Assembly: GCA_018052565.1 (NCBI GenBank)
Contig: JAGPNC010000006.1
Location: 1 to 48,061, forward strand
DNA from: Candidatus Shapirobacteria bacterium
GTDB lineage: Bacteria > Patescibacteriota > Microgenomatia > 0-14-0-10-38-17
Direction of reading: 5' to 3'
DNA length: 48,061 bases
In this document: positions 1 to 48,061 of the stretch, piece after piece
How positions within the stretch are numbered: position 1 is the stretch's first letter
Layout: each line of letters begins with the position of its first letter
Position numbers and translations under genes: made by a program
The notes under the pieces: model-generated
Database searches by the model: none
The model's input: the letters and a program-made list of their open reading frames with translations, nothing else
What the model was told of the DNA's origin: nothing

Positions 1-1
1 A

Positions 2-112
2 GACAAATTTATTCTCCACCTAAAAGAAACCGAATACCGCTGGAATACTAAATCAACCAATGGTAATATGTATCAGTTATTATTAAAAGAATTTAGAAGA
101 AAGCCGCTCTAA
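2..112 (+). pseudogene. 3' end of IS1595-like transposase (cut by window edge)
   Basis: An open frame enters from the left edge and ends at TAA 110-112. The 36 visible residues include FILHLKETEYRWN and end in LLLKEFRRKPL. This resembles the C-terminal tail of IS1595-family (ISXO2-like) DDE transposases, which often carry a HLKE(T/I)E(F/Y)R(W/F)N block near the end. The catalytic residues lie outside the window, so it cannot be told whether the element is intact. It faces away from the converging yvcK-like gene. Family assignment rests on this short tail only. Confidence 0.55.
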
Positions 113-185
113 AGTTATCTAGACCCTAATTTATTATAATTTTTTTAATAAAAAAACTTTTCCAGAAAAATAAAAATCGTTGAGA

Positions 186-1211
186 TTATGGCTCTGAAAT
201 TATTTGAGTAAAAATTTTAGCCAATTTTTGGGGGTCGTGACGCAGACGGTAATTTTTTTCCTCAATAGTGGCAATATCTGCTATCAGAGCTTTATTATTA
301 CTTTTTAAGTTCGGCTTAATGGGAAAAGAATTTTCTAATTCATAAAGCTTTAACACTTTTCGTAAAATCTTCTGATCTAGCTTTTGAAAATCAGGCATAA
401 TTATCAGATCAAAGGGACTTTTTGTTTTTAAGAAGTTAGTAAAAACACGCACATAATCATCTTGGGAAAATTTATGATTTTCGTTAGCCACCGACATGAT
501 ATTGGTTAGAAGAATTTTTTTAGCCCTACTTCGGCGATAGGCTTCTTTTACTCCTCGCGGTAAAAAATTGGCCAATATCGAGCCATACATACTGCCCGGA
601 CAAATGATAATCACTTCGGCGTTGCGAATGGCCTCAAGAGCTTCGGAATTAGCCTCAACAGGCGGCTCAAGCCAGACTTTCCTGACTAAATCGCGCGACA
701 TTCGCATCGCGTCCAAAAGGTGTTCGCCCTTATAAATTTTCCCAGATTGGGTTTTAAAACAAATATCGGCCGGATGGCGAGAAATGGGGATGACCTTACC
801 GCAAATTTTAGCGCCTGTTAATTGGCTGAAGAGATTATCGACTTTGCCAAGATCTTTCTCCCGTTCAGCCATAAAGGCAAAAAAAAGATTGCCAAAACTG
901 CGGTCGCGGCCGTCGCGATATTTTAGCATTTCCTCCCAGCGCCTTTTTTGTTTGCCTTTCGGCCAGAGAGAAAGAAGCGCTCGCCAATAATCAGAAAATG
1001 CCAAAATTCCGCCCCGCTCATCGGTGCGCATCCTGCCGGTATCGCCGCCACTGTCAAAAGTGGTAACGATTGAGGAAATTTGGGAAAAATCTGCCAAAAG
1101 AAGAGCCTGATTAACAATTGGCATTCCCGATCCGCCGCCAATCGTGCAAATTTTCGTCTGTTTCATAAGAAGCTTGCTTAAAAGTTTAGCACAACCATTT
1201 TTTAGTTTCAT
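186..1211 (-). CDS. yvcK: YvcK/CofD-like UDP-GlcNAc-binding protein (gluconeogenesis factor family)
   Basis: The protein carries the YvcK/CofD-like signatures: GGGSG near residues 25-29, a FDSGGDTGRMR stretch about 30 residues later, and CPGSMYGSI in the second half. Family members bind UDP-GlcNAc and in Bacillus are needed for growth on gluconeogenic carbon sources and for cell shape; they act in the cytoplasm. Length (341 residues, or 326 from the second Met) fits the family. The first 15 residues (MKLKNGCAKLLSKLL) precede the usual N-terminal strand, so the ATG at 1166 (MKQTKICTIGGGSG) is the more likely start; neither start has a clear Shine-Dalgarno. It stands alone on the minus strand, divergent from galE. 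CofD itself (F420 synthesis) is unlikely because no other F420 gene is present. Confidence 0.85.
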   Translation of the reverse strand: MKLKNGCAKLLSKLLMKQTKICTIGGGSGMPIVNQALLLADFSQISSIVTTFDSGGDTGRMRTDERGGILAFSDYWRALLSLWPKGKQKRRWEEMLKYRDGRDRSFGNLFFAFMAEREKDLGKVDNLFSQLTGAKICGKVIPISRHPADICFKTQSGKIYKGEHLLDAMRMSRDLVRKVWLEPPVEANSEALEAIRNAEVIIICPGSMYGSILANFLPRGVKEAYRRSRAKKILLTNIMSVANENHKFSQDDYVRVFTNFLKTKSPFDLIIMPDFQKLDQKILRKVLKLYELENSFPIKPNLKSNNKALIADIATIEEKNYRLRHDPQKLAKIFTQIISEP

Positions 1212-1325
1212 ATCACGGGGTCCCTGCTTAAATCAGCCCCCGGAGTTGGTTGGCTTAAAATAAGGGGGATTAAATTAACAAACCTCTTGAAATTATTCTT
1301 AAAAAGAGATAGGGTAGAAAAAGAA

Positions 1326-1380
1326 AGTTAAAATTTAAAAATCAAAAGTCAAAAGTAAGGCAAAAACTTTTGATTTTTTG
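1326..1380. repeat. AT-rich inverted repeat, short copy upstream of galE
   Basis: Left arm of AAAATC/AAAAGTC units, a short centre, then ACTTTTGATTTTTTG. This is a shortened copy of the AT-rich hairpin family found between glycosyltransferase genes further right. It is followed by TACTTAATACTTATG, a piece of the separate ACTTAATAC repeat that runs into the galE start. Confidence 0.6.
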
Positions 1381-1405
1381 GCTCCTTTTATACTTAATAC
1401 TTATG

Positions 1406-2413
1406 ATGAAATTTCTCGTTACCGGCGGCGCCGGTTATATCGGCTCTCATGCGGTTAAGGCTCTTTTGGAAAAAGGGGAAAAAGTGGCGGTGGTTGATAA
1501 TCTTTTCCGTGGCTATAAAAAACCAATTGAGGTTTTGCAGGAAAAATTCGGCCGCCAAAACTTAACTTTCTATCAAGGCGATCTTGGCGATAAGCCTTTT
1601 ATTAAAGAAGTCCTAAAAAAAGAAAAGCCGGCCGGCGTGCTCCATTTTGCCGCCCTTTGCCTGGTTAACGAATCAATGGAGAAGCCCGGGCTTTATTTCC
1701 GCAATAATGTTTTGGGAACGCTTAATTTGCTGGAGGCAATGATTGAAGAAAAGATCGACCGCTTAGTTTTCTCCTCCACTTGCGCCGTTTATGGTGAAGC
1801 CCAATATTTGCCCGTTGACGAAAATCACCCGCTTTTCCCCACCAACCCCTATGGCGAATCAAAACTTATGGCCGAGAAAATGATTAAGTGGTTTGGGCAA
1901 ATTTATGGACTAAAACACGTAATTTTGCGCTACTTTAATGTGGCTGGCGCCGCCAGCGACGGGTTAATCGGCGACAGCAAAAAACCCTCGCAGCTTTTGG
2001 TGCAAAATGCAGTCCGCGGCGCCTTAGGAATTGAAGAATTTAATCTCACCTGTCCAAAAGTAGACACCCCCGACGGTACGCCAATACGCGATTATGTCAA
2101 CGTGGAGGATCTGATCGACGCCCACTTAGCCGCTTTAAATTTTTTGGAAAAGAAAGAAGAAAGCCAAATTTTTAATTTAGGCACCGGCCGGGGCAATTCT
2201 GTTCTGGAAATTGTCGGGGCAGTCCAAAAAGTAACCGGTAAAAGCTTCCCCATCAAAAAAGGCGAACCGCGTAAAGGAGAATATGCTCAAATTTATGCCG
2301 ATAATTCCAAGGCAAAAGCCCTTCTTTCCTGGGAGCCAAAAAGAAGTTTAGAAGAAACAATCAACTCTTTAGTGCTCTGGTATCAGAAACAACCGCAAGG
2401 TTGGGAATATTAA
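1406..2413 (+). CDS. galE: UDP-glucose 4-epimerase (GalE-type SDR)
   Basis: Extended short-chain dehydrogenase interconverting UDP-Glc and UDP-Gal (or the N-acetyl forms) with bound NAD. The N-terminal TGGAGYIGS nucleotide-binding loop, SSTCAVYGE with the catalytic Ser/Thr near residue 125, and the YxxxK pair in NPYGESKLM (Tyr about 149) are all present. The LRYFNVAGA and RDYVNVEDL blocks are also typical of GalE. About 335 residues is normal. An in-frame start at 1370 would add 12 residues (MIFWLLLYLILM) read from repeat DNA; the ATG at 1406 aligns with the family N-terminus, so I use it. It would supply galactose-type donors to the polysaccharide genes downstream. Which epimer pair it uses cannot be read here. 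Confidence 0.9.
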   Translation: MKFLVTGGAGYIGSHAVKALLEKGEKVAVVDNLFRGYKKPIEVLQEKFGRQNLTFYQGDLGDKPFIKEVLKKEKPAGVLHFAALCLVNESMEKPGLYFRNNVLGTLNLLEAMIEEKIDRLVFSSTCAVYGEAQYLPVDENHPLFPTNPYGESKLMAEKMIKWFGQIYGLKHVILRYFNVAGAASDGLIGDSKKPSQLLVQNAVRGALGIEEFNLTCPKVDTPDGTPIRDYVNVEDLIDAHLAALNFLEKKEESQIFNLGTGRGNSVLEIVGAVQKVTGKSFPIKKGEPRKGEYAQIYADNSKAKALLSWEPKRSLEETINSLVLWYQKQPQGWEY

Positions 2414-2415
2414 CT

Positions 2416-2576
2416 TCTTCTTTTTCTTGGTTTTCTTCGGGAAAAGAAAGAGGGCTTTCATTCCTCCTCTTTTGGCGTTGCCCAATTATTCCAAAAGCGC
2501 CTTTTTCCGGATCGCACGGGTTTAAAAACATCTGATGTAAACGCCGAACACAAGGAGGAAAACATTCTTTGACCAT
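2416..2576 (-). CDS. small ORF of unknown function, doubtful
   Basis: An ATG at 2576 opens a minus-strand frame beginning MVKECFPPCVRRLHQMF that runs through the gap and on into the galE 3' end (full frame to 2361, 71 codons). The part outside galE is charged at its end, with two Cys near the N-terminus and a third at the NPCDPEK stretch. No family is recognised and there is no obvious ribosome binding site. It could be a chance frame in the spacer between galE and the flippase gene. Confidence 0.2.
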
Positions 2577-2629
2577 TTTTTAAAAATCCCAAAAATTAAC
2601 AGTAAGTAAAATTATAACATGAAGAAAAA

Positions 2630-3856
2630 TTAATTTATCAAAATTTGGGAAACGAACTTTTGGTTTAAGAAAAAGCGCAGGATTTCCCCCGAGAGAAGGC
2701 TGGCCGCTCCTCCCATAACGCCAAATTTGGCCGAGAGGACAATCGCCGAAAGAAAAACAAAAAGAAAATGCCCCACTGCCAAAGGAAGAAATTTCTTCAC
2801 CTCTGGCGAATTTTCAATAATATTAGCGGCCAGATAGTTGAAAAATAGCAAAGGAAAAGTGAAGCCTAAAATTTTTAGAGAGGACGCCGCCGGCAAATAA
2901 CGTTCTCCGTAAATTAAGTTGATAAAGAAATTGTCGCCGAAAAGGAAAAAAAGCAAAGGGATCAGGCCCAAGGCAACCACGATTGTCCCCGTCTTAAAAT
3001 AAATTTTTTTAAGGCTTTTTTTGTCGGTAAGCAGGAGCCGCGAAAAAGTCGGCGCCACTGCCAGAGAAATGGCTTGAGGGATCAAAACCCCGGCTTCCAA
3101 AAATTTGGAAATCGACCCGTAAATGCCAGCCCAGTAATCGCCCATCATTTGGCCGATAGTAATCAGGGGAATCCGCAAATAAAAAGTCCCCATCACCACC
3201 AAAAGGGCGAAAAAACGGCATTCTCTCCAAACCAAAAGGGCTGTCTTTTTCTCAAACTTCGGTTTTAAAGGCAAATTTAATTTTTTAGCGCGAACCGTCA
3301 ATCCTAAAACAACCATCACCAAAGAAGCCAGATAGCTGACAAAAAGCCAGGGAACGCCCAGCCCCCGCCGAACCGCCGCTACTCCCAATAAAGCCCCTAA
3401 AAGCGAGAAGAAGATATTCGCCGCCACGCCGGTAAGCACTTCTTCGCGGGCATTTTGGAAAGAAATAATTAAATGAAAGATATTTTGGGGAAAGAAAAGA
3501 AGGGAAAAAATCAAAAGAGAAATTAATTTTTCTCCCGACAGGCCCATCAGGAAGCCGAGGGAAACCACCAAAAGCGTAGTTAAACAGGCCAATATTATTT
3601 TTAAGCCCAGAAGATGGCGGAAATACTCTTCCGCCTTGTCCAAATGGCGGGGCAGATTTTTTAAAATATAGCGCTCAATGCCAAAATCAGCCACGGGCAG
3701 GAAGTTAAAAATAAAACCCAGGACCCAAGCGTAAACGCCAAAAGCCTCCACGGCCAGCGAGCGCGCCAAAAAAATAAAGTAAAAAAAGCCAATGGCGCGG
3801 CTTATTACTTGGCCCAAAAGCAGGTAAAAGCCATTTTTGGCAATTCTTTTTTCCAT
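2630..3856 (-). CDS. Polysaccharide flippase (Wzx/MurJ-like MOP superfamily)
   Basis: A very hydrophobic 408-residue protein with about 12 predicted membrane helices, starting KNGFYLLLGQVISRAIGFFYFIFLARSLAVEAFGVYAW split over the first two helices. The residues RAIGF..FLAR.L..E.FGVYAW are typical of the polysaccharide biosynthesis protein family (PF01943/PF13440). Such proteins flip undecaprenyl-PP-linked repeat units across the plasma membrane. An upstream Met at 3889 would add LYLFLLLLSL; the ATG at 3856 (MEKRIAKNG) gives the usual N-terminus. It is the only clear flippase of the locus and would serve the glycosyltransferases to its right. Confidence 0.85.
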   Translation of the reverse strand: MEKRIAKNGFYLLLGQVISRAIGFFYFIFLARSLAVEAFGVYAWVLGFIFNFLPVADFGIERYILKNLPRHLDKAEEYFRHLLGLKIILACLTTLLVVSLGFLMGLSGEKLISLLIFSLLFFPQNIFHLIISFQNAREEVLTGVAANIFFSLLGALLGVAAVRRGLGVPWLFVSYLASLVMVVLGLTVRAKKLNLPLKPKFEKKTALLVWRECRFFALLVVMGTFYLRIPLITIGQMMGDYWAGIYGSISKFLEAGVLIPQAISLAVAPTFSRLLLTDKKSLKKIYFKTGTIVVALGLIPLLFFLFGDNFFINLIYGERYLPAASSLKILGFTFPLLFFNYLAANIIENSPEVKKFLPLAVGHFLFVFLSAIVLSAKFGVMGGAASLLSGEILRFFLNQKFVSQILIN

Positions 3857-3889
3857 TAAGCTTAATAATAGCAGAAACAAATATAACAA

Positions 3890-4325
3890 GTAACCGGTAA
3901 CTCGTAATAAGTAATACGTAATAAGTAACTCGTAATTAGTAATTGGTACACATTATTCTGAGTCCGCCAGCTGGCGGAGAAGAATCCCATCCAAAAATCG
4001 TTCCCCAAAGGGGATCCTTCTCCCGCCGGTCGCGGGGTAATTATTTTAATCATTCTAATTAACCGAATTAATCTAAATAAACCCCAAAGGCCAAACCCCA
4101 ATCTGCCCGGGGCGGATTATTTTTAGTTGATTCTAATTTTGGGAATTGGGGTTTGGGTGTTCTTTAGGTCAATTAGAATAATTAGAGCAATTAGAATAAT
4201 TTTTAACCTTTTTTTGGCCCTAAATTTAATTTAAGATGACATTGAATTAAATTTACAATGGCATTGGGAATTATGCCCCCGTTACATAATACTTAATACC
4301 TGACACTTAATACTTTCTTTGATGT
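3890..4325. other. Repeat-filled spacer, no gene seen
   Basis: From left to right it holds GTAATACGTAATAAGTAACTCG-type short tandem words (3890-3945), a palindrome TCCGCCAGCTGGCGGA (3963-3978), one copy of the long AATTAGAATAATT hairpin (4039-4204), a GACATTGAATTAAATTTACA word also seen near 43585, and CATAATACTTAATACC words (4284-4316). No coding frame is convincing. Confidence 0.6.
4039..4204. repeat. Long imperfect hairpin, family AATTAGAATAATT, copy 1
   Basis: The left arm contains ATTCTAATTAACCGAATTAATC and the right arm AATTAGAATAATTAGAGCAATTAGAATAAT in overlapping units, with an inner AACCCCAA...TTGGGGTT pairing around CCCGGGGCGG. Two related copies lie at 21224-21434 and 25974-26132. 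All sit in spacers flanking polysaccharide genes. Confidence 0.7.
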
Positions 4326-4341
4326 TATACTAAAAGAGGCC

Positions 4342-4683
4342 ATGGATTTCCTCGAAAAACCTCTTTCCCAAGAAGAAATAGCGGCATTGGCCAAAAAATA
4401 TGGTAACTATTTTAAAATTACCGCCGATATTGATCAGGGAAAAGTGGTGGTTGGCTGCCCGCTTCATGCTGACGGCGAAAAAATTTTGCTAAAAAGGGGC
4501 TCACGGCAAGATTCAATTTGGGGTGGGGGGTTGGATTTGTTTGACAAAGGAATTGACTGTTCGGCTATTTTAAATCTACGACCCGCTGACAGTAATCCGA
4601 GCATGGAAATTATTGACTCCAAAAAGCGGGAGAAATTTATCAAAACAATAAAAAATATTTTCAAAGTTTTATGGGAGGAGTAA
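4342..4683 (+). CDS. DUF5674 family protein
   Basis: A soluble 113-residue protein. The stretch KITADIDQGKVVVGCPLHADGE, continuing to LLKRGSRQDSIWGG, followed by ILNLRPADSNPSMEI, matches the layout I know for DUF5674: a D(I/V)E..L..GGELHAD block, then a Q..LWG block, then I.I.P...N..ME(I/V). The molecular function of the family is not known. A TATACT box at 4326-4331 lies 10 bases before the ATG, with AGAGG between, so the transcript would have a very short leader. It is overlapped at its 3' end by the next small gene, suggesting translational coupling. Confidence 0.75.
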   Translation: MDFLEKPLSQEEIAALAKKYGNYFKITADIDQGKVVVGCPLHADGEKILLKRGSRQDSIWGGGLDLFDKGIDCSAILNLRPADSNPSMEIIDSKKREKFIKTIKNIFKVLWEE

Positions 4684-4967
4684 AAGATGAGTTACGAACT
4701 AACGCCATTGGCAACCTTTACCGAACCGCCTTATTTTTGGCCCAAGGGAAAACTTCTTTAGCAAAATCATTTTTAGAAAAATCAGCCACCATCTTAAGAA
4801 AAGAAGAGCTGGGCAGCCTAACCAAGCTTTTGGATCGTTTTGACCAGGAAGCTACTTCAGGAAATCAGGAAAAATACTGGGCCGAGGTTGCCCTTGATCA
4901 ATATAAAAAGCTGATGCGGACCCGCAATTTAAAAAGCCATAAAATCAACGGAGCAGAAAGCGGGTAA
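4671..4967 (+). CDS. small helical protein of unknown function, coupled to the DUF5674 gene
   Basis: 98 residues, predicted mostly helical and soluble, with NAIGNLYRTALFLAQGKTS and a run of Leu/Lys-rich helices. I do not recognise the family. The ATG at 4671 lies 13 bases inside the DUF5674 gene. Oddly, the best Shine-Dalgarno (GGAGGAG, 4673-4679) sits just inside this frame and is ideally placed for another ATG at 4687, which is out of frame and gives only 24 codons (MSYELTPLATF...). A one-base error near 4690-4700 would join that start (MSYEL) to the NAIGNL frame. The true start is therefore uncertain. Confidence 0.55.
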   Translation: MGGVKDELRTNAIGNLYRTALFLAQGKTSLAKSFLEKSATILRKEELGSLTKLLDRFDQEATSGNQEKYWAEVALDQYKKLMRTRNLKSHKINGAESG

Positions 4968-4997
4968 TTCAGCAAAAGCAATTAGCAATTAAACATT

Positions 4998-5131
4998 AGC
5001 CATCAGGGCAGATCCTAACTTTCGCCAGAATGACACTTTCGTCAGCCCCATCGCAAATATTATTTGCTACGGGGTTAGGATGACGGATTATGTCCCCGCC
5101 ATAATACTTAATGCCTAATACTTAATACTTG
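4998..5131. repeat. Intergenic CATCCTGAC-type hairpin plus ACTTAATAC words
   Basis: GGCAGATCCTAACTTTCGCCAGAATGACA followed by CGTCAGCCCC...GGGGTTAGGATGACGG forms nested imperfect stems of the same family as the coding insertions in the GT2 genes (units GATCCTGAC/GTCAGGATG). It ends with CATAATACTTAATGCCTAATACTTAATACT. The neighbouring GT2 gene starts its stop codon right after it, so the spacer holds nothing else. Confidence 0.65.
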
Positions 5132-5132
5132 T

Positions 5133-6296
5133 TTAGGCAGATTTTGTCTTTCGAAGAATCTTTTTGATAAACTCTTTTAGGCCGAGATTGGCCTTAATTG
5201 CCGCAAGCATAATTTCTCTTTTAAAAGGCGGGTAGTTTTTCTTCAAAAAAATCGCCATTGAGGCAAAAAACTGGCGGTAATATTCTTCCGGCCGAGCCTT
5301 GCCTTTCTTCCAACTGCCGCCGCCAAGATGAATAATTTCGGCCTGAGGCAAAACCATTAATTTTTGTCCCATTTTTTTGGCCCGCCACGCCCAGTCAACA
5401 TCCTCAAAATAAAAAGGATAATCCTCATCCAAAAGGCCCACTTTTTGCCAAACTTTTCTTCGCGCCATCATTGCCGCCCCGGGCAGTTGGTCAACGGGGT
5501 AGGGGACTTTTTTTACCGGAAAGCAAATCAGGTTCACTAAAGGCGATTTCATCGCCAGCGGCCGCAGGAGACGGTTATGATAAAAAAATATCTGCCACAA
5601 ATTGGGAAAACGCATGTAATAATCAATTTGCGCCGAGCCGTCGGCATTTAAAAGCAGGGGAGAAACGCCGCCAACTTGAGGATTTTCCTCAAGATAGGAA
5701 ACCATCTTTTCCAAGGCTTTGTCCTTAACAATCGTATCAGAGTTTAAAAGCAGAATATATTTCCCCCGGCTTTCTTTAATCCCCTGATTATTGGCTTTGG
5801 CAAAGCCCAAATTATCGTTGTTAACAATGATCTTTAATTTTAAATTTTTAATTTTAAATTTTAAATTTTCAAGCATTTCCACGGAATCATCCTGGGAATG
5901 ATTATCAACGACAATAATTTCAGCAGAAGGCAGATCCTGACTTTCGTCAGGATGACGGGAAGAGGATTCAGGATGACAAGAGAGGGAGTCAGGATGACGG
6001 GAAGAGGATTCAGGATGACAAGAGAAGGAGTCGGGATGAAGGGAAAAGGAGCCAGGATGAGGAGAAGAGGGGTTAGAATGATGAGCTTGGAGACCGTCAT
6101 TCCGGACTTGCCCGCCTGCCGGCGAGGCAGGATCCGGAATCTGCGTTAAGGCAGAAAGCAGATCCTGACTTTCGTTAGCCCCGTACCGTTTCGGTATGGG
6201 GTCAGGATGGCAAGAGAGGGAGTTGATAACCGAGTTAAGGCATTGCTCCAAAAGCTCGCGGGTGTTATAGGAAAGAATAATAACAGAAAGAATCAT
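5133..6296 (-). CDS. Family 2 glycosyltransferase with a 96-residue repeat-derived insertion
   Basis: Rhamnosyltransferase-like GT2 of the GT-A fold, expected to transfer a sugar from a nucleotide donor in the cytoplasm. The N-terminal SVIILSYNTRELLEQCL strand and helix (residues 4-20), the EIIVVDNHSQDDS strand (126-138), LLLNSDT (DXD-type, about residue 185) and FEDVDWAWRAKKMG (catalytic base region) are intact. Residues 29-124 are foreign to the family: they contain SCHPESSSRHPD twice and HPDESQDLPS, encoded by the hairpin repeats that also lie in spacers here. A second Lys-rich addition (ENLKFKIKNLKLK) follows VEML. Without these the protein would be about 280 residues, normal for the group. 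Near-identical N-terminal halves occur at 27010 and 32460. Start ATG 6296 matches the family. Confidence 0.85.
   Translation of the reverse strand: MILSVIILSYNTRELLEQCLNSVINSLSCHPDPIPKRYGANESQDLLSALTQIPDPASPAGGQVRNDGLQAHHSNPSSPHPGSFSLHPDSFSCHPESSSRHPDSLSCHPESSSRHPDESQDLPSAEIIVVDNHSQDDSVEMLENLKFKIKNLKLKIIVNNDNLGFAKANNQGIKESRGKYILLLNSDTIVKDKALEKMVSYLEENPQVGGVSPLLLNADGSAQIDYYMRFPNLWQIFFYHNRLLRPLAMKSPLVNLICFPVKKVPYPVDQLPGAAMMARRKVWQKVGLLDEDYPFYFEDVDWAWRAKKMGQKLMVLPQAEIIHLGGGSWKKGKARPEEYYRQFFASMAIFLKKNYPPFKREIMLAAIKANLGLKEFIKKILRKTKSA
5925..6212 (-). repeat. In-frame palindromic repeat cluster inside GT2 gene (copy A, 288 bp)
   Basis: Encodes residues 29-124 of the GT2 protein. It contains several hairpin units, including CATCCTGACGAAAGTCAGGAT (stem ATCCTGAC, loop GAAA), a CCCCATACCGAAACGGTACGGGG hairpin, CCTGCCTCGCCGGCAGG, and a 42-bp unit (14 residues, SCHPESSSRHPDSL) present twice in tandem. 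Length is an exact multiple of three and no stop is introduced. Confidence 0.85.
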
Positions 6297-6314
6297 TTTT
6301 TAAAAAAATTTTGT

Positions 6315-6320
6315 TATAAT
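6315..6320 (+). promoter_or_regulatory. possible -10 box TATAAT in the divergent spacer
   Basis: TTGTTATAATGG reads as a good -10 on the plus strand, about 200 bases before the dehydrogenase ATG at 6522; its complement (TATAAC) could serve the GT2 gene on the minus strand. No convincing -35 is visible for either. Confidence 0.3.
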
Positions 6321-6335
6321 GGTTTTTGATTAAAA

Positions 6336-6384
6336 GCCGATCGCTCTTTAATTTTACAATGATTGCCAACCGATTACGATCGGC
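6336..6384. other. hairpin in divergent spacer (8-bp perfect stem)
   Basis: GCCGATCG (6336-6343) pairs perfectly with CGATCGGC (6377-6384) around a 33-base loop. It lies after the possible TATAAT at 6315, so it would fall in the 5' leader of the dehydrogenase transcript. It may be a leader structure or a protein site; no known riboswitch is recognised. Confidence 0.35.
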
Positions 6385-6428
6385 GTTAACAATAGCAAGG
6401 AAAATTTAGGATGACGAATTATACCCCT

Positions 6429-6518
6429 AGCCATAATACTTAATACATAATACTTAATACTTGATACTTTGCTAATACCAAAGGTGTAAATAGTAATTCA
6501 CCTCTAGGGTGTAATAAT
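6429..6518. repeat. ACTTAATAC words and AGGTGTAA/CACCTCT hairpin before dehydrogenase gene
   Basis: CATAATACTTAATACATAATACTT words are followed by AAGGTGTAAATAGTAATTCACCTCT, a small inverted repeat, and then GGTGTAATAATAATATG, where the ATG is the dehydrogenase start. A similar AGAGGTG...CACCTCT pair lies at 21183-21207 and AAGAGGCG...CCTCTAAGGTGTAAT at 26168-26232, again just before a gene start. Confidence 0.5.
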
Positions 6519-6521
6519 AAT

Positions 6522-7808
6522 ATGAACGTAAAGAAAATAACCGTAGTGGGGCTGGGCTATGTGGGCTTGCCTACGCTGGTGACGATTACCGAAACCGGCC
6601 TTTACCAAACGGCGGGCTTTGACATCAATAGGGGAAAAATTGACCAGATTAAGTCCGGCCGTTCACCAATTAGCGATTATGAGGTGGCCGAATTTCTTGC
6701 CAAAAATTCGCTTAATGTTTCTGCCGACGAGGCAATTTTAAAAGACAGCGATATTTTTATTGTCTGCGTTCCCACGCCGGTTAACAACGATCATACTCCC
6801 GATTATCGCCCGGTGGAAGCGGCGGCCAAAACAGCGGGGAAATTTTTGAAAAAAGGCAGCCATTTTGTTTTGGAATCCACAGTTAATCCGGGCACCTGCG
6901 AAGAGATCATTTTGCCGATTTTGGAAAAAGAAAGCGGCCTTAAAGCGGGCCAAGATTTTAATATTGCTCACTGCCCCGAACGGATTAATCCGGGCGACCC
7001 AAAATGGAACACGAAAAATATCAACCGCAACATCGGCTCGCTTAACAAAAGAAAAAATCACGAAATTGCCGAATTTTACCGCTCTTTTGTTAACGAAGCG
7101 CAGGTGAACGAAGTTTCCTCTCTTAAAGTGGCCGAGGCAACGAAAATTGTGGAGAACACTTTCCGCGACATCAACATTGCTTTTGTCAACGAATTGGCCC
7201 AGTCGTTTGACGCCTTAGGAATTGACCTTTACGAAACTCTAAAAGCGGCTTCCAACAAGCCATTTGGTTTTATGCCCCATTGGCCCGGTTGCGGCGTGGG
7301 CGGCCACTGCATTGCCGTTGACCCTTATTATCTAATCCGCCGCGCCAGCCAGAGCGGTTTTAACCACCGCTTTTTAAAGCTAGCCCGGGAAATAAATAAC
7401 AGCATGCCGCAATACTGCGTTGCTAAGTTGGTAAAAGCTTTAAACGAGGTGGCCCTGCCGGTTAAAGGAACAAGGATTGCTCTTTTGGGTTTGGCCTACA
7501 AGCCTGAAATGGGCGATTTACGGGAAAGCCCCTCTTTGGAAATTGAGACAATTTTAAAAGGAATGGGCGCCAACTTAACCGTTTATGATCCCTTTGTTGG
7601 CCGCGGCGAGAAAAGCTTGGAAGAGGCCTTAAAAAACACCCAAGCCGTTGTTTTGGCCACCGCCCACAAGGAGATTGTCCAAAATCTGCCGGCTCTTCTT
7701 TTTAAAAGCAAAACGATTAAGGTGGTGGTTGACGGCCGCAACGCCTTAGAAAAGGAAGAGATTTTGGCTCATCATATTATTTATACCGGCATCGGCCGCG
7801 GCTTATGA
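6522..7808 (+). CDS. wecC: UDP-N-acetyl-D-mannosamine dehydrogenase-like nucleotide-sugar dehydrogenase
   Basis: NAD-dependent four-electron oxidation of C6 of a UDP-hexosamine to the uronic acid. The Rossmann GLGYVGLP loop is at residues 10-17, VPTPVNNDHTPD and ESTVNPGT follow, then AHCPERINPG, FRDINIAFVNELA and the catalytic Cys (about 263) in GCGVGGHCIAVDPYYL. The C-terminal LGLAYKPEMGDLRESPSLEI block starts the second Rossmann domain. 428 residues is standard. The GVGGHCIAVDP signature points to the WecC branch rather than UDP-Glc dehydrogenase, and a WecB-like epimerase lies two genes on. Its stop overlaps the next start (ATGA), so the genes are coupled. The exact substrate (ManNAc or GlcNAc form) is inferred. 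Confidence 0.85.
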   Translation: MNVKKITVVGLGYVGLPTLVTITETGLYQTAGFDINRGKIDQIKSGRSPISDYEVAEFLAKNSLNVSADEAILKDSDIFIVCVPTPVNNDHTPDYRPVEAAAKTAGKFLKKGSHFVLESTVNPGTCEEIILPILEKESGLKAGQDFNIAHCPERINPGDPKWNTKNINRNIGSLNKRKNHEIAEFYRSFVNEAQVNEVSSLKVAEATKIVENTFRDINIAFVNELAQSFDALGIDLYETLKAASNKPFGFMPHWPGCGVGGHCIAVDPYYLIRRASQSGFNHRFLKLAREINNSMPQYCVAKLVKALNEVALPVKGTRIALLGLAYKPEMGDLRESPSLEIETILKGMGANLTVYDPFVGRGEKSLEEALKNTQAVVLATAHKEIVQNLPALLFKSKTIKVVVDGRNALEKEEILAHHIIYTGIGRGL

Positions 7809-8764
7809 AACTGGTTATCTTAATCCCTGCTTTTAACGAAGAAAAAAATTTGGGCAAGGTTTTGAAAAAAATTCCCCGAAAAATTAAGGGCATTGATCAA
7901 ATTGATGTTTTGGTGGTAAATGACGGTTCCACCGACCAAACTGCCGCCATTGCCCGCCAAAATGGGGCAAAAGTGATCAGCCACCAAAAAAACCGGGGGC
8001 TGGGCGCCGCTTTTAAAACGGGCATTGATGAGGCTTTAAAAATGGGAGCCGATATTATTGTTAATATTGACGCCGACGGTCAGTTTAACCCTCAAGATAT
8101 TCCCCTTTTAATCGCGCCGATTCTTTCCGGCCAAGCCCAAATGGCCACCGCCACCCGTTTTAAGGAAAAAAGTTTAATTCCCGCCAATATTCCGCCGGCT
8201 AAATTATGGGGCAATCGTCAATTTACTCGGCTAATTAATTTCTTAACCAAACAAAATTTTACCGATACCCAGTGCGGTTTCCGGGCCTACTCCCGAGAAG
8301 CCGCCCTGCGCCTAAACCTTTTTGGCCAGTTTACCTATACGCAGGAGGTTTTTATTGATTTGCTGGAGAAGGGGATGACCATTACCGAGGTGCCCTTAAA
8401 AGTTACCTATTTTAAAAACAGCCAACGAAAATCAGCCATTTCCGGCTCGCTTCTAAAATATGGCTTTCGGGCTTTGGAAATTGTTCTGCGCACTTTCCGA
8501 GATTATCGCCCCTTGCTTTTTTTCGGCATTCCCGGCATGGCCATTTGCCTGCCCGGTTTTATTCTGGCTTTTGGCTCGCTAATTTACTGGCTGATATTAA
8601 AGAAAACCTCGCCGGTGCGAATGTATCTTTTCACCGGCATTGTTTTAATCCTTTTTGGTTTCCTCTTAATTTTTCTTGCCTTAGTGGCCGATATGTTTAA
8701 GAGAATGAGAAAAAATCAGGAAGAAATACTCTATCAAATGAAGAAAAAAGAATTAGAAAAATGA
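7805..8764 (+). CDS. Polyprenyl-phosphate glycosyltransferase (DPM1/GtrB-like GT2)
   Basis: Membrane GT2 making a polyprenyl-phosphate sugar (mannose, glucose or similar) for use by outside-facing transferases. Visible are LIPAFNEEKNLG, VVNDGSTDQT (about residues 40-49), NIDADGQFNP with the DXD metal site, and TQCGFRAYSREAALRL. Two hydrophobic helices occupy roughly residues 240-300, as in GtrB-type enzymes. 319 residues is normal. It overlaps both neighbours by 4 bases (ATGA), so it is in one operon with the dehydrogenase and epimerase. The GT39-like proteins downstream are the natural users of its product. Sugar identity is unknown. Confidence 0.85.
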   Translation: MKLVILIPAFNEEKNLGKVLKKIPRKIKGIDQIDVLVVNDGSTDQTAAIARQNGAKVISHQKNRGLGAAFKTGIDEALKMGADIIVNIDADGQFNPQDIPLLIAPILSGQAQMATATRFKEKSLIPANIPPAKLWGNRQFTRLINFLTKQNFTDTQCGFRAYSREAALRLNLFGQFTYTQEVFIDLLEKGMTITEVPLKVTYFKNSQRKSAISGSLLKYGFRALEIVLRTFRDYRPLLFFGIPGMAICLPGFILAFGSLIYWLILKKTSPVRMYLFTGIVLILFGFLLIFLALVADMFKRMRKNQEEILYQMKKKELEK

Positions 8765-9867
8765 AAATTACAAAGCCCTTCCCAAAGATTCATATTGTTA
8801 TTGGCACCAAGGCTCAGTTAATTAAAATGGCTCCAATAATGGCAGAGCTTCAAAAACAAAAAATAGATTATAACTTCGTGTTTACTGGTCAGCATAAAGA
8901 AACCATTCAAGAACTAATTGATGTTTTTGGTCTTAAAAAACCCGATTATGTTCTTTACGAGGGCAAAGATATTACCAAGATTAGTCAGATGCTTATTTGG
9001 AGTATTAAATGCTTAATCAAAACAATTAAAAACAAAAAGGACATTTTTGGTTCAGATAAAAAGGGTATTGTTTTAGTTCATGGCGATACCTTTTCGGCAA
9101 TACTGGGAGCGCGAATGGCCAAAATTGCTGGTTTAAAAGTAGGGACAATAGAAGCCGGCTTAAGATCATTTGATCTTTTTAACCCCTTCCCGGAAGAGAT
9201 TATTAGACTGCGGTTGTCAAGATTAACCGATTATCATTTTTGCCCCGGAGATTTTGCTTTTCAAAACTCCCAAAAATATAAAGGGGAGAAAATTAATACT
9301 CAAATAAACACTTTATATGATTCGCTCCAGTTGGTTCTTAAAAATAAAGATAAGATTTCCGTTCCGATGCCTAAACAAAAGTATTGTTTAGTTTCTATTC
9401 ACCGATTTGAAAACCTTTTTAATAAAGAAAGATTTGATTTTATTATCAAAACAATTGAAAAAATTTCTGAAGATATAAGAGTGCTATTTATTCTTCACGA
9501 GCCAACTAAAGAAAAACTGGTCGAAACCGGTTGCTTTAGCAGATTGAAAAAAAATAAAAACATTGAGCTAAGGCCCCGATATGATTATTTTAAGTTTATT
9601 AGATTGTTGATTGATTCAGAATTTTTGGTTACCGATGGAGGGAGCAATCAAGAAGAAACTTCATATTTAGGCAAGCCTTGTTTAGTAATGAGGAAAACCA
9701 CCGAAAGAAAAGAAGGAGTAGGAGCCAATGTTATTATTTCTGAGTATTCACCTAAAATAATCAAGAATTTTGTTAAAAATTATCCCAAGTTTGAGAAAAA
9801 AAATAAGAACTTAGGGGGTTCCCCTTCAAAAATTATTGTTGATAGAATAAAAAAGGACTTCTTATGA
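8761..9867 (+). CDS. wecB: UDP-N-acetylglucosamine 2-epimerase-like protein (WecB family)
   Basis: Non-hydrolysing UDP-GlcNAc 2-epimerases convert UDP-GlcNAc to UDP-ManNAc in the cytoplasm. The usual landmarks are present: IGTKAQLIKMAPI (a variant of GTRPE..K.AP), FTGQHKE, VHGDTFSAILGARMA, VGTIEAGLRSFD, FPEEIIR, LVSIHRFEN and VTDGGSNQEETSYLGKPCLVMR, which contains the DSGG.QEE site as TDGGSNQEE. The change of the canonical GTRPE to GTKAQ is unusual for a true epimerase, so a modified substrate is possible. 368 residues is normal. Next to the WecC-like enzyme this suggests UDP-ManNAc(A) supply. Base composition becomes clearly more AT-rich from here on. Confidence 0.8.
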   Translation: MKITKPFPKIHIVIGTKAQLIKMAPIMAELQKQKIDYNFVFTGQHKETIQELIDVFGLKKPDYVLYEGKDITKISQMLIWSIKCLIKTIKNKKDIFGSDKKGIVLVHGDTFSAILGARMAKIAGLKVGTIEAGLRSFDLFNPFPEEIIRLRLSRLTDYHFCPGDFAFQNSQKYKGEKINTQINTLYDSLQLVLKNKDKISVPMPKQKYCLVSIHRFENLFNKERFDFIIKTIEKISEDIRVLFILHEPTKEKLVETGCFSRLKKNKNIELRPRYDYFKFIRLLIDSEFLVTDGGSNQEETSYLGKPCLVMRKTTERKEGVGANVIISEYSPKIIKNFVKNYPKFEKKNKNLGGSPSKIIVDRIKKDFL

Positions 9868-10598
9868 CTGATAAAAGTGTTAAAAAATTCTATGAAAAAT
9901 ACCATGCTGGAGGTATAGAGAATCCGGTGGCTGATTTTATGCAAAAAGAAAGATGCCAAGTTTTAAGAAATTTTCTCAAAGAGGAGAATGGCAATATTTT
10001 GGTTGTTGGCTGTGGTTCTTGGCAAGAAATGAGTATTATTAATTCCAAGGCAAAAGCAATGGGAATTGATATTTCCAAGGTAGTAATTGAAAAGGCAAAA
10101 AAACAGTTTCCTCAATTTAATTTTAAAGTGGCAGATGCAACAAATCTTCCTTTTAAAGATGAAGAATTTGATTGCGTCATTTGTAGCGAAGTAATAGAGC
10201 ACATAAAAAATAGGAGTAAGGCTTTGTCTGAAATTAATAGGGTTCTTAAAAAAAATGGAACTTTTATAATCACTACGCCCAATTGGTGGAGCTGGTATGG
10301 CCTTGTTAGATTAATTGCTGAAAAATTATTTTCTAAGCCTTTTACTTCCGGTGATCAGCCGATAGATAATTGGGCAACTCCGATCTCTTTAAGAAAAGAA
10401 ATTAAAGATACTAATTTTAAGATTATTTCTTTTCGAGGGATATGGTATTATCCACCGTTTGGTAAGGGAAAGAGGCAAATACCCTATCAAATAACCATGC
10501 CCTTCGTGAAAATTTTTTACCCCCTTGATTATCTTTTAGGGAATATTTTACCTTGGTTTGGGCATATGATATTAATAAGATCAGAAAAAAAATCATGA
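9864..10598 (+). CDS. Class I SAM-dependent methyltransferase
   Basis: Seven-beta-strand methyltransferase (Methyltransf_11/25 type). Motif I is ILVVGCGSWQEM, the acidic residue ending strand 2 is in GIDISK, motif post-II is VADATNLPFKDEEFDCVICSEVIEH in two overlapping blocks, followed by EINRVLKKNGTFIITTPN. 244 residues. In a sugar locus it may methylate a glycan or a carrier-linked intermediate, but the substrate cannot be read. Start ATG overlaps the stop of the wecB-like gene (ATGA). A second methyltransferase of the same class lies at 14143. Confidence 0.8.
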   Translation: MTDKSVKKFYEKYHAGGIENPVADFMQKERCQVLRNFLKEENGNILVVGCGSWQEMSIINSKAKAMGIDISKVVIEKAKKQFPQFNFKVADATNLPFKDEEFDCVICSEVIEHIKNRSKALSEINRVLKKNGTFIITTPNWWSWYGLVRLIAEKLFSKPFTSGDQPIDNWATPISLRKEIKDTNFKIISFRGIWYYPPFGKGKRQIPYQITMPFVKIFYPLDYLLGNILPWFGHMILIRSEKKS

Positions 10599-11572
10599 AA
10601 ATAAGCGTAGTTATTCCAGTTTATAACGAAGAGGCCATGATTTCTTCCTGTTTAGACTCTTTGATAAATCAAAATTATCCTAAAGAAAATTATGAAATAG
10701 TTGTGGTTAATGATGGATCTACTGACTCTACCCTAAGAGTAATAAAGAAAGAAATAAAAAAAGCCAAAAAACTAGGAATAGAGCTTCGTTGTATTGATTT
10801 AGAAAAAAATAGCGGTAGAATTATTGCTAGGGAAACAGGGGCAAAGAAAGCAAAATTTAACAATTTGTTATTTATAGATTCTCGTTGTCAGGCAGACAAA
10901 AATCTTTTGGCAGAAATTAAAAAGATTGATTATCAACCTATTGTTGGTAATGCTCTTATAGATAAAAATAAAAGCATTTTTGATTATTTTTCTTGGATGT
11001 TTAGAAAAAAGCTGTATTATCCTTATTTTGGAGAAAGTTTCGAGCCTGTTTATATTTCTAAAAATAATTTTGACAAAATACCCAAAGGTACGGGAGTATT
11101 TTTTTGTGATAAAAACCTCTTTTTAGACTCTCAACCTAAAGAGAAAAATAAAAACGTTTCTGACGACACAAAACTATTACGCAATATTGTTGAGAAGAAA
11201 AAAATTTTAAGACATCCCCTTCCAAAAATTATTTATATTTCAAGAAATTCTATAGGTAGCGTTATTAAGCATACATATAACAGAGGGCCTAAGTTTGTTG
11301 ATTATTATCTAAGCCCGGGCAAGAAAAATTTTTGGTTATTTATTTTTTTTCCAATAATATTTTTTATTGTTTTGATATTTTTATTTATATTGTTTCCTAT
11401 TTATATAAAAAACTTAATTTACATTCTTTTAATCTTGTTATTTTTCGCTTCTTTATTTATCGCTGATAGTCTAAAGGGTTTTTTTATTTCTATAATTATG
11501 ATTCCTACTTTTTCTGTACCTTTTTTTATTGGCATTTTAAAAGGTATTTTTGTGAAGCTAAATAATAAATGA
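10595..11572 (+). CDS. Family 2 glycosyltransferase with C-terminal membrane helices
   Basis: The GT-A start SVVIPVYNEEAMISSCLDSL and VVNDGSTDSTL are clear; the usual DXD position reads IDSRCQADKN, an atypical form. After about residue 225 there are three to four hydrophobic segments, rich in Ile/Phe, placing the enzyme at the plasma membrane. The frame is open from 10553, but the ATG at 10595 overlaps the previous stop as ATGA and gives the family N-terminus (MKISVVIPVYNEE), so it is preferred; length is then 325. Acceptor and donor are unknown. Codon use is very AT-rich like its neighbours. Confidence 0.8.
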   Translation: MKISVVIPVYNEEAMISSCLDSLINQNYPKENYEIVVVNDGSTDSTLRVIKKEIKKAKKLGIELRCIDLEKNSGRIIARETGAKKAKFNNLLFIDSRCQADKNLLAEIKKIDYQPIVGNALIDKNKSIFDYFSWMFRKKLYYPYFGESFEPVYISKNNFDKIPKGTGVFFCDKNLFLDSQPKEKNKNVSDDTKLLRNIVEKKKILRHPLPKIIYISRNSIGSVIKHTYNRGPKFVDYYLSPGKKNFWLFIFFPIIFFIVLIFLFILFPIYIKNLIYILLILLFFASLFIADSLKGFFISIIMIPTFSVPFFIGILKGIFVKLNNK

Positions 11573-13164
11573 AGAAACAAAGTAAGTTTTTACATAAAGT
11601 TTTTGGACTTCACACTGCTGAATGTCTAATTTTCTTAGTTAGTTTTTTAATTTTATCGGTAATTTCTTATGAAATATTGAAATATGGAGCCACAACAGCT
11701 CCAGATTTTTTGCAAAATGTGTTTTTTTCTGATTTGTTTTCGGAGAAAAAAACACTTCTTTATTGCAACGAGCTGAACGAAGAAATCTTTCCTATTTTTG
11801 GAGGAAGAGGATTCAGGCTAACAGTAAATAAAGAATGTTTATCGCATGGAAGCATGCACGGTTTTATTATTATTCTTGGTTTGGCCAAAATTATTTGGAA
11901 AGATTCTTTTTATTTTGTAGTTCCCTTTTTTGCCAGTTTAGCTTTGATATTTTTTTATAAGATATGTAACTTTTTCTTTTCAAAAAAACTATCTTTAGCT
12001 GGAGCGATTATTTTGTTTTTTTTTCCACCCTTTTTCTTTTTCAGCACACTTCTTTTTAATAATATTCCTGCCACTTCTCTATTTTTGGCTGTAGTCTATT
12101 TCTTGATTAAGGGAGCCGAAGAAGATCAAAAGTGGTACTTCTATTCTTCTGCTTTTGCTGGGGCAATGATTTGGGTAAGATATGATTATTTTTTATTTGT
12201 TGCACCAATAATATTTTTTCTATTTAAGAAAGTTATCAATAAGTCTTTAAGTTTGAAGAAATTATCATACATATCTTTGCCGTTTCTTCTATTTTTAGTA
12301 TTCCTTGGTTTAACGAATATAAACCTATATGGAGATTTATTCGGCTATAAAGGGGGAGATTTTTCTTCTTTAGCAAATTTTCCGACTGATTATTCTGCAG
12401 GTATTAACACAATAAAAATATTGTCATTTTTACCACCTATTAGTGGAAGTGTGTTTTTTACAAATTTTTATAGATATATAGTACAAGACAAAGAGATTAT
12501 TTTAGCTTTTTTTATTTTTTCTATGTTCTATGTTTTTATTAATTCTAGCAGGAATGAGAATTCAAAGAAAGATAAACTAAAGTCTTTTTCGTTGCTCTTT
12601 TTATCTTTTATTATAATTCCGATTTTCTTTTATTGTTCTTCTGTTTGGTCAGGCTTCAAAGAGCCGCAAAGTGTTGTGGCCAATAGTTATAGCAGATATC
12701 TCTTGCCGACATATACTTTTATAATTTTTTTCTTACTCACTACCTTAGACAGATTCAAATCTTATATTAAAATTTTATTTTTTATTTTTTATTTTTTATG
12801 GAGTTTAAACATATCTTTTTTTTCTCCGGGAGGAATTGTTGATCATATTGAAGCACAGAAAAGATTTTCAGAAATAAAAATAAATTATTTAGAAAATATT
12901 CCAGAAGAAAACGCTGTTGTTTTTACTATATTTTGTGATAAATATATTTTTCCGGACAGAACAACAGCAATTTATAATAGTTTTAAAAAGGATGAAATTG
13001 AAGAAAATACGATTTTTGCTATTAATAAGCTTTTTAAAAAAAAAATTCCAATTTATTTTATAAAAAATGAAGGCATTTTTTTCGGCGATAATTTTTTCAA
13101 AAAAAATCTATTCAGAGTAATAGAAATTAATGACTCTTTAGTTAAAATAGAAGAGATGAAGTAA
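11569..13164 (+). CDS. Multi-spanning membrane glycosyltransferase-like protein (GT39/ArnT-like)
   Basis: 531 residues, about ten or more predicted membrane helices, with a short extracellular loop after the first helix (TTAPDFLQNVFFSDLF) and a soluble C-terminal piece of about 110 residues. The layout matches lipid-phosphate-sugar-using GT-C enzymes, but the usual acidic pair after helix 1 is not obvious, so the assignment is by topology and context. It overlaps the previous gene by 4 bases. It would act outside the cytoplasm on polyprenyl-phosphate sugars, possibly those made by the GtrB-like enzyme at 7805. An O-antigen polymerase is an alternative. Confidence 0.55.
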   Translation: MKKQSKFLHKVFGLHTAECLIFLVSFLILSVISYEILKYGATTAPDFLQNVFFSDLFSEKKTLLYCNELNEEIFPIFGGRGFRLTVNKECLSHGSMHGFIIILGLAKIIWKDSFYFVVPFFASLALIFFYKICNFFFSKKLSLAGAIILFFFPPFFFFSTLLFNNIPATSLFLAVVYFLIKGAEEDQKWYFYSSAFAGAMIWVRYDYFLFVAPIIFFLFKKVINKSLSLKKLSYISLPFLLFLVFLGLTNINLYGDLFGYKGGDFSSLANFPTDYSAGINTIKILSFLPPISGSVFFTNFYRYIVQDKEIILAFFIFSMFYVFINSSRNENSKKDKLKSFSLLFLSFIIIPIFFYCSSVWSGFKEPQSVVANSYSRYLLPTYTFIIFFLLTTLDRFKSYIKILFFIFYFLWSLNISFFSPGGIVDHIEAQKRFSEIKINYLENIPEENAVVFTIFCDKYIFPDRTTAIYNSFKKDEIEENTIFAINKLFKKKIPIYFIKNEGIFFGDNFFKKNLFRVIEINDSLVKIEEMK

Positions 13165-13173
13165 CATATTCTT

Positions 13174-14118
13174 ATGAAAGAAAAAAGTTTTTCTAAAAAA
13201 ATTATTTTATTAATAACGATGGTTCTTTTTTTTATTTATATTTTTATAAATTTTGATGATTTTAAGCAAATTAGGATTTATAATTTTTGGCTTTTTTTGC
13301 CGCTTTTAGTTTCTTCTGTCTTATTGCTAATAACTAATGGGATAGTCCTTAGAGAAGTAGTTTTGCCATTTGGCATAAAGTTATCAGCAAAAGAATGGTT
13401 TGGCCTATCGGTGATCACTGCTACTGGCAATCTTTTAACCCCTTTTCAAGGAGGAACAATAACAAGAGCTTTTTATTTGAATTCAAGACACAAATTATCT
13501 TATTCTAACTTCTTGAGTGCTCTTTCTGGAATTTATATTATTGTTTTTTGGCTTAATTCTCTAGTGGCACTTATTTCAATCCTGTTAGTAAATTACTTTT
13601 ATGCTGCTTTTAACTGGTTAGTTTTTATAACATTTTTAATTATTTTTTTGACCCTTTCTTTTGTTATTGTTTTCTCTCCAAAAATAAAAAGAACATTTAA
13701 ATTAGAGATCTTAAACAAGATTGTAAGGGTTGTTAATGGTTGGTTAGTAATAAAGAAGAATAAGAGAAGCGTGCTGTTTGTTGCGCTAATCTCTTTTATT
13801 AATGTTTTATTAATATCTGTTTCTTCATTTTTAGAGTTTCGAGCAATTGGTGTAGAAATTAGTTTTATTAAATCACTTTTTGTTTCTATTGTTTCAGCCT
13901 TATCCTTATTTATTAGTTTAACACCAGGATCGATAGGAGTAAGAGAAGCTTTTATGGCTTTTACCTCTAATGTGGTAGGTGTTTCTTCCACTAAAGCTAT
14001 TACCGTCAGTATTTTAGACCGTATAGTATCTCTGATTCCATTGCTGTTTCTGGCACCAGTGTTTAGTAAAAAATTATTCGGAGTTTTTTCTTTAGGCAAA
14101 AAGAGCAATAAACATTAA
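13174..14118 (+). CDS. LPG synthase TM-domain / AglD-like flippase-domain membrane protein (UPF0104)
   Basis: 314 residues, seven to eight hydrophobic segments. The blocks LLTPFQGGTITRAFYL and SLTPGSIGVREAFMAF are characteristic of the lysylphosphatidylglycerol synthetase TM region family (PF03706), with the conserved PG..G.RE motif near the C-terminus. Only the membrane part is present; the aminoacyl-transferase domain of MprF is absent. Members near glycosyltransferase genes are thought to move or handle polyprenyl-linked sugars. It starts 10 bases after the previous stop, in the AT-rich operon. Confidence 0.75.
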   Translation: MKEKSFSKKIILLITMVLFFIYIFINFDDFKQIRIYNFWLFLPLLVSSVLLLITNGIVLREVVLPFGIKLSAKEWFGLSVITATGNLLTPFQGGTITRAFYLNSRHKLSYSNFLSALSGIYIIVFWLNSLVALISILLVNYFYAAFNWLVFITFLIIFLTLSFVIVFSPKIKRTFKLEILNKIVRVVNGWLVIKKNKRSVLFVALISFINVLLISVSSFLEFRAIGVEISFIKSLFVSIVSALSLFISLTPGSIGVREAFMAFTSNVVGVSSTKAITVSILDRIVSLIPLLFLAPVFSKKLFGVFSLGKKSNKH

Positions 14119-14142
14119 GCTTTTATTATGTAAGTATAATTT

Positions 14143-14838
14143 ATGAAAATTATAAAAAAATTAAGAAATTCTGCAGTTACTAGTTACGAAAAAAATATCT
14201 TGGATTTTACCGAAAGAAATAATAATCATAGATTTCTCGATTGTGGTTGTGATGACGGTAAGTGGACGAAGAAAGTAATTAATAAGGGTAACTTCTCTCC
14301 TGAGAATTCTTATGGAATTGAAATTATTAAAAATCGTGCTCTTGCTGCTAGAAAAAGAGGCATCAAGGTAAGATTATGCGATCTCAATCGCAACTTACCT
14401 TATAAAGATAATTTTTTTGATCTCGTACACGCCAATCAAGTTATTGAACACCTATATGATACTAATCATTTTTTATCTGAAATTTACAGAGTAACTAAAA
14501 AAGGTGGGTATATTATAATTTGCACAGAAAATTTATCTAGTTGGCATAATATTTTTTCTTTATTTTTTGGATTTCAACCTTTTTCTTTAACAAATGTCTC
14601 TTCAAAATTTTTTGGAATAGGCAACCCCCTATCTCCTCATTATAGAGAGGCAATGAAAAAGCCAAATACCTGGCAGCATATTAGGGTTTTTGCGTATCGT
14701 GGTCTTGTGGAGCACATTCAAGAAGCAGGGTTTAAGATAGAATCAATAAAAGGTTCCGGGTATTATCCTATTAATATTTTAAGTAAAATTGATCCTAGAC
14801 ATAGTGCTTTTTTGACAGTAAAAGGAAGAAAATTATGA
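14143..14838 (+). CDS. Class I SAM-dependent methyltransferase
   Basis: Motif I is FLDCGCDDGKWT, the strand-2 end is GIEIIKNRA, and the post-II block is CDLNRNLPYKDNFFDLVHANQ followed by VIEHL and EIYRVTKKGGYIIICTEN. 231 residues, soluble. It is similar in plan to the enzyme at 9864 but not a close copy. A TATAAT at 14135-14140 lies only two bases before the ATG, too close to be its own promoter for that start. Its stop overlaps the next start (ATGA). Substrate unknown, likely a glycan of this locus. Confidence 0.8.
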   Translation: MKIIKKLRNSAVTSYEKNILDFTERNNNHRFLDCGCDDGKWTKKVINKGNFSPENSYGIEIIKNRALAARKRGIKVRLCDLNRNLPYKDNFFDLVHANQVIEHLYDTNHFLSEIYRVTKKGGYIIICTENLSSWHNIFSLFFGFQPFSLTNVSSKFFGIGNPLSPHYREAMKKPNTWQHIRVFAYRGLVEHIQEAGFKIESIKGSGYYPINILSKIDPRHSAFLTVKGRKL

Positions 14839-16694
14839 AATTTAGTCTCAAAAAATTTTTTCTTTTTTTCTTCGTTTGGGCGTTGTTTATTTTCAATATT
14901 TGGATTATTAATCGGGGTTCTGGATTTACCGTGCCTCGAGAAATGCTTTTTAGAAATTATGCTGATTTAAAACTGCCTATCTTGGTTTTTCCCTTGGTCT
15001 TATTGGTTTTTTATTTTTTAGGAAAATATTTATTTAAATTTTTCAAAAAAGTTAAACCAAAAATCAGAGTAGCTATAGTTTTTGGATTAGGTTTAGTTTC
15101 AGCTCTTAGCCTATTTGGGACCGTTCAGACTAATCCGGATATGGGCCGATACCAAGTAGAAGCCAAATATTTAGTCAATAACGGTATAACAAGTTTTTTT
15201 AAAGATTGGGGTGTTTTTTATTGTCCAATAGATTTCCCGGTTATACCTTTCTTCTATGGAATGGCTTACAAAATTTTCGGTGAAGGAGAATTGGCCGTAT
15301 TTTTGGTAAATTTATTTTTCTTGAGTGGTGTTTTATTTTTTACCTATAAAATTGCCAAAAGGTTTTTTGATAAAAAAACTGCTATAGTTTCGGTAATTTT
15401 ATTATCGACTACTCCTTTTTTTCTTACTCAGACGCCCTTGTTTTTGGTTGACATTGGCCAGACATTTTTCTTGGTTTTGAGTATTTATTTACTTTTGAAA
15501 AACTTTGAGAAAAATTCTCTTTGGTTATCGTTTTTAACGGCTATTATTATTTCCTTGGCTTCTCTTACCAAAGGCCATGCAATTTTGTTTTTAATACCGG
15601 TTTTTATTTTTTCTTTAATAAAAACTTTTTATGGTAATAAGGAAGCCAATTTCAAAAAAAACTTTTTTGTTACTTGGGGAATGGCTGTTATTTTAGATCT
15701 ATTAGTGGTTTTCTTTAAGAAAGATTGGTTTTTTAATTGGATATTTAAAGCTATGCCAGTTGAAAGTTTTGTCGCCTCTTTAGCCCCCTTGATCATCATT
15801 GGGGCTATTTTAATAACAAGCCTAGCAATTCTTCTTAAGAATGAAGAAGCGTTGGTTAATTTTAGAAAAAAAATACCGGCCAAATATTCACTAATTATTT
15901 TCTATGTCCTTTTTGCTCTTTTATTTATTTTTGGCGGCTCAAAAGCCTTTTATTTAAGAACCCCGATACCGGCCATGAATATTATTGTGGCCTGTCTTTT
16001 TTATCTTTCCCCCTTGTTTATTTATAAACAACGTTCTGGCGAAGGATTATTCCTACTTTTTTGGGCTCTAATTCCCCTCTTCATTCCCAACACTATGTTC
16101 AAGTATCAGCTACCCGCTTATCCGGCAATGTTAATCTTAGCTTCGTTTTCCTTATCCTCAATCTTCAAAACTAACAAAAAGTTATGGCAGTCTTTAGCGA
16201 TAATTTTAGCTTTTTCGACGACAATTACCTATGGTTTTTTCTTGCCGATGATTAATACCCATGTAAAAAATAATTTTAGAAACGCCGTCCGTTATGCTGA
16301 TGAAAAAAATCCTAATCAAATAGTTTTGCTATTTTTCCCTATTGGCGATTATGGTCAAACTTTGTTAAAGTCGCTTGATAAAAATCTTTGTTCAAATCCT
16401 TTAACCGTTCTTGACCTGTGTCCTGCGCCACCAAGCTTAGTAGACATTATGGATTATTATTCAGACAGCGACATTGTTTATATGACTAACGAAAATTTTA
16501 TTGAAGAAATAAAAACAGGCAACATTCCTGACATGCTATTTTTGGCGATGCACATGGATGTGCCTACAGAAATAGACAAAGAAATCCAGGCGATCTTAGA
16601 CAATTATTATCAAGAAGGCCCTCTATTTGATCAAGCCAAAGGTTCGGGGATTTGGCGAGTAAAGATTAAAACTTTCTATCGGTTAGGGCAATAA
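14835..16694 (+). CDS. GT39-like dolichyl/polyprenyl-phosphate-sugar glycosyltransferase
   Basis: 619 residues with about 12 predicted helices and a C-terminal soluble domain of about 120 residues. An acidic motif (NPDMGRYQVEAKYL, near residue 100) follows a membrane helix, as in ArnT/PMT-type GT-C enzymes, then a SLTKGHAI stretch. It should transfer sugar from a polyprenyl-phosphate carrier on the outer face of the membrane. The first half shares the AT-rich codon use of the preceding genes, while the last third looks more like the rest of the window. Its last 29 bases overlap the convergent membrane-protein gene at 16666. Confidence 0.75.
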   Translation: MKFSLKKFFLFFFVWALFIFNIWIINRGSGFTVPREMLFRNYADLKLPILVFPLVLLVFYFLGKYLFKFFKKVKPKIRVAIVFGLGLVSALSLFGTVQTNPDMGRYQVEAKYLVNNGITSFFKDWGVFYCPIDFPVIPFFYGMAYKIFGEGELAVFLVNLFFLSGVLFFTYKIAKRFFDKKTAIVSVILLSTTPFFLTQTPLFLVDIGQTFFLVLSIYLLLKNFEKNSLWLSFLTAIIISLASLTKGHAILFLIPVFIFSLIKTFYGNKEANFKKNFFVTWGMAVILDLLVVFFKKDWFFNWIFKAMPVESFVASLAPLIIIGAILITSLAILLKNEEALVNFRKKIPAKYSLIIFYVLFALLFIFGGSKAFYLRTPIPAMNIIVACLFYLSPLFIYKQRSGEGLFLLFWALIPLFIPNTMFKYQLPAYPAMLILASFSLSSIFKTNKKLWQSLAIILAFSTTITYGFFLPMINTHVKNNFRNAVRYADEKNPNQIVLLFFPIGDYGQTLLKSLDKNLCSNPLTVLDLCPAPPSLVDIMDYYSDSDIVYMTNENFIEEIKTGNIPDMLFLAMHMDVPTEIDKEIQAILDNYYQEGPLFDQAKGSGIWRVKIKTFYRLGQ

Positions 16695-17904
16695 CGCTTC
16701 CTAAAACCACCACCGCTACCAAAAAAACATTATTAATGGCCGCCAAAGAGGCAAAATCGGGCAATTTAAAATCGGTATATTGCCCGACCAACTTATCAAT
16801 CTGGATTAAAATCGCCAGCGAAAGATAAAGAATTAAGAAAAGCGAAAATTCTTTTTCCACCGCTTTTAAAAAACCGGCCTTGTTTTTTTGCGCCCAGAAA
16901 AAAATATTTACCTCCCCAAAAAGAAAAAGAAAGAAAAAGGCAATAAGGGAAATTTCTTCCTTAAAATTAACACTAATTTTGGTGTACATATTTTTTAAAA
17001 TCGCCTGCCAATCCTCTTTTAAATTATCCCGCCGGTAAACATAGCGGGAATAAAGATAAGGATGGCCGCGCTTATCGGCGCTAAGAAAAAGATAAAGATT
17101 TTTTTCTCCGGGCGCTATCTTTTGTCTCCCCTCAAGCTCAACCACATAGGTTTTGCCCTCCGAATCTTCAATAACCGGAAAGCCAAAAGGGAAAAGAGCG
17201 GCCGGCGCGGCTTGTTCAAAATAATAGGGGTTTTCGTAGAACCATTCATCAGCGCCCTTTTCTTTAATTCTGAAAACAATTTCCGCCGGCTTGGCAATAA
17301 CTTCTTCCGCTGCCTCTTCTTCCGGCAAAATTTCTTTCCCCTCATTTTCTTCAACCGCTTTTTCTATTTCTTCTTCCCCTTCCAGCGGGACCATTTCAAC
17401 AACTTCCCCTTCCTCGTTAAGGCCTAAGGTTTCCTCTTTAACCGCCAGAAGGATGCCCACCGTGCCCAAATTATTCGAATCGGCTCTAAATTCTTGGCTA
17501 ATAACTTTTCCTTCCACCAAAGGGACTTCCCGGTCCGTCTTAAAGCCTTGCGGATGGTTTTCGTAAACCAAAGGCGAGCCATACTGGAAAATGGCATATC
17601 CAATAGTAAAGGTTAAGATTAAAAGAATATTGGCGCCGGTTAAGAGAAAAAATTTCTTTTTGGCTGCCGGATGGGGGAGAAGGAAATTAAAAAAAGCCGC
17701 AATTTGCCGGCCGTTTAAAAAAATCGTAAAAATAACCAGCCAAAGGGCAATGCGGTTAAGCTCCCGCCGGTTGAGGTTTAAGGAAAGTGAGAAAAGGGAT
17801 GCCAGCCACACAAAAAGCGTTAGGAGAAGAAAAGAAAATATGAAAGCGTTAAAGAAGTGGCGGAATTTTGGGAAAAAATAAGAAAAGCGTTCGGGAAATT
17901 TCAT
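16666..17904 (-). CDS. Membrane protein with outside beta-rich domain, unknown function
   Basis: 412 residues. Three hydrophobic segments lie within the first 125 residues; a soluble region of about 200 residues follows (starting near EGKVISQEFRAD and ending near LYSRYVYRRD); then three more helices to the C-terminus. The soluble part has alternating hydrophobic strands (VGILLAV, IVFRIKEK, TYVVELEG, LYLFLSAD), suggesting a jelly-roll type carbohydrate-binding fold, but no family is recognised. It is interrupted at about residues 163-203 by a highly acidic Glu-rich segment. ATG 17904 has a TATAAT (17934-17939, minus) 29 bases upstream. Confidence 0.65.
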   Translation of the reverse strand: MKFPERFSYFFPKFRHFFNAFIFSFLLLTLFVWLASLFSLSLNLNRRELNRIALWLVIFTIFLNGRQIAAFFNFLLPHPAAKKKFFLLTGANILLILTFTIGYAIFQYGSPLVYENHPQGFKTDREVPLVEGKVISQEFRADSNNLGTVGILLAVKEETLGLNEEGEVVEMVPLEGEEEIEKAVEENEGKEILPEEEAAEEVIAKPAEIVFRIKEKGADEWFYENPYYFEQAAPAALFPFGFPVIEDSEGKTYVVELEGRQKIAPGEKNLYLFLSADKRGHPYLYSRYVYRRDNLKEDWQAILKNMYTKISVNFKEEISLIAFFFLFLFGEVNIFFWAQKNKAGFLKAVEKEFSLFLILYLSLAILIQIDKLVGQYTDFKLPDFASLAAINNVFLVAVVVLGSVIALTDRKF

Positions 17905-17907
17905 AGG

Positions 17908-17936
17908 TTGACAAAATTATCTATTTCCTGTATATT
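17908..17936 (+). promoter_or_regulatory. Strong sigma70-type promoter
   Basis: TTGACA at 17908-17913, a 17-base spacer, and TATATT at 17931-17936. The -35 is a perfect consensus and the -10 matches five of six. The predicted start is near 17943, only about 6 bases before a terminator hairpin. No plus-strand gene lies downstream. A TATAAT on the minus strand (17934-17939) overlaps this -10 and would drive the 16666-17904 gene. Confidence 0.6.
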
Positions 17937-17948
17937 ATAACTAACTCG

Positions 17949-17979
17949 CCCCCGATGCATGCATCGGGGGGATTTTTTT
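17949..17979 (+). terminator. Rho-independent terminator, perfect 22-bp palindrome
   Basis: The palindrome of CCCCCGATGCA with its complement (17949-17970) is followed on the plus strand by GATTTTTTT. On the minus strand there is no U-run after the stem, so it terminates plus-strand RNA. It sits just beyond the 3' end of the NYN-protein gene and just after the promoter at 17908. Confidence 0.75.
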
Positions 17980-17981
17980 GG

Positions 17982-18578
17982 CTAAATTTTTATCAAAAAA
18001 TCTTCCCTATCCCCAACAGCCAACTTCTTTATATCTCTTCTCCTGTTCCTTTTTAGCCCTTGGTTTTTATCGAAGCAAATCAAATAAACAGGATAATGAT
18101 AAGAAAAACGATAGGGAATTCTATTCTCTAAGGCAATAATGCTTATTTCCTTACCAAGATTTTGAGCGATTTTTAGGGCGTGCATAAAGTCGGCATCACC
18201 CGACCATAAAAAAAGCTTTTCAAACTTATTCCTGTGACTAAAATCAGCAATATCTACCGCAAGTTTAACATCAACTTCTTTTTCTTTCCCGCTGGTTTTC
18301 GAACGATATCCTTTAAAAAAGGTTAAGTTTTTAACCGACTTAACATTACGATAGAAGAGGGCTTCATTTTTAAGATAAGCTTTTTCTTTTTTAGTAGGAT
18401 TTGAGGTTTTTGGCGAATAAGAAGCATAAAAATAAATATGGCTAAAGGATGTTTTTATGCTTCTTTCTAAGAATGCTATCAGGCATTTAAAATTAAGGTA
18501 TTTTTTAGGACCAAAAAGTTGATATTGACCAGCATAAAGGTTCGTGCCGTCAACAAAAAGAATTGTTCTTTTTTCCAT
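17982..18578 (-). CDS. NYN-domain protein (PIN-like ribonuclease fold)
   Basis: 198 residues. FVDGTNLY (residues 8-15) gives the first acidic strand, KEVDVKLAVDIADF the central Asp residues, and LWSGDADFMHALKIA the C-terminal acidic cluster, the layout of the LabA/DUF88 NYN family. Such proteins are PIN-like nucleases or RNA-binding factors, acting in the cytoplasm. The tail KRNRRRDIKK is basic. A TATAAT (18587-18592, minus) lies 8 bases before the ATG, so the mRNA would be leaderless or nearly so. It is not part of the sugar locus by function; its target is unknown. Confidence 0.8.
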   Translation of the reverse strand: MEKRTILFVDGTNLYAGQYQLFGPKKYLNFKCLIAFLERSIKTSFSHIYFYASYSPKTSNPTKKEKAYLKNEALFYRNVKSVKNLTFFKGYRSKTSGKEKEVDVKLAVDIADFSHRNKFEKLFLWSGDADFMHALKIAQNLGKEISIIALENRIPYRFSYHYPVYLICFDKNQGLKRNRRRDIKKLAVGDREDFLIKI

Positions 18579-18809
18579 TGGTTTTTATTATAACGCAAGT
18601 TGGAGGCGAGCTGAAAAGAAGCATCAAGTATTAAATATTATGTATTAAGTATAAAAAAACAAGTTTTACACCTTATGGGTTGGTTTTCCCGCCACAAGAA
18701 CAACAAACTACCCAGGACGACGAATTATATCCCAGCCACGTAATACGTAAAAAGTAATTGGCAGAATTGATTTTTTTAATTATGAATTACTGATTACCAG
18801 TCACTATTT
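18579..18809. other. Spacer with repeat fragments
   Basis: Contains the minus-strand promoter of the NYN gene, AAGTATTAAATATTATGTATTAAGTATA (reverse-oriented ACTTAATAC words at 18628-18652, in two parts), an AAGTTTTACACCTTATGG word, CAGGACGACGAATTATA, and GTAATACGTAAAAAGTAATTGG words. No gene seen. Confidence 0.5.
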
Positions 18810-19433
18810 TTACTTTTGCTCTAACTCCCCGGGGTCGCGGATAGTGAAGGGAAGGCGGTTGCTTTCCCGGCCGTTATCTTTTTGAACATACAGGCTGCCA
18901 CTGAAAAAACGGGACGGGTGGGGCTGAACGGCAATAATTTTTTCCTCTCCCCATTCTTTAATTTGAAATTCAAAGTCGTCAACCAAAACTTTACCCGGCT
19001 GCCAGGCAGACCCAAAATTTTTGCCGTCAATAATAATTTCCATTCCCACTATTGACCAGTCGATCTCTTTTGGCTCGCCTGTTGTGGCCCAAGAAGAAAA
19101 AACGCGATAAATTTTCGGCTCCTCTTGAAGGCGCTGGTAAAAATCTGTATAAGCACGGTTAACAAGCAAAACAACAAACAAGGCCGCTAAAAAAACCGGC
19201 CAAAATTTGGCGCCAGCTTTTTGCGCCCGACGAGAAAAATAATTAACCAAGAAAAAAATTAAGAAAACCGCCAAAAATAAAAAAGTTTTTTGCAAAGAAG
19301 AGATATATTTTAAAATCAAAAACTTTTCTGTCAAAAGATACTCCGCCGGAATAACTAAAAGAAGGTAAAGAATAATGGTTTGGGAAGCAATAAGAAGAGC
19401 CGGCAGAAGAAATTTTTTATCAAAAGAAGGCAT
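18810..19433 (-). CDS. Membrane protein with C-terminal IPT/TIG-like domain
   Basis: 207 residues. Three hydrophobic segments occupy roughly residues 10-100. The C-terminal 80 residues (MEIIIDGKNFGSAWQPGKVLV, then IKEWGEEKIIAVQP, then GSLYVQKDNG and NRLPFTI) fit the IPT/TIG immunoglobulin-like pattern: I.G.NFG...G.V.V, I..W.......P, G.L.V....G..SN...F.I. Such domains bind partners or sugars outside the cell. The downstream part of the minus-strand block is not clearly functionally related. Start ATG 19433; no clear ribosome site. Confidence 0.6.
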   Translation of the reverse strand: MPSFDKKFLLPALLIASQTIILYLLLVIPAEYLLTEKFLILKYISSLQKTFLFLAVFLIFFLVNYFSRRAQKAGAKFWPVFLAALFVVLLVNRAYTDFYQRLQEEPKIYRVFSSWATTGEPKEIDWSIVGMEIIIDGKNFGSAWQPGKVLVDDFEFQIKEWGEEKIIAVQPHPSRFFSGSLYVQKDNGRESNRLPFTIRDPGELEQK

Positions 19434-19541
19434 AAAATAAGTATAACACTAAGCAAAAAGACCCGTAACAGTAGGCGCAAAACGCTAAAAGCAGAAACCA
19501 AAATCTAGTCCCGCCATAGCTGGCCAATTTTAACCTTTCTG

Positions 19542-20045
19542 TCAGCTTCTTTCTACCCGACTGCCAACCCTAAATCCCCTTATTTTTTCGATCGTCCCAC
19601 CGGGGAGCTCTAAAACATAGCGCGCTGGTTTTGGGGGCCGGTAAACAGGCAATTCTGCCTCGCTTCTTGCTCCTTGCGGTTGGGCAAAGGCGACAAAATA
19701 AATTACCTGCCAATTTTTATCAAGCCAAATGATGTCTAAGGGGATAAGGGTGTCTTTCATCCAAAAAGAGTGATGCCCATCGCTTTCAAAGATAAAAAGC
19801 ATTCCGCATTGAGGGCAAAGATCGGCTCTCCTCCCTAAACCTTTTGCCCGCGCCGCCGGGCTTTTGGCAATTTCCGCCTCAAATTCGACGTTTTCAATTA
19901 AAAGCCTGATTTTTTCGCCGTCTTCGAAAAGGCCGGCTTCTTCCGGCAGAAAAGCAGGCTGGTTCTTTTTTGGGAGAACTACCGTTATAACCCCTGCAAT
20001 GGCTGCTAAAACCGAGAAAACAAGAAGAATGCTTTTTTTCTCCAT
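19542..20045 (-). CDS. DUF192 family exported/anchored protein
   Basis: 167 residues. A signal or anchor helix covers residues 7-23. The DUF192 core follows: AKSPAARAKGLGRR, LCPQCGMLFIFESDGHHSFWMKDTL in overlapping blocks, IPLDIIWLDKNWQVIYF, and a final YVLELPGGTIEKIRG. Members are small beta-rich proteins of unknown function, often with the GMLF.F.....FWMK(N/D)T signature seen here. Two Cys flank the QC of PQCGM. The gene ends the minus-strand block. A TATAAA-like box is visible upstream on the minus strand around 20067-20073. Confidence 0.85.
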   Translation of the reverse strand: MEKKSILLVFSVLAAIAGVITVVLPKKNQPAFLPEEAGLFEDGEKIRLLIENVEFEAEIAKSPAARAKGLGRRADLCPQCGMLFIFESDGHHSFWMKDTLIPLDIIWLDKNWQVIYFVAFAQPQGARSEAELPVYRPPKPARYVLELPGGTIEKIRGFRVGSRVERS

Positions 20046-20450
20046 GACAAGATATCGTCTTTCCCTTTATAATAGTAAATATTATCGGTATAAGTCAATA
20101 AATTTATGGCCGCAGGGCAAATTAGAAACGGGGGGAACGGGAAAAATCATTCCAAAAACTAACTTTGGTCGGGGAAGTAAAAGTTAGGGCGCAGGAAAAA
20201 AGGATGTGGCAAAATTTTTGGGAGAAACAGAAAAGAATCAGGAAGAAATTAAAAGTATTGCCGGAAACAGGCAAAATTTCTGGCATTTTTTTTGGGTAAA
20301 TTCTCGCCGGGTGCTGCTCTTCGCTGGAAACACCGGAAAAACTAATCGAAGCCTTAATCAAGCGGGGGGCAATTTTCGGGGCAATAATCCCAAAGTCAAT
20401 CGCCTCTTTATTCTCGCGGTTCATTTGATTAAGAAAGAAAATATAAAATG
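20046..20450. other. Spacer without a convincing gene (frames on both strands)
   Basis: Two overlapping frames exist: plus 20206-20451 (GTG start, KFLGETEKNQEEIKSIAGNRQ, 81 codons) and minus 20122-20424 (NKEAIDFGIIAPKIAPRLIKAS, then SSEEQHPARIYPKKMPEILPV, 100 codons). The minus frame looks more protein-like in its first half and becomes Cys/Phe-rich noise afterwards, so this may be a decayed gene. Neither matches a family I know. Confidence 0.25.
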
Positions 20451-20453
20451 AGT

Positions 20454-20459
20454 TATAAT
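20454..20459 (+). promoter_or_regulatory. -10 box TATAAT before the 20482 gene
   Basis: GAGTTATAATATGG lies 22 bases before the ATG at 20482. A TTGATT at 20425 is spaced too far to be a normal -35. Confidence 0.35.
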
Positions 20460-20481
20460 ATGGAGTCTATTTAAAAATACT

Positions 20482-21183
20482 ATGGGATGGAAGGAGTATT
20501 ACCAAATTTCTCCAGAGTCTTACTTTTGCCGTTTTGGCCATGAATTGCTCAAAAGAGTTTTGGGGGAATCATCCCATTCACCCTTAGCCCAAAAGGAAAG
20601 TTTAAGATTAGTTTTGGGCGGTTTTTCTCCTCACAGCTCGACCGCTGCTGCCTTTATTGAAAGTTGCCGTTCTCTTCGGCCAAAAAGTAAGGATGAGATT
20701 TTTCTTCTTGATCTTAACCGCCAGCCGTTTGAAATTTCTATCCCCCCTTCCTCACGGGGAGGGGAAAATCCAGTTTGCCTCCAGGCTGACTTAGCCGAAA
20801 TGCCCTTTCCGCCTGGGAGTTTAGACTGTATTTGGCTTGATGGCACCACTAATTTTATGGATGATGAAAAATTGGCTTGTTTTGGCAAGGAAGCCGAGCG
20901 GACTTTAAATAAAGAAGGAATCGTTATCAGTATTTTTCCCGAACCGTTGGTGTCGTTTTTGCCTTTTTTCCGTTCTGTCTATGAATCCCGCCTTAACCGT
21001 ACTCGTGTTTACCCCCGTTCTGCCAAGGCCACTCTTGGTCATTTAAGAGACTTAAAACTAATTTGTCACTTGGAAGCAAAAAGAGAAACAGCGTTATTCT
21101 TTTCCAGAAAAGATAGTCCTTATGAACCCTTTTCCGGCCGTCCTTTTGCCCTGGAAGCACTTGATGAAAATTTTATACCTTAG
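20482..21183 (+). CDS. Methyltransferase-like protein, motif I degenerate
   Basis: 233 residues. QADLAEMPFPPGSLDCIWLDGTTNF, given here in two overlapping parts, and EAERTLNKEGIVISIFPEP match the second half of a Methyltransf_11 fold (LPF.DGSFD.V and the RVLKPGG position). The first strand reads LRLVLGGFSPHSST in place of the usual D(V/I)GCGTG, so SAM binding may be lost or altered. A stretch PPSSRGGENP between the second and third strands is read from CCCCTTCCTCACGGGGAGGGG, a hairpin-like GC-rich unit that may be a repeat insertion. Stand-alone gene between a minus-strand block and a GT4 unit. Function unassigned. Confidence 0.6.
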   Translation: MGWKEYYQISPESYFCRFGHELLKRVLGESSHSPLAQKESLRLVLGGFSPHSSTAAAFIESCRSLRPKSKDEIFLLDLNRQPFEISIPPSSRGGENPVCLQADLAEMPFPPGSLDCIWLDGTTNFMDDEKLACFGKEAERTLNKEGIVISIFPEPLVSFLPFFRSVYESRLNRTRVYPRSAKATLGHLRDLKLICHLEAKRETALFFSRKDSPYEPFSGRPFALEALDENFIP

Positions 21184-21207
21184 AGGTGAATTTATATTTA
21201 CACCTCT
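21183..21207 (+). terminator. hairpin at the 3' end of the methyltransferase-like gene
   Basis: GAGGTG (21183-21188) pairs with CACCTC (21201-21206) around an AT-rich loop. There is no clear T-run, so it is a weak terminator candidate or a repeat of the AGGTGTAA family. Confidence 0.3.
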
Positions 21208-21223
21208 GGCATTAATCTCAAAA

Positions 21224-21434
21224 AATTGTTCTAATTGTTCTCATTATTATAATTGACTTAAAAAACACCCAAAACATAAATTCCCAAAAAATAAATTTAA
21301 AGATCATTTGGTCCGCCAGCCCCGCACCATTTTGGTACAGGGCCAGCCGGCGGATTGGGATTTTAATCTTGGGATTTCTTAATCTTGGGATTTCTTTAGA
21401 ATAATTAGGTCAATTAGAATAATTAGAATAATTT
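21224..21434. repeat. Long imperfect hairpin, family AATTAGAATAATT, copy 2
   Basis: Left arm AATTGTTCTAATTGTTCTCATT, right arm AATTAGGTCAATTAGAATAATT plus AGAATAATTT. The centre carries another GC-rich hairpin (GTCCGCCAGCCCCGCACC...GGTACAGGGCCAGCCGGCGGA, 21310-21354), so two repeat types are nested. It is followed by GCGACGGGTTTAGGATGGCAAATGATG, a CATCCTGAC-family remnant. Confidence 0.7.
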
Positions 21435-21518
21435 ATCCTGAATTAAATATTATTTGCGACGGGTTTAGGATGGCAAATGATGTCACCGCCGCATAAGGAA
21501 GATACAAAAGGTCAATGC

Positions 21519-21524
21519 TATAAT
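21519..21524 (+). promoter_or_regulatory. -10 box TATAAT, leaderless spacing
   Basis: TATAAT ends 6 bases before the ATG at 21531, so transcription would begin at or very near the start codon. No clear -35. Confidence 0.4.
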
Positions 21525-21530
21525 AACTTT

Positions 21531-21938
21531 ATGAGTGAATTAGAAAGACGATGCCGTTTTCCCGGAGTGGATCGTGGCGACGGCAAAGAGGGTGGGGAAA
21601 AAAAGGATTATTACTTAATCCCCGAGGGAACCGTGGTTTGGCCACAAAAAGGGGGGGAGATTATTGACCGCTATCGCGGGGCGCTAACAGCAGATGTTTT
21701 AGCCACTCCTCTTTTAGTAGCAGAAGGCGAAGAAAATAAAAGGCATAAAAGGCAGAAGAGAAAAGGGGAATTGCTGCTGTGGGTGTTGGCGGGAACGGCC
21801 AAAGAAATGGCCGATGGCTCGCTGGTGGTAGTAAAAAACAATGCCACTTTATACCTTGATCGTCGCTATTGGCAAATTGAGCCGGGAAGTGTTATCGCCA
21901 CCGGCTCAAAAAAAGAAAATAATATTAAAAAAATTTAA
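21531..21938 (+). CDS. Small soluble protein of unknown function before a GT4 gene
   Basis: 135 residues from the ATG at 21531 (MSELERRCRFPGVDRGD). An upstream in-frame ATG at 21477 would add 18 residues read from repeat remnant DNA and is less likely because a TATAAT lies between the two. The protein is charged, with a beta-rich centre (YYLIPEGTVVWPQKGGEI, DVLATPLLVAEGE, LLLWVLAGTAKEM) and a basic stretch KRHKRQKRKGE. I recognise no family. It ends 6 bases before the GT4 gene and probably shares its transcript. Confidence 0.55.
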   Translation: MSELERRCRFPGVDRGDGKEGGEKKDYYLIPEGTVVWPQKGGEIIDRYRGALTADVLATPLLVAEGEENKRHKRQKRKGELLLWVLAGTAKEMADGSLVVVKNNATLYLDRRYWQIEPGSVIATGSKKENNIKKI

Positions 21939-21944
21939 TAATAG

Positions 21945-23075
21945 ATGATTATTGGCGTTGACGGCAACGAAGCCAATTCGGAAAAAAGAGTCGGAGTGGG
22001 GCAATACTCCTTAGCCCTTCTTTCTTTTTGGCAAAAATGGGCAGATGAGGAAAATCAATTTAGGATTTATCTTCATCGCCTGCCTCAAAAAGACCTGCCT
22101 GCCCCAACTCCTTATTTTTCCTATCTTTCCTTTGGCCCCCAAAGATTTTGGACACAATTCGCCCTTCCGGCCAAACTTTATCTTCAGAAAGAAAAACCAG
22201 CTGTTTTTTTCTCCCCGGCCCACTATTCCCCCCGTTTTTCGCCCCTTCCTACCGTTTTAACCATCCATGATCTGGCCTTTTTCTATTATCCTAAAGAATT
22301 TAAAACCCGCGATCTTTGGCAGCTAAAACGTTGGACCGCTTATTCGGTAAAAAAAGCCCAAAAAGTAATCGCCGTTTCCCAAAATTCCAAAAAAGATCTA
22401 ATCCGCTTTTATCATTTGCCGGAAGAAAAAATTAAAGTTGTTTATAATGGCTATGATCAACAAAGATTTTCTTTCCCGCAGAACAAGCGAGAAATTGGGC
22501 GAGTACGGAGAAAATATCAAACCGGCGCCGATTATCTTCTTTATGTTGGCACTCTTCAGCCGCGAAAGAACATTATCAGCCTTATCAAAGCCTTTCCTTT
22601 TATTTTAAACCAAGACCAGCGCCGCCGGAAAACCTTAAAACTGGTTATTGCCGGCAAAAAAGGCTGGCTTTATGAAAATCTATTCGCAACAGTTCGGGAA
22701 TTAAAATTAACCCCAAAAGTAATTTTTACCGATTTTGTTCCCGATGAGGATTTGCCTTATCTTTTAGGCGGCGCAAGGCTTTTTATTCTCCCTTCTTTAT
22801 ATGAAGGCTTCGGCTTAACCGCCCTGGAGGCAATGGCCTGCGGCGCGCCGGTTCTGGTTTCCAAAAATTCATCATTACCGGAGGTAGTAGGGAAAGCGGG
22901 TATTTACCTTGAAAACCCGGAAGACTTAACAGAAATCAGCCAAAAGGTAGGCCAAATCCTTGATAACCGCGACCTGGCAGAAACTCTCCGCGAAAAAGGC
23001 TTAAAACAAGCGCAAAAATTTTCTTGGGAAAAATGCGCCCACGAGACTCTTACGGTTATCCAAAGCTCAATGTAG
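21945..23075 (+). CDS. Family 4 glycosyltransferase
   Basis: Retaining GT-B enzyme, 376 residues. N-terminal [21 protein letters not shown] gives the acceptor-side start; [26 protein letters not shown] and [11 protein letters not shown] mark the middle; [19 protein letters not shown] in the C-terminal domain holds the EX7E donor-binding site, followed by [11 protein letters not shown]. Closest in style to the mannosyl/rhamnosyl GT4 enzymes of capsule loci. Donor unknown; GDP-mannose from the ManC at 36540 is one candidate. It is convergent with another GT4 gene of similar plan (23255), the two separated by one AT-rich hairpin repeat. Confidence 0.9.
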
Positions 23076-23114
23076 CTGCTTTTCTCACCTTAATTTAGAG
23101 TTAAACTTAATTAT

Positions 23115-23221
23115 TTAAATTCAAAAGTCAAAAGGCAAAATTCAAAATTTCAAGTTAAAATTAAAAATTTTAAATTTTGAATTGTAATTTTAACTTTTTA
23201 CTTTTAAATTTTGACTTTTCT
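23115..23221. repeat. AT-rich hairpin repeat (TTCAAAAGTCAAAA type)
   Basis: Left arm of TTCAAAAGTCAAAA and TTCAAAATTTCAAGTTAAAA units, right arm of TTTTGAATTGTAATTTTAAC and TTTTGACTTTTC units. The arms can pair over about 45 bases with mismatches. It lies between two convergent GT4 genes, so it could also act as a two-way transcription end. Confidence 0.75.
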
Positions 23222-23254
23222 ATTTGGTGGATAGATTGAAAACTGCTTGCAAAA

Positions 23255-24373
23255 TTAGATGATTGTTTCTAAGCTCCTGAGGATTTCTCTTGCTGTTTTT
23301 TGCCACGAAAACTTTTCGGTCTGGAGAAAACCCTTTTTAGTCATTTGGGCCCTTAATTTAGGATCTCTGGCCACTTTCTCCATCGCCTTTTCTATTTCTT
23401 CCGTTTCATTGGGATTTACCAGAATCGCCGCCTCGCCAGCCGCTTCGGGAAGACTGGAAACATTGCTGGTGATAACCGGCGCCCCACAAGCCATGGCCTC
23501 CAAAACCGGCAAACCAAAACCCTCGTAAAGAGAAGGATAAACAAAACAAAACGAGCCGGCATAAAGAGGCGGCAAGTCCTCGTCGGGTACATAGCCTAAG
23601 AGTTTTAAATTTTTATTTTCCGATCCCAACTCCTGCTCCCCCCAACCGGTCTTGCCGGCAACGGCCAATTGCCATTTTCCTTTATTCTCTAGGCCTTCAA
23701 AAGCCTCAACAAGACGGGGCAAGTTTTTGCGCGGTTCCCGTGTTCCTACTGCCAAAAAATAATCACCAAGCCCATATTTTTTCTTCACCGCTTTTATTTT
23801 TTCCTCATCTTGCGGGCAAAAACGAGTATGGTCTACTCCGGGATAAATTACCTTAATTCTTTCTTTATCAAGGCCAATAATTCTTTCTAAGTCGCGCGCC
23901 GTGCTTTGGGAGCTTGAAAAAACCAAATCAGCCTCTTTTTTAATCCATCTCATCCGATTCTTTTGGGCGTTAACAATTTTATCAGGCAAGGTTTCCGGAT
24001 ATCGCCAGGCCACCAAGTCATGAACAGCGGTAACCAGTTTAGCTTTTTCCGCCGGCGGCTGCGTCCAGTCGGAGGCAAAAAAAATATCTACTTTGCCCAC
24101 AACTGTTTCCACCGGTAAAAGGTGAATCTTATTCCAAAGCCAGTCTAAAAAAGTGGGAGGGTAGGGGGCAACTTTGGCTTTCACCCGTTGAGGGTATTTT
24201 TTTTGCAAGCCCTTTAAAAAACCCACCAGCGCCTCTTTTTGGCGTAAGGAACCGCCGAAAAGAAGATAGCGATTCTTTCGGTCAAGCGCTAAAAGATTTT
24301 CCGCTAAATTTTTAGCGTAAACGCTGGCGCCCGTGCCGTAAACAATTTGGGAGATGTCGATAGCAATAGTCAC
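23255..24373 (-). CDS. Family 4 glycosyltransferase
   Basis: GT-B enzyme of about 372 residues. IAIDISQIVYGTGASVYAKNL is the N-terminal acceptor-side motif; VTAVHDLVAWRYPE, SQSTARDLERI, AVGTREPRKNLPRL and [19 protein letters not shown] (EX7E) follow, then SSLPEAAGEAA. I choose the GTG at 24373, which puts the first strand at the start of the protein; the ATG at 24415 would add 14 residues (MHFEFSTQFSYSFP) read out of the AT-rich repeat that begins around 24400. Retaining transfer from a nucleotide sugar in the cytoplasm; donor unknown. It is the only GT of the right-hand locus on the minus strand. Confidence 0.88.
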   Translation of the reverse strand: MTIAIDISQIVYGTGASVYAKNLAENLLALDRKNRYLLFGGSLRQKEALVGFLKGLQKKYPQRVKAKVAPYPPTFLDWLWNKIHLLPVETVVGKVDIFFASDWTQPPAEKAKLVTAVHDLVAWRYPETLPDKIVNAQKNRMRWIKKEADLVFSSSQSTARDLERIIGLDKERIKVIYPGVDHTRFCPQDEEKIKAVKKKYGLGDYFLAVGTREPRKNLPRLVEAFEGLENKGKWQLAVAGKTGWGEQELGSENKNLKLLGYVPDEDLPPLYAGSFCFVYPSLYEGFGLPVLEAMACGAPVITSNVSSLPEAAGEAAILVNPNETEEIEKAMEKVARDPKLRAQMTKKGFLQTEKFSWQKTAREILRSLETII

Positions 24374-24399
24374 GGGAAAAGAATAGCTAAATTGCGTAG

Positions 24400-24516
24400 A
24401 AAATTCAAAATGCAAAAGTCAAAATGTAAAATTGCAAGCTAAAAGTTAAAAGTTTTTTACTCCACTTTTTAATTTTAACTTGTACTTTTGACTTTTAAAT
24501 TTTAACTTTTGAATTT
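24400..24516. repeat. AT-rich hairpin repeat
   Basis: Arms built of AAATTCAAAATGCAAAAGTC and TTTTGACTTTTAAATTTTAAC units around AGTTTTTTACTCCACTTTTT. It separates two divergent glycosyltransferase genes and overlaps the alternative N-terminus of the minus-strand one. Confidence 0.75.
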
Positions 24517-24617
24517 CCTGCGAGGGGAAAATATATAATCAGCAAATAATATAAAGAGCAGGGAGAACCCGTAATCGCTTTCTTCTATTCTATCATTTTG
24601 TGTTAAAATTATTCTAG

Positions 24618-25319
24618 ATGGCTAAAAAGCTTTCCTCCCTTTCGATTTTTTTTCCTTTTTATAACGAGGAGGCCAATATTGCCGCCCAAACACGGGAAGC
24701 CTTAAAAATTGCCCCTCTTTTTGCCCGAAAGTGGGAAATTATTTTGGTTAACGACGGTTCGGCCGATAAAACCGGCGAAATTGCCCAAGAATTAGCCAAA
24801 AAATATCCCGAGGTGCGTGCTATTAGCCATCGGCAAAATAAAGGTTATGGCGCCGCCATTAAAAGCGGCCTTAAAAATTGCCGCTACGATTGGATTTTCT
24901 TCTCCGATGGCGACCGCCAATTTAATTTAAAAGAATTAGAAAAATTGGTTGAAAAAAACGACCAAGCGGATTTGATTATCGGCTATCGGCAAAAACGAGC
25001 CGATTCTTTTATCCGCCTTGCCAACGCCAAGCTTTTTAATTTTTTAATCAGAATCCTTTTCGGCTTAAAAGTAAAAGATATTGACTGCGCCTTCAAATTA
25101 ATCAAAAAAGAAGTGATCGAAAATATCTGGCCGCTTAAATCAGATGGCGCCTTAGTCTCCAGCGAGCTTTTGATTAAAGCCCGAAAAAAAGGTTATAAAA
25201 TTATCGAAGTACCGGTGAGCCATCGGCCGCGTCAGGCCGGTAAGCAAACCGGCGCCAATCCTCGCGTTATTTTTAAAGCTTTTTATGATATTGCCGCTCT
25301 CTGGAAAGAATTAAAATGA
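24618..25319 (+). CDS. DPM1-like family 2 glycosyltransferase
   Basis: 233 residues, single GT-A domain without C-terminal helices. [40 protein letters not shown] (metal site) and [13 protein letters not shown] are typical of polyprenyl-phosphate mannosyltransferase-like enzymes; [17 protein letters not shown] is the usual end. It would load a sugar onto a polyprenyl phosphate at the inner membrane face for the GT39 enzyme at 29406. The ATG follows TGTTAAAATTATTCTAG with no clear ribosome site. It overlaps the acetyltransferase gene by 4 bases (ATGA). Confidence 0.88.
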
Positions 25320-25918
25320 TTAATCTTACTGACAAAACCGGCCAAAGATTAACTTTCTCTCAAGCCGCCAAAAAAGGATGGGGGAGAATAAGGGCTATTT
25401 TTTTAGATTTTGAGTTGATGATCTTGCGATGGACAGGCCACATTCCTTCGCATATTTTCCGAAAAACTATTTATCGGCTGGCGGGAATAAAAATAGGCAA
25501 GGGATCCGCTATTCACATGTGGGCTAATTTCTTCCAAACCCGTAATATCGCTGTCGGCGAAGACACGATTATTGGCGATCATTGTTTTTTAGACGGCCGG
25601 GCTCCTTTAAAAATCGGTAGCCACACCGCCATCGCCTCCCAAGTTTTGATTTATAATTCCGAGCATAATCTCCATGATTCCCATTTTGTCGCTATTGAAG
25701 AGCCGGTAGAAATTGGCGATTATGTTTTTATCGGCGCCCGGGCGATTATTTTACCGGGAGTCAAAGTTGGTAACGGGGCGGTGGTGGCCGCTGGGGCAGT
25801 GGTGACCAAAGATGTGCCGGAAAAAACTATTGTCGGTGGCGTGCCAGCCCGGGAAATCGGCAAAAGAGAAATAAAGACCTTAAACTACCGCCTTGGCAGA
25901 GCGAGGCTGTTCCAGTAA
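25316..25918 (+). CDS. Left-handed beta-helix acyltransferase (WcaF/MaaT-like)
   Basis: 200 residues. Hexapeptide-repeat coils run from about residue 60 to 185: [35 protein letters not shown], the catalytic His region YNSEHNLHD, then [18 protein letters not shown] and [20 protein letters not shown], ending with [11 protein letters not shown]. Trimeric enzymes of this type O-acetylate sugars with acetyl-CoA. An N-terminal part of about 60 residues with a hydrophobic stretch precedes the helix. It is coupled to the DPM1-like gene (ATGA overlap), so the two likely act on the same glycan. Confidence 0.88.
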
Positions 25919-25973
25919 GTTTAAAAAAGCACACCAGATTAAACAGGATGTTTACAGGATAAAACAGGTTTAA

Positions 25974-26132
25974 AAATTATTCTAATTGTTTTAATTGTTC
26001 TAATTCACCTAAAGAATACCCAAAACTTTAATCTCCAAAACTAATTAACTAAAAATAATCTGCCCTAGGAGGAGAGTATTTTTGGGATTTATTTAGAACA
26101 ATTAGGTTAATTAGAATAATTAGAATAATTTA
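25974..26132. repeat. Long imperfect hairpin, family AATTAGAATAATT, copy 3
   Basis: Left arm AATTATTCTAATTGTTTTAA and TTGTTCTAATT, right arm AACAATTAGGTTAATTAGAA and TAATTAGAATAATTT. The centre has CCAAAA...TTTTGG pairing. The spacer 25919-26240 holds nothing else but CAGGATG words and the GTCCGCCCGAGGCGGATCCGCC hairpin (26187-26208). Confidence 0.7.
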
Positions 26133-26240
26133 CAAATGGCATTGGCAGCAGAGGATTAATAACAAGAGGCGTAAATAGTCCGCCCGAGGCGGATCCGCCG
26201 TATTAGGCGAAGAAACCAACCTCTAAGGTGTAATTTAAAA

Positions 26241-26918
26241 ATGAAAAAACTTTCTTTTTTTAAAAACTGGCCTCAATGGAAAAAAATTATCTATAGCCTG
26301 ATTTTTTTGATAAGTCTTTTTTATCTTCTTCTTCCCGCTCCCCCCGTCCCTCAATTAGGCCAAAATTTTCCTTTTGAAAAAGGTTTTATCAGCCAAATGA
26401 TGGGCGAGCCAGTGGCCACTTTTTATACCAACCAGGGTCAGGAGGAAGCCTTATCGTTTTTCCGAAAAAATTATTCTTTTAGTCCCTTTTTAAGCTTTCC
26501 CCTTTTTACCCAAAGAATTGATTATTTCCCCCAAGAAGCCAATGAGCTTATTAACGATATGCACGGCGCCAAAAACACCAGCTTTTTGGTCGAGCTTCGC
26601 CACCCCGGCCGGGAATCGCTCGTTATTAAAGGCTATGGAGAAACCAAACCGGAAGGAATGAGCCAAAAAGACCCCGGCAAAATAATTAGCTTTAAACCGG
26701 AGGACGGAAAAGAGTATCATCTGCAATTAACTCTTTACCAGATAAAAACGCCAATCGCAGCAAGGATTATTTTACTGATTCTTGTTTTTCTTTTAACACC
26801 CATCGTCTTTAGCTGGGTAAGAAAAACGATAAAAGAGATCGTGAGGGTTTTGCTAAAAAAACAAAAATCGCCAGATCGCAAAAGCAGGAAGCTCACGCTC
26901 AGTAAATTCAAAAGTTAA
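26241..26918 (+). CDS. Membrane-anchored protein of unknown function
   Basis: 225 residues: a basic N-terminus, one helix (about 17-33), an outside region of about 135 residues with a proline-rich start (LLPAPPVPQLGQNFPFEKG), a second helix (about 172-192), and a basic tail. No family is recognised; the outside part is mixed alpha/beta and has FFRKNYSFSPF, continuing to RIDYFPQEANELINDMHG. The last five codons (SKFKS, stop) are read from the AT-rich repeat that starts at 26904, so the natural C-terminus may once have been different. It lies among sugar genes and may be an accessory surface protein. Confidence 0.6.
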   Translation: MKKLSFFKNWPQWKKIIYSLIFLISLFYLLLPAPPVPQLGQNFPFEKGFISQMMGEPVATFYTNQGQEEALSFFRKNYSFSPFLSFPLFTQRIDYFPQEANELINDMHGAKNTSFLVELRHPGRESLVIKGYGETKPEGMSQKDPGKIISFKPEDGKEYHLQLTLYQIKTPIAARIILLILVFLLTPIVFSWVRKTIKEIVRVLLKKQKSPDRKSRKLTLSKFKS

Positions 26919-26996
26919 AATTCAAAATTCAAAAGTGCAATTCAAAAATTAAAAGTTTTTTTGCTTTACTTTTGAATTTTAACTTTTAACTTTTCT
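26904..26996. repeat. AT-rich hairpin repeat, part of a duplicated segment
   Basis: Almost identical to 32280-32379, including the preceding CGCTCAG and the following CTTTTCTACGCCATTTATC, so spacer and the start of the next GT2 gene were copied as one piece. It provides the stop codon of the gene at 26241. Confidence 0.85.
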
Positions 26997-27009
26997 ACGC
27001 CATTTATCC

Positions 27010-27975
27010 ATGAAACCATCTCAGCCTCTTTTATCGATCATCATCGTTTCCTACAACACCCGCGAGCTTTTGGAGCAATGCCTTAACTCGGTTATCAACT
27101 CCCTCTCTTGTCATCCTGAATCCTCTTCCCGTCATCCTGACGAAAGTCAGGATCTGCCTTCTGCTGAAATTATTGTCGTTGATAATCATTCCCAGGATGA
27201 TTCCGTGGAAATGCTTAAAAATTTAAAATTAAAACTTGAAAATTCAAAAAAAACTGAAAATTTAAAATTGAAAATTATTGTTAACAACGATAATTTAGGC
27301 TTTGCCAAAGCCAATAATCAGGGGATTAAAGAAAGCCGGGGAAAATATATCCTGCTTTTAAACTCTGATACGATTGTTAAGGACAAAGCCTTGGAAAAGA
27401 TGGTTTCTTTTATGGAAGAAAAAAGAGAATTTGCCATTCTTGGCCCCAAGCTTCTTAATGCCGACGGCACTCCCCAACCATCATTAGGAAAATTTCCCAC
27501 CCTAAAAGTAGTTACCGCCATGCTTTTTTTAGAACATTTTTTTCCCGCCTCGTTCTTGCGAGTCCGCTGGTCGCCTAAAAACGGCAGAGAAGGGGATTGG
27601 GTGATGGGAGCAGCTCTCCTTTTTCGGAGAGAAGTTTATGACAAAGTCGGCGGCCTTGACGAAAATCTCTTTATGTATATGGAAGAAGTGGAGTGGTGCT
27701 TTCGGGCTAAAAAGGCCGGTTTTTGCATCTATTTTTATCCGGAGGCAGAGATTATCCATCTTGGTCGCGGCAGTTCTAAAAGCGGCAAGAAAGAACCTAT
27801 CTTACAAATTTTCCGGGGACTTATTTATTTTTACCAAAAACACCAACCCCCATGGCAGCAAAAAATTCTTCTTCTTTTGTTAAAATTAAAGGCTAATCTG
27901 AGTTTTTCTCTCGGCGTATTAACTGGCAATTCCTATCTTAGAAAAACTTATGGAGAGGCTAAAAAAATCATTTAA
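27010..27975 (+). CDS. Family 2 glycosyltransferase with an 18-residue repeat insertion
   Basis: Rhamnosyltransferase-like GT2, 321 residues. LSIIIVSYNTRELLEQCL (residues 8-25), EIIVVDNHSQDDS, LLLNSDTIV (DXD-type), MGAALLFRREVYDKVGG and MEEVEWCFRAKKAG (base region) are intact. Residues 34-51 (CHPESSSRHPDESQDLPS) are the shortest form of the insertion seen at 5925 and 32559. A Lys-rich addition (KNLKLKLENSKKTENLKLK) follows VEML. Up to DKALEKMVS the DNA is nearly the same as the gene at 5133 (opposite strand); beyond that it is different. It overlaps the ligase-like gene by 26 bases. Donor unknown. Confidence 0.88.
   Translation: MKPSQPLLSIIIVSYNTRELLEQCLNSVINSLSCHPESSSRHPDESQDLPSAEIIVVDNHSQDDSVEMLKNLKLKLENSKKTENLKLKIIVNNDNLGFAKANNQGIKESRGKYILLLNSDTIVKDKALEKMVSFMEEKREFAILGPKLLNADGTPQPSLGKFPTLKVVTAMLFLEHFFPASFLRVRWSPKNGREGDWVMGAALLFRREVYDKVGGLDENLFMYMEEVEWCFRAKKAGFCIYFYPEAEIIHLGRGSSKSGKKEPILQIFRGLIYFYQKHQPPWQQKILLLLLKLKANLSFSLGVLTGNSYLRKTYGEAKKII
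27109..27162 (+). repeat. In-frame palindromic repeat inside GT2 gene (copy B, 54 bp)
   Basis: TGTCATCCTGAATCC followed by CGTCATCCTGACGAAAGTCAGG; the second half forms an 8-bp stem with a GAAA loop. Encodes 18 extra residues at the same site as copies A and C. Confidence 0.85.
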
Positions 27976-29428
27976 CCAATTTTTAAACCATGCCCTGCCG
28001 GTGGCCGCGTTAGTTTTGCTAATTTTCATCCCTATTTATCCTAAATTTCCTGCCCTCGATATCCCCGGCACTTACGTCAAAATTCGTCTTGATGATTTTT
28101 TAGTGGCTGTGGCTCTTGCCTTAACTTTTTTGAAGTTTCTGCTTAATCGGCAAAAAGCTGCCAAGCCGGGCATAAACCGAGCGATTGCTCTTTACTGGTT
28201 GATAGGCGGCGTTTCTCTTCTGGGCGCCATCTTTTCTCTCCAAATGGTTTTTCCTCACCTGGCTCTTCTCCACTATCTGCGCCGAATTGAATATATGGGG
28301 CTTTTCTTTTTGGGATTTTTTGCCATCAGAGAAAAAAAAGAATTCAATATTTTTCTAAATGGTCTTTTTCTGGCTACTTTTTTTGTTTTTATCTATGGGT
28401 TAGGGCAAAAATTTTTCGGCTGGCCGGTGGTCTCCACCATGAACGAAGAGTTTTCCAAGGGAATGCTCTTGCGCCTTGATGTGTGGGCGCGCCTCAACAG
28501 CACTTTTGCCGGCCACTACGATTTGGCCGCTTTTCTTTCTCTGGTTTTACCGCTAATTTTGGCCTCCTTAATTAAAAGCAATTCCAAAAGAAAACAGGTG
28601 CTTTTAGGCTTTCTTTATCTTTTTTCTTATTACCTGCTTCTGAACACCGCCTCGCGGGTTTCCTTTGTTGCTTATCTAGCGGCTATTTTTTTCTTACTTC
28701 TCTTTCTGAATAAAAAATGGTTTATCCTTCCTGTGGTGGGGCTAAGCCTCATCGGCATGCTTTTTTCTGAAGATATTACCCAGCGCTTTGCCGCCACTAT
28801 TAAAATCGAGGCGCCTCGCCTGGCCACCCGTTTGGAAAAAACCATTGACTCTTTTCTCCCCGAAAAATTATCAAAGCCTGCCCTCACTCCCACGCCTATC
28901 CTCCCGCCAACTCCTACCCTAACTCCATTGCCAGCTACTCTTACCCCTGCTGCCAAAATTACTCCGGGAGCCAGTAAGCTCCGGCCTACCCCCGTCCCCC
29001 AAAAAAGCGAAGAAGAATTTTGGCAAGAACAAAGAAGTGTTGAACTGGGAGTAGAACGCTCTGGCGGTATTCGCTTTGACTACGAATGGCCAAGGGCTCT
29101 TACCCGTTTCAAAAAAAGCCCTCTTTTGGGGACAGGTTTTTCCTCTCTTGGGCTGGCTACCGACAACGATTATCTGCGCGCCTTGGGAGAAACCGGCCTT
29201 TTAGGACTCTTATCTTTCCTCCTCATTTTCCTTGAGGGTTTAAAATTAATCTTAGAGAAAGGTCGGAAAAGCTGGCAAGCCAAAGCAATGGCTGCTTCCG
29301 CGCTTGCCATGCTGGCTAATGCCTGCTTTATTGATGTTTTTGAGGCCTCAAAAGTAGCCTATGTTTTTTGGCTTCTTTTAGGCTTAACCGTTGGTTATCT
29401 TAACCATGAAAATTCTCAAAATCTTTAA
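27950..29428 (+). CDS. O-antigen ligase/polymerase-like membrane protein (Wzy_C/WaaL)
   Basis: 492 residues, about 11 predicted helices. The block LARLNSTFAGHYDLAAFLSL in its local form (ARLNSTFAGHYDLAAFL) and the large outside loop after about residue 285 match the O-antigen ligase family, where the loop bears catalytic residues; RFDYEWPRALTRFKKSPLLGTG, split here over two motifs, is the usual H/PL.G.G region. The loop contains a Pro/Thr linker (TPTPILPPTPTLTPLPATLT, about residues 305-324). It would polymerise repeat units or ligate glycan to an acceptor on the outer membrane face. Start ATG 27950 lies inside the previous gene (26-base overlap). Confidence 0.8.
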   Translation: MERLKKSFNQFLNHALPVAALVLLIFIPIYPKFPALDIPGTYVKIRLDDFLVAVALALTFLKFLLNRQKAAKPGINRAIALYWLIGGVSLLGAIFSLQMVFPHLALLHYLRRIEYMGLFFLGFFAIREKKEFNIFLNGLFLATFFVFIYGLGQKFFGWPVVSTMNEEFSKGMLLRLDVWARLNSTFAGHYDLAAFLSLVLPLILASLIKSNSKRKQVLLGFLYLFSYYLLLNTASRVSFVAYLAAIFFLLLFLNKKWFILPVVGLSLIGMLFSEDITQRFAATIKIEAPRLATRLEKTIDSFLPEKLSKPALTPTPILPPTPTLTPLPATLTPAAKITPGASKLRPTPVPQKSEEEFWQEQRSVELGVERSGGIRFDYEWPRALTRFKKSPLLGTGFSSLGLATDNDYLRALGETGLLGLLSFLLIFLEGLKLILEKGRKSWQAKAMAASALAMLANACFIDVFEASKVAYVFWLLLGLTVGYLNHENSQNL

Positions 29429-30866
29429 AAACGAGAAATTTTTGCTCGCCTTAATTTTTATTTTGGCATTTTCTCTGCGCCTTTATAAAATTGATAATCC
29501 GATTGCCGATTGGCATTCCTGGCGCCAAGCCGACACCGCCGCCGTCAGCCGCAATTTTATCAAATACAGCTTTAATCCCTTTTACCCACGCTTTGACGAC
29601 CTTTCTTCAATTCCCTCCGGTAAAGAAAACCCCCAAGGATGGCGCTTTGTAGAATTTCCTGTTTTTAATCTCATCCACGCCGGCCTTTTTAAACTTTTCG
29701 ACACTTTCAGCCTAGAAATTTGGGGCAGGCTAACCGCGGCGATTTCATCACTTTTTTCTCTCCTTTTTCTTTATCTTCTGGCAAAAATATTTTTCGGCAA
29801 GAAAACAGCCTTATTAACTGCCTTTTTCTTCGCCGCCTTGCCCTTTAATGTTTATTATTCGCGGGTGATTTTGCCCGAACCTCTTATGATCGCTTTTTCT
29901 CTGGGGACGCTTTATTTCTTTGTTAAATTTATTGAGGACAAAGAAATTATGGCCTGGCTAATTTCTTGTCTTTTGGGAATTTTAGCTCTGCTTGCCAAGC
30001 CTTACGCGGTTTTTATTATGGGCCTGCCGATGGCCTATTTGTCTTTAAGCCAACTCTTAAAGGAAAGAAAAGATAAAAAGGCATTAAAAAAAGATCTTCT
30101 CCTGACCATTTTATATGTGGTTTTTCTTTTTCTCCCTTTTCTCCTTTGGCGGGATTGGATGAAAAATTTTGCCGAGGGAATACCGGCCAATGAATGGCTT
30201 TTCAACGCCGGCAACATGCGTTTTAAGCCTGTCTGGTGGCGATGGCTCTTTTATGAAAGAATCGGCAAGCTCATCTTGGGAGCCTGGGGAACTACTTTTT
30301 TGATCTTAGGATTAATCTCTAAAAAAGATCGGCATGCCGATGCCTTCTTTTACTCTTTTCTGACGGGAGCTCTTTTATTCCTAGTTATTTTTGCGCGTGG
30401 CAATATCCAGCATGACTATTATCAGGCCTTAATTATCCCCGCTCTTTGCCTAGCTTTAGGCAGAGGCGCCAATCTCCTGTTGGCCAGCTTTGAAAAAAAA
30501 TCTTATCCTTTTCTTCGCTATTGTCTCACTATTGTCTGCCTGCTTTTTACCCTTCTTTTCTCTTTTTTTGAGGTGCGGGGATACTATCAAATTAATAACC
30601 CCGCCATTATTGAGGCAGGAAAACGGGCAGACACGATCTTGCCAAAAGACGCTAAGGTGGTGGCTCCTTACGGCGGCGATACTGCTTTTTTGTATCAAAC
30701 CAATCGCCCGGGCTGGCCGGCAATAACCGGTTCAATTGATGATATGATCAAACTCGGCGCCACCCACTATGTTTCTGTTAATTTTGACAAAGATACTAAA
30801 CGGGTAATGGAAAAATATCCGGTTTTGGAAAAAACGGAAAAATACGTGATCGTTGAACTAAAATAA
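29406..30866 (+). CDS. GT39-family membrane glycosyltransferase (ArnT/PMT-like)
   Basis: 486 residues with about 11 helices. After helix 1 comes DNPIADWHSWRQADTAAVSRN, with the acidic and WRQADTA residues typical of GT39 enzymes from this kind of organism, then VFNLIHAGLFKLF and YYSRVILPEPLMIAFSLG. It transfers sugar from polyprenyl phosphate outside the cytoplasm; the DPM1-like enzyme at 24618 could supply the carrier. An in-frame TTG at 29391 is possible, but the ATG at 29406 (MKILKIFKNEKFLL) gives a basic start followed by helix 1. It overlaps the ligase-like gene by about 23 bases. Confidence 0.85.
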   Translation: MKILKIFKNEKFLLALIFILAFSLRLYKIDNPIADWHSWRQADTAAVSRNFIKYSFNPFYPRFDDLSSIPSGKENPQGWRFVEFPVFNLIHAGLFKLFDTFSLEIWGRLTAAISSLFSLLFLYLLAKIFFGKKTALLTAFFFAALPFNVYYSRVILPEPLMIAFSLGTLYFFVKFIEDKEIMAWLISCLLGILALLAKPYAVFIMGLPMAYLSLSQLLKERKDKKALKKDLLLTILYVVFLFLPFLLWRDWMKNFAEGIPANEWLFNAGNMRFKPVWWRWLFYERIGKLILGAWGTTFLILGLISKKDRHADAFFYSFLTGALLFLVIFARGNIQHDYYQALIIPALCLALGRGANLLLASFEKKSYPFLRYCLTIVCLLFTLLFSFFEVRGYYQINNPAIIEAGKRADTILPKDAKVVAPYGGDTAFLYQTNRPGWPAITGSIDDMIKLGATHYVSVNFDKDTKRVMEKYPVLEKTEKYVIVELK

Positions 30867-30910
30867 AAACTTAACAACCAGTAGCTTATAACCGTCAAGA
30901 CGCAGCAAAC

Positions 30911-31029
30911 AAATTCAAAATTCAAAAGTTAAAAGTCAAAATTTCAAGTAAAAAGTTAAAAGTTTTTTCGTTTTACTTTTGAATTTTAACTTGTAATTTT
31001 GAATTTTAAATTTTAACTTTTGACTTTTC
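30911..31029. repeat. AT-rich hairpin repeat
   Basis: Left arm AAATTCAAAATTCAAAAGTT with AAAAGTCAAAATTTC, centre AGTTTTTTCGTTTTACT, right arm TTTTGAATTTTAACTTGTAA and TTTAACTTTTGACTTTTC. Lies between a GT39 and a GT4 gene. Confidence 0.8.
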
Positions 31030-31061
31030 TAGGCAGCTTAACCATTTAGAATAATAGAGCG

Positions 31062-32282
31062 ATGAAGATCTTGATGATCACCCCCTATCTTCCCTATCCG
31101 CCTCTCTCTGGCGGGCAAACCCGCTCCTATAATCTAATCAGGTATCTTTCTAAAAATCACCAGATTACCCTCTTTTCTTTTATCCGCCAAAAAGAAGAAA
31201 ACCAGCAAGTTAAAGTCTTAAGAAAATATTGCCAAAAAATAAGAACTTTTGATCGCGGTCCGGCTTGGTCAATTAAAAAAATCCTTTTTGCCGGTTTAAC
31301 TCCTTATCCCTTTCTGGTTGCCAATTATTACTCTCGCCAGTTGCAAAAAGCTATCAAAGAAGAACTTAAAACAAACCGCTATGACTTAATTCATGTCGAG
31401 TGCTTTTACTTGATGCCCAATCTCAAAGGGCAAAAGAAAATCCCGGTTGTTTTGGTGGACCAAACCATTGAATACGAAGTTTACCGCCATGTGGCCAAAA
31501 CCCTGCCCGCTCATCTTTTCTTTCTCAAGCCTTTTTATTATTTAGATGCCGCTAAAGTTTATTTCTGGGAAAAGCGCTTTTGGGAAAAAGCCGATCAAAC
31601 AGCCGCCGTTTCCGAAGACGACAAAAAAGTTATTAAAAAACATCTCCCCAAATTAAGTGTGGCCGTGGTAGAAAATGGCGTTGACCCCGATCAATTTATT
31701 AAAAGAACTTACCGCCGCGCCAGTCAGCCAGCCGTTCTTTTTGGGGTCGCCAACTTTAAGTGGATACAAAATCGCGAGGCGGCAGAAATTCTGCTCAAAG
31801 AAATATGGCCCCAGATTAAAAAAAGAGTTAAAAATGCCCAGCTTTGGATTATTGGTCGCTACGCCCCGCTTTATTTCGGCAATTTTGATAACCATAAATT
31901 AGGAATAACGGTCAAGGAAGCCGAAAATGTTAATTATTTTTACCAAAAAGCCTGGCTTCTTTTGGCACCTATCAAAAGCGGCGGCGGCAGCCGAACAAAA
32001 TTTTTTGAAGCCATGGCCGCCGGATTGCCGATAATTACCACCCCCGATGGCGCGGAAGGGCTAAGGGCCAAAAACAACCGTGAGATTATTATCGCTAAAA
32101 GCGATCAGGCCTTGGTCAAAAAAAGCCTTCTTTTGATCCGCAATAAAAAATTAGCTCAAAAAATCGGTAAAAATGGCCAAAAGCTAGTTTTAGCAAAATA
32201 TACTTGGGGGAAAAGCGCCCAGGCGCTGGAGGAGGTTTACCAAAGAGTGGCGGAAAAACAGAAAGACAAAACCGCTCAGTAA
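31062..32282 (+). CDS. Family 4 glycosyltransferase (exosortase/PEP-CTERM-associated style)
   Basis: 406 residues. MKILMITPYLPYPPLSGGQT with RSYNLIRYLSKNH is the usual N-terminus; DLIHVECFYLMPN, VDQTIEYEVYRH, AVSEDDKKVIKKH, VVENGVDPDQF and GVANFKWIQNREA follow. The C-terminal donor site is KSGGGSRTKFFEAMAAGLPI, with the EX7E-like FEAMAAG region, then TTPDGAEGL. This order is that of the GT4 group often annotated as PEP-CTERM/exosortase-A-system sugar transferases, though no exosortase is in the window. Its stop codon is the first base group of the next AT-rich repeat. Confidence 0.85.
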   Translation: MKILMITPYLPYPPLSGGQTRSYNLIRYLSKNHQITLFSFIRQKEENQQVKVLRKYCQKIRTFDRGPAWSIKKILFAGLTPYPFLVANYYSRQLQKAIKEELKTNRYDLIHVECFYLMPNLKGQKKIPVVLVDQTIEYEVYRHVAKTLPAHLFFLKPFYYLDAAKVYFWEKRFWEKADQTAAVSEDDKKVIKKHLPKLSVAVVENGVDPDQFIKRTYRRASQPAVLFGVANFKWIQNREAAEILLKEIWPQIKKRVKNAQLWIIGRYAPLYFGNFDNHKLGITVKEAENVNYFYQKAWLLLAPIKSGGGSRTKFFEAMAAGLPIITTPDGAEGLRAKNNREIIIAKSDQALVKKSLLLIRNKKLAQKIGKNGQKLVLAKYTWGKSAQALEEVYQRVAEKQKDKTAQ

Positions 32283-32450
32283 ATTCAAAAGTTAAAATTC
32301 AAAATTCAAAAGTGCAATTCAAAAATTAAAAGTTTTTTTGCTTTACTTTTGAATTTTAACTTGTAATTTTAACTTTTTCCGTCAGAGGCGCAGGCCAGAG
32401 GCCTGTCAGTCTCGGGCAGAGACCCGCCTTGGGCGGAAACTTTTCTACGC
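32280..32450. repeat. AT-rich hairpin repeat with a nested GC-rich hairpin
   Basis: Matches 26904-26996, but at 32380-32437 carries about 58 extra bases (CCGTCAGAGGCGCAGGCCAG...CCCGCCTTGGGCGGA) inserted before CTTTTCTACGCC. The extra unit has AGGCC...GGCCT and GGGCAGAGACCCGCC pairings. Confidence 0.85.
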
Positions 32451-32459
32451 CATTTATCT

Positions 32460-33638
32460 ATGAAACAGCCTCAGCCTCTTTTATCAATCATCATCGTCTC
32501 TTACAACACCCGCGAGCTTTTGGAGCAATGCCTTAACTCGGTTATCAACTCCCTCTCCCATCATTCTGACCCCATACCGAAACGGTACGGGGCTGACGAA
32601 AGTCAGGATCTGCCTTCTGCCTTAACGCAGATCCCGGATCCTGCCTCGCCGGCAGGCGGGCAAGTCCGGAATGACGGTCTCCAGCCTCATCATTCTAACC
32701 CCTCTTCTTCTCATCATGGCTCCTTTTCCCTTCATCCCGACTCTCTCTCTTGTCATCCTGAATCCTCTTCCCGTCATCCTGACGAAAGTCAGGATCTGCC
32801 TTCTGCTGAAATTATTGTCGTTGATAATCATTCCCAGGATGATTCCGTGGAAATGCTTAAAAATTTAAAATTAAAACTTGAAAATTCAAAAAAAACTGAA
32901 AATTTAAAATTGAAAATTATTGTTAACAACGATAATTTAGGCTTTGCCAAAGCCAATAACATCGGCATTAAAAAGAGTAGGGGAGAATACCTGCTTTTTT
33001 TAAACTCTGACACGATCGTCCCGCCAAAAACAATCTCCTTTATGCTTGATTTTATGAAAAAAAACCCTAAGATAGGAGTAGCTACTTGTCGGGTAGAGCT
33101 TACCGATGGTAAATTGGATGAGGCTTGCACCCGCGGTTTCCCCACCCCGTGGAATGCTTTTTGCCATTTTTCAGGTCTGGAAAAGCTTTTGCCCCATTCG
33201 CGCCTTTTTGCCGGTTATTATCTCGGCCATCTTGATCTTAACACCACCCACGAAATTGACAGTTGTGTCGGCGCTTTTATGCTCGTTCCCCGCCATGTTG
33301 GGGAAAAAATCGGTTGGTGGGATGAAGATTATTTCTGGTACGGCGAAGATATCGATTTCTGCTATCGGGTAAAAAAAGCCGGCTTCAAAGTCATGTTCGT
33401 ACCAGAAGTGAAAATTATTCATTATAAGGGCGCTTCTTCGGGAATTAAAAAAACTAAAAGTAAGGCTGACCTTAAAACACGGGAAAAAGCCATGCTCGCC
33501 TCAACTCAGGCAATGCGTATTTTTTACCAAAAGCATTACCGCGGAAAATACCCTAAACTAATCGAGAAAACCGTCTTTTGGGGAATTAACATGATTGAGA
33601 AGGCAAGGGTAAGAAAGATAAAAAGACAAAAGGGGTAA
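32460..33638 (+). CDS. Family 2 glycosyltransferase with an 82-residue repeat insertion
   Basis: 392 residues. LSIIIVSYNTRELLEQCL, EIIVVDNHSQDDS, LFLNSDTIV (DXD-type), SCVGAFMLVPRHVGEKIG and WYGEDIDFCYRVKKAG are the expected GT2 parts. Residues 34-115 are the insertion, containing DPIPKRYGADESQDLPSA, PDPASPAGGQVRNDG and SCHPESSSRHPDESQDLPS. The Lys-rich addition after VEML is identical to that of the gene at 27010. The DNA is near-identical to that gene up to GFAKANN; downstream the sequences diverge, so acceptor specificity probably differs. Basic C-terminus (RKIKRQKG). Confidence 0.88.
   Translation: MKQPQPLLSIIIVSYNTRELLEQCLNSVINSLSHHSDPIPKRYGADESQDLPSALTQIPDPASPAGGQVRNDGLQPHHSNPSSSHHGSFSLHPDSLSCHPESSSRHPDESQDLPSAEIIVVDNHSQDDSVEMLKNLKLKLENSKKTENLKLKIIVNNDNLGFAKANNIGIKKSRGEYLLFLNSDTIVPPKTISFMLDFMKKNPKIGVATCRVELTDGKLDEACTRGFPTPWNAFCHFSGLEKLLPHSRLFAGYYLGHLDLNTTHEIDSCVGAFMLVPRHVGEKIGWWDEDYFWYGEDIDFCYRVKKAGFKVMFVPEVKIIHYKGASSGIKKTKSKADLKTREKAMLASTQAMRIFYQKHYRGKYPKLIEKTVFWGINMIEKARVRKIKRQKG
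32559..32804 (+). repeat. In-frame palindromic repeat cluster inside GT2 gene (copy C, 246 bp)
   Basis: Contains the CCCCATACCGAAACGGTACG hairpin, CTGACGAAAGTCAGGATC, CCTGCCTCGCCGGCAGG and the CATCCTGAATCC/CATCCTGAC units. It is copy A without one 42-bp tandem unit. Frame kept (82 codons). Confidence 0.85.
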
Positions 33639-33656
33639 AAAACGTAAAAACAATGG

Positions 33657-33803
33657 AAATTCAAAATTCAAAAGTCAAAAGTCAAAATTTCAAGTAAAAA
33701 GTTAAAAGTTTCGTCGCTCCACTTTTGAATTTTAACTTGTACTTTTGACTTTTGAATTTTAACTTTCTTATACATAATACTTAATACATGATACATAATA
33801 CTA
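33657..33803. repeat. AT-rich hairpin repeat followed by ACTTAATAC words
   Basis: TTCAAAATTCAAAAGTCAAA and TTTCAAGTAAAAAGTTAAAA, centre TTTCGTCGCTCCACTTTT, right arm GAATTTTAACTTGTACTTTT and TTTTGAATTTTAAC, then TATACATAATACTTAATACA and TGATACATAATAC. The GT4 start codon at 33788 lies within the last word. Confidence 0.75.
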
Positions 33804-34975
33804 GTTCTTCCTTCCGTCTTGGCTTTGACGCCCGCATGTGGGGGCCAAAACATACCGGCATCGGTCGTTACGTGGAAAATTTAGTTGATCAGCTTATCAT
33901 TCTTAAAAATCAAGGTAAACTTAAGGCCGAAATTATTCTCTTTGTGCGAAAGGGGGATTTAAAAGTAATGAGAAAAAAATATGGCAACCAGGTTTTTTAC
34001 AAATTAGCTGACTTCTCTCATTACAGCCTCAAAGAACAGCTTTTTTTGCCTAAAGTTCTCAGGGAAACTAACTGCGATTTAGTTCATTTTCCCCACTTTA
34101 ATGTGCCCCTTTTCTATCAGGAGCCTTTTGTCGCCACTATCCACGACTTAACTAAACACTCTTTTGGCGGCCAAAAGGCCACCACTCGTTTTCTCCCTTT
34201 TTATTATTTAAAGTATTTAGGCTACAAAATTATTATCCGTCAGACCGTTAAAAAAGCCGCTATTATTTTTACCCCCAGCAATTTTGTTAAAAATCAGCTT
34301 GTCAGCCAGTATAAAATCGACCCCAAAAAAATCATCGTCACTTATGAAGGGGTAGGGGAAAAATTTACTTTTTCCCGAAAAGCTAATAAAGCTAGCCAAC
34401 GAGAAGTCCTTACTTTATACCGGCTTACCAAACCCTACCTTCTTTATGTGGGCAATCTTTACCCCCACAAAAACATCCCTCTTCTTATCGAAGCCGTTAA
34501 GCGGGCCCGCCAAAAAATTCCCTCCTTGAGCCTGGTTATCGTTTGCGGCCGTAATGTTTTTTGGCAACGCCTTAAGCAGGAGATTAAAGCTTCACAAAGC
34601 GAATCTTTTGTCCGCCTCACCGGCTTTGTCCCCGATGAAGATTTAAAAATTTTATATCAGGAAGCAACCGCCTTTGTTTTCCCCTCTCTTTCCGAGGGCT
34701 TTGGCCTGCCGGGATTGGAAGCCGCCAGTCTTGGCTGTCCCGTGGTTTGCGCCAATACCACCGCCCTGCCAGAAATTTACGGCTCAGCCGCCTTATATTT
34801 TAACCCCCATAATCCTCAAGATATGGCCGAAAAAATTATCATGATTTGCGAAGACGAGAAATTAAGAAAAAATCTGATTGAAAAAGGCTATCAACAAGTA
34901 AAAAAGTATTCTTGGGAAAAAATGGCCGAACAAACGATCGCGGGATACGGAAAGGCGATGATAAGAAACAAATAG
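33788..34975 (+). CDS. Family 4 glycosyltransferase
   Basis: 395 residues. LGFDARMWGPKHTGIGRYVE (residues 11-30) is the classical N-terminal motif of mannosyltransferase-like GT4 enzymes. VATIHDLTKHSFG, TPSNFVKNQLV, YVGNLYPHKNIPLL, LTGFVPDEDLK and SLSEGFGLPGLEAASLGCP (EX7E) follow, ending with SWEKMAEQTIAGY. The ATG at 33788 is inside an ACTTAATAC repeat and gives ten leading residues (MIHNTSSSFR) before the conserved strand; no better start is in frame, so the repeat seems to have supplied it. Donor and acceptor unknown; GDP-mannose is plausible. Confidence 0.88.
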   Translation: MIHNTSSSFRLGFDARMWGPKHTGIGRYVENLVDQLIILKNQGKLKAEIILFVRKGDLKVMRKKYGNQVFYKLADFSHYSLKEQLFLPKVLRETNCDLVHFPHFNVPLFYQEPFVATIHDLTKHSFGGQKATTRFLPFYYLKYLGYKIIIRQTVKKAAIIFTPSNFVKNQLVSQYKIDPKKIIVTYEGVGEKFTFSRKANKASQREVLTLYRLTKPYLLYVGNLYPHKNIPLLIEAVKRARQKIPSLSLVIVCGRNVFWQRLKQEIKASQSESFVRLTGFVPDEDLKILYQEATAFVFPSLSEGFGLPGLEAASLGCPVVCANTTALPEIYGSAALYFNPHNPQDMAEKIIMICEDEKLRKNLIEKGYQQVKKYSWEKMAEQTIAGYGKAMIRNK

Positions 34976-35040
34976 GTTTGGAATTAGAAAAACGCTAAAC
35001 AAGAGGTTATCCAAAGCCCGGCCTAGAATCAGCTTCAATT

Positions 35041-35228
35041 ATTTAAAGTCAAAATTTAAAAGTTAAAAGTTAAAATTACAAGTTAAAATTTAAAATGTAG
35101 AAATAAATAGCTAGCAGCAAAAAAAACGATTGTGTCTTTAACCACATCCAAAAAGTACAAATTATAAATTCTAACTTTTAACTTTTGACTTGAACTTTTG
35201 CATTTTGACTTTTGACTTTTGAATTTTT
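35041..35228. repeat. AT-rich hairpin repeat with a long centre
   Basis: Left arm AAAGTCAAAATTTAAAAGTT with AAAATTACAAGTTAAAATTT, right arm TTCTAACTTTTAACTTTTGA with TGAACTTTTGCATTTTGAC. The centre (about 35100-35160) has an unrelated stretch AGCTAGCAGCAAAAAAAACG. The whole spacer 34976-35267 holds no gene. Confidence 0.75.
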
Positions 35229-35267
35229 TAAGCAATTTAGCCATTCAGCAATTTAACAATTGAGATT

Positions 35268-36410
35268 ATGAAAGTTGCTTTTGTTTACGACTGGCTCGAC
35301 TCTTGGGGCGGAGCCGAGCGCCTTCTTCTTGCCCTTAAGCAAATCTTCCCCAAAGCGCCTCTTTATACCTCAATTTACAACCCGGAAAAAGCATCATGGG
35401 CGAAAGATTTTCATGTCTGCCCCTCATTTTTGCAAAAAATGCCGGGGGCGCTAAAATTCAGAAAAGCCTATTTGCCTCTTCTGCCTTTGGCCTTTGAAAG
35501 CTTTAATTTTGATCAATATGATTTGGTTATTTCTGTCTCTAGTTTTGCTGCTAAGGGAATTATTACTAAGCCTGCTACCTGCCATATTAATTACCTTCTT
35601 ACCCCCACCCGTTTTTTATATCATCAGTATCCTCTTTATTTTTCCTCTCCCTTAAAAAGGGCGTTTTCTAAACCTTTAGTTAGCTATCTTAAACGCTGGG
35701 ACAAAATAGCGGCTTTCCGCCCCGATCAAATCATTGCCATTTCCCAAACCGTCGCCAAAAGAACGGAAAAATATTACCAGCGAAAAGTGGAAAAAGTTAT
35801 TTACCCCCCCGTAAACACCAAAAAATTCTTTCCCGCTAAAGAAAAAAAAGGACAAAAAGAAAAATACTTTCTTCTTGTTTCCCGCCTTGAACCTTATAAA
35901 AAAGTCGATTTGGCCATCGAAGCTTTTAATTCTTTAGGCTGGAAGCTTAAGATCGTTGGCAACGGGAGCGAAGAAAAGAAATTAAAAAAAATAAGCCGGA
36001 AAAATATTGAGTTTTTAGGCAAAGTTAGCGACCAAAAACTTGTCTCTTTTTACCAAAACTGCCGGGCAGTTATTTTCCCCCAAGAAGAAGACTTTGGTCT
36101 CGTTCCCCTTGAGGCGCAAGCTTGCGGCCGACCGGTTATCGCTTATCGCGGCGGAGGGGCAACAGAGACAATTATTGATGGTAAAACCGGCCTTTTTTTC
36201 TTCCCCCAAAAAGCCGGGGCCCTGAAAAATACCCTTTTAAAATTTGACCCCCTTCGTTATAATAAAAGCACCTGTCGGGAAAATGCGCTAAAATATGGCC
36301 AAGAGAAATTTGAAAGAGAGTGGAAAGAAGTGATAAAAAAGAAAAAAGTACCTTTTGGGTGGTTAGACGGCGTAGAAAAGTCAAAAGTCAAAAGTCAAAA
36401 TGCAAAATGA
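35268..36410 (+). CDS. Family 4 glycosyltransferase (WbaZ-like)
   Basis: 380 residues. VAFVYDWLDSWGGAERLLLA at the start, SVSSFAAKGIITKP, CHINYLLTPTRFLY, IIAISQTVAKRTEKYY, VIYPPVNTKKF, LVSRLEPYKKVDLAIEAF and FPQEEDFGLVPLEAQACGRP (EX7E) identify a mannosyltransferase-type GT4 of the WbaZ/WcaC group. The last ten residues (KSKVKSQNAK) are read from the AT-rich repeat that begins at 36376, an extension beyond the usual family end. It is followed by the GDP-mannose-forming enzyme, which makes mannose a reasonable donor. Start ATG 35268 agrees with the family. Confidence 0.88.
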   Translation: MKVAFVYDWLDSWGGAERLLLALKQIFPKAPLYTSIYNPEKASWAKDFHVCPSFLQKMPGALKFRKAYLPLLPLAFESFNFDQYDLVISVSSFAAKGIITKPATCHINYLLTPTRFLYHQYPLYFSSPLKRAFSKPLVSYLKRWDKIAAFRPDQIIAISQTVAKRTEKYYQRKVEKVIYPPVNTKKFFPAKEKKGQKEKYFLLVSRLEPYKKVDLAIEAFNSLGWKLKIVGNGSEEKKLKKISRKNIEFLGKVSDQKLVSFYQNCRAVIFPQEEDFGLVPLEAQACGRPVIAYRGGGATETIIDGKTGLFFFPQKAGALKNTLLKFDPLRYNKSTCRENALKYGQEKFEREWKEVIKKKKVPFGWLDGVEKSKVKSQNAK

Positions 36411-36529
36411 CAATTAAAAATTCAAAATTTTTAATTTTTCCGCCAGCCACGCCTTGGGCGGTAACTTTTTACTTTTAATTTGTACTTTTAACTTGTACTT
36501 TTAACTTTTAACTTTTGACTTTTAACTTT
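36376..36529. repeat. AT-rich hairpin repeat with nested CCGCC hairpin
   Basis: Left arm AAAAGTCAAAAGTCAAAAGT overlaps the end of the GT4 gene; a GC-rich unit CCGCCAGCCACGCCTTGGGC (36440-36459, continuing GGT) is nested; right arm TTTTAACTTGTACTTTTAAC with ACTTTTGACTTTTAAC. Confidence 0.8.
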
Positions 36530-36539
36530 ATTTATTCCC

Positions 36540-37616
36540 GTGTCTTCGTATATTTTAATCATCTGCGGCGGGGGAGGAACCAGACTCTGGCCGTTGTCGC
36601 GCCGAAAAAGCCCCAAACAATTTTTGCCCCTTTTTGGTAAAAAAAATCTCCTCGCCCAAACAGTCGAACGGGCTCAAAAAGTCGTCTCCCCATCACGAAT
36701 TTTCTTTGTTGCCGGCCAGGAATATGCCGGCGACATCCTTAAAAGCGCTCCCCAAGTGCCGCCACAAAATCTTATTATTGAGCCCGATAAAAAACACACC
36801 GCCGCCGCCATTATCTTAGGCAACGCTAAAATTGCCCAAAAAGATCCCCAAGCGATAATTACCAACCTCTGGTCAGACCAATTGGTGGAAAATAACCAGA
36901 ATTTTGAAAAAGATGTTAAAAAGGCTATGGATGCCTCAGGGCAAAAAAAGGCGCTGGTGGCGATCGGCATTAAGCCGACTTTTCCCCATACCGGCTTTGG
37001 TTATATTGAAACCGGCCGGAAAGTTGCCCCTCAACTTTTCGAGGTAAAACAATTCCAAGAAAAACCCGATAGGAGAAGGGCAATTAAATTTTTAGAGGCA
37101 GGCAATTTTTATTGGAATTTAGGCACCTATACCTGGCCGGCGACGGTATTTTTTGACGAACTTAAAAAAACTCACCCTCCTCTTTTTGCTTCTTTTAAAA
37201 AGATTCAAAAAGCCTCAGGCAAAGAAAACGAATGGGAAAAAATTAAAAAAATTTATGAGGAAATTACCCCTATTTCTATCGATGAAGCAGTGGCTGAAAA
37301 AACAAAGAACATGCTTATGTTGGCGGCTACTTTTGACTGGTATGATGTTGGCGACTGGCAGGCAGTTTGGGAAAAGAGCCCTAAGGACAAAGATGGCAAC
37401 GCCGTTTTACCGGCTAAGGGGGGAAAGGTCGTTCTTTGGAAAGTCAAAAACAGTCTCTTTTTCTCAAAAGAAAAGCTAATCGCCGCGGCCGGCGTAGAGG
37501 ATTTAATCGTGGTGGAAACCAAAGATGTTATTCTTGTCTGCCACAAAGAAAAAAGTCAGGAAGTCAAGGATCTCTTAGAAGAAGTTAAAAAACAGGACCC
37601 TCGTTATGCCGAATAA
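36540..37616 (+). CDS. manC: Mannose-1-phosphate guanylyltransferase
   Basis: Forms GDP-mannose from mannose-1-P and GTP. GGGGTRLWPLSRRKSPKQFL (residues 10-29) is the nucleotide-binding and catalytic start; IEPDKKHTAAAI, SDQLVENN, IKPTFPHTGFGYIETG, FQEKPD and NFYWNLGTYTW follow in the usual order, then a short beta-helix-like end. 358 residues means the C-terminal isomerase domain of bifunctional ManC/AlgA is absent, as in the guanylyltransferase-only type. Start is GTG at 36540; the family N-terminus is right there. Its 3' end overlaps the sugar-phosphate transferase gene by 11 bases. No phosphomannomutase is seen in the window. Confidence 0.9.
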   Translation: MSSYILIICGGGGTRLWPLSRRKSPKQFLPLFGKKNLLAQTVERAQKVVSPSRIFFVAGQEYAGDILKSAPQVPPQNLIIEPDKKHTAAAIILGNAKIAQKDPQAIITNLWSDQLVENNQNFEKDVKKAMDASGQKKALVAIGIKPTFPHTGFGYIETGRKVAPQLFEVKQFQEKPDRRRAIKFLEAGNFYWNLGTYTWPATVFFDELKKTHPPLFASFKKIQKASGKENEWEKIKKIYEEITPISIDEAVAEKTKNMLMLAATFDWYDVGDWQAVWEKSPKDKDGNAVLPAKGGKVVLWKVKNSLFFSKEKLIAAAGVEDLIVVETKDVILVCHKEKSQEVKDLLEEVKKQDPRYAE

Positions 37617-38277
37617 AAGCCGAAAACCAAAAGACCAATTTTACTTTTCCGTTAAAAGAGGGCTTGATATATTTTTAGCCGCTATCATCTTAGTTCTTAC
37701 CCTCCCCATTTGGATTATAACCGCAATTGCCATTAAAATTGAATCCCCTGAAGGTCCTGTTTTTGCGGACGTACCTCCTCGCGTCGGCCAAAACGGACAA
37801 GGCTTCAAAATTTATAAATTTCGCTCGATGATCCCTAATGCTCACCAGTTGTTACGTACCGATCCGCACTTTAAAAAGCTATACGAGGAATATAAAAACA
37901 ATAACTATAAGCTAAATTACGACCCCCGGGTGACAAGAGTGGGCAATTTTATCCGCAAATATTCTATTGACGAATTGCCACAATTAATCAATGTTTTAAA
38001 AGGAGAAATGAGCCTGGTCGGGCCACGGCCTTATTATGCTGACGAATTAAAAGAACAAACTAAAAAATACCCTCACACCAAAAATTTGATTAAAAAAGCT
38101 CTTGAGGTAAAGCCCGGCATTACCGGTCTTTGGCAAGTTTCCGGTCGTTCGGAGATAGATTTTGAGGAGAGAATTACCTTAGATGCCCGTTACTCAGAAC
38201 GCCGCAATCTTTTGGATGATGTGGTAATATTATTAAAGTCGCCCTGGGCGGTCTTAAGCGGCAAAGGAGCAAGATGA
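37606..38277 (+). CDS. Undecaprenyl-phosphate sugar-1-phosphate transferase (initiating enzyme, PF02397)
   Basis: 223 residues. One membrane segment (about residues 19-43) with [20 protein letters not shown], then [64 protein letters not shown], and [20 protein letters not shown]. These are the monotopic phosphoglycosyltransferase motifs, with the catalytic Asp-Glu in SIDELPQL. The N-terminal helices and CoA-binding domain of WbaP are missing, as in the short PglC form. It would place the first sugar-1-P on undecaprenyl phosphate and start the glycan. In the class the motif reads PPRVG in place of the usual RVG; sugar specificity unknown. Confidence 0.9.
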
Positions 38278-40208
38278 AAGAAAAAAACACCGAAATCCCC
38301 AACTTAGAAGAAATAAGGACGGAGAAAAAACAAATTTTCTTCCAGAAAAAGAAGAAAGTTATCTTAGGGATAGCCATTTTTCTCCTCATCTTTTTGGGGC
38401 TGGCTTACTATTTTGCCATTGGACCGGTTTTAGCCTTAAAGAAAGAGGCCGCTGCCGGACAAGTCTTGGTCAGTCAGATAAAACAAGGATGGGGAGAAAA
38501 AAACCTGGCTTTCATCCGCGAAAAAATTCCCGAAGCCCAAAATTCGGTTTACCAAGTGCAAAAGAAAACAAAACGCTTGGGTTGGGTAAAAATCATTCCT
38601 CACTATGGCGATTACTACCGAAACGCCCAATTCGCCCTTCTTTCGGCCTCCCCCTTGCTTGAAGCGGCTAATTTAGCCCTAGAAGCAATTTATCCCTATG
38701 CCGACATTCTCGGTTTTGAAACCGCCCCGGAGGCAAGTTCGGCCGGAGAAACCACCCAAGACCGAATTGATTTTTTGCTTCAAAGCAGCCATGATCTGGC
38801 CGGAAGAATTGAAGCGATCAATGAACAGCTAAAGTTGGCCGATGAACAAATCGGGCAGATTGATCCCAGCGTTCTACCAGAAGAGTTTCGAGGCTTAAAA
38901 ATTCAGGAAGAGGCAATAAAATTTAAAGAAATTTTTGAGGAAATTATTCCCTTAACCGGCGGCTTAAGGCCGGTATTGGAAAATCTTCCTTATTTTTTAG
39001 GCAAGACAAAAAAAATGACTTATCTTGTTCTTTTCCAAAACGATGCCGAATTGCGACCCAGCGGCGGCTTTCTTACTGCTTACGCCATTTTAGAAGCAGA
39101 AGATGGCAAATTTACTCCTGTTTCTTCCCATGACATCTATGATTTAGACGGTCGTTTCAATAAAAGAATCGAGGCTCCCCGCCCCATTAGGGATTACCTT
39201 CCTAATGTCTACTATTGGAACCTGCGTGACATGAATCTTTCTCCCGACTTTAAAGTTTCCATGGAAACTTTTTATCCATACTATCAGCAGGTACCGGGGG
39301 AGAAAGGGGCGGATGGCATCTTTGCCGTTGATACCCAATTTCTGACGGCTCTTCTTGAGGTTATTGGCGAGGTGAGCGTACCCGGGTGGGGTGAATTTTC
39401 CGCCGCCCCCGACAATCGTTGCCATGGCTGTCCCCAAGTCGTTTATGAACTTGAAAGAATGGCCGACAAACCGGTAGGAACAATTAAAACGGAAAGAAAA
39501 GCCGTGTTAGGCCCCTTAATGCATACCATCCTTCTTCATGTAATGGGGGCGCCTGCCGATAAAATCCCCGGTCTTTTTGAAGCGCTTATTTCCGGCGTTG
39601 AGGGAAAACACCTTTTATTTTATTTTCCCGATCCGGAGAAACAAGCGGCCATCGAAGCCCTTAATTTAGGAGGAAGGGTCAGAGAAACAGATGACGACTA
39701 TTTCTTTTTGGTAGACACCAATTTTGCCGGCGCCAAATCGAACATGTTTATTGAACAAACCGTAGAAGATAAAGTAAGCCTTACCGATGATGGCCGGATT
39801 AAACACGAAGTGGTTATTAAGTATCAAAATCCGGCGCCGGCCTCTGATTGCAATTTGGAAAGTGGCGGTCTTTGCTTAAACGGTCTTTACCGTAATTGGT
39901 TTCGACTTTATGTACCCAAAGGAAGCACTCTTTTGGAAATGAAGGGTTCAGAAGTAGAGCCTCTCGTTTACGAAGAGCTGGGAAAAACTGTCTTTGAGGG
40001 CTTTTTTGGCGAGAAGTTCCCTCTTTACCCCAACGGCGGCACCAGTCTTGTCAGTATTACCTACGAAACACCCCTGGAGCTAAAAAATCAACCCTACCAA
40101 TTATTAATCCAGAAACAGGCGGGAGCAAAAGATTATTCCTATAAAGTTTCTTTTAAAGAAGAAACACAAGAATTTTCTCTTAAGGCTGACAAGACTTTGC
40201 GTTGGTAA
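38274..40208 (+). CDS. DUF4012 family membrane-anchored protein
   Basis: 644 residues: a charged N-terminus of about 25 residues, one helix (about 27-50), then a large outside region. The DUF4012 signature is clear: YLVLFQNDAELRPSGGFLTA with YAILEAEDGKF, SSHDIYDLDGRF and RDMNLSPDFKVSMETF. The family is widespread next to polysaccharide genes in CPR and actinobacteria; its role is not established, though it resembles LytR-type cell-surface proteins in context. Its start overlaps the previous stop (ATGA), so it is cotranscribed with the initiating transferase. Helical N-terminal outside segment (about residues 50-220), beta-rich after. Confidence 0.85.
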   Translation: MKEKNTEIPNLEEIRTEKKQIFFQKKKKVILGIAIFLLIFLGLAYYFAIGPVLALKKEAAAGQVLVSQIKQGWGEKNLAFIREKIPEAQNSVYQVQKKTKRLGWVKIIPHYGDYYRNAQFALLSASPLLEAANLALEAIYPYADILGFETAPEASSAGETTQDRIDFLLQSSHDLAGRIEAINEQLKLADEQIGQIDPSVLPEEFRGLKIQEEAIKFKEIFEEIIPLTGGLRPVLENLPYFLGKTKKMTYLVLFQNDAELRPSGGFLTAYAILEAEDGKFTPVSSHDIYDLDGRFNKRIEAPRPIRDYLPNVYYWNLRDMNLSPDFKVSMETFYPYYQQVPGEKGADGIFAVDTQFLTALLEVIGEVSVPGWGEFSAAPDNRCHGCPQVVYELERMADKPVGTIKTERKAVLGPLMHTILLHVMGAPADKIPGLFEALISGVEGKHLLFYFPDPEKQAAIEALNLGGRVRETDDDYFFLVDTNFAGAKSNMFIEQTVEDKVSLTDDGRIKHEVVIKYQNPAPASDCNLESGGLCLNGLYRNWFRLYVPKGSTLLEMKGSEVEPLVYEELGKTVFEGFFGEKFPLYPNGGTSLVSITYETPLELKNQPYQLLIQKQAGAKDYSYKVSFKEETQEFSLKADKTLRW

Positions 40209-40214
40209 AATAAA

Positions 40215-40763
40215 ATGAGCGGGCGGTTTTATTCCCTGGAGGGCATTGTGATCAATCGCCGCAACTTTGGCGAAGCCGATCGACTGATAACTATCTTTCC
40301 AAGAAAAGAAGGAAAGATTATTCTTTTGGCACCGGGAGTAAGAAAAATCACTTCTCGCCGGGGGCCAAAAATAGAATTTTTTAATCTTGTCAGAATAGAA
40401 ACAAGCCGGGGGAAAAATTGGGATATTTTAACCGAGGCCGAAAGTAAAGAAACTTTTCCTCTCCTTAAAAAGGATTTAAAAAAAATTAATGCTGCTTATC
40501 AACTTTGTGAACTAACGGACCGTTTTATCCCGGAAAGAGAAGAAAACGAAGCGGTTTTTGATCTCCTCTTGGAAAATTTAAATCGTCTTAATCAAAAAAT
40601 ATCTTTTTTAAACTTTGATAACCTGCTTTTTCAATTCAAAGTGCGTCTTTTAATTGCCACTGGCTTTTGGCCAAAAGATGCTAAAATAACGCCAGAGGCA
40701 ATTGACCGTTATATAGAAAAAATTATTCAGGGAAAGATTAAAAGCGCGAAGATAAAAATATAA
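40215..40763 (+). CDS. recO: DNA repair protein RecO, short form
   Basis: 182 residues. The OB-fold N-terminus (SLEGIVINRRNFGEADRLIT, IILLAPGVRKITSRRG) and the helical block starting AAYQLCELTDRFIPEREENE match RecO. E. coli RecO has about 240 residues; the C-terminal part, including any zinc-binding Cys, is absent here, as in many reduced genomes. RecO loads RecA onto SSB-coated DNA with RecR. It begins 7 bases after the DUF4012 stop (ATAAAATGAGC), so it may share that transcript although unrelated in function. Start ATG 40215 fits the family. Confidence 0.85.
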   Translation: MSGRFYSLEGIVINRRNFGEADRLITIFPRKEGKIILLAPGVRKITSRRGPKIEFFNLVRIETSRGKNWDILTEAESKETFPLLKKDLKKINAAYQLCELTDRFIPEREENEAVFDLLLENLNRLNQKISFLNFDNLLFQFKVRLLIATGFWPKDAKITPEAIDRYIEKIIQGKIKSAKIKI

Positions 40764-40830
40764 TCCTTGGCAGCAATTATATTGAGGCTGTCATTATCAT
40801 TATAATGAAAACAGAGTTTAATTTAGTCAT

Positions 40831-40934
40831 TAAAAGTCAAAAGTTAAAATTGCAAGTAAAAATTCAAAAGTAAAGCAAAAAAACTTTTAACTTTTAACTT
40901 GAAATTTTGAATTTTGACCTTTGAATTTTGAATT
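40831..40934. repeat. AT-rich hairpin repeat before glyQS
   Basis: AAAAGTCAAAAGTTAAAATT and TTCAAAAGTAAAGCAAAAAA on the left, CTTTTAACTTTTAACTTGAA and TTTTGACCTTTGAATTTTG on the right, ending two bases before the glyQS start codon. Here the repeat family is found outside the sugar genes. Confidence 0.8.
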
Positions 40935-40935
40935 T

Positions 40936-42252
40936 ATGAAAGCCACTTTAGACTCTATCGTTTCTCTTTGTAAAAGGCGAGGATTTGTTTTCCCCGGCTC
41001 ATCTATTTATGGTGGATTGGCTAACTCTTGGGATTATGGCCCTTATGGAACCGCTTTGAAAAAAAATATTAAGGATCTTTGGTGGCAAACATTTGTCGAA
41101 AAACGCTCCAATATTTATGGCCTGGACGGCTCAATTATTCTTTCCCCAAAAGTCTGGGAAGCCTCGGGGCACCTCTCCCGCTTTACCGATCCCGTGCGCG
41201 AATGCACAGGCTGCCACAAGCGTTTTCGGACCGATAAAATCGGGGAAGAAACCAAAAAATGCCCAGAATGCGGCCAACCCTTGGGCCCAAAAACCCTCTT
41301 TAACCCGATGTTTAAAACTTATATTGGCGTCAAAGAAGACAAGGCCTCAGTTGCCTATCTTCGGCCGGAGACAGCCCAGGCTATTTTTATTAATTTTAAA
41401 AACATTATTGATTCCTGCCATCCCCGCCTCCCCTTCGGCATCGCCCAGATGGGGAAGTCTTTCCGTAACGAAATTACCGCCGGCAATTTTATTTTTCGGA
41501 CCCTCGAGTTTGAGCAAATGGAAATTGAATACTTTATCCGGCCCGAGGAATGGGAAAAAACTTTTAACTTTTGGCTTGAAGAAATGCTTGCCTTTGCCCA
41601 AAAGGCAGGCATTAAAAAAAACCATCTAAAAATCCGCGAGCATAAAAAGGAAGAGCTTTCTCATTATTCCAAGAAAACGGTCGATATTGAGTATCTTTTC
41701 CCTTTTGGCCAAAGCGAACTTTATGGGCTAGCTTACCGCACCGATTATGACCTTAAAAACCACTCGGAAAAAAGCGGCATTGATCTTTCTTATCAGGATC
41801 CCCAAAGTAGCGAAAAATTCTTTCCCCATGTGGTAGAGCCCTCCTTCGGTTTAGAACGAACTATTTTAGCTCTTCTTTTAGATTGCTACCGCGAGGAGGA
41901 GGTGCGGGGAGAGAAAAGAACTGTCTTGCGGCTTTCGCCCTTAATTGCGCCGGTTAAGGTGGCGGTTTTCCCTCTTCTGGCTAATAGAGAGGATTTAGTT
42001 AAAGAAGCCAAAAGAGTCTTTGGCGATTTAGCCACCTCTTTCGCGAGCGAATTTGACGATATTGGCAATATAGGCAAGCGCTACCGGCGGCAGGATGAGA
42101 TTGGCACTCCCTGGTGTGTCACTATTGACTTTGAAACGCTTAAGGATAATACTGTAACGGTGCGTGACCGCGACACAATGAAACAAGAGCGAGTAAAAAT
42201 TAGTTTCCTAAATAATTATTTTTCGCAAAAACTAAAAAATGAAAAAGCTTAA
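40936..42252 (+). CDS. glyQS: Glycyl-tRNA synthetase (alpha2 type)
   Basis: Class II synthetase charging tRNA-Gly. LCKRRGFVFPGSSIYGGLAN, WDYGPYG, a four-Cys zinc site (ECTGCHKRF ... KCPECGQP, about residues 87-113), FNPMFKTYIG, LRPETAQAIF (motif 2 region), GKSFRNEITAGNF and the C-terminal anticodon-binding part (VAVFPLLAN..., DDIGNIGKRYRRQDEIGTP, then WCVTID) are all present. 438 residues from ATG 40936 is normal. A TTG at 40921 would add NFEF read from the repeat and is not needed. The next gene overlaps by 14 bases. Confidence 0.93.
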   Translation: MKATLDSIVSLCKRRGFVFPGSSIYGGLANSWDYGPYGTALKKNIKDLWWQTFVEKRSNIYGLDGSIILSPKVWEASGHLSRFTDPVRECTGCHKRFRTDKIGEETKKCPECGQPLGPKTLFNPMFKTYIGVKEDKASVAYLRPETAQAIFINFKNIIDSCHPRLPFGIAQMGKSFRNEITAGNFIFRTLEFEQMEIEYFIRPEEWEKTFNFWLEEMLAFAQKAGIKKNHLKIREHKKEELSHYSKKTVDIEYLFPFGQSELYGLAYRTDYDLKNHSEKSGIDLSYQDPQSSEKFFPHVVEPSFGLERTILALLLDCYREEEVRGEKRTVLRLSPLIAPVKVAVFPLLANREDLVKEAKRVFGDLATSFASEFDDIGNIGKRYRRQDEIGTPWCVTIDFETLKDNTVTVRDRDTMKQERVKISFLNNYFSQKLKNEKA

Positions 42253-42982
42253 AAAGCTTACTAAAAAACAAAAAATTATTATTGGTGTTGTCTTGGTTAT
42301 TCTGGCTGGTGGCCTTATTATTTTTTTACAAAAGGGGGGAGAGAAGGGGAGTTCACCTACCATTTCCCCCACACCGCAAGTTAACCGCATTATCCCGCTT
42401 ACGATTGGGGAAATGCCCCACCTTGTTCTTACCCCTAAGGAAAATAACCATTATTTGGTTCTTAAACTAAAAAGAGTGAAGAATGCCGATGGGGTAGAAT
42501 TTGAACTTATTTATGAGCTGGAAGATCAAATTAGCCGGGGGATCTCGGGTAAAATTGACCTGATGGGCGAAGAGGCGGAAAAAGAGCTAATGTTGGGTAC
42601 CTGTTCTAGCGGCACCTGCCGTTTCGACGAAGGGGTAACGGGCGGGGAAATTATTCTTAATCTCCTCCAGGGAAATCAAATCCGTTCCTTAAACGCCAAA
42701 TTTGTTATTTTCGAAAAAGAAAGCACTTCTCCTGATGAAAAAATTACCGTCGAGGCAACCAAGGAGGGAAACTTTCTCCTCCTGGAAGGTGGCGGTTTGC
42801 CGCAAGACCTTGAAGAGGGGAAAGAAATTCTCGGCGGCCCCTACACTTTAACCAGCGAAAACCAAAAGAGCCTTTTTGCCATCACGATAACAGAGGGAAA
42901 CTTAATTTATTGGGACAAAGATCAATGGGTAGAAGCAGAAGTAGAAGTGGCCCCGCTAGGAACTTATCTCTTAGTAAAGTAA
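42239..42982 (+). CDS. Membrane-anchored secreted protein of unknown function
   Basis: 247 residues: a Lys-rich start (KKLKKLTKKQK), one helix (about 13-31), a Ser/Thr/Pro linker (SSPTISPTPQ), and a beta-rich outside domain of about 200 residues with one close Cys pair (LGTCSSGTCRFD) that could form a disulfide. Strand-like stretches such as YLVLKLKRVKNADGVEFELI suggest a cohesin/carbohydrate-binding style beta sandwich, but I recognise no family. It overlaps glyQS by 14 bases, so it is translated from the same message, perhaps only by position. Convergent with the tRNA gene to its right. Confidence 0.65.
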   Translation: MKKLKKLTKKQKIIIGVVLVILAGGLIIFLQKGGEKGSSPTISPTPQVNRIIPLTIGEMPHLVLTPKENNHYLVLKLKRVKNADGVEFELIYELEDQISRGISGKIDLMGEEAEKELMLGTCSSGTCRFDEGVTGGEIILNLLQGNQIRSLNAKFVIFEKESTSPDEKITVEATKEGNFLLLEGGGLPQDLEEGKEILGGPYTLTSENQKSLFAITITEGNLIYWDKDQWVEAEVEVAPLGTYLLVK

Positions 42983-43040
42983 ACTTTGGGCGAAACTGCG
43001 TTTTCTTAATCAACAAAAGTTAAGGCTAAAAGAGTATAGA

Positions 43041-43150
43041 TTTAAAAGTTAAAATTGCAAGTAAAAATTCAAAAGTAAAGCAAAAAAACTTTTAGCTTTT
43101 AAATTTTCCGCCAATTGGCGGATTGAATTTTAACTTTTGACTTTTGAATT
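43041..43150. repeat. AT-rich hairpin repeat with nested palindrome
   Basis: TTTAAAAGTTAAAATTGCAA and AATTCAAAAGTAAAGC on the left, TTTTAACTTTTGACTTTTGA on the right, and a perfect 16-base palindrome TCCGCCAATTGGCGGA at 43107-43122 inside the right arm. It lies just beyond the 3' end of the tRNA. Confidence 0.8.
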
Positions 43151-43154
43151 AAAA

Positions 43155-43230
43155 TGGTGCTCGCGCTTGGATTTGAACCAAGGACCTTTCGGATGTGAAC
43201 CGAACGCTCTGCCAACTGAGCTACGCGAGC
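43155..43230 (-). tRNA. tRNA-Val (anticodon CAC), CCA encoded
   Basis: Complete cloverleaf on the minus strand: acceptor GCTCGCG/CGCGAGC, D stem GCTC/GAGC with loop AGTTGGCA, anticodon stem TTCGG/CCGAA with loop TTCACAT (anticodon CAC, at 43195-43197), variable loop AGGTC, T stem CTTGG/CCAAG with loop TTCAAAT, discriminator A, and encoded CCA (43155-43157). 76 nt with CCA. Val identity follows from the anticodon and A73. Confidence 0.95.
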
Positions 43231-43655
43231 CTGCTGTTTTTAGGAAACTATCTCCATTTTACCATAATTTTGCCTCCTCCCCCAGTATCACCATACTCAC
43301 CATAAAGTTATCTTCTGGCAGAATAGGCGTTTTATTAAATTAACACATAGTAATTCGCGCAGAGTATAAAAAATATAATCTCGCCAGAGGAGTTATCTTG
43401 CTTTTAAAATGATATATAGTATTTCAAAAAAATCAAAAAAACGGATTTCTTGTCAATGAAAATACTGTATAGCTGCTGGGGCATAATTGATCATCCTAAC
43501 GAAAGTCAGAATCTTCCCTTATTGACAAGATGGATTCTGAATTCCTGCGTTACCATGGCGCAGGGATAGGTTAAGTTGAAGATGGTGTTGGATTAAATTT
43601 ACAAAGAATTGGGAATCATGTTCCCGCCATAAAATAAAAGAGCAAGGCCAAAAGA
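43231..43655. other. Spacer between tRNA-Val and the transposase remnant
   Basis: No gene seen. It holds two AT-rich stretches (TATAAAAAATATAATC near 43366, GATATATAGTATTTC near 43411), then a CATCCTAACGAAAGTCAGAATC-type hairpin with GCGTTACCATGGCGCAGG (43489-43568), and a GGTGTTGGATTAAATTTACA word (43585-43604) like the one at 4238. These are the same repeat families as elsewhere. Confidence 0.5.
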
Positions 43656-44192
43656 TTGAGGGCTAAACACTCCCCCAAGCCTCAAGACTATGGTCATATC
43701 CTCTCCGATACGGTCGAAGAGGTTATTGATGGGGTAAAGCGTTACTTTATGAGTGCTGTTGACGCCAAGTTTAAGTTTGCCTTAACCCTGGAATACAAGA
43801 ACATTACCGCCACCAACATGAAGGATTTCTACCTTAGATTTAAGAAGGTTTATCCCACCACCATCAGGATTTGGCAGTCAGATAATGGTTTAGAAAACTT
43901 AGGGGTGTTTGACCAAGAGCTTAAGAAGGAAGGCATTCCCCACCTTTTCATCTATCCCCACTGCCCTAAGATTGATACCTTTATCGAGAGATACAACCGG
44001 ACTTTGGAGGAAGAATGTCTTGATTACCACCTTGATGAGCTTATGGACATCAGACAAGGTAACCAGGTTTTGGCTGACTGGAATGTCTATTACAATACCA
44101 AGAGGAGGCACCATTCCCTGGGGCTTTTAAGCCCCATGCAGTACTTTATCGAAAAGGGAGGAATGTCGCATAAGTACTTGACTTATACATAG
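43656..44192 (+). pseudogene. Integrase-core (rve) transposase, N-terminus missing
   Basis: 178 codons from a TTG at 43656. The DDE core is present: VDAKFKFALTLEYKN (first Asp), WQSDNGLENLG (second Asp), and FIERYNRTLEEECLDYHLDE (Glu), followed by NVYYNTKRRHHSLGLLSPMQ, the usual end of IS3/IS481-type enzymes. The N-terminal helix-turn-helix part of about 100-150 residues is absent, and the sequence just upstream is repeat DNA, so the gene is truncated. The core looks intact in its catalytic residues. It may be a remnant or a second frame of a two-frame element whose first frame was lost. Confidence 0.75.
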
Positions 44193-44292
44193 AATTGCAT
44201 TTTAACCACTATTATGATATACTCGCGCAAATCAGAGAATCAATTCGTTTTAGGAAAAGAACCTTAAACCTTTTCTAGGCAATGCCCTATAT

Positions 44293-44298
44293 TATAAT
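44293..44298 (+). promoter_or_regulatory. -10 box TATAAT, leaderless spacing, before the HEAT-repeat gene
   Basis: In CCTATATTATAATATAATATATATG the TATAAT ends 9 bases before the ATG at 44308, so the mRNA would start within a few bases of the start codon. Several overlapping TATAAT-like words are present; no clear -35. Confidence 0.4.
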
Positions 44299-44307
44299 AT
44301 AATATAT

Positions 44308-46332
44308 ATGTTTTTTAAAGAGCGGCCACACGAAATTCATCTTCTTCCCCAAAAAGCAGAAGAACAAATAACTAAGATATTAGTACAAGCGGAAATCTTC
44401 TATAAACAATGTCTTGGAGATAAAAATGCGAGAGTCAGAGAGGCCACAGTCCTACTCTTAGGCGCCTTAGCCGAAAAGAATCCAAGAAGAGCTCTTCCTT
44501 TCTACATGCGAGGCCTTGAAAATGAGGAGTGGAGAGTCAGAGAGGCCACAGCCCGATCTCTAGACGCCTTAGCCGAAAAGGATCCAATAATAGCTCTTCC
44601 TTTCTACAGGCGAGGCCTTAGAGATAAGAGGGTAGATGTCAGACGAGCCACAGCCCTATCCCTAGGCACCTTAGCCGAAAAGAATCCGGAAAGAGCCCTT
44701 GCTCTCTGTGAAAAAGGCCTTAGAGATGAAGATTGGGTTGTCAGACGAGCCACAGCCCTATCCCTAGGCGCCTTAGCCGAAAAGGATCCAATAACAGCTC
44801 TTCCTTTCTACAGGCGAGGCCTTAGAGATGAGAGGGTAGATGTCAGAATAACCACAGCCCAATCCTTAGGCGCCTTAGCCGAAAAGGATCCGGAAAGAGC
44901 CTTTGCTCTCTATGAAAAAGGCCTTAGAGATGAAGATTGGGTTGTCAGACGAGCCACAACCCTATCACTAGGCGCCTTAGCCGAAAAGGATCCGGAAAGA
45001 GCCTTTGCTCTCTATATAAAAGGCCTTGGAGATGAGAATGCAGATGTCAGACGAGCCACAGCCCAATCCTTAGGTGCCTTAGCCCGGGCGAACGCAGAGA
45101 TAGCTCTTCCTCTCTACAGGCAAGGCCTTGAAGACGAAAGGGGATGGGTCAGAGAGGCCACAGCCCAATCCTTAGGTGCCCTAGCCCAGGCGAACGCAGA
45201 GATAGCTCTTCCTCTCTGTGAAAAAGGCCTTAGAGACGAAGAGGAATGGGTCAGACGAGCCACAGCCCGATCCTTAGGCGCCTTAGCCGAAAAGGATCCG
45301 GAAAGAGCCTTTGCTCTCTATATAAAAGGCCTTGGAGATGAGAATGCAGATGTCAGAATAGCCACAACCTTATCACTAGACGCCTTAGCCGAAAAGGATC
45401 CGGAAAGAGCTTCTGCTCTCTATATAAAAGGCCTTGGAGATGAGAATGCAGATGTCAGAATAGCCACAATCCAATCCTTAGGCGCCTTAGCCCGGGCGAA
45501 CGCAGAGATAGCTCTTCCTCTCTACAGGCGAGGCCTTGAAGATGAGGAGTGGAAAGTCAGAGAGGCCACAGCCCGATCCCTAGGCGCCTTAGCCCGGGCG
45601 AACGCAGAGATAGCTCTTCCTCTCTACAGGCGAGGCCTTGAAGACAAGGATGGGAGAGTCAGAGGGGCCACAGCCCGATCCCTAGGCGCCCTAGCCCAAG
45701 CTAACGCAGAGATAGCCCTTCCTCTCTACAGGCAAGGCCTTGAAAACAAAGATTGGGACGTCAGAATGGTCACAGCCCTATCACTAGGCGCCTTAGCCAA
45801 AGAGGATCCGGAAATAGCCCTTCCTTTCTATATAAAAGGGCTTGAAGATGAGAAGGTAGGTGTCAGAATAACCACAGCCCAATCATTAGGCGCCTTAGCC
45901 GAAAAGGATCCGGAAAGAGCCTTTGCTCTCTATGAAAAAGGCCTTAGAGATGATAATGTAGATGTCAGAATAGCCACAACCCTATCACTAGGCGCCTTAG
46001 CCGAAAAGGATCCGGAAAGAGCCTTTGCTCTCTATGAAAAAGGCCTTAGAGATGGTAGTGTAGATGTCAGAACAACCACGGCCCGATCCTTAGGCGCCTT
46101 AGCCCTGGCGAACGCAGAGATGGCTCTTCCTCTCTACAGACAAGGCCTTGAAGACAAAGATTGGGGTGTCAGACGAGCCACAGCCCGATCCTTAGACGCT
46201 TTAGCCGAAAAGAATCCGGAAAGAGCTCTTGCTCTCTATGAAAAAGGCCTTAGAGATGATAATGCAGATGTCAGAATAGCCACAATCCAATCCCTAGCTT
46301 ATTGTTTTAAACGACCTTCTAAAAAAAATTAA
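44308..46332 (+). CDS. HEAT-like repeat protein, 18 exact 34-residue repeats
   Basis: 674 residues. After a 42-residue helical cap the protein is an uninterrupted array of 34-residue units from residue 43 to 654, with a partial unit (655-674). Consensus: helix A VR.ATA.SLGALAEKDP, helix B ERAFALYEKGLRDE. The VR..A..SLG.LA pattern is HEAT-like, while the 34-residue period is unusual for HEAT. Two module types alternate irregularly: AEKDPE (units 1-6, 9, 10, 14-16, 18) and ARANAE/AQANAE/ALANAE (7, 8, 11-13, 17). DNA identity between units is high (102-bp period), so the array grew recently. Expected to form a solenoid for protein binding. Its frame stays coding-like past the stop, so it may be a truncated larger protein. 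No signal or membrane segment. Confidence 0.8.
   Translation: MFFKERPHEIHLLPQKAEEQITKILVQAEIFYKQCLGDKNARVREATVLLLGALAEKNPRRALPFYMRGLENEEWRVREATARSLDALAEKDPIIALPFYRRGLRDKRVDVRRATALSLGTLAEKNPERALALCEKGLRDEDWVVRRATALSLGALAEKDPITALPFYRRGLRDERVDVRITTAQSLGALAEKDPERAFALYEKGLRDEDWVVRRATTLSLGALAEKDPERAFALYIKGLGDENADVRRATAQSLGALARANAEIALPLYRQGLEDERGWVREATAQSLGALAQANAEIALPLCEKGLRDEEEWVRRATARSLGALAEKDPERAFALYIKGLGDENADVRIATTLSLDALAEKDPERASALYIKGLGDENADVRIATIQSLGALARANAEIALPLYRRGLEDEEWKVREATARSLGALARANAEIALPLYRRGLEDKDGRVRGATARSLGALAQANAEIALPLYRQGLENKDWDVRMVTALSLGALAKEDPEIALPFYIKGLEDEKVGVRITTAQSLGALAEKDPERAFALYEKGLRDDNVDVRIATTLSLGALAEKDPERAFALYEKGLRDGSVDVRTTTARSLGALALANAEMALPLYRQGLEDKDWGVRRATARSLDALAEKNPERALALYEKGLRDDNADVRIATIQSLAYCFKRPSKKN
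44434..46269 (+). repeat. 102-bp tandem repeat array (18 units)
   Basis: Each unit contains GTCAG(A/G)...GCCACAGCCC(T/G)ATC, GGCGCCTTAGCC and either AAAAGGATCCGGAAAGAGCC or a CGGGCGAACGCAGAGATAGC block, then CTCTCTA. There is no insertion or deletion between units. Confidence 0.9.
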
Positions 46333-47463
46333 TACTGTTTAATCGATAATTATCAACTAAAAGATGATTTAATCTACCCTTATGTTTTGCTTGCCCATAT
46401 CTTTGAACACGAAGAAGATCACGCTTAATTGATTAAGGTTTATCTTCTTGGTACCGCTTTATTAAATCCTATGTCTGCCTCAAGATTAAAAACGAAGCGA
46501 AAGAATCCAGAAAATAGTAAAATGCCGAAGATTTCTTTAGATAATAAGAGAAAAACATTGCCCGTCTTCAAATAATTGACCCCAATCTTTCCGCTCAACT
46601 TTTAAGGAATCTTCTGGCGCGCGCCTTATCCTTTACGGAAAACTATCTTCAGGTTATTGAACCTTTCTGAATACATCCAGAGCCTATCCGGGCCGTTAAA
46701 GGATATCTCCAATTAAACAAAAAACGATAATTGCAACTTTTCTGATCTTTTGGAAATCGCCGCTACTTACCTCCCTTTAGGCGATTTTTAGCTTTTTCAA
46801 AATCTTCTTCAGAAAAATCTCGATAAAAACTTACCAAAATTAAAGACGCTTCTCGGCAAAGCCCTCCTAAAAAAAATTAGCGGAAAGTATTCAGATTCAA
46901 ACCGAAGTCACGACAAGATCTTCCCTAGTGGAAGATTAAACGCATTTCTATTCTCATTGTTAACCGGGAATTTTTAAAAAAGGCATTCTCTAAAAATCAG
47001 GAAATGTGCGATCATTTTTTCCGAGCCGTTTTTGAGAACTGTTTTTTAGATTTTATTACTGATCTCAATTAAAAAGATAAAATTAACAAAGGAATAACAA
47101 AACATAATCAAGAACCAACTCAACCCTTTGAGCAAAAAGGCATTTATTGGGGGGGGGCTGGCTCCATTATGGGAAAATGGTAATGATAGAAATAGGGGTA
47201 GCCGGTGAAATGGATCGGGAAGCTATCTTCCATCAATTTGAGAAACGCCCCAAAGTGTGGCAACCTGATATTAACGAGCATGAACCTCGATTAAAGACTT
47301 CTTTAGCCAAAAATCTTATTTAAATCGATCAAGATAAAAGAAGACTTGATCCTCCTAAAATTGATCTTAATGATCCCCGTTGGCCGGAAAAGCTCTTAAT
47401 AACCTATAATAGAAGCTTCAGGCATTTTTCAAATTGAAGAACCAAACCATATTCTTCATCCCA
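46333..47463 (+). pseudogene. Broken coding region following the HEAT-repeat gene
   Basis: Coding-like plus-strand pieces lie in several frames separated by stops and shifts. In the HEAT frame after its TAA: YCLIDNYQLKDDLIYPYVLL then AHIFEHEEDHA, stop at 46426. Others: WYRFIKSYVCLKIKNEAKES (about 46450-46510), LLQKNLDKNLPKLKTLLGKA (about 46803-46862), WKIKRISILIVNREFLKKAF to DFITDLN (46932-47070), KDKINKGITKHNQ to PFEQKGIYWGG (47074-47156), and MVMIEIGVAGEMDREAIFHQ to SLAKNLI (47177-47320), then IDQDKRRLDPPKIDLNDPRW. No family is recognised. It reads as one or two decayed genes. Confidence 0.6.
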
Positions 47464-47482
47464 AAATACAGGAATCTTTTAG

Positions 47483-48046
47483 TCATTCGGTTGAAGCCAT
47501 TGGTATCCTGACGGCCCAACAGCAGAAAAAGCAAACTAATAAAAAGAAATTCTTTATAAAATTTTTGGTTCGGGGGTATTGTGTCAACACATTGTCTCCA
47601 CTCCAAGGGTCTAATTCCACCGCCGCCTCATCTAATATAATCGGGCGAGCAAAACGTATTTTATCATCAGCCTCTGGTAGTTTTCTCTTTAGATATGGGT
47701 AGGGTGTTTGATAGTCTAGGGCTGAATACTCCCGAATATTGTTGTCGTAGTAAAGATAGCTCAAGGCTTCCTCCAAAAGGTCATCTTCGCTTTTGATCTT
47801 CAAGATTCTGGAAATGAAAAACTCTCCATCATCAGCCCGGGGAGATCTTTTTAAATAAGCATTCTCTTCCGGATGAACCTTGTAATTCTGGATCAACCTA
47901 AAACCAAGACCGGCAATCAGTCTTCTTAATTCTTTTACCTTAAGCCACGATTTACCGCCGAACTCTTCTCCATTATCAGCGTAAAGATAATCTGGTAAGT
48001 TACTCCGTGGGATCTTAACCAGGAGATTACCCAAAGATACCAGCGA
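47483..48046 (-). pseudogene. rve transposase remnant, 5' truncated and catalytically altered
   Basis: The frame opens after TAA/TAG near the right edge (first possible start TTG 48034). YADNGEEFGGKSWLKVKELR holds the second catalytic Asp; KVHPEENAYLKRSPRADDGE corresponds to the E-containing block, usually EENAHLERSHRTDDEE in this group, so the catalytic Glu is replaced by Lys. LSYLYYDNNIREYSALDYQT follows. The C-terminal end (about the last 35 residues, KNFFLLVCFFCCWAVRIP) is out of character and joins foreign DNA. It is a different subfamily from the remnant at 43656. The N-terminal half is lost by stops just inside the window. Confidence 0.75.
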
Positions 48047-48061
48047 AGACTATTAGCCCAT

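Follow-up and report, generated by a model that had tools for sequence, protein, structure and literature searches.

CGTC-like palindromic repeats encode part of a loop in three mosaic GT2 glycosyltransferases of Candidatus Shapirobacteria

How does a glycosyltransferase come to carry a hundred residues at a site where its relatives have only a short loop? This question is raised by a gene, hereafter gene A, in a 48,061-nucleotide stretch of a Candidatus Shapirobacteria genome (contig JAGPNC010000006.1, positions 1 to 48,061; hereafter the window). The product of gene A belongs to the GT2 family, as indicated by a Pfam match and by the GT-A fold of its AlphaFold model, which Foldseek places with WrtF, RmlT and GalNAc-T2. 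A loop of 102 residues (about 24-125) separates helix 1 (RELLEQCLNSV) from strand 2 (EIIVVDN). A previous reading of the DNA letters (the sequence-only reading) described an insert in the catalytic domain, with an open frame, a length that is a multiple of three and no stop; the sequence and reading frame bear this out.

5133..6296, minus strand: GT2 glycosyltransferase gene A, 387 aa, Pfam Glycos_transf_2 (2.6e-25)
5930..6212, minus strand: REP-derived in-frame insert of gene A, in the alpha1-beta2 loop (loop 1), loop residues 24-125
5835..5870, minus strand: loop 2 (alpha2-beta3) of gene A, an A/T-rich AAAATTTAAAATT repeat that is also carried by spacers

The repeat in loop 2 is a separate matter. 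Repeats of the AAAATTTAAAATT type encode the peptide LKFKIKNLKLK in the alpha2-beta3 loop of GT2 genes (5835-5870, 27218-27276 and 32860-32918), and also occupy spacers near 23137, 26917, 32294 and 36417.

A genome search identified two close paralogues of gene A, both within the window and both with an insert at the same site (genes B and C). In 90 orthologues of gene B, a sample ranked by similarity to that gene and not picked by length, loop 1 has a median length of 11 and a maximum of 30 residues, compared with 102, 24 and 88 residues in genes A, B and C, so that the family does have only a short loop here, as had been claimed. None of the sampled orthologues of genes A, B and C has the insert, and a genome of the same family (G002) has an uninterrupted loop of 11 residues at the insertion site. 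The alternative that the insert is a genuine domain can be rejected: a search for an alignable counterpart of 80-100 residues found none in the 90 orthologues or in distant GT2s. A scan of genome contigs for near relatives returned distant GT2s only. Gene A thus presents a feature expected of a Rickettsia-like palindromic element, namely an in-frame insertion into an otherwise intact conserved gene whose orthologues lack it.

What is the insert made of? In reading order it runs from unit 1 (6212-6158) through an opposed unit 2 (6144-6095) and a series of half-units (6093-5947) to a terminal REP (5957-5930).

6158..6212, minus strand: REP unit 1, whose loop contains a further small palindrome, CCCATACCGAAACGGTACGGGG; 20 bits with the R1 covariance model
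6095..6144, plus strand: REP-like unit 2 in opposite orientation, a G+C-rich nested palindrome; recognized from its sequence and a weak model match of 8.6 bits
5947..6093, minus strand: tandem array of seven 21-bp half-units, each TCATCCTGA plus a pyrimidine-rich spacer
5930..5957, minus strand: terminal complete CGTC REP, 47.1 bits, E 2.8e-14

Units 1 and 2 form a dimer with their untagged ends facing, and the counterpart of unit 2 in gene C (32627-32676) scores higher with the covariance model than that in gene A (14.1 vs 8.6 bits). The idea that the insert is built of hairpins therefore stands for the dimer and the terminal REP; the rest is an array of 21-bp half-sites, whose pyrimidine-rich spacer resembles the host codons ACTCCCTCTCT. 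Within the window, GATCCTGAC occurs 5 times vs 0.11 expected, and CGTCATCCTGA, allowing at most one mismatch, 10 times vs 0.21 expected. In the GT2 frame the REP reads CGT CAT CCT GAC GAA AGT CAG GAT CTG, that is RHPDESQDL, and HPDESQDLPSAEIIVVDN is a segment of the peptide encoded by the insert. No target-site duplication could be defined at the insert ends.

Aligned units have the form CGTC-ATCCTGAC-GAAA-GTCAGGAT-CTG. Most of the 26 units in alignment A2 start with CGTC or TGTC, corresponding to the unpaired tag of the CGTC REP superfamily. The stem ATCCTGAC/GTCAGGAT and the loop GAAA agree with the 8-9 bp stem with AT at the first two positions and the 4-5 base loop of that superfamily, and a short unpaired tail is present, its common letters being CTG (the 3-base tail of the superfamily is mostly CCA). 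The palindrome is maintained by compensatory change (11 cells vs 4.4 in shuffles, with none of 500 shuffles as high). At least 28 copies with up to 3 mismatches are present in the 840-kb genome according to pattern and model searches only, compared with 0 for a control pattern; they are dispersed and mostly intergenic (23 of the 28 lie outside genes), which is again typical of CGTC REPs. Opposed dimers are common, with untagged ends facing each other. The sequence-only reading had also placed the repeat in spacers, and the covariance model confirms a copy at each of the two places named.

5008..5035, minus strand: spacer REP copy, 37.4 bits
43489..43516, plus strand: spacer REP copy, 35.5 bits

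Two integrase-core-like reading frames (43656-44192 and 47483-48034, with motifs such as QSDNGLENLG) lie near a spacer REP, and positions 44308-46332 encode a 674-residue protein in which HEAT-like repeats (EKDPERAFALYEKGLRDE...VRRATARSLGALA) recur many times and very regularly.

Of the 351 genomes of the class, 109 contain the repeat family according to the covariance model, by which up to 21 candidates were scored per genome; the family member G001 has at least 21 copies. The REP-associated transposase domain PF01797 (Y1_Tnp) is absent from the present genome, which is 96% complete. This agrees with the CGTC superfamily, which is not associated with RAYT transposases, and argues against mobilization by a RAYT encoded in the genome itself. 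A GTAG REP/RAYT system does not fit either, since the tag is CGTC and there is no Y1_Tnp. The REP is therefore only presumed to be mobile, since the genome yielded no match to the REP-associated kind of transposase.

It had been proposed that the family may target coding sequence, but the placement of the copies argues against this. Only 5 of the 28 copies lie inside genes, in the three GT2 genes and in two argS genes on two contigs, whereas about 24 genic copies would be expected at a coding density of 87%. With such strong depletion targeting is rejected; yet several genes carry the repeat, so insertion into genes is rarer than chance but recurrent. Other genomes of the class have in-frame copies in recG, pheT, a GATase_3 gene, a GT4 gene, tgt and a Wzy_C gene. 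One such pheT has two separate REP insertions, at residues about 66-91 and near SNDVILNSFQDPRKIPDQVRND. The two argS genes of the present genome are near-identical yet distinct, each with an in-frame REP (DSDFRQND), and represent either a duplication or two strains within the assembly.

Next comes the question of how three genes acquired an insert at the same site. The relevant features are as follows.

27010..27975, plus strand: GT2 gene B (321 aa), with a 24-residue loop at the shared insert site
27109..27157, plus strand: one half-unit and the terminal CGTC REP of gene B (covariance model)
32460..33638, plus strand: GT2 gene C (392 aa), with an 88-residue loop at the shared insert site
32559..32799, plus strand: REP set of gene C, comprising a dimer (32559-32613, plus; 32627-32676, minus), half-units and a terminal REP (32772-32799)
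5700..6269, minus strand: putative converted tract of gene A; identity with gene B is about 95-96% when indels are left out and 45-47% past either end
32302..32962, plus strand: tract that gene C and its upstream spacer have in common with gene B, 99.2% identical in the coding part, 93.8% upstream and 62% just beyond
26905..27316, plus strand: counterpart of this tract in gene B and the spacer preceding it, from the DNA comparison with gene C

Between the SYNT and AKANN motifs, DNA identity outside indels is 96% for A-B, 95% for A-C and 99.2% for B-C. The breakpoints are sharp: just past this tract the two pairs that include C are only 58-63% identical, and A-B falls to 47% another 96 bases on. 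The upstream spacer, 94% identical, is common to B and C; gene A has no such spacer. At the protein level, the N-terminal halves of A, B and C are 90-97% identical and the C-terminal halves 29-38%. Each C-terminal half resembles its own orthologue group (56% for A, 52% for B and 65% for C) more than the other groups (at most 34%), and the N-terminal halves of the three orthologue groups are only 52-61% identical to each other. Moreover, B-type and C-type genes lie about 5 kb apart in several genomes of the class, as in the window. The combination of near-identical N-terminal halves with C-terminal halves from separate orthologue groups indicates that the N-terminal halves of old paralogues were overwritten within this lineage. 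One insertion has thus probably spread among three GT2 genes by gene conversion. A further observation concerns the spacer before gene C, where positions 32375-32440 hold the G+C-rich palindromes CAGGCCAGAGGCCTG, GTCTCGGGCAGAGAC and CCGCCTTGGGCGG; this set is lacking in the spacer before gene B, which is otherwise 94% identical, giving a natural filled/empty site.

The explanation that we prefer, and consider very probable, is a single REP insertion into a permissive GT2 loop, with growth by dimer formation and slippage, spread by gene conversion and no selected function. The starting event would have been a single in-frame insertion of a dispersed CGTC-tagged REP, mobilized in trans, into the alpha1-beta2 surface loop of a GT2 gene, a loop that tolerates changes in length. 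Two circumstances would have let the enzyme tolerate it: the loop is not part of the catalytic core, and the repeat can be read through in the frame concerned. The insert would have grown by a dimer and by slippage of the 21-bp half-units, whose spacer is similar to host codons. Homologous recombination would then have copied the N-terminal half, together with the insert, into two other GT2 paralogues, which kept their own C-terminal halves, and the lengths of the three loops would have diverged afterwards. The encoded peptide would be a passenger, translated but without a selected function.

Could the repeat instead act as nucleic acid, either as an mRNA hairpin tuning translation or decay or as a recombination site for GT2 exchange, with the peptide a side effect? 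Strong hairpins are predicted for the repeats, the three carrier genes exchanged sequence around them, and REPs are thought to work as RNA elements (PMC3733652). However, G002 shows GT2 N-half exchange of the same kind: its GT2 genes have in common one tract of 153 nt (98%) and another of 149 nt (95%), neither of which contains a REP; one of the compared genes is partly masked by N. The paralogues concerned in G002 (L072, L075 and L148) have undergone their own exchange independently of REPs. A REP is therefore unnecessary for such exchange, which weakens the case for it as a necessary cause of the conversion, and we regard a nucleic-acid role as unlikely.

As to the protein, the AlphaFold model of A (from a 10-row alignment) has a mean pLDDT of 75; most of the GT-A core scores above 90, and residues 30-122 almost throughout score below 50. 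The prediction therefore supports the earlier suggestion that the insert adds a disordered loop to an intact core. The model has the beta-alpha-beta order, with the insert leading into strand 2. By the established topology of GT-A folds, the nucleotide site lies at the opposite edge of the sheet from the place where the alpha1-beta2 loop joins this strand. The insert is thus probably away from the donor site, judging from fold topology, and the earlier placement near that site is probably wrong. Comparison of genes A and C revealed 6 synonymous and 0 nonsynonymous substitutions in the structured tract vs 6 and 8 in the insert (Fisher one-sided p 0.024, or 0.0097 with loop 2; substitutions are few). 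These small numbers suggest purifying selection on the flanks and weak constraint on the insert, for which pN/pS is about 0.4.

The same loops have received insertions elsewhere. Among the 90 orthologues, 15 of 16 insertions of at least 10 residues fall in loop 1 (5) or loop 2 (10). Seven of the genes (L080, L091, L217, L222, L233, L079 and L192) have palindromes or simple repeats in these insertions, and four (L083, L084, L086 and L087) have what looks like ordinary loop variation. A further 20 genes were chosen for long reading frames and are thus a biased sample. One of them, in genome G241 (L171), has its loop 1 occupied by a REP dimer, TGTCATTCCCGCGAAGGCGGGAAT..., of which that genome contains 49 copies. 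Another, in G008 (L178), has AGATCCTTCGCT...CAGGATGAC in loop 1, as does L222 of G032 from the ranked sample; there are 3 copies of this sequence in the G008 genome and 5 in G032. From their sequences, REPs or other palindromes appear to have entered the same two GT2 loops independently in other genomes of the class. A wider idea, doubtful but worth stating, is that the alpha1-beta2 and alpha2-beta3 loops may be recurrent landing sites of mobile palindromes and that repeated conversion of the N-terminal half may yield new combinations of glycosyltransferase halves, the two together reshaping surface-glycan enzymes. The evidence for landing sites is suggestive and drawn from GT2 loops alone.

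These observations also bear on the possibility that selection has kept the insert as a disordered Ser/His/Pro arm, useful in three enzymes for binding a partner, a membrane or a glycan. All three genes, which belong to one surface-polysaccharide locus, have kept it open and in frame, and its pN/pS is below 1. On the other hand, sampled orthologues of all three genes do without it, its loop ranges from 24 to 102 residues, nonsynonymous changes are concentrated in it, its sequence is that of the spacer repeat, and unrelated repeats occupy the same loops in other genomes. We consider a functional arm very unlikely. Finally, a recent duplication of three whole genes followed by fast divergence of the C-terminal halves, for which the common N-terminal half and the upstream spacer common to B and C might speak, is extremely improbable, given that the C-terminal halves fall into three separate orthologue groups of the class and that the spacing of B-type and C-type genes recurs in several genomes.

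Rickettsia is the best-known source of protein-coding palindromes. The case described here, probably explained by insertion and gene conversion, extends the phenomenon to a new branch of bacteria, where it is common in a small-genome class and reaches core genes (argS, recG, pheT and tgt). In such genomes, repeat-coded loops that serve no selected function have to be allowed for when genes are annotated and structures predicted. That the same two GT2 loops are used repeatedly amounts to a natural insertion-tolerance experiment, and the three mosaic genes suggest that gene conversion can carry a selfish insertion among paralogues and reassort glycosyltransferase halves.

How does the repeat relate to known systems? 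REPs in coding sequence are already known in Rickettsia and others (PMC3733652, PMC10969869). The open literature searched yielded no REPs or palindromes for CPR/Patescibacteria and no mention of the encoded peptides, which is weak evidence of absence. By its sequence the repeat behaves like, and appears to fit, the known CGTC REPs, a group that contains Rickettsia RPE-4 and RPE-6. Its closest likeness is to CGTC-1 (Di Nocera 2013, PMC3733652), which has a CGTC or TGTC tag, an 8-bp stem starting with AT, a 4-base loop and a 3-base tail, forms dimers, includes intragenic copies encoding tens of residues and, like CGTC REPs in general, has no dedicated transposase. It differs from CGTC-1 in that the tail is CTG and not the reported consensus CCA, that untagged ends face each other whereas that survey reports HH dimers as the prevailing form, that it occurs in a small-genome class apparently outside the survey, and that it has spread among paralogues, probably by gene conversion.

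The proposed likeness to Rickettsia palindromic elements is also upheld, since the anatomy matches the superfamily that includes RPE-4 and RPE-6 (PMC3733652); RPE-1 is longer. In both cases palindromes lie in frame in conserved genes and the protein apparently tolerates them (PMC3733652; PMC10969869). In contrast to Rickettsia, lineage and sequence are different, about one-fifth of the copies are genic and several repeats are clustered in one enzyme loop. A parallel to the recurrent site is provided by recB of two Xanthomonas species, where different REPs occupy about the same site of one gene (PMC3733652), whereas here the recurrent site consists of two GT2 loops across several families of the class. 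As far as the literature searched shows, the new elements are the frequency of coding REPs in a small-genome class, their clustering in two GT2 loops and their probable spread among paralogues by conversion.
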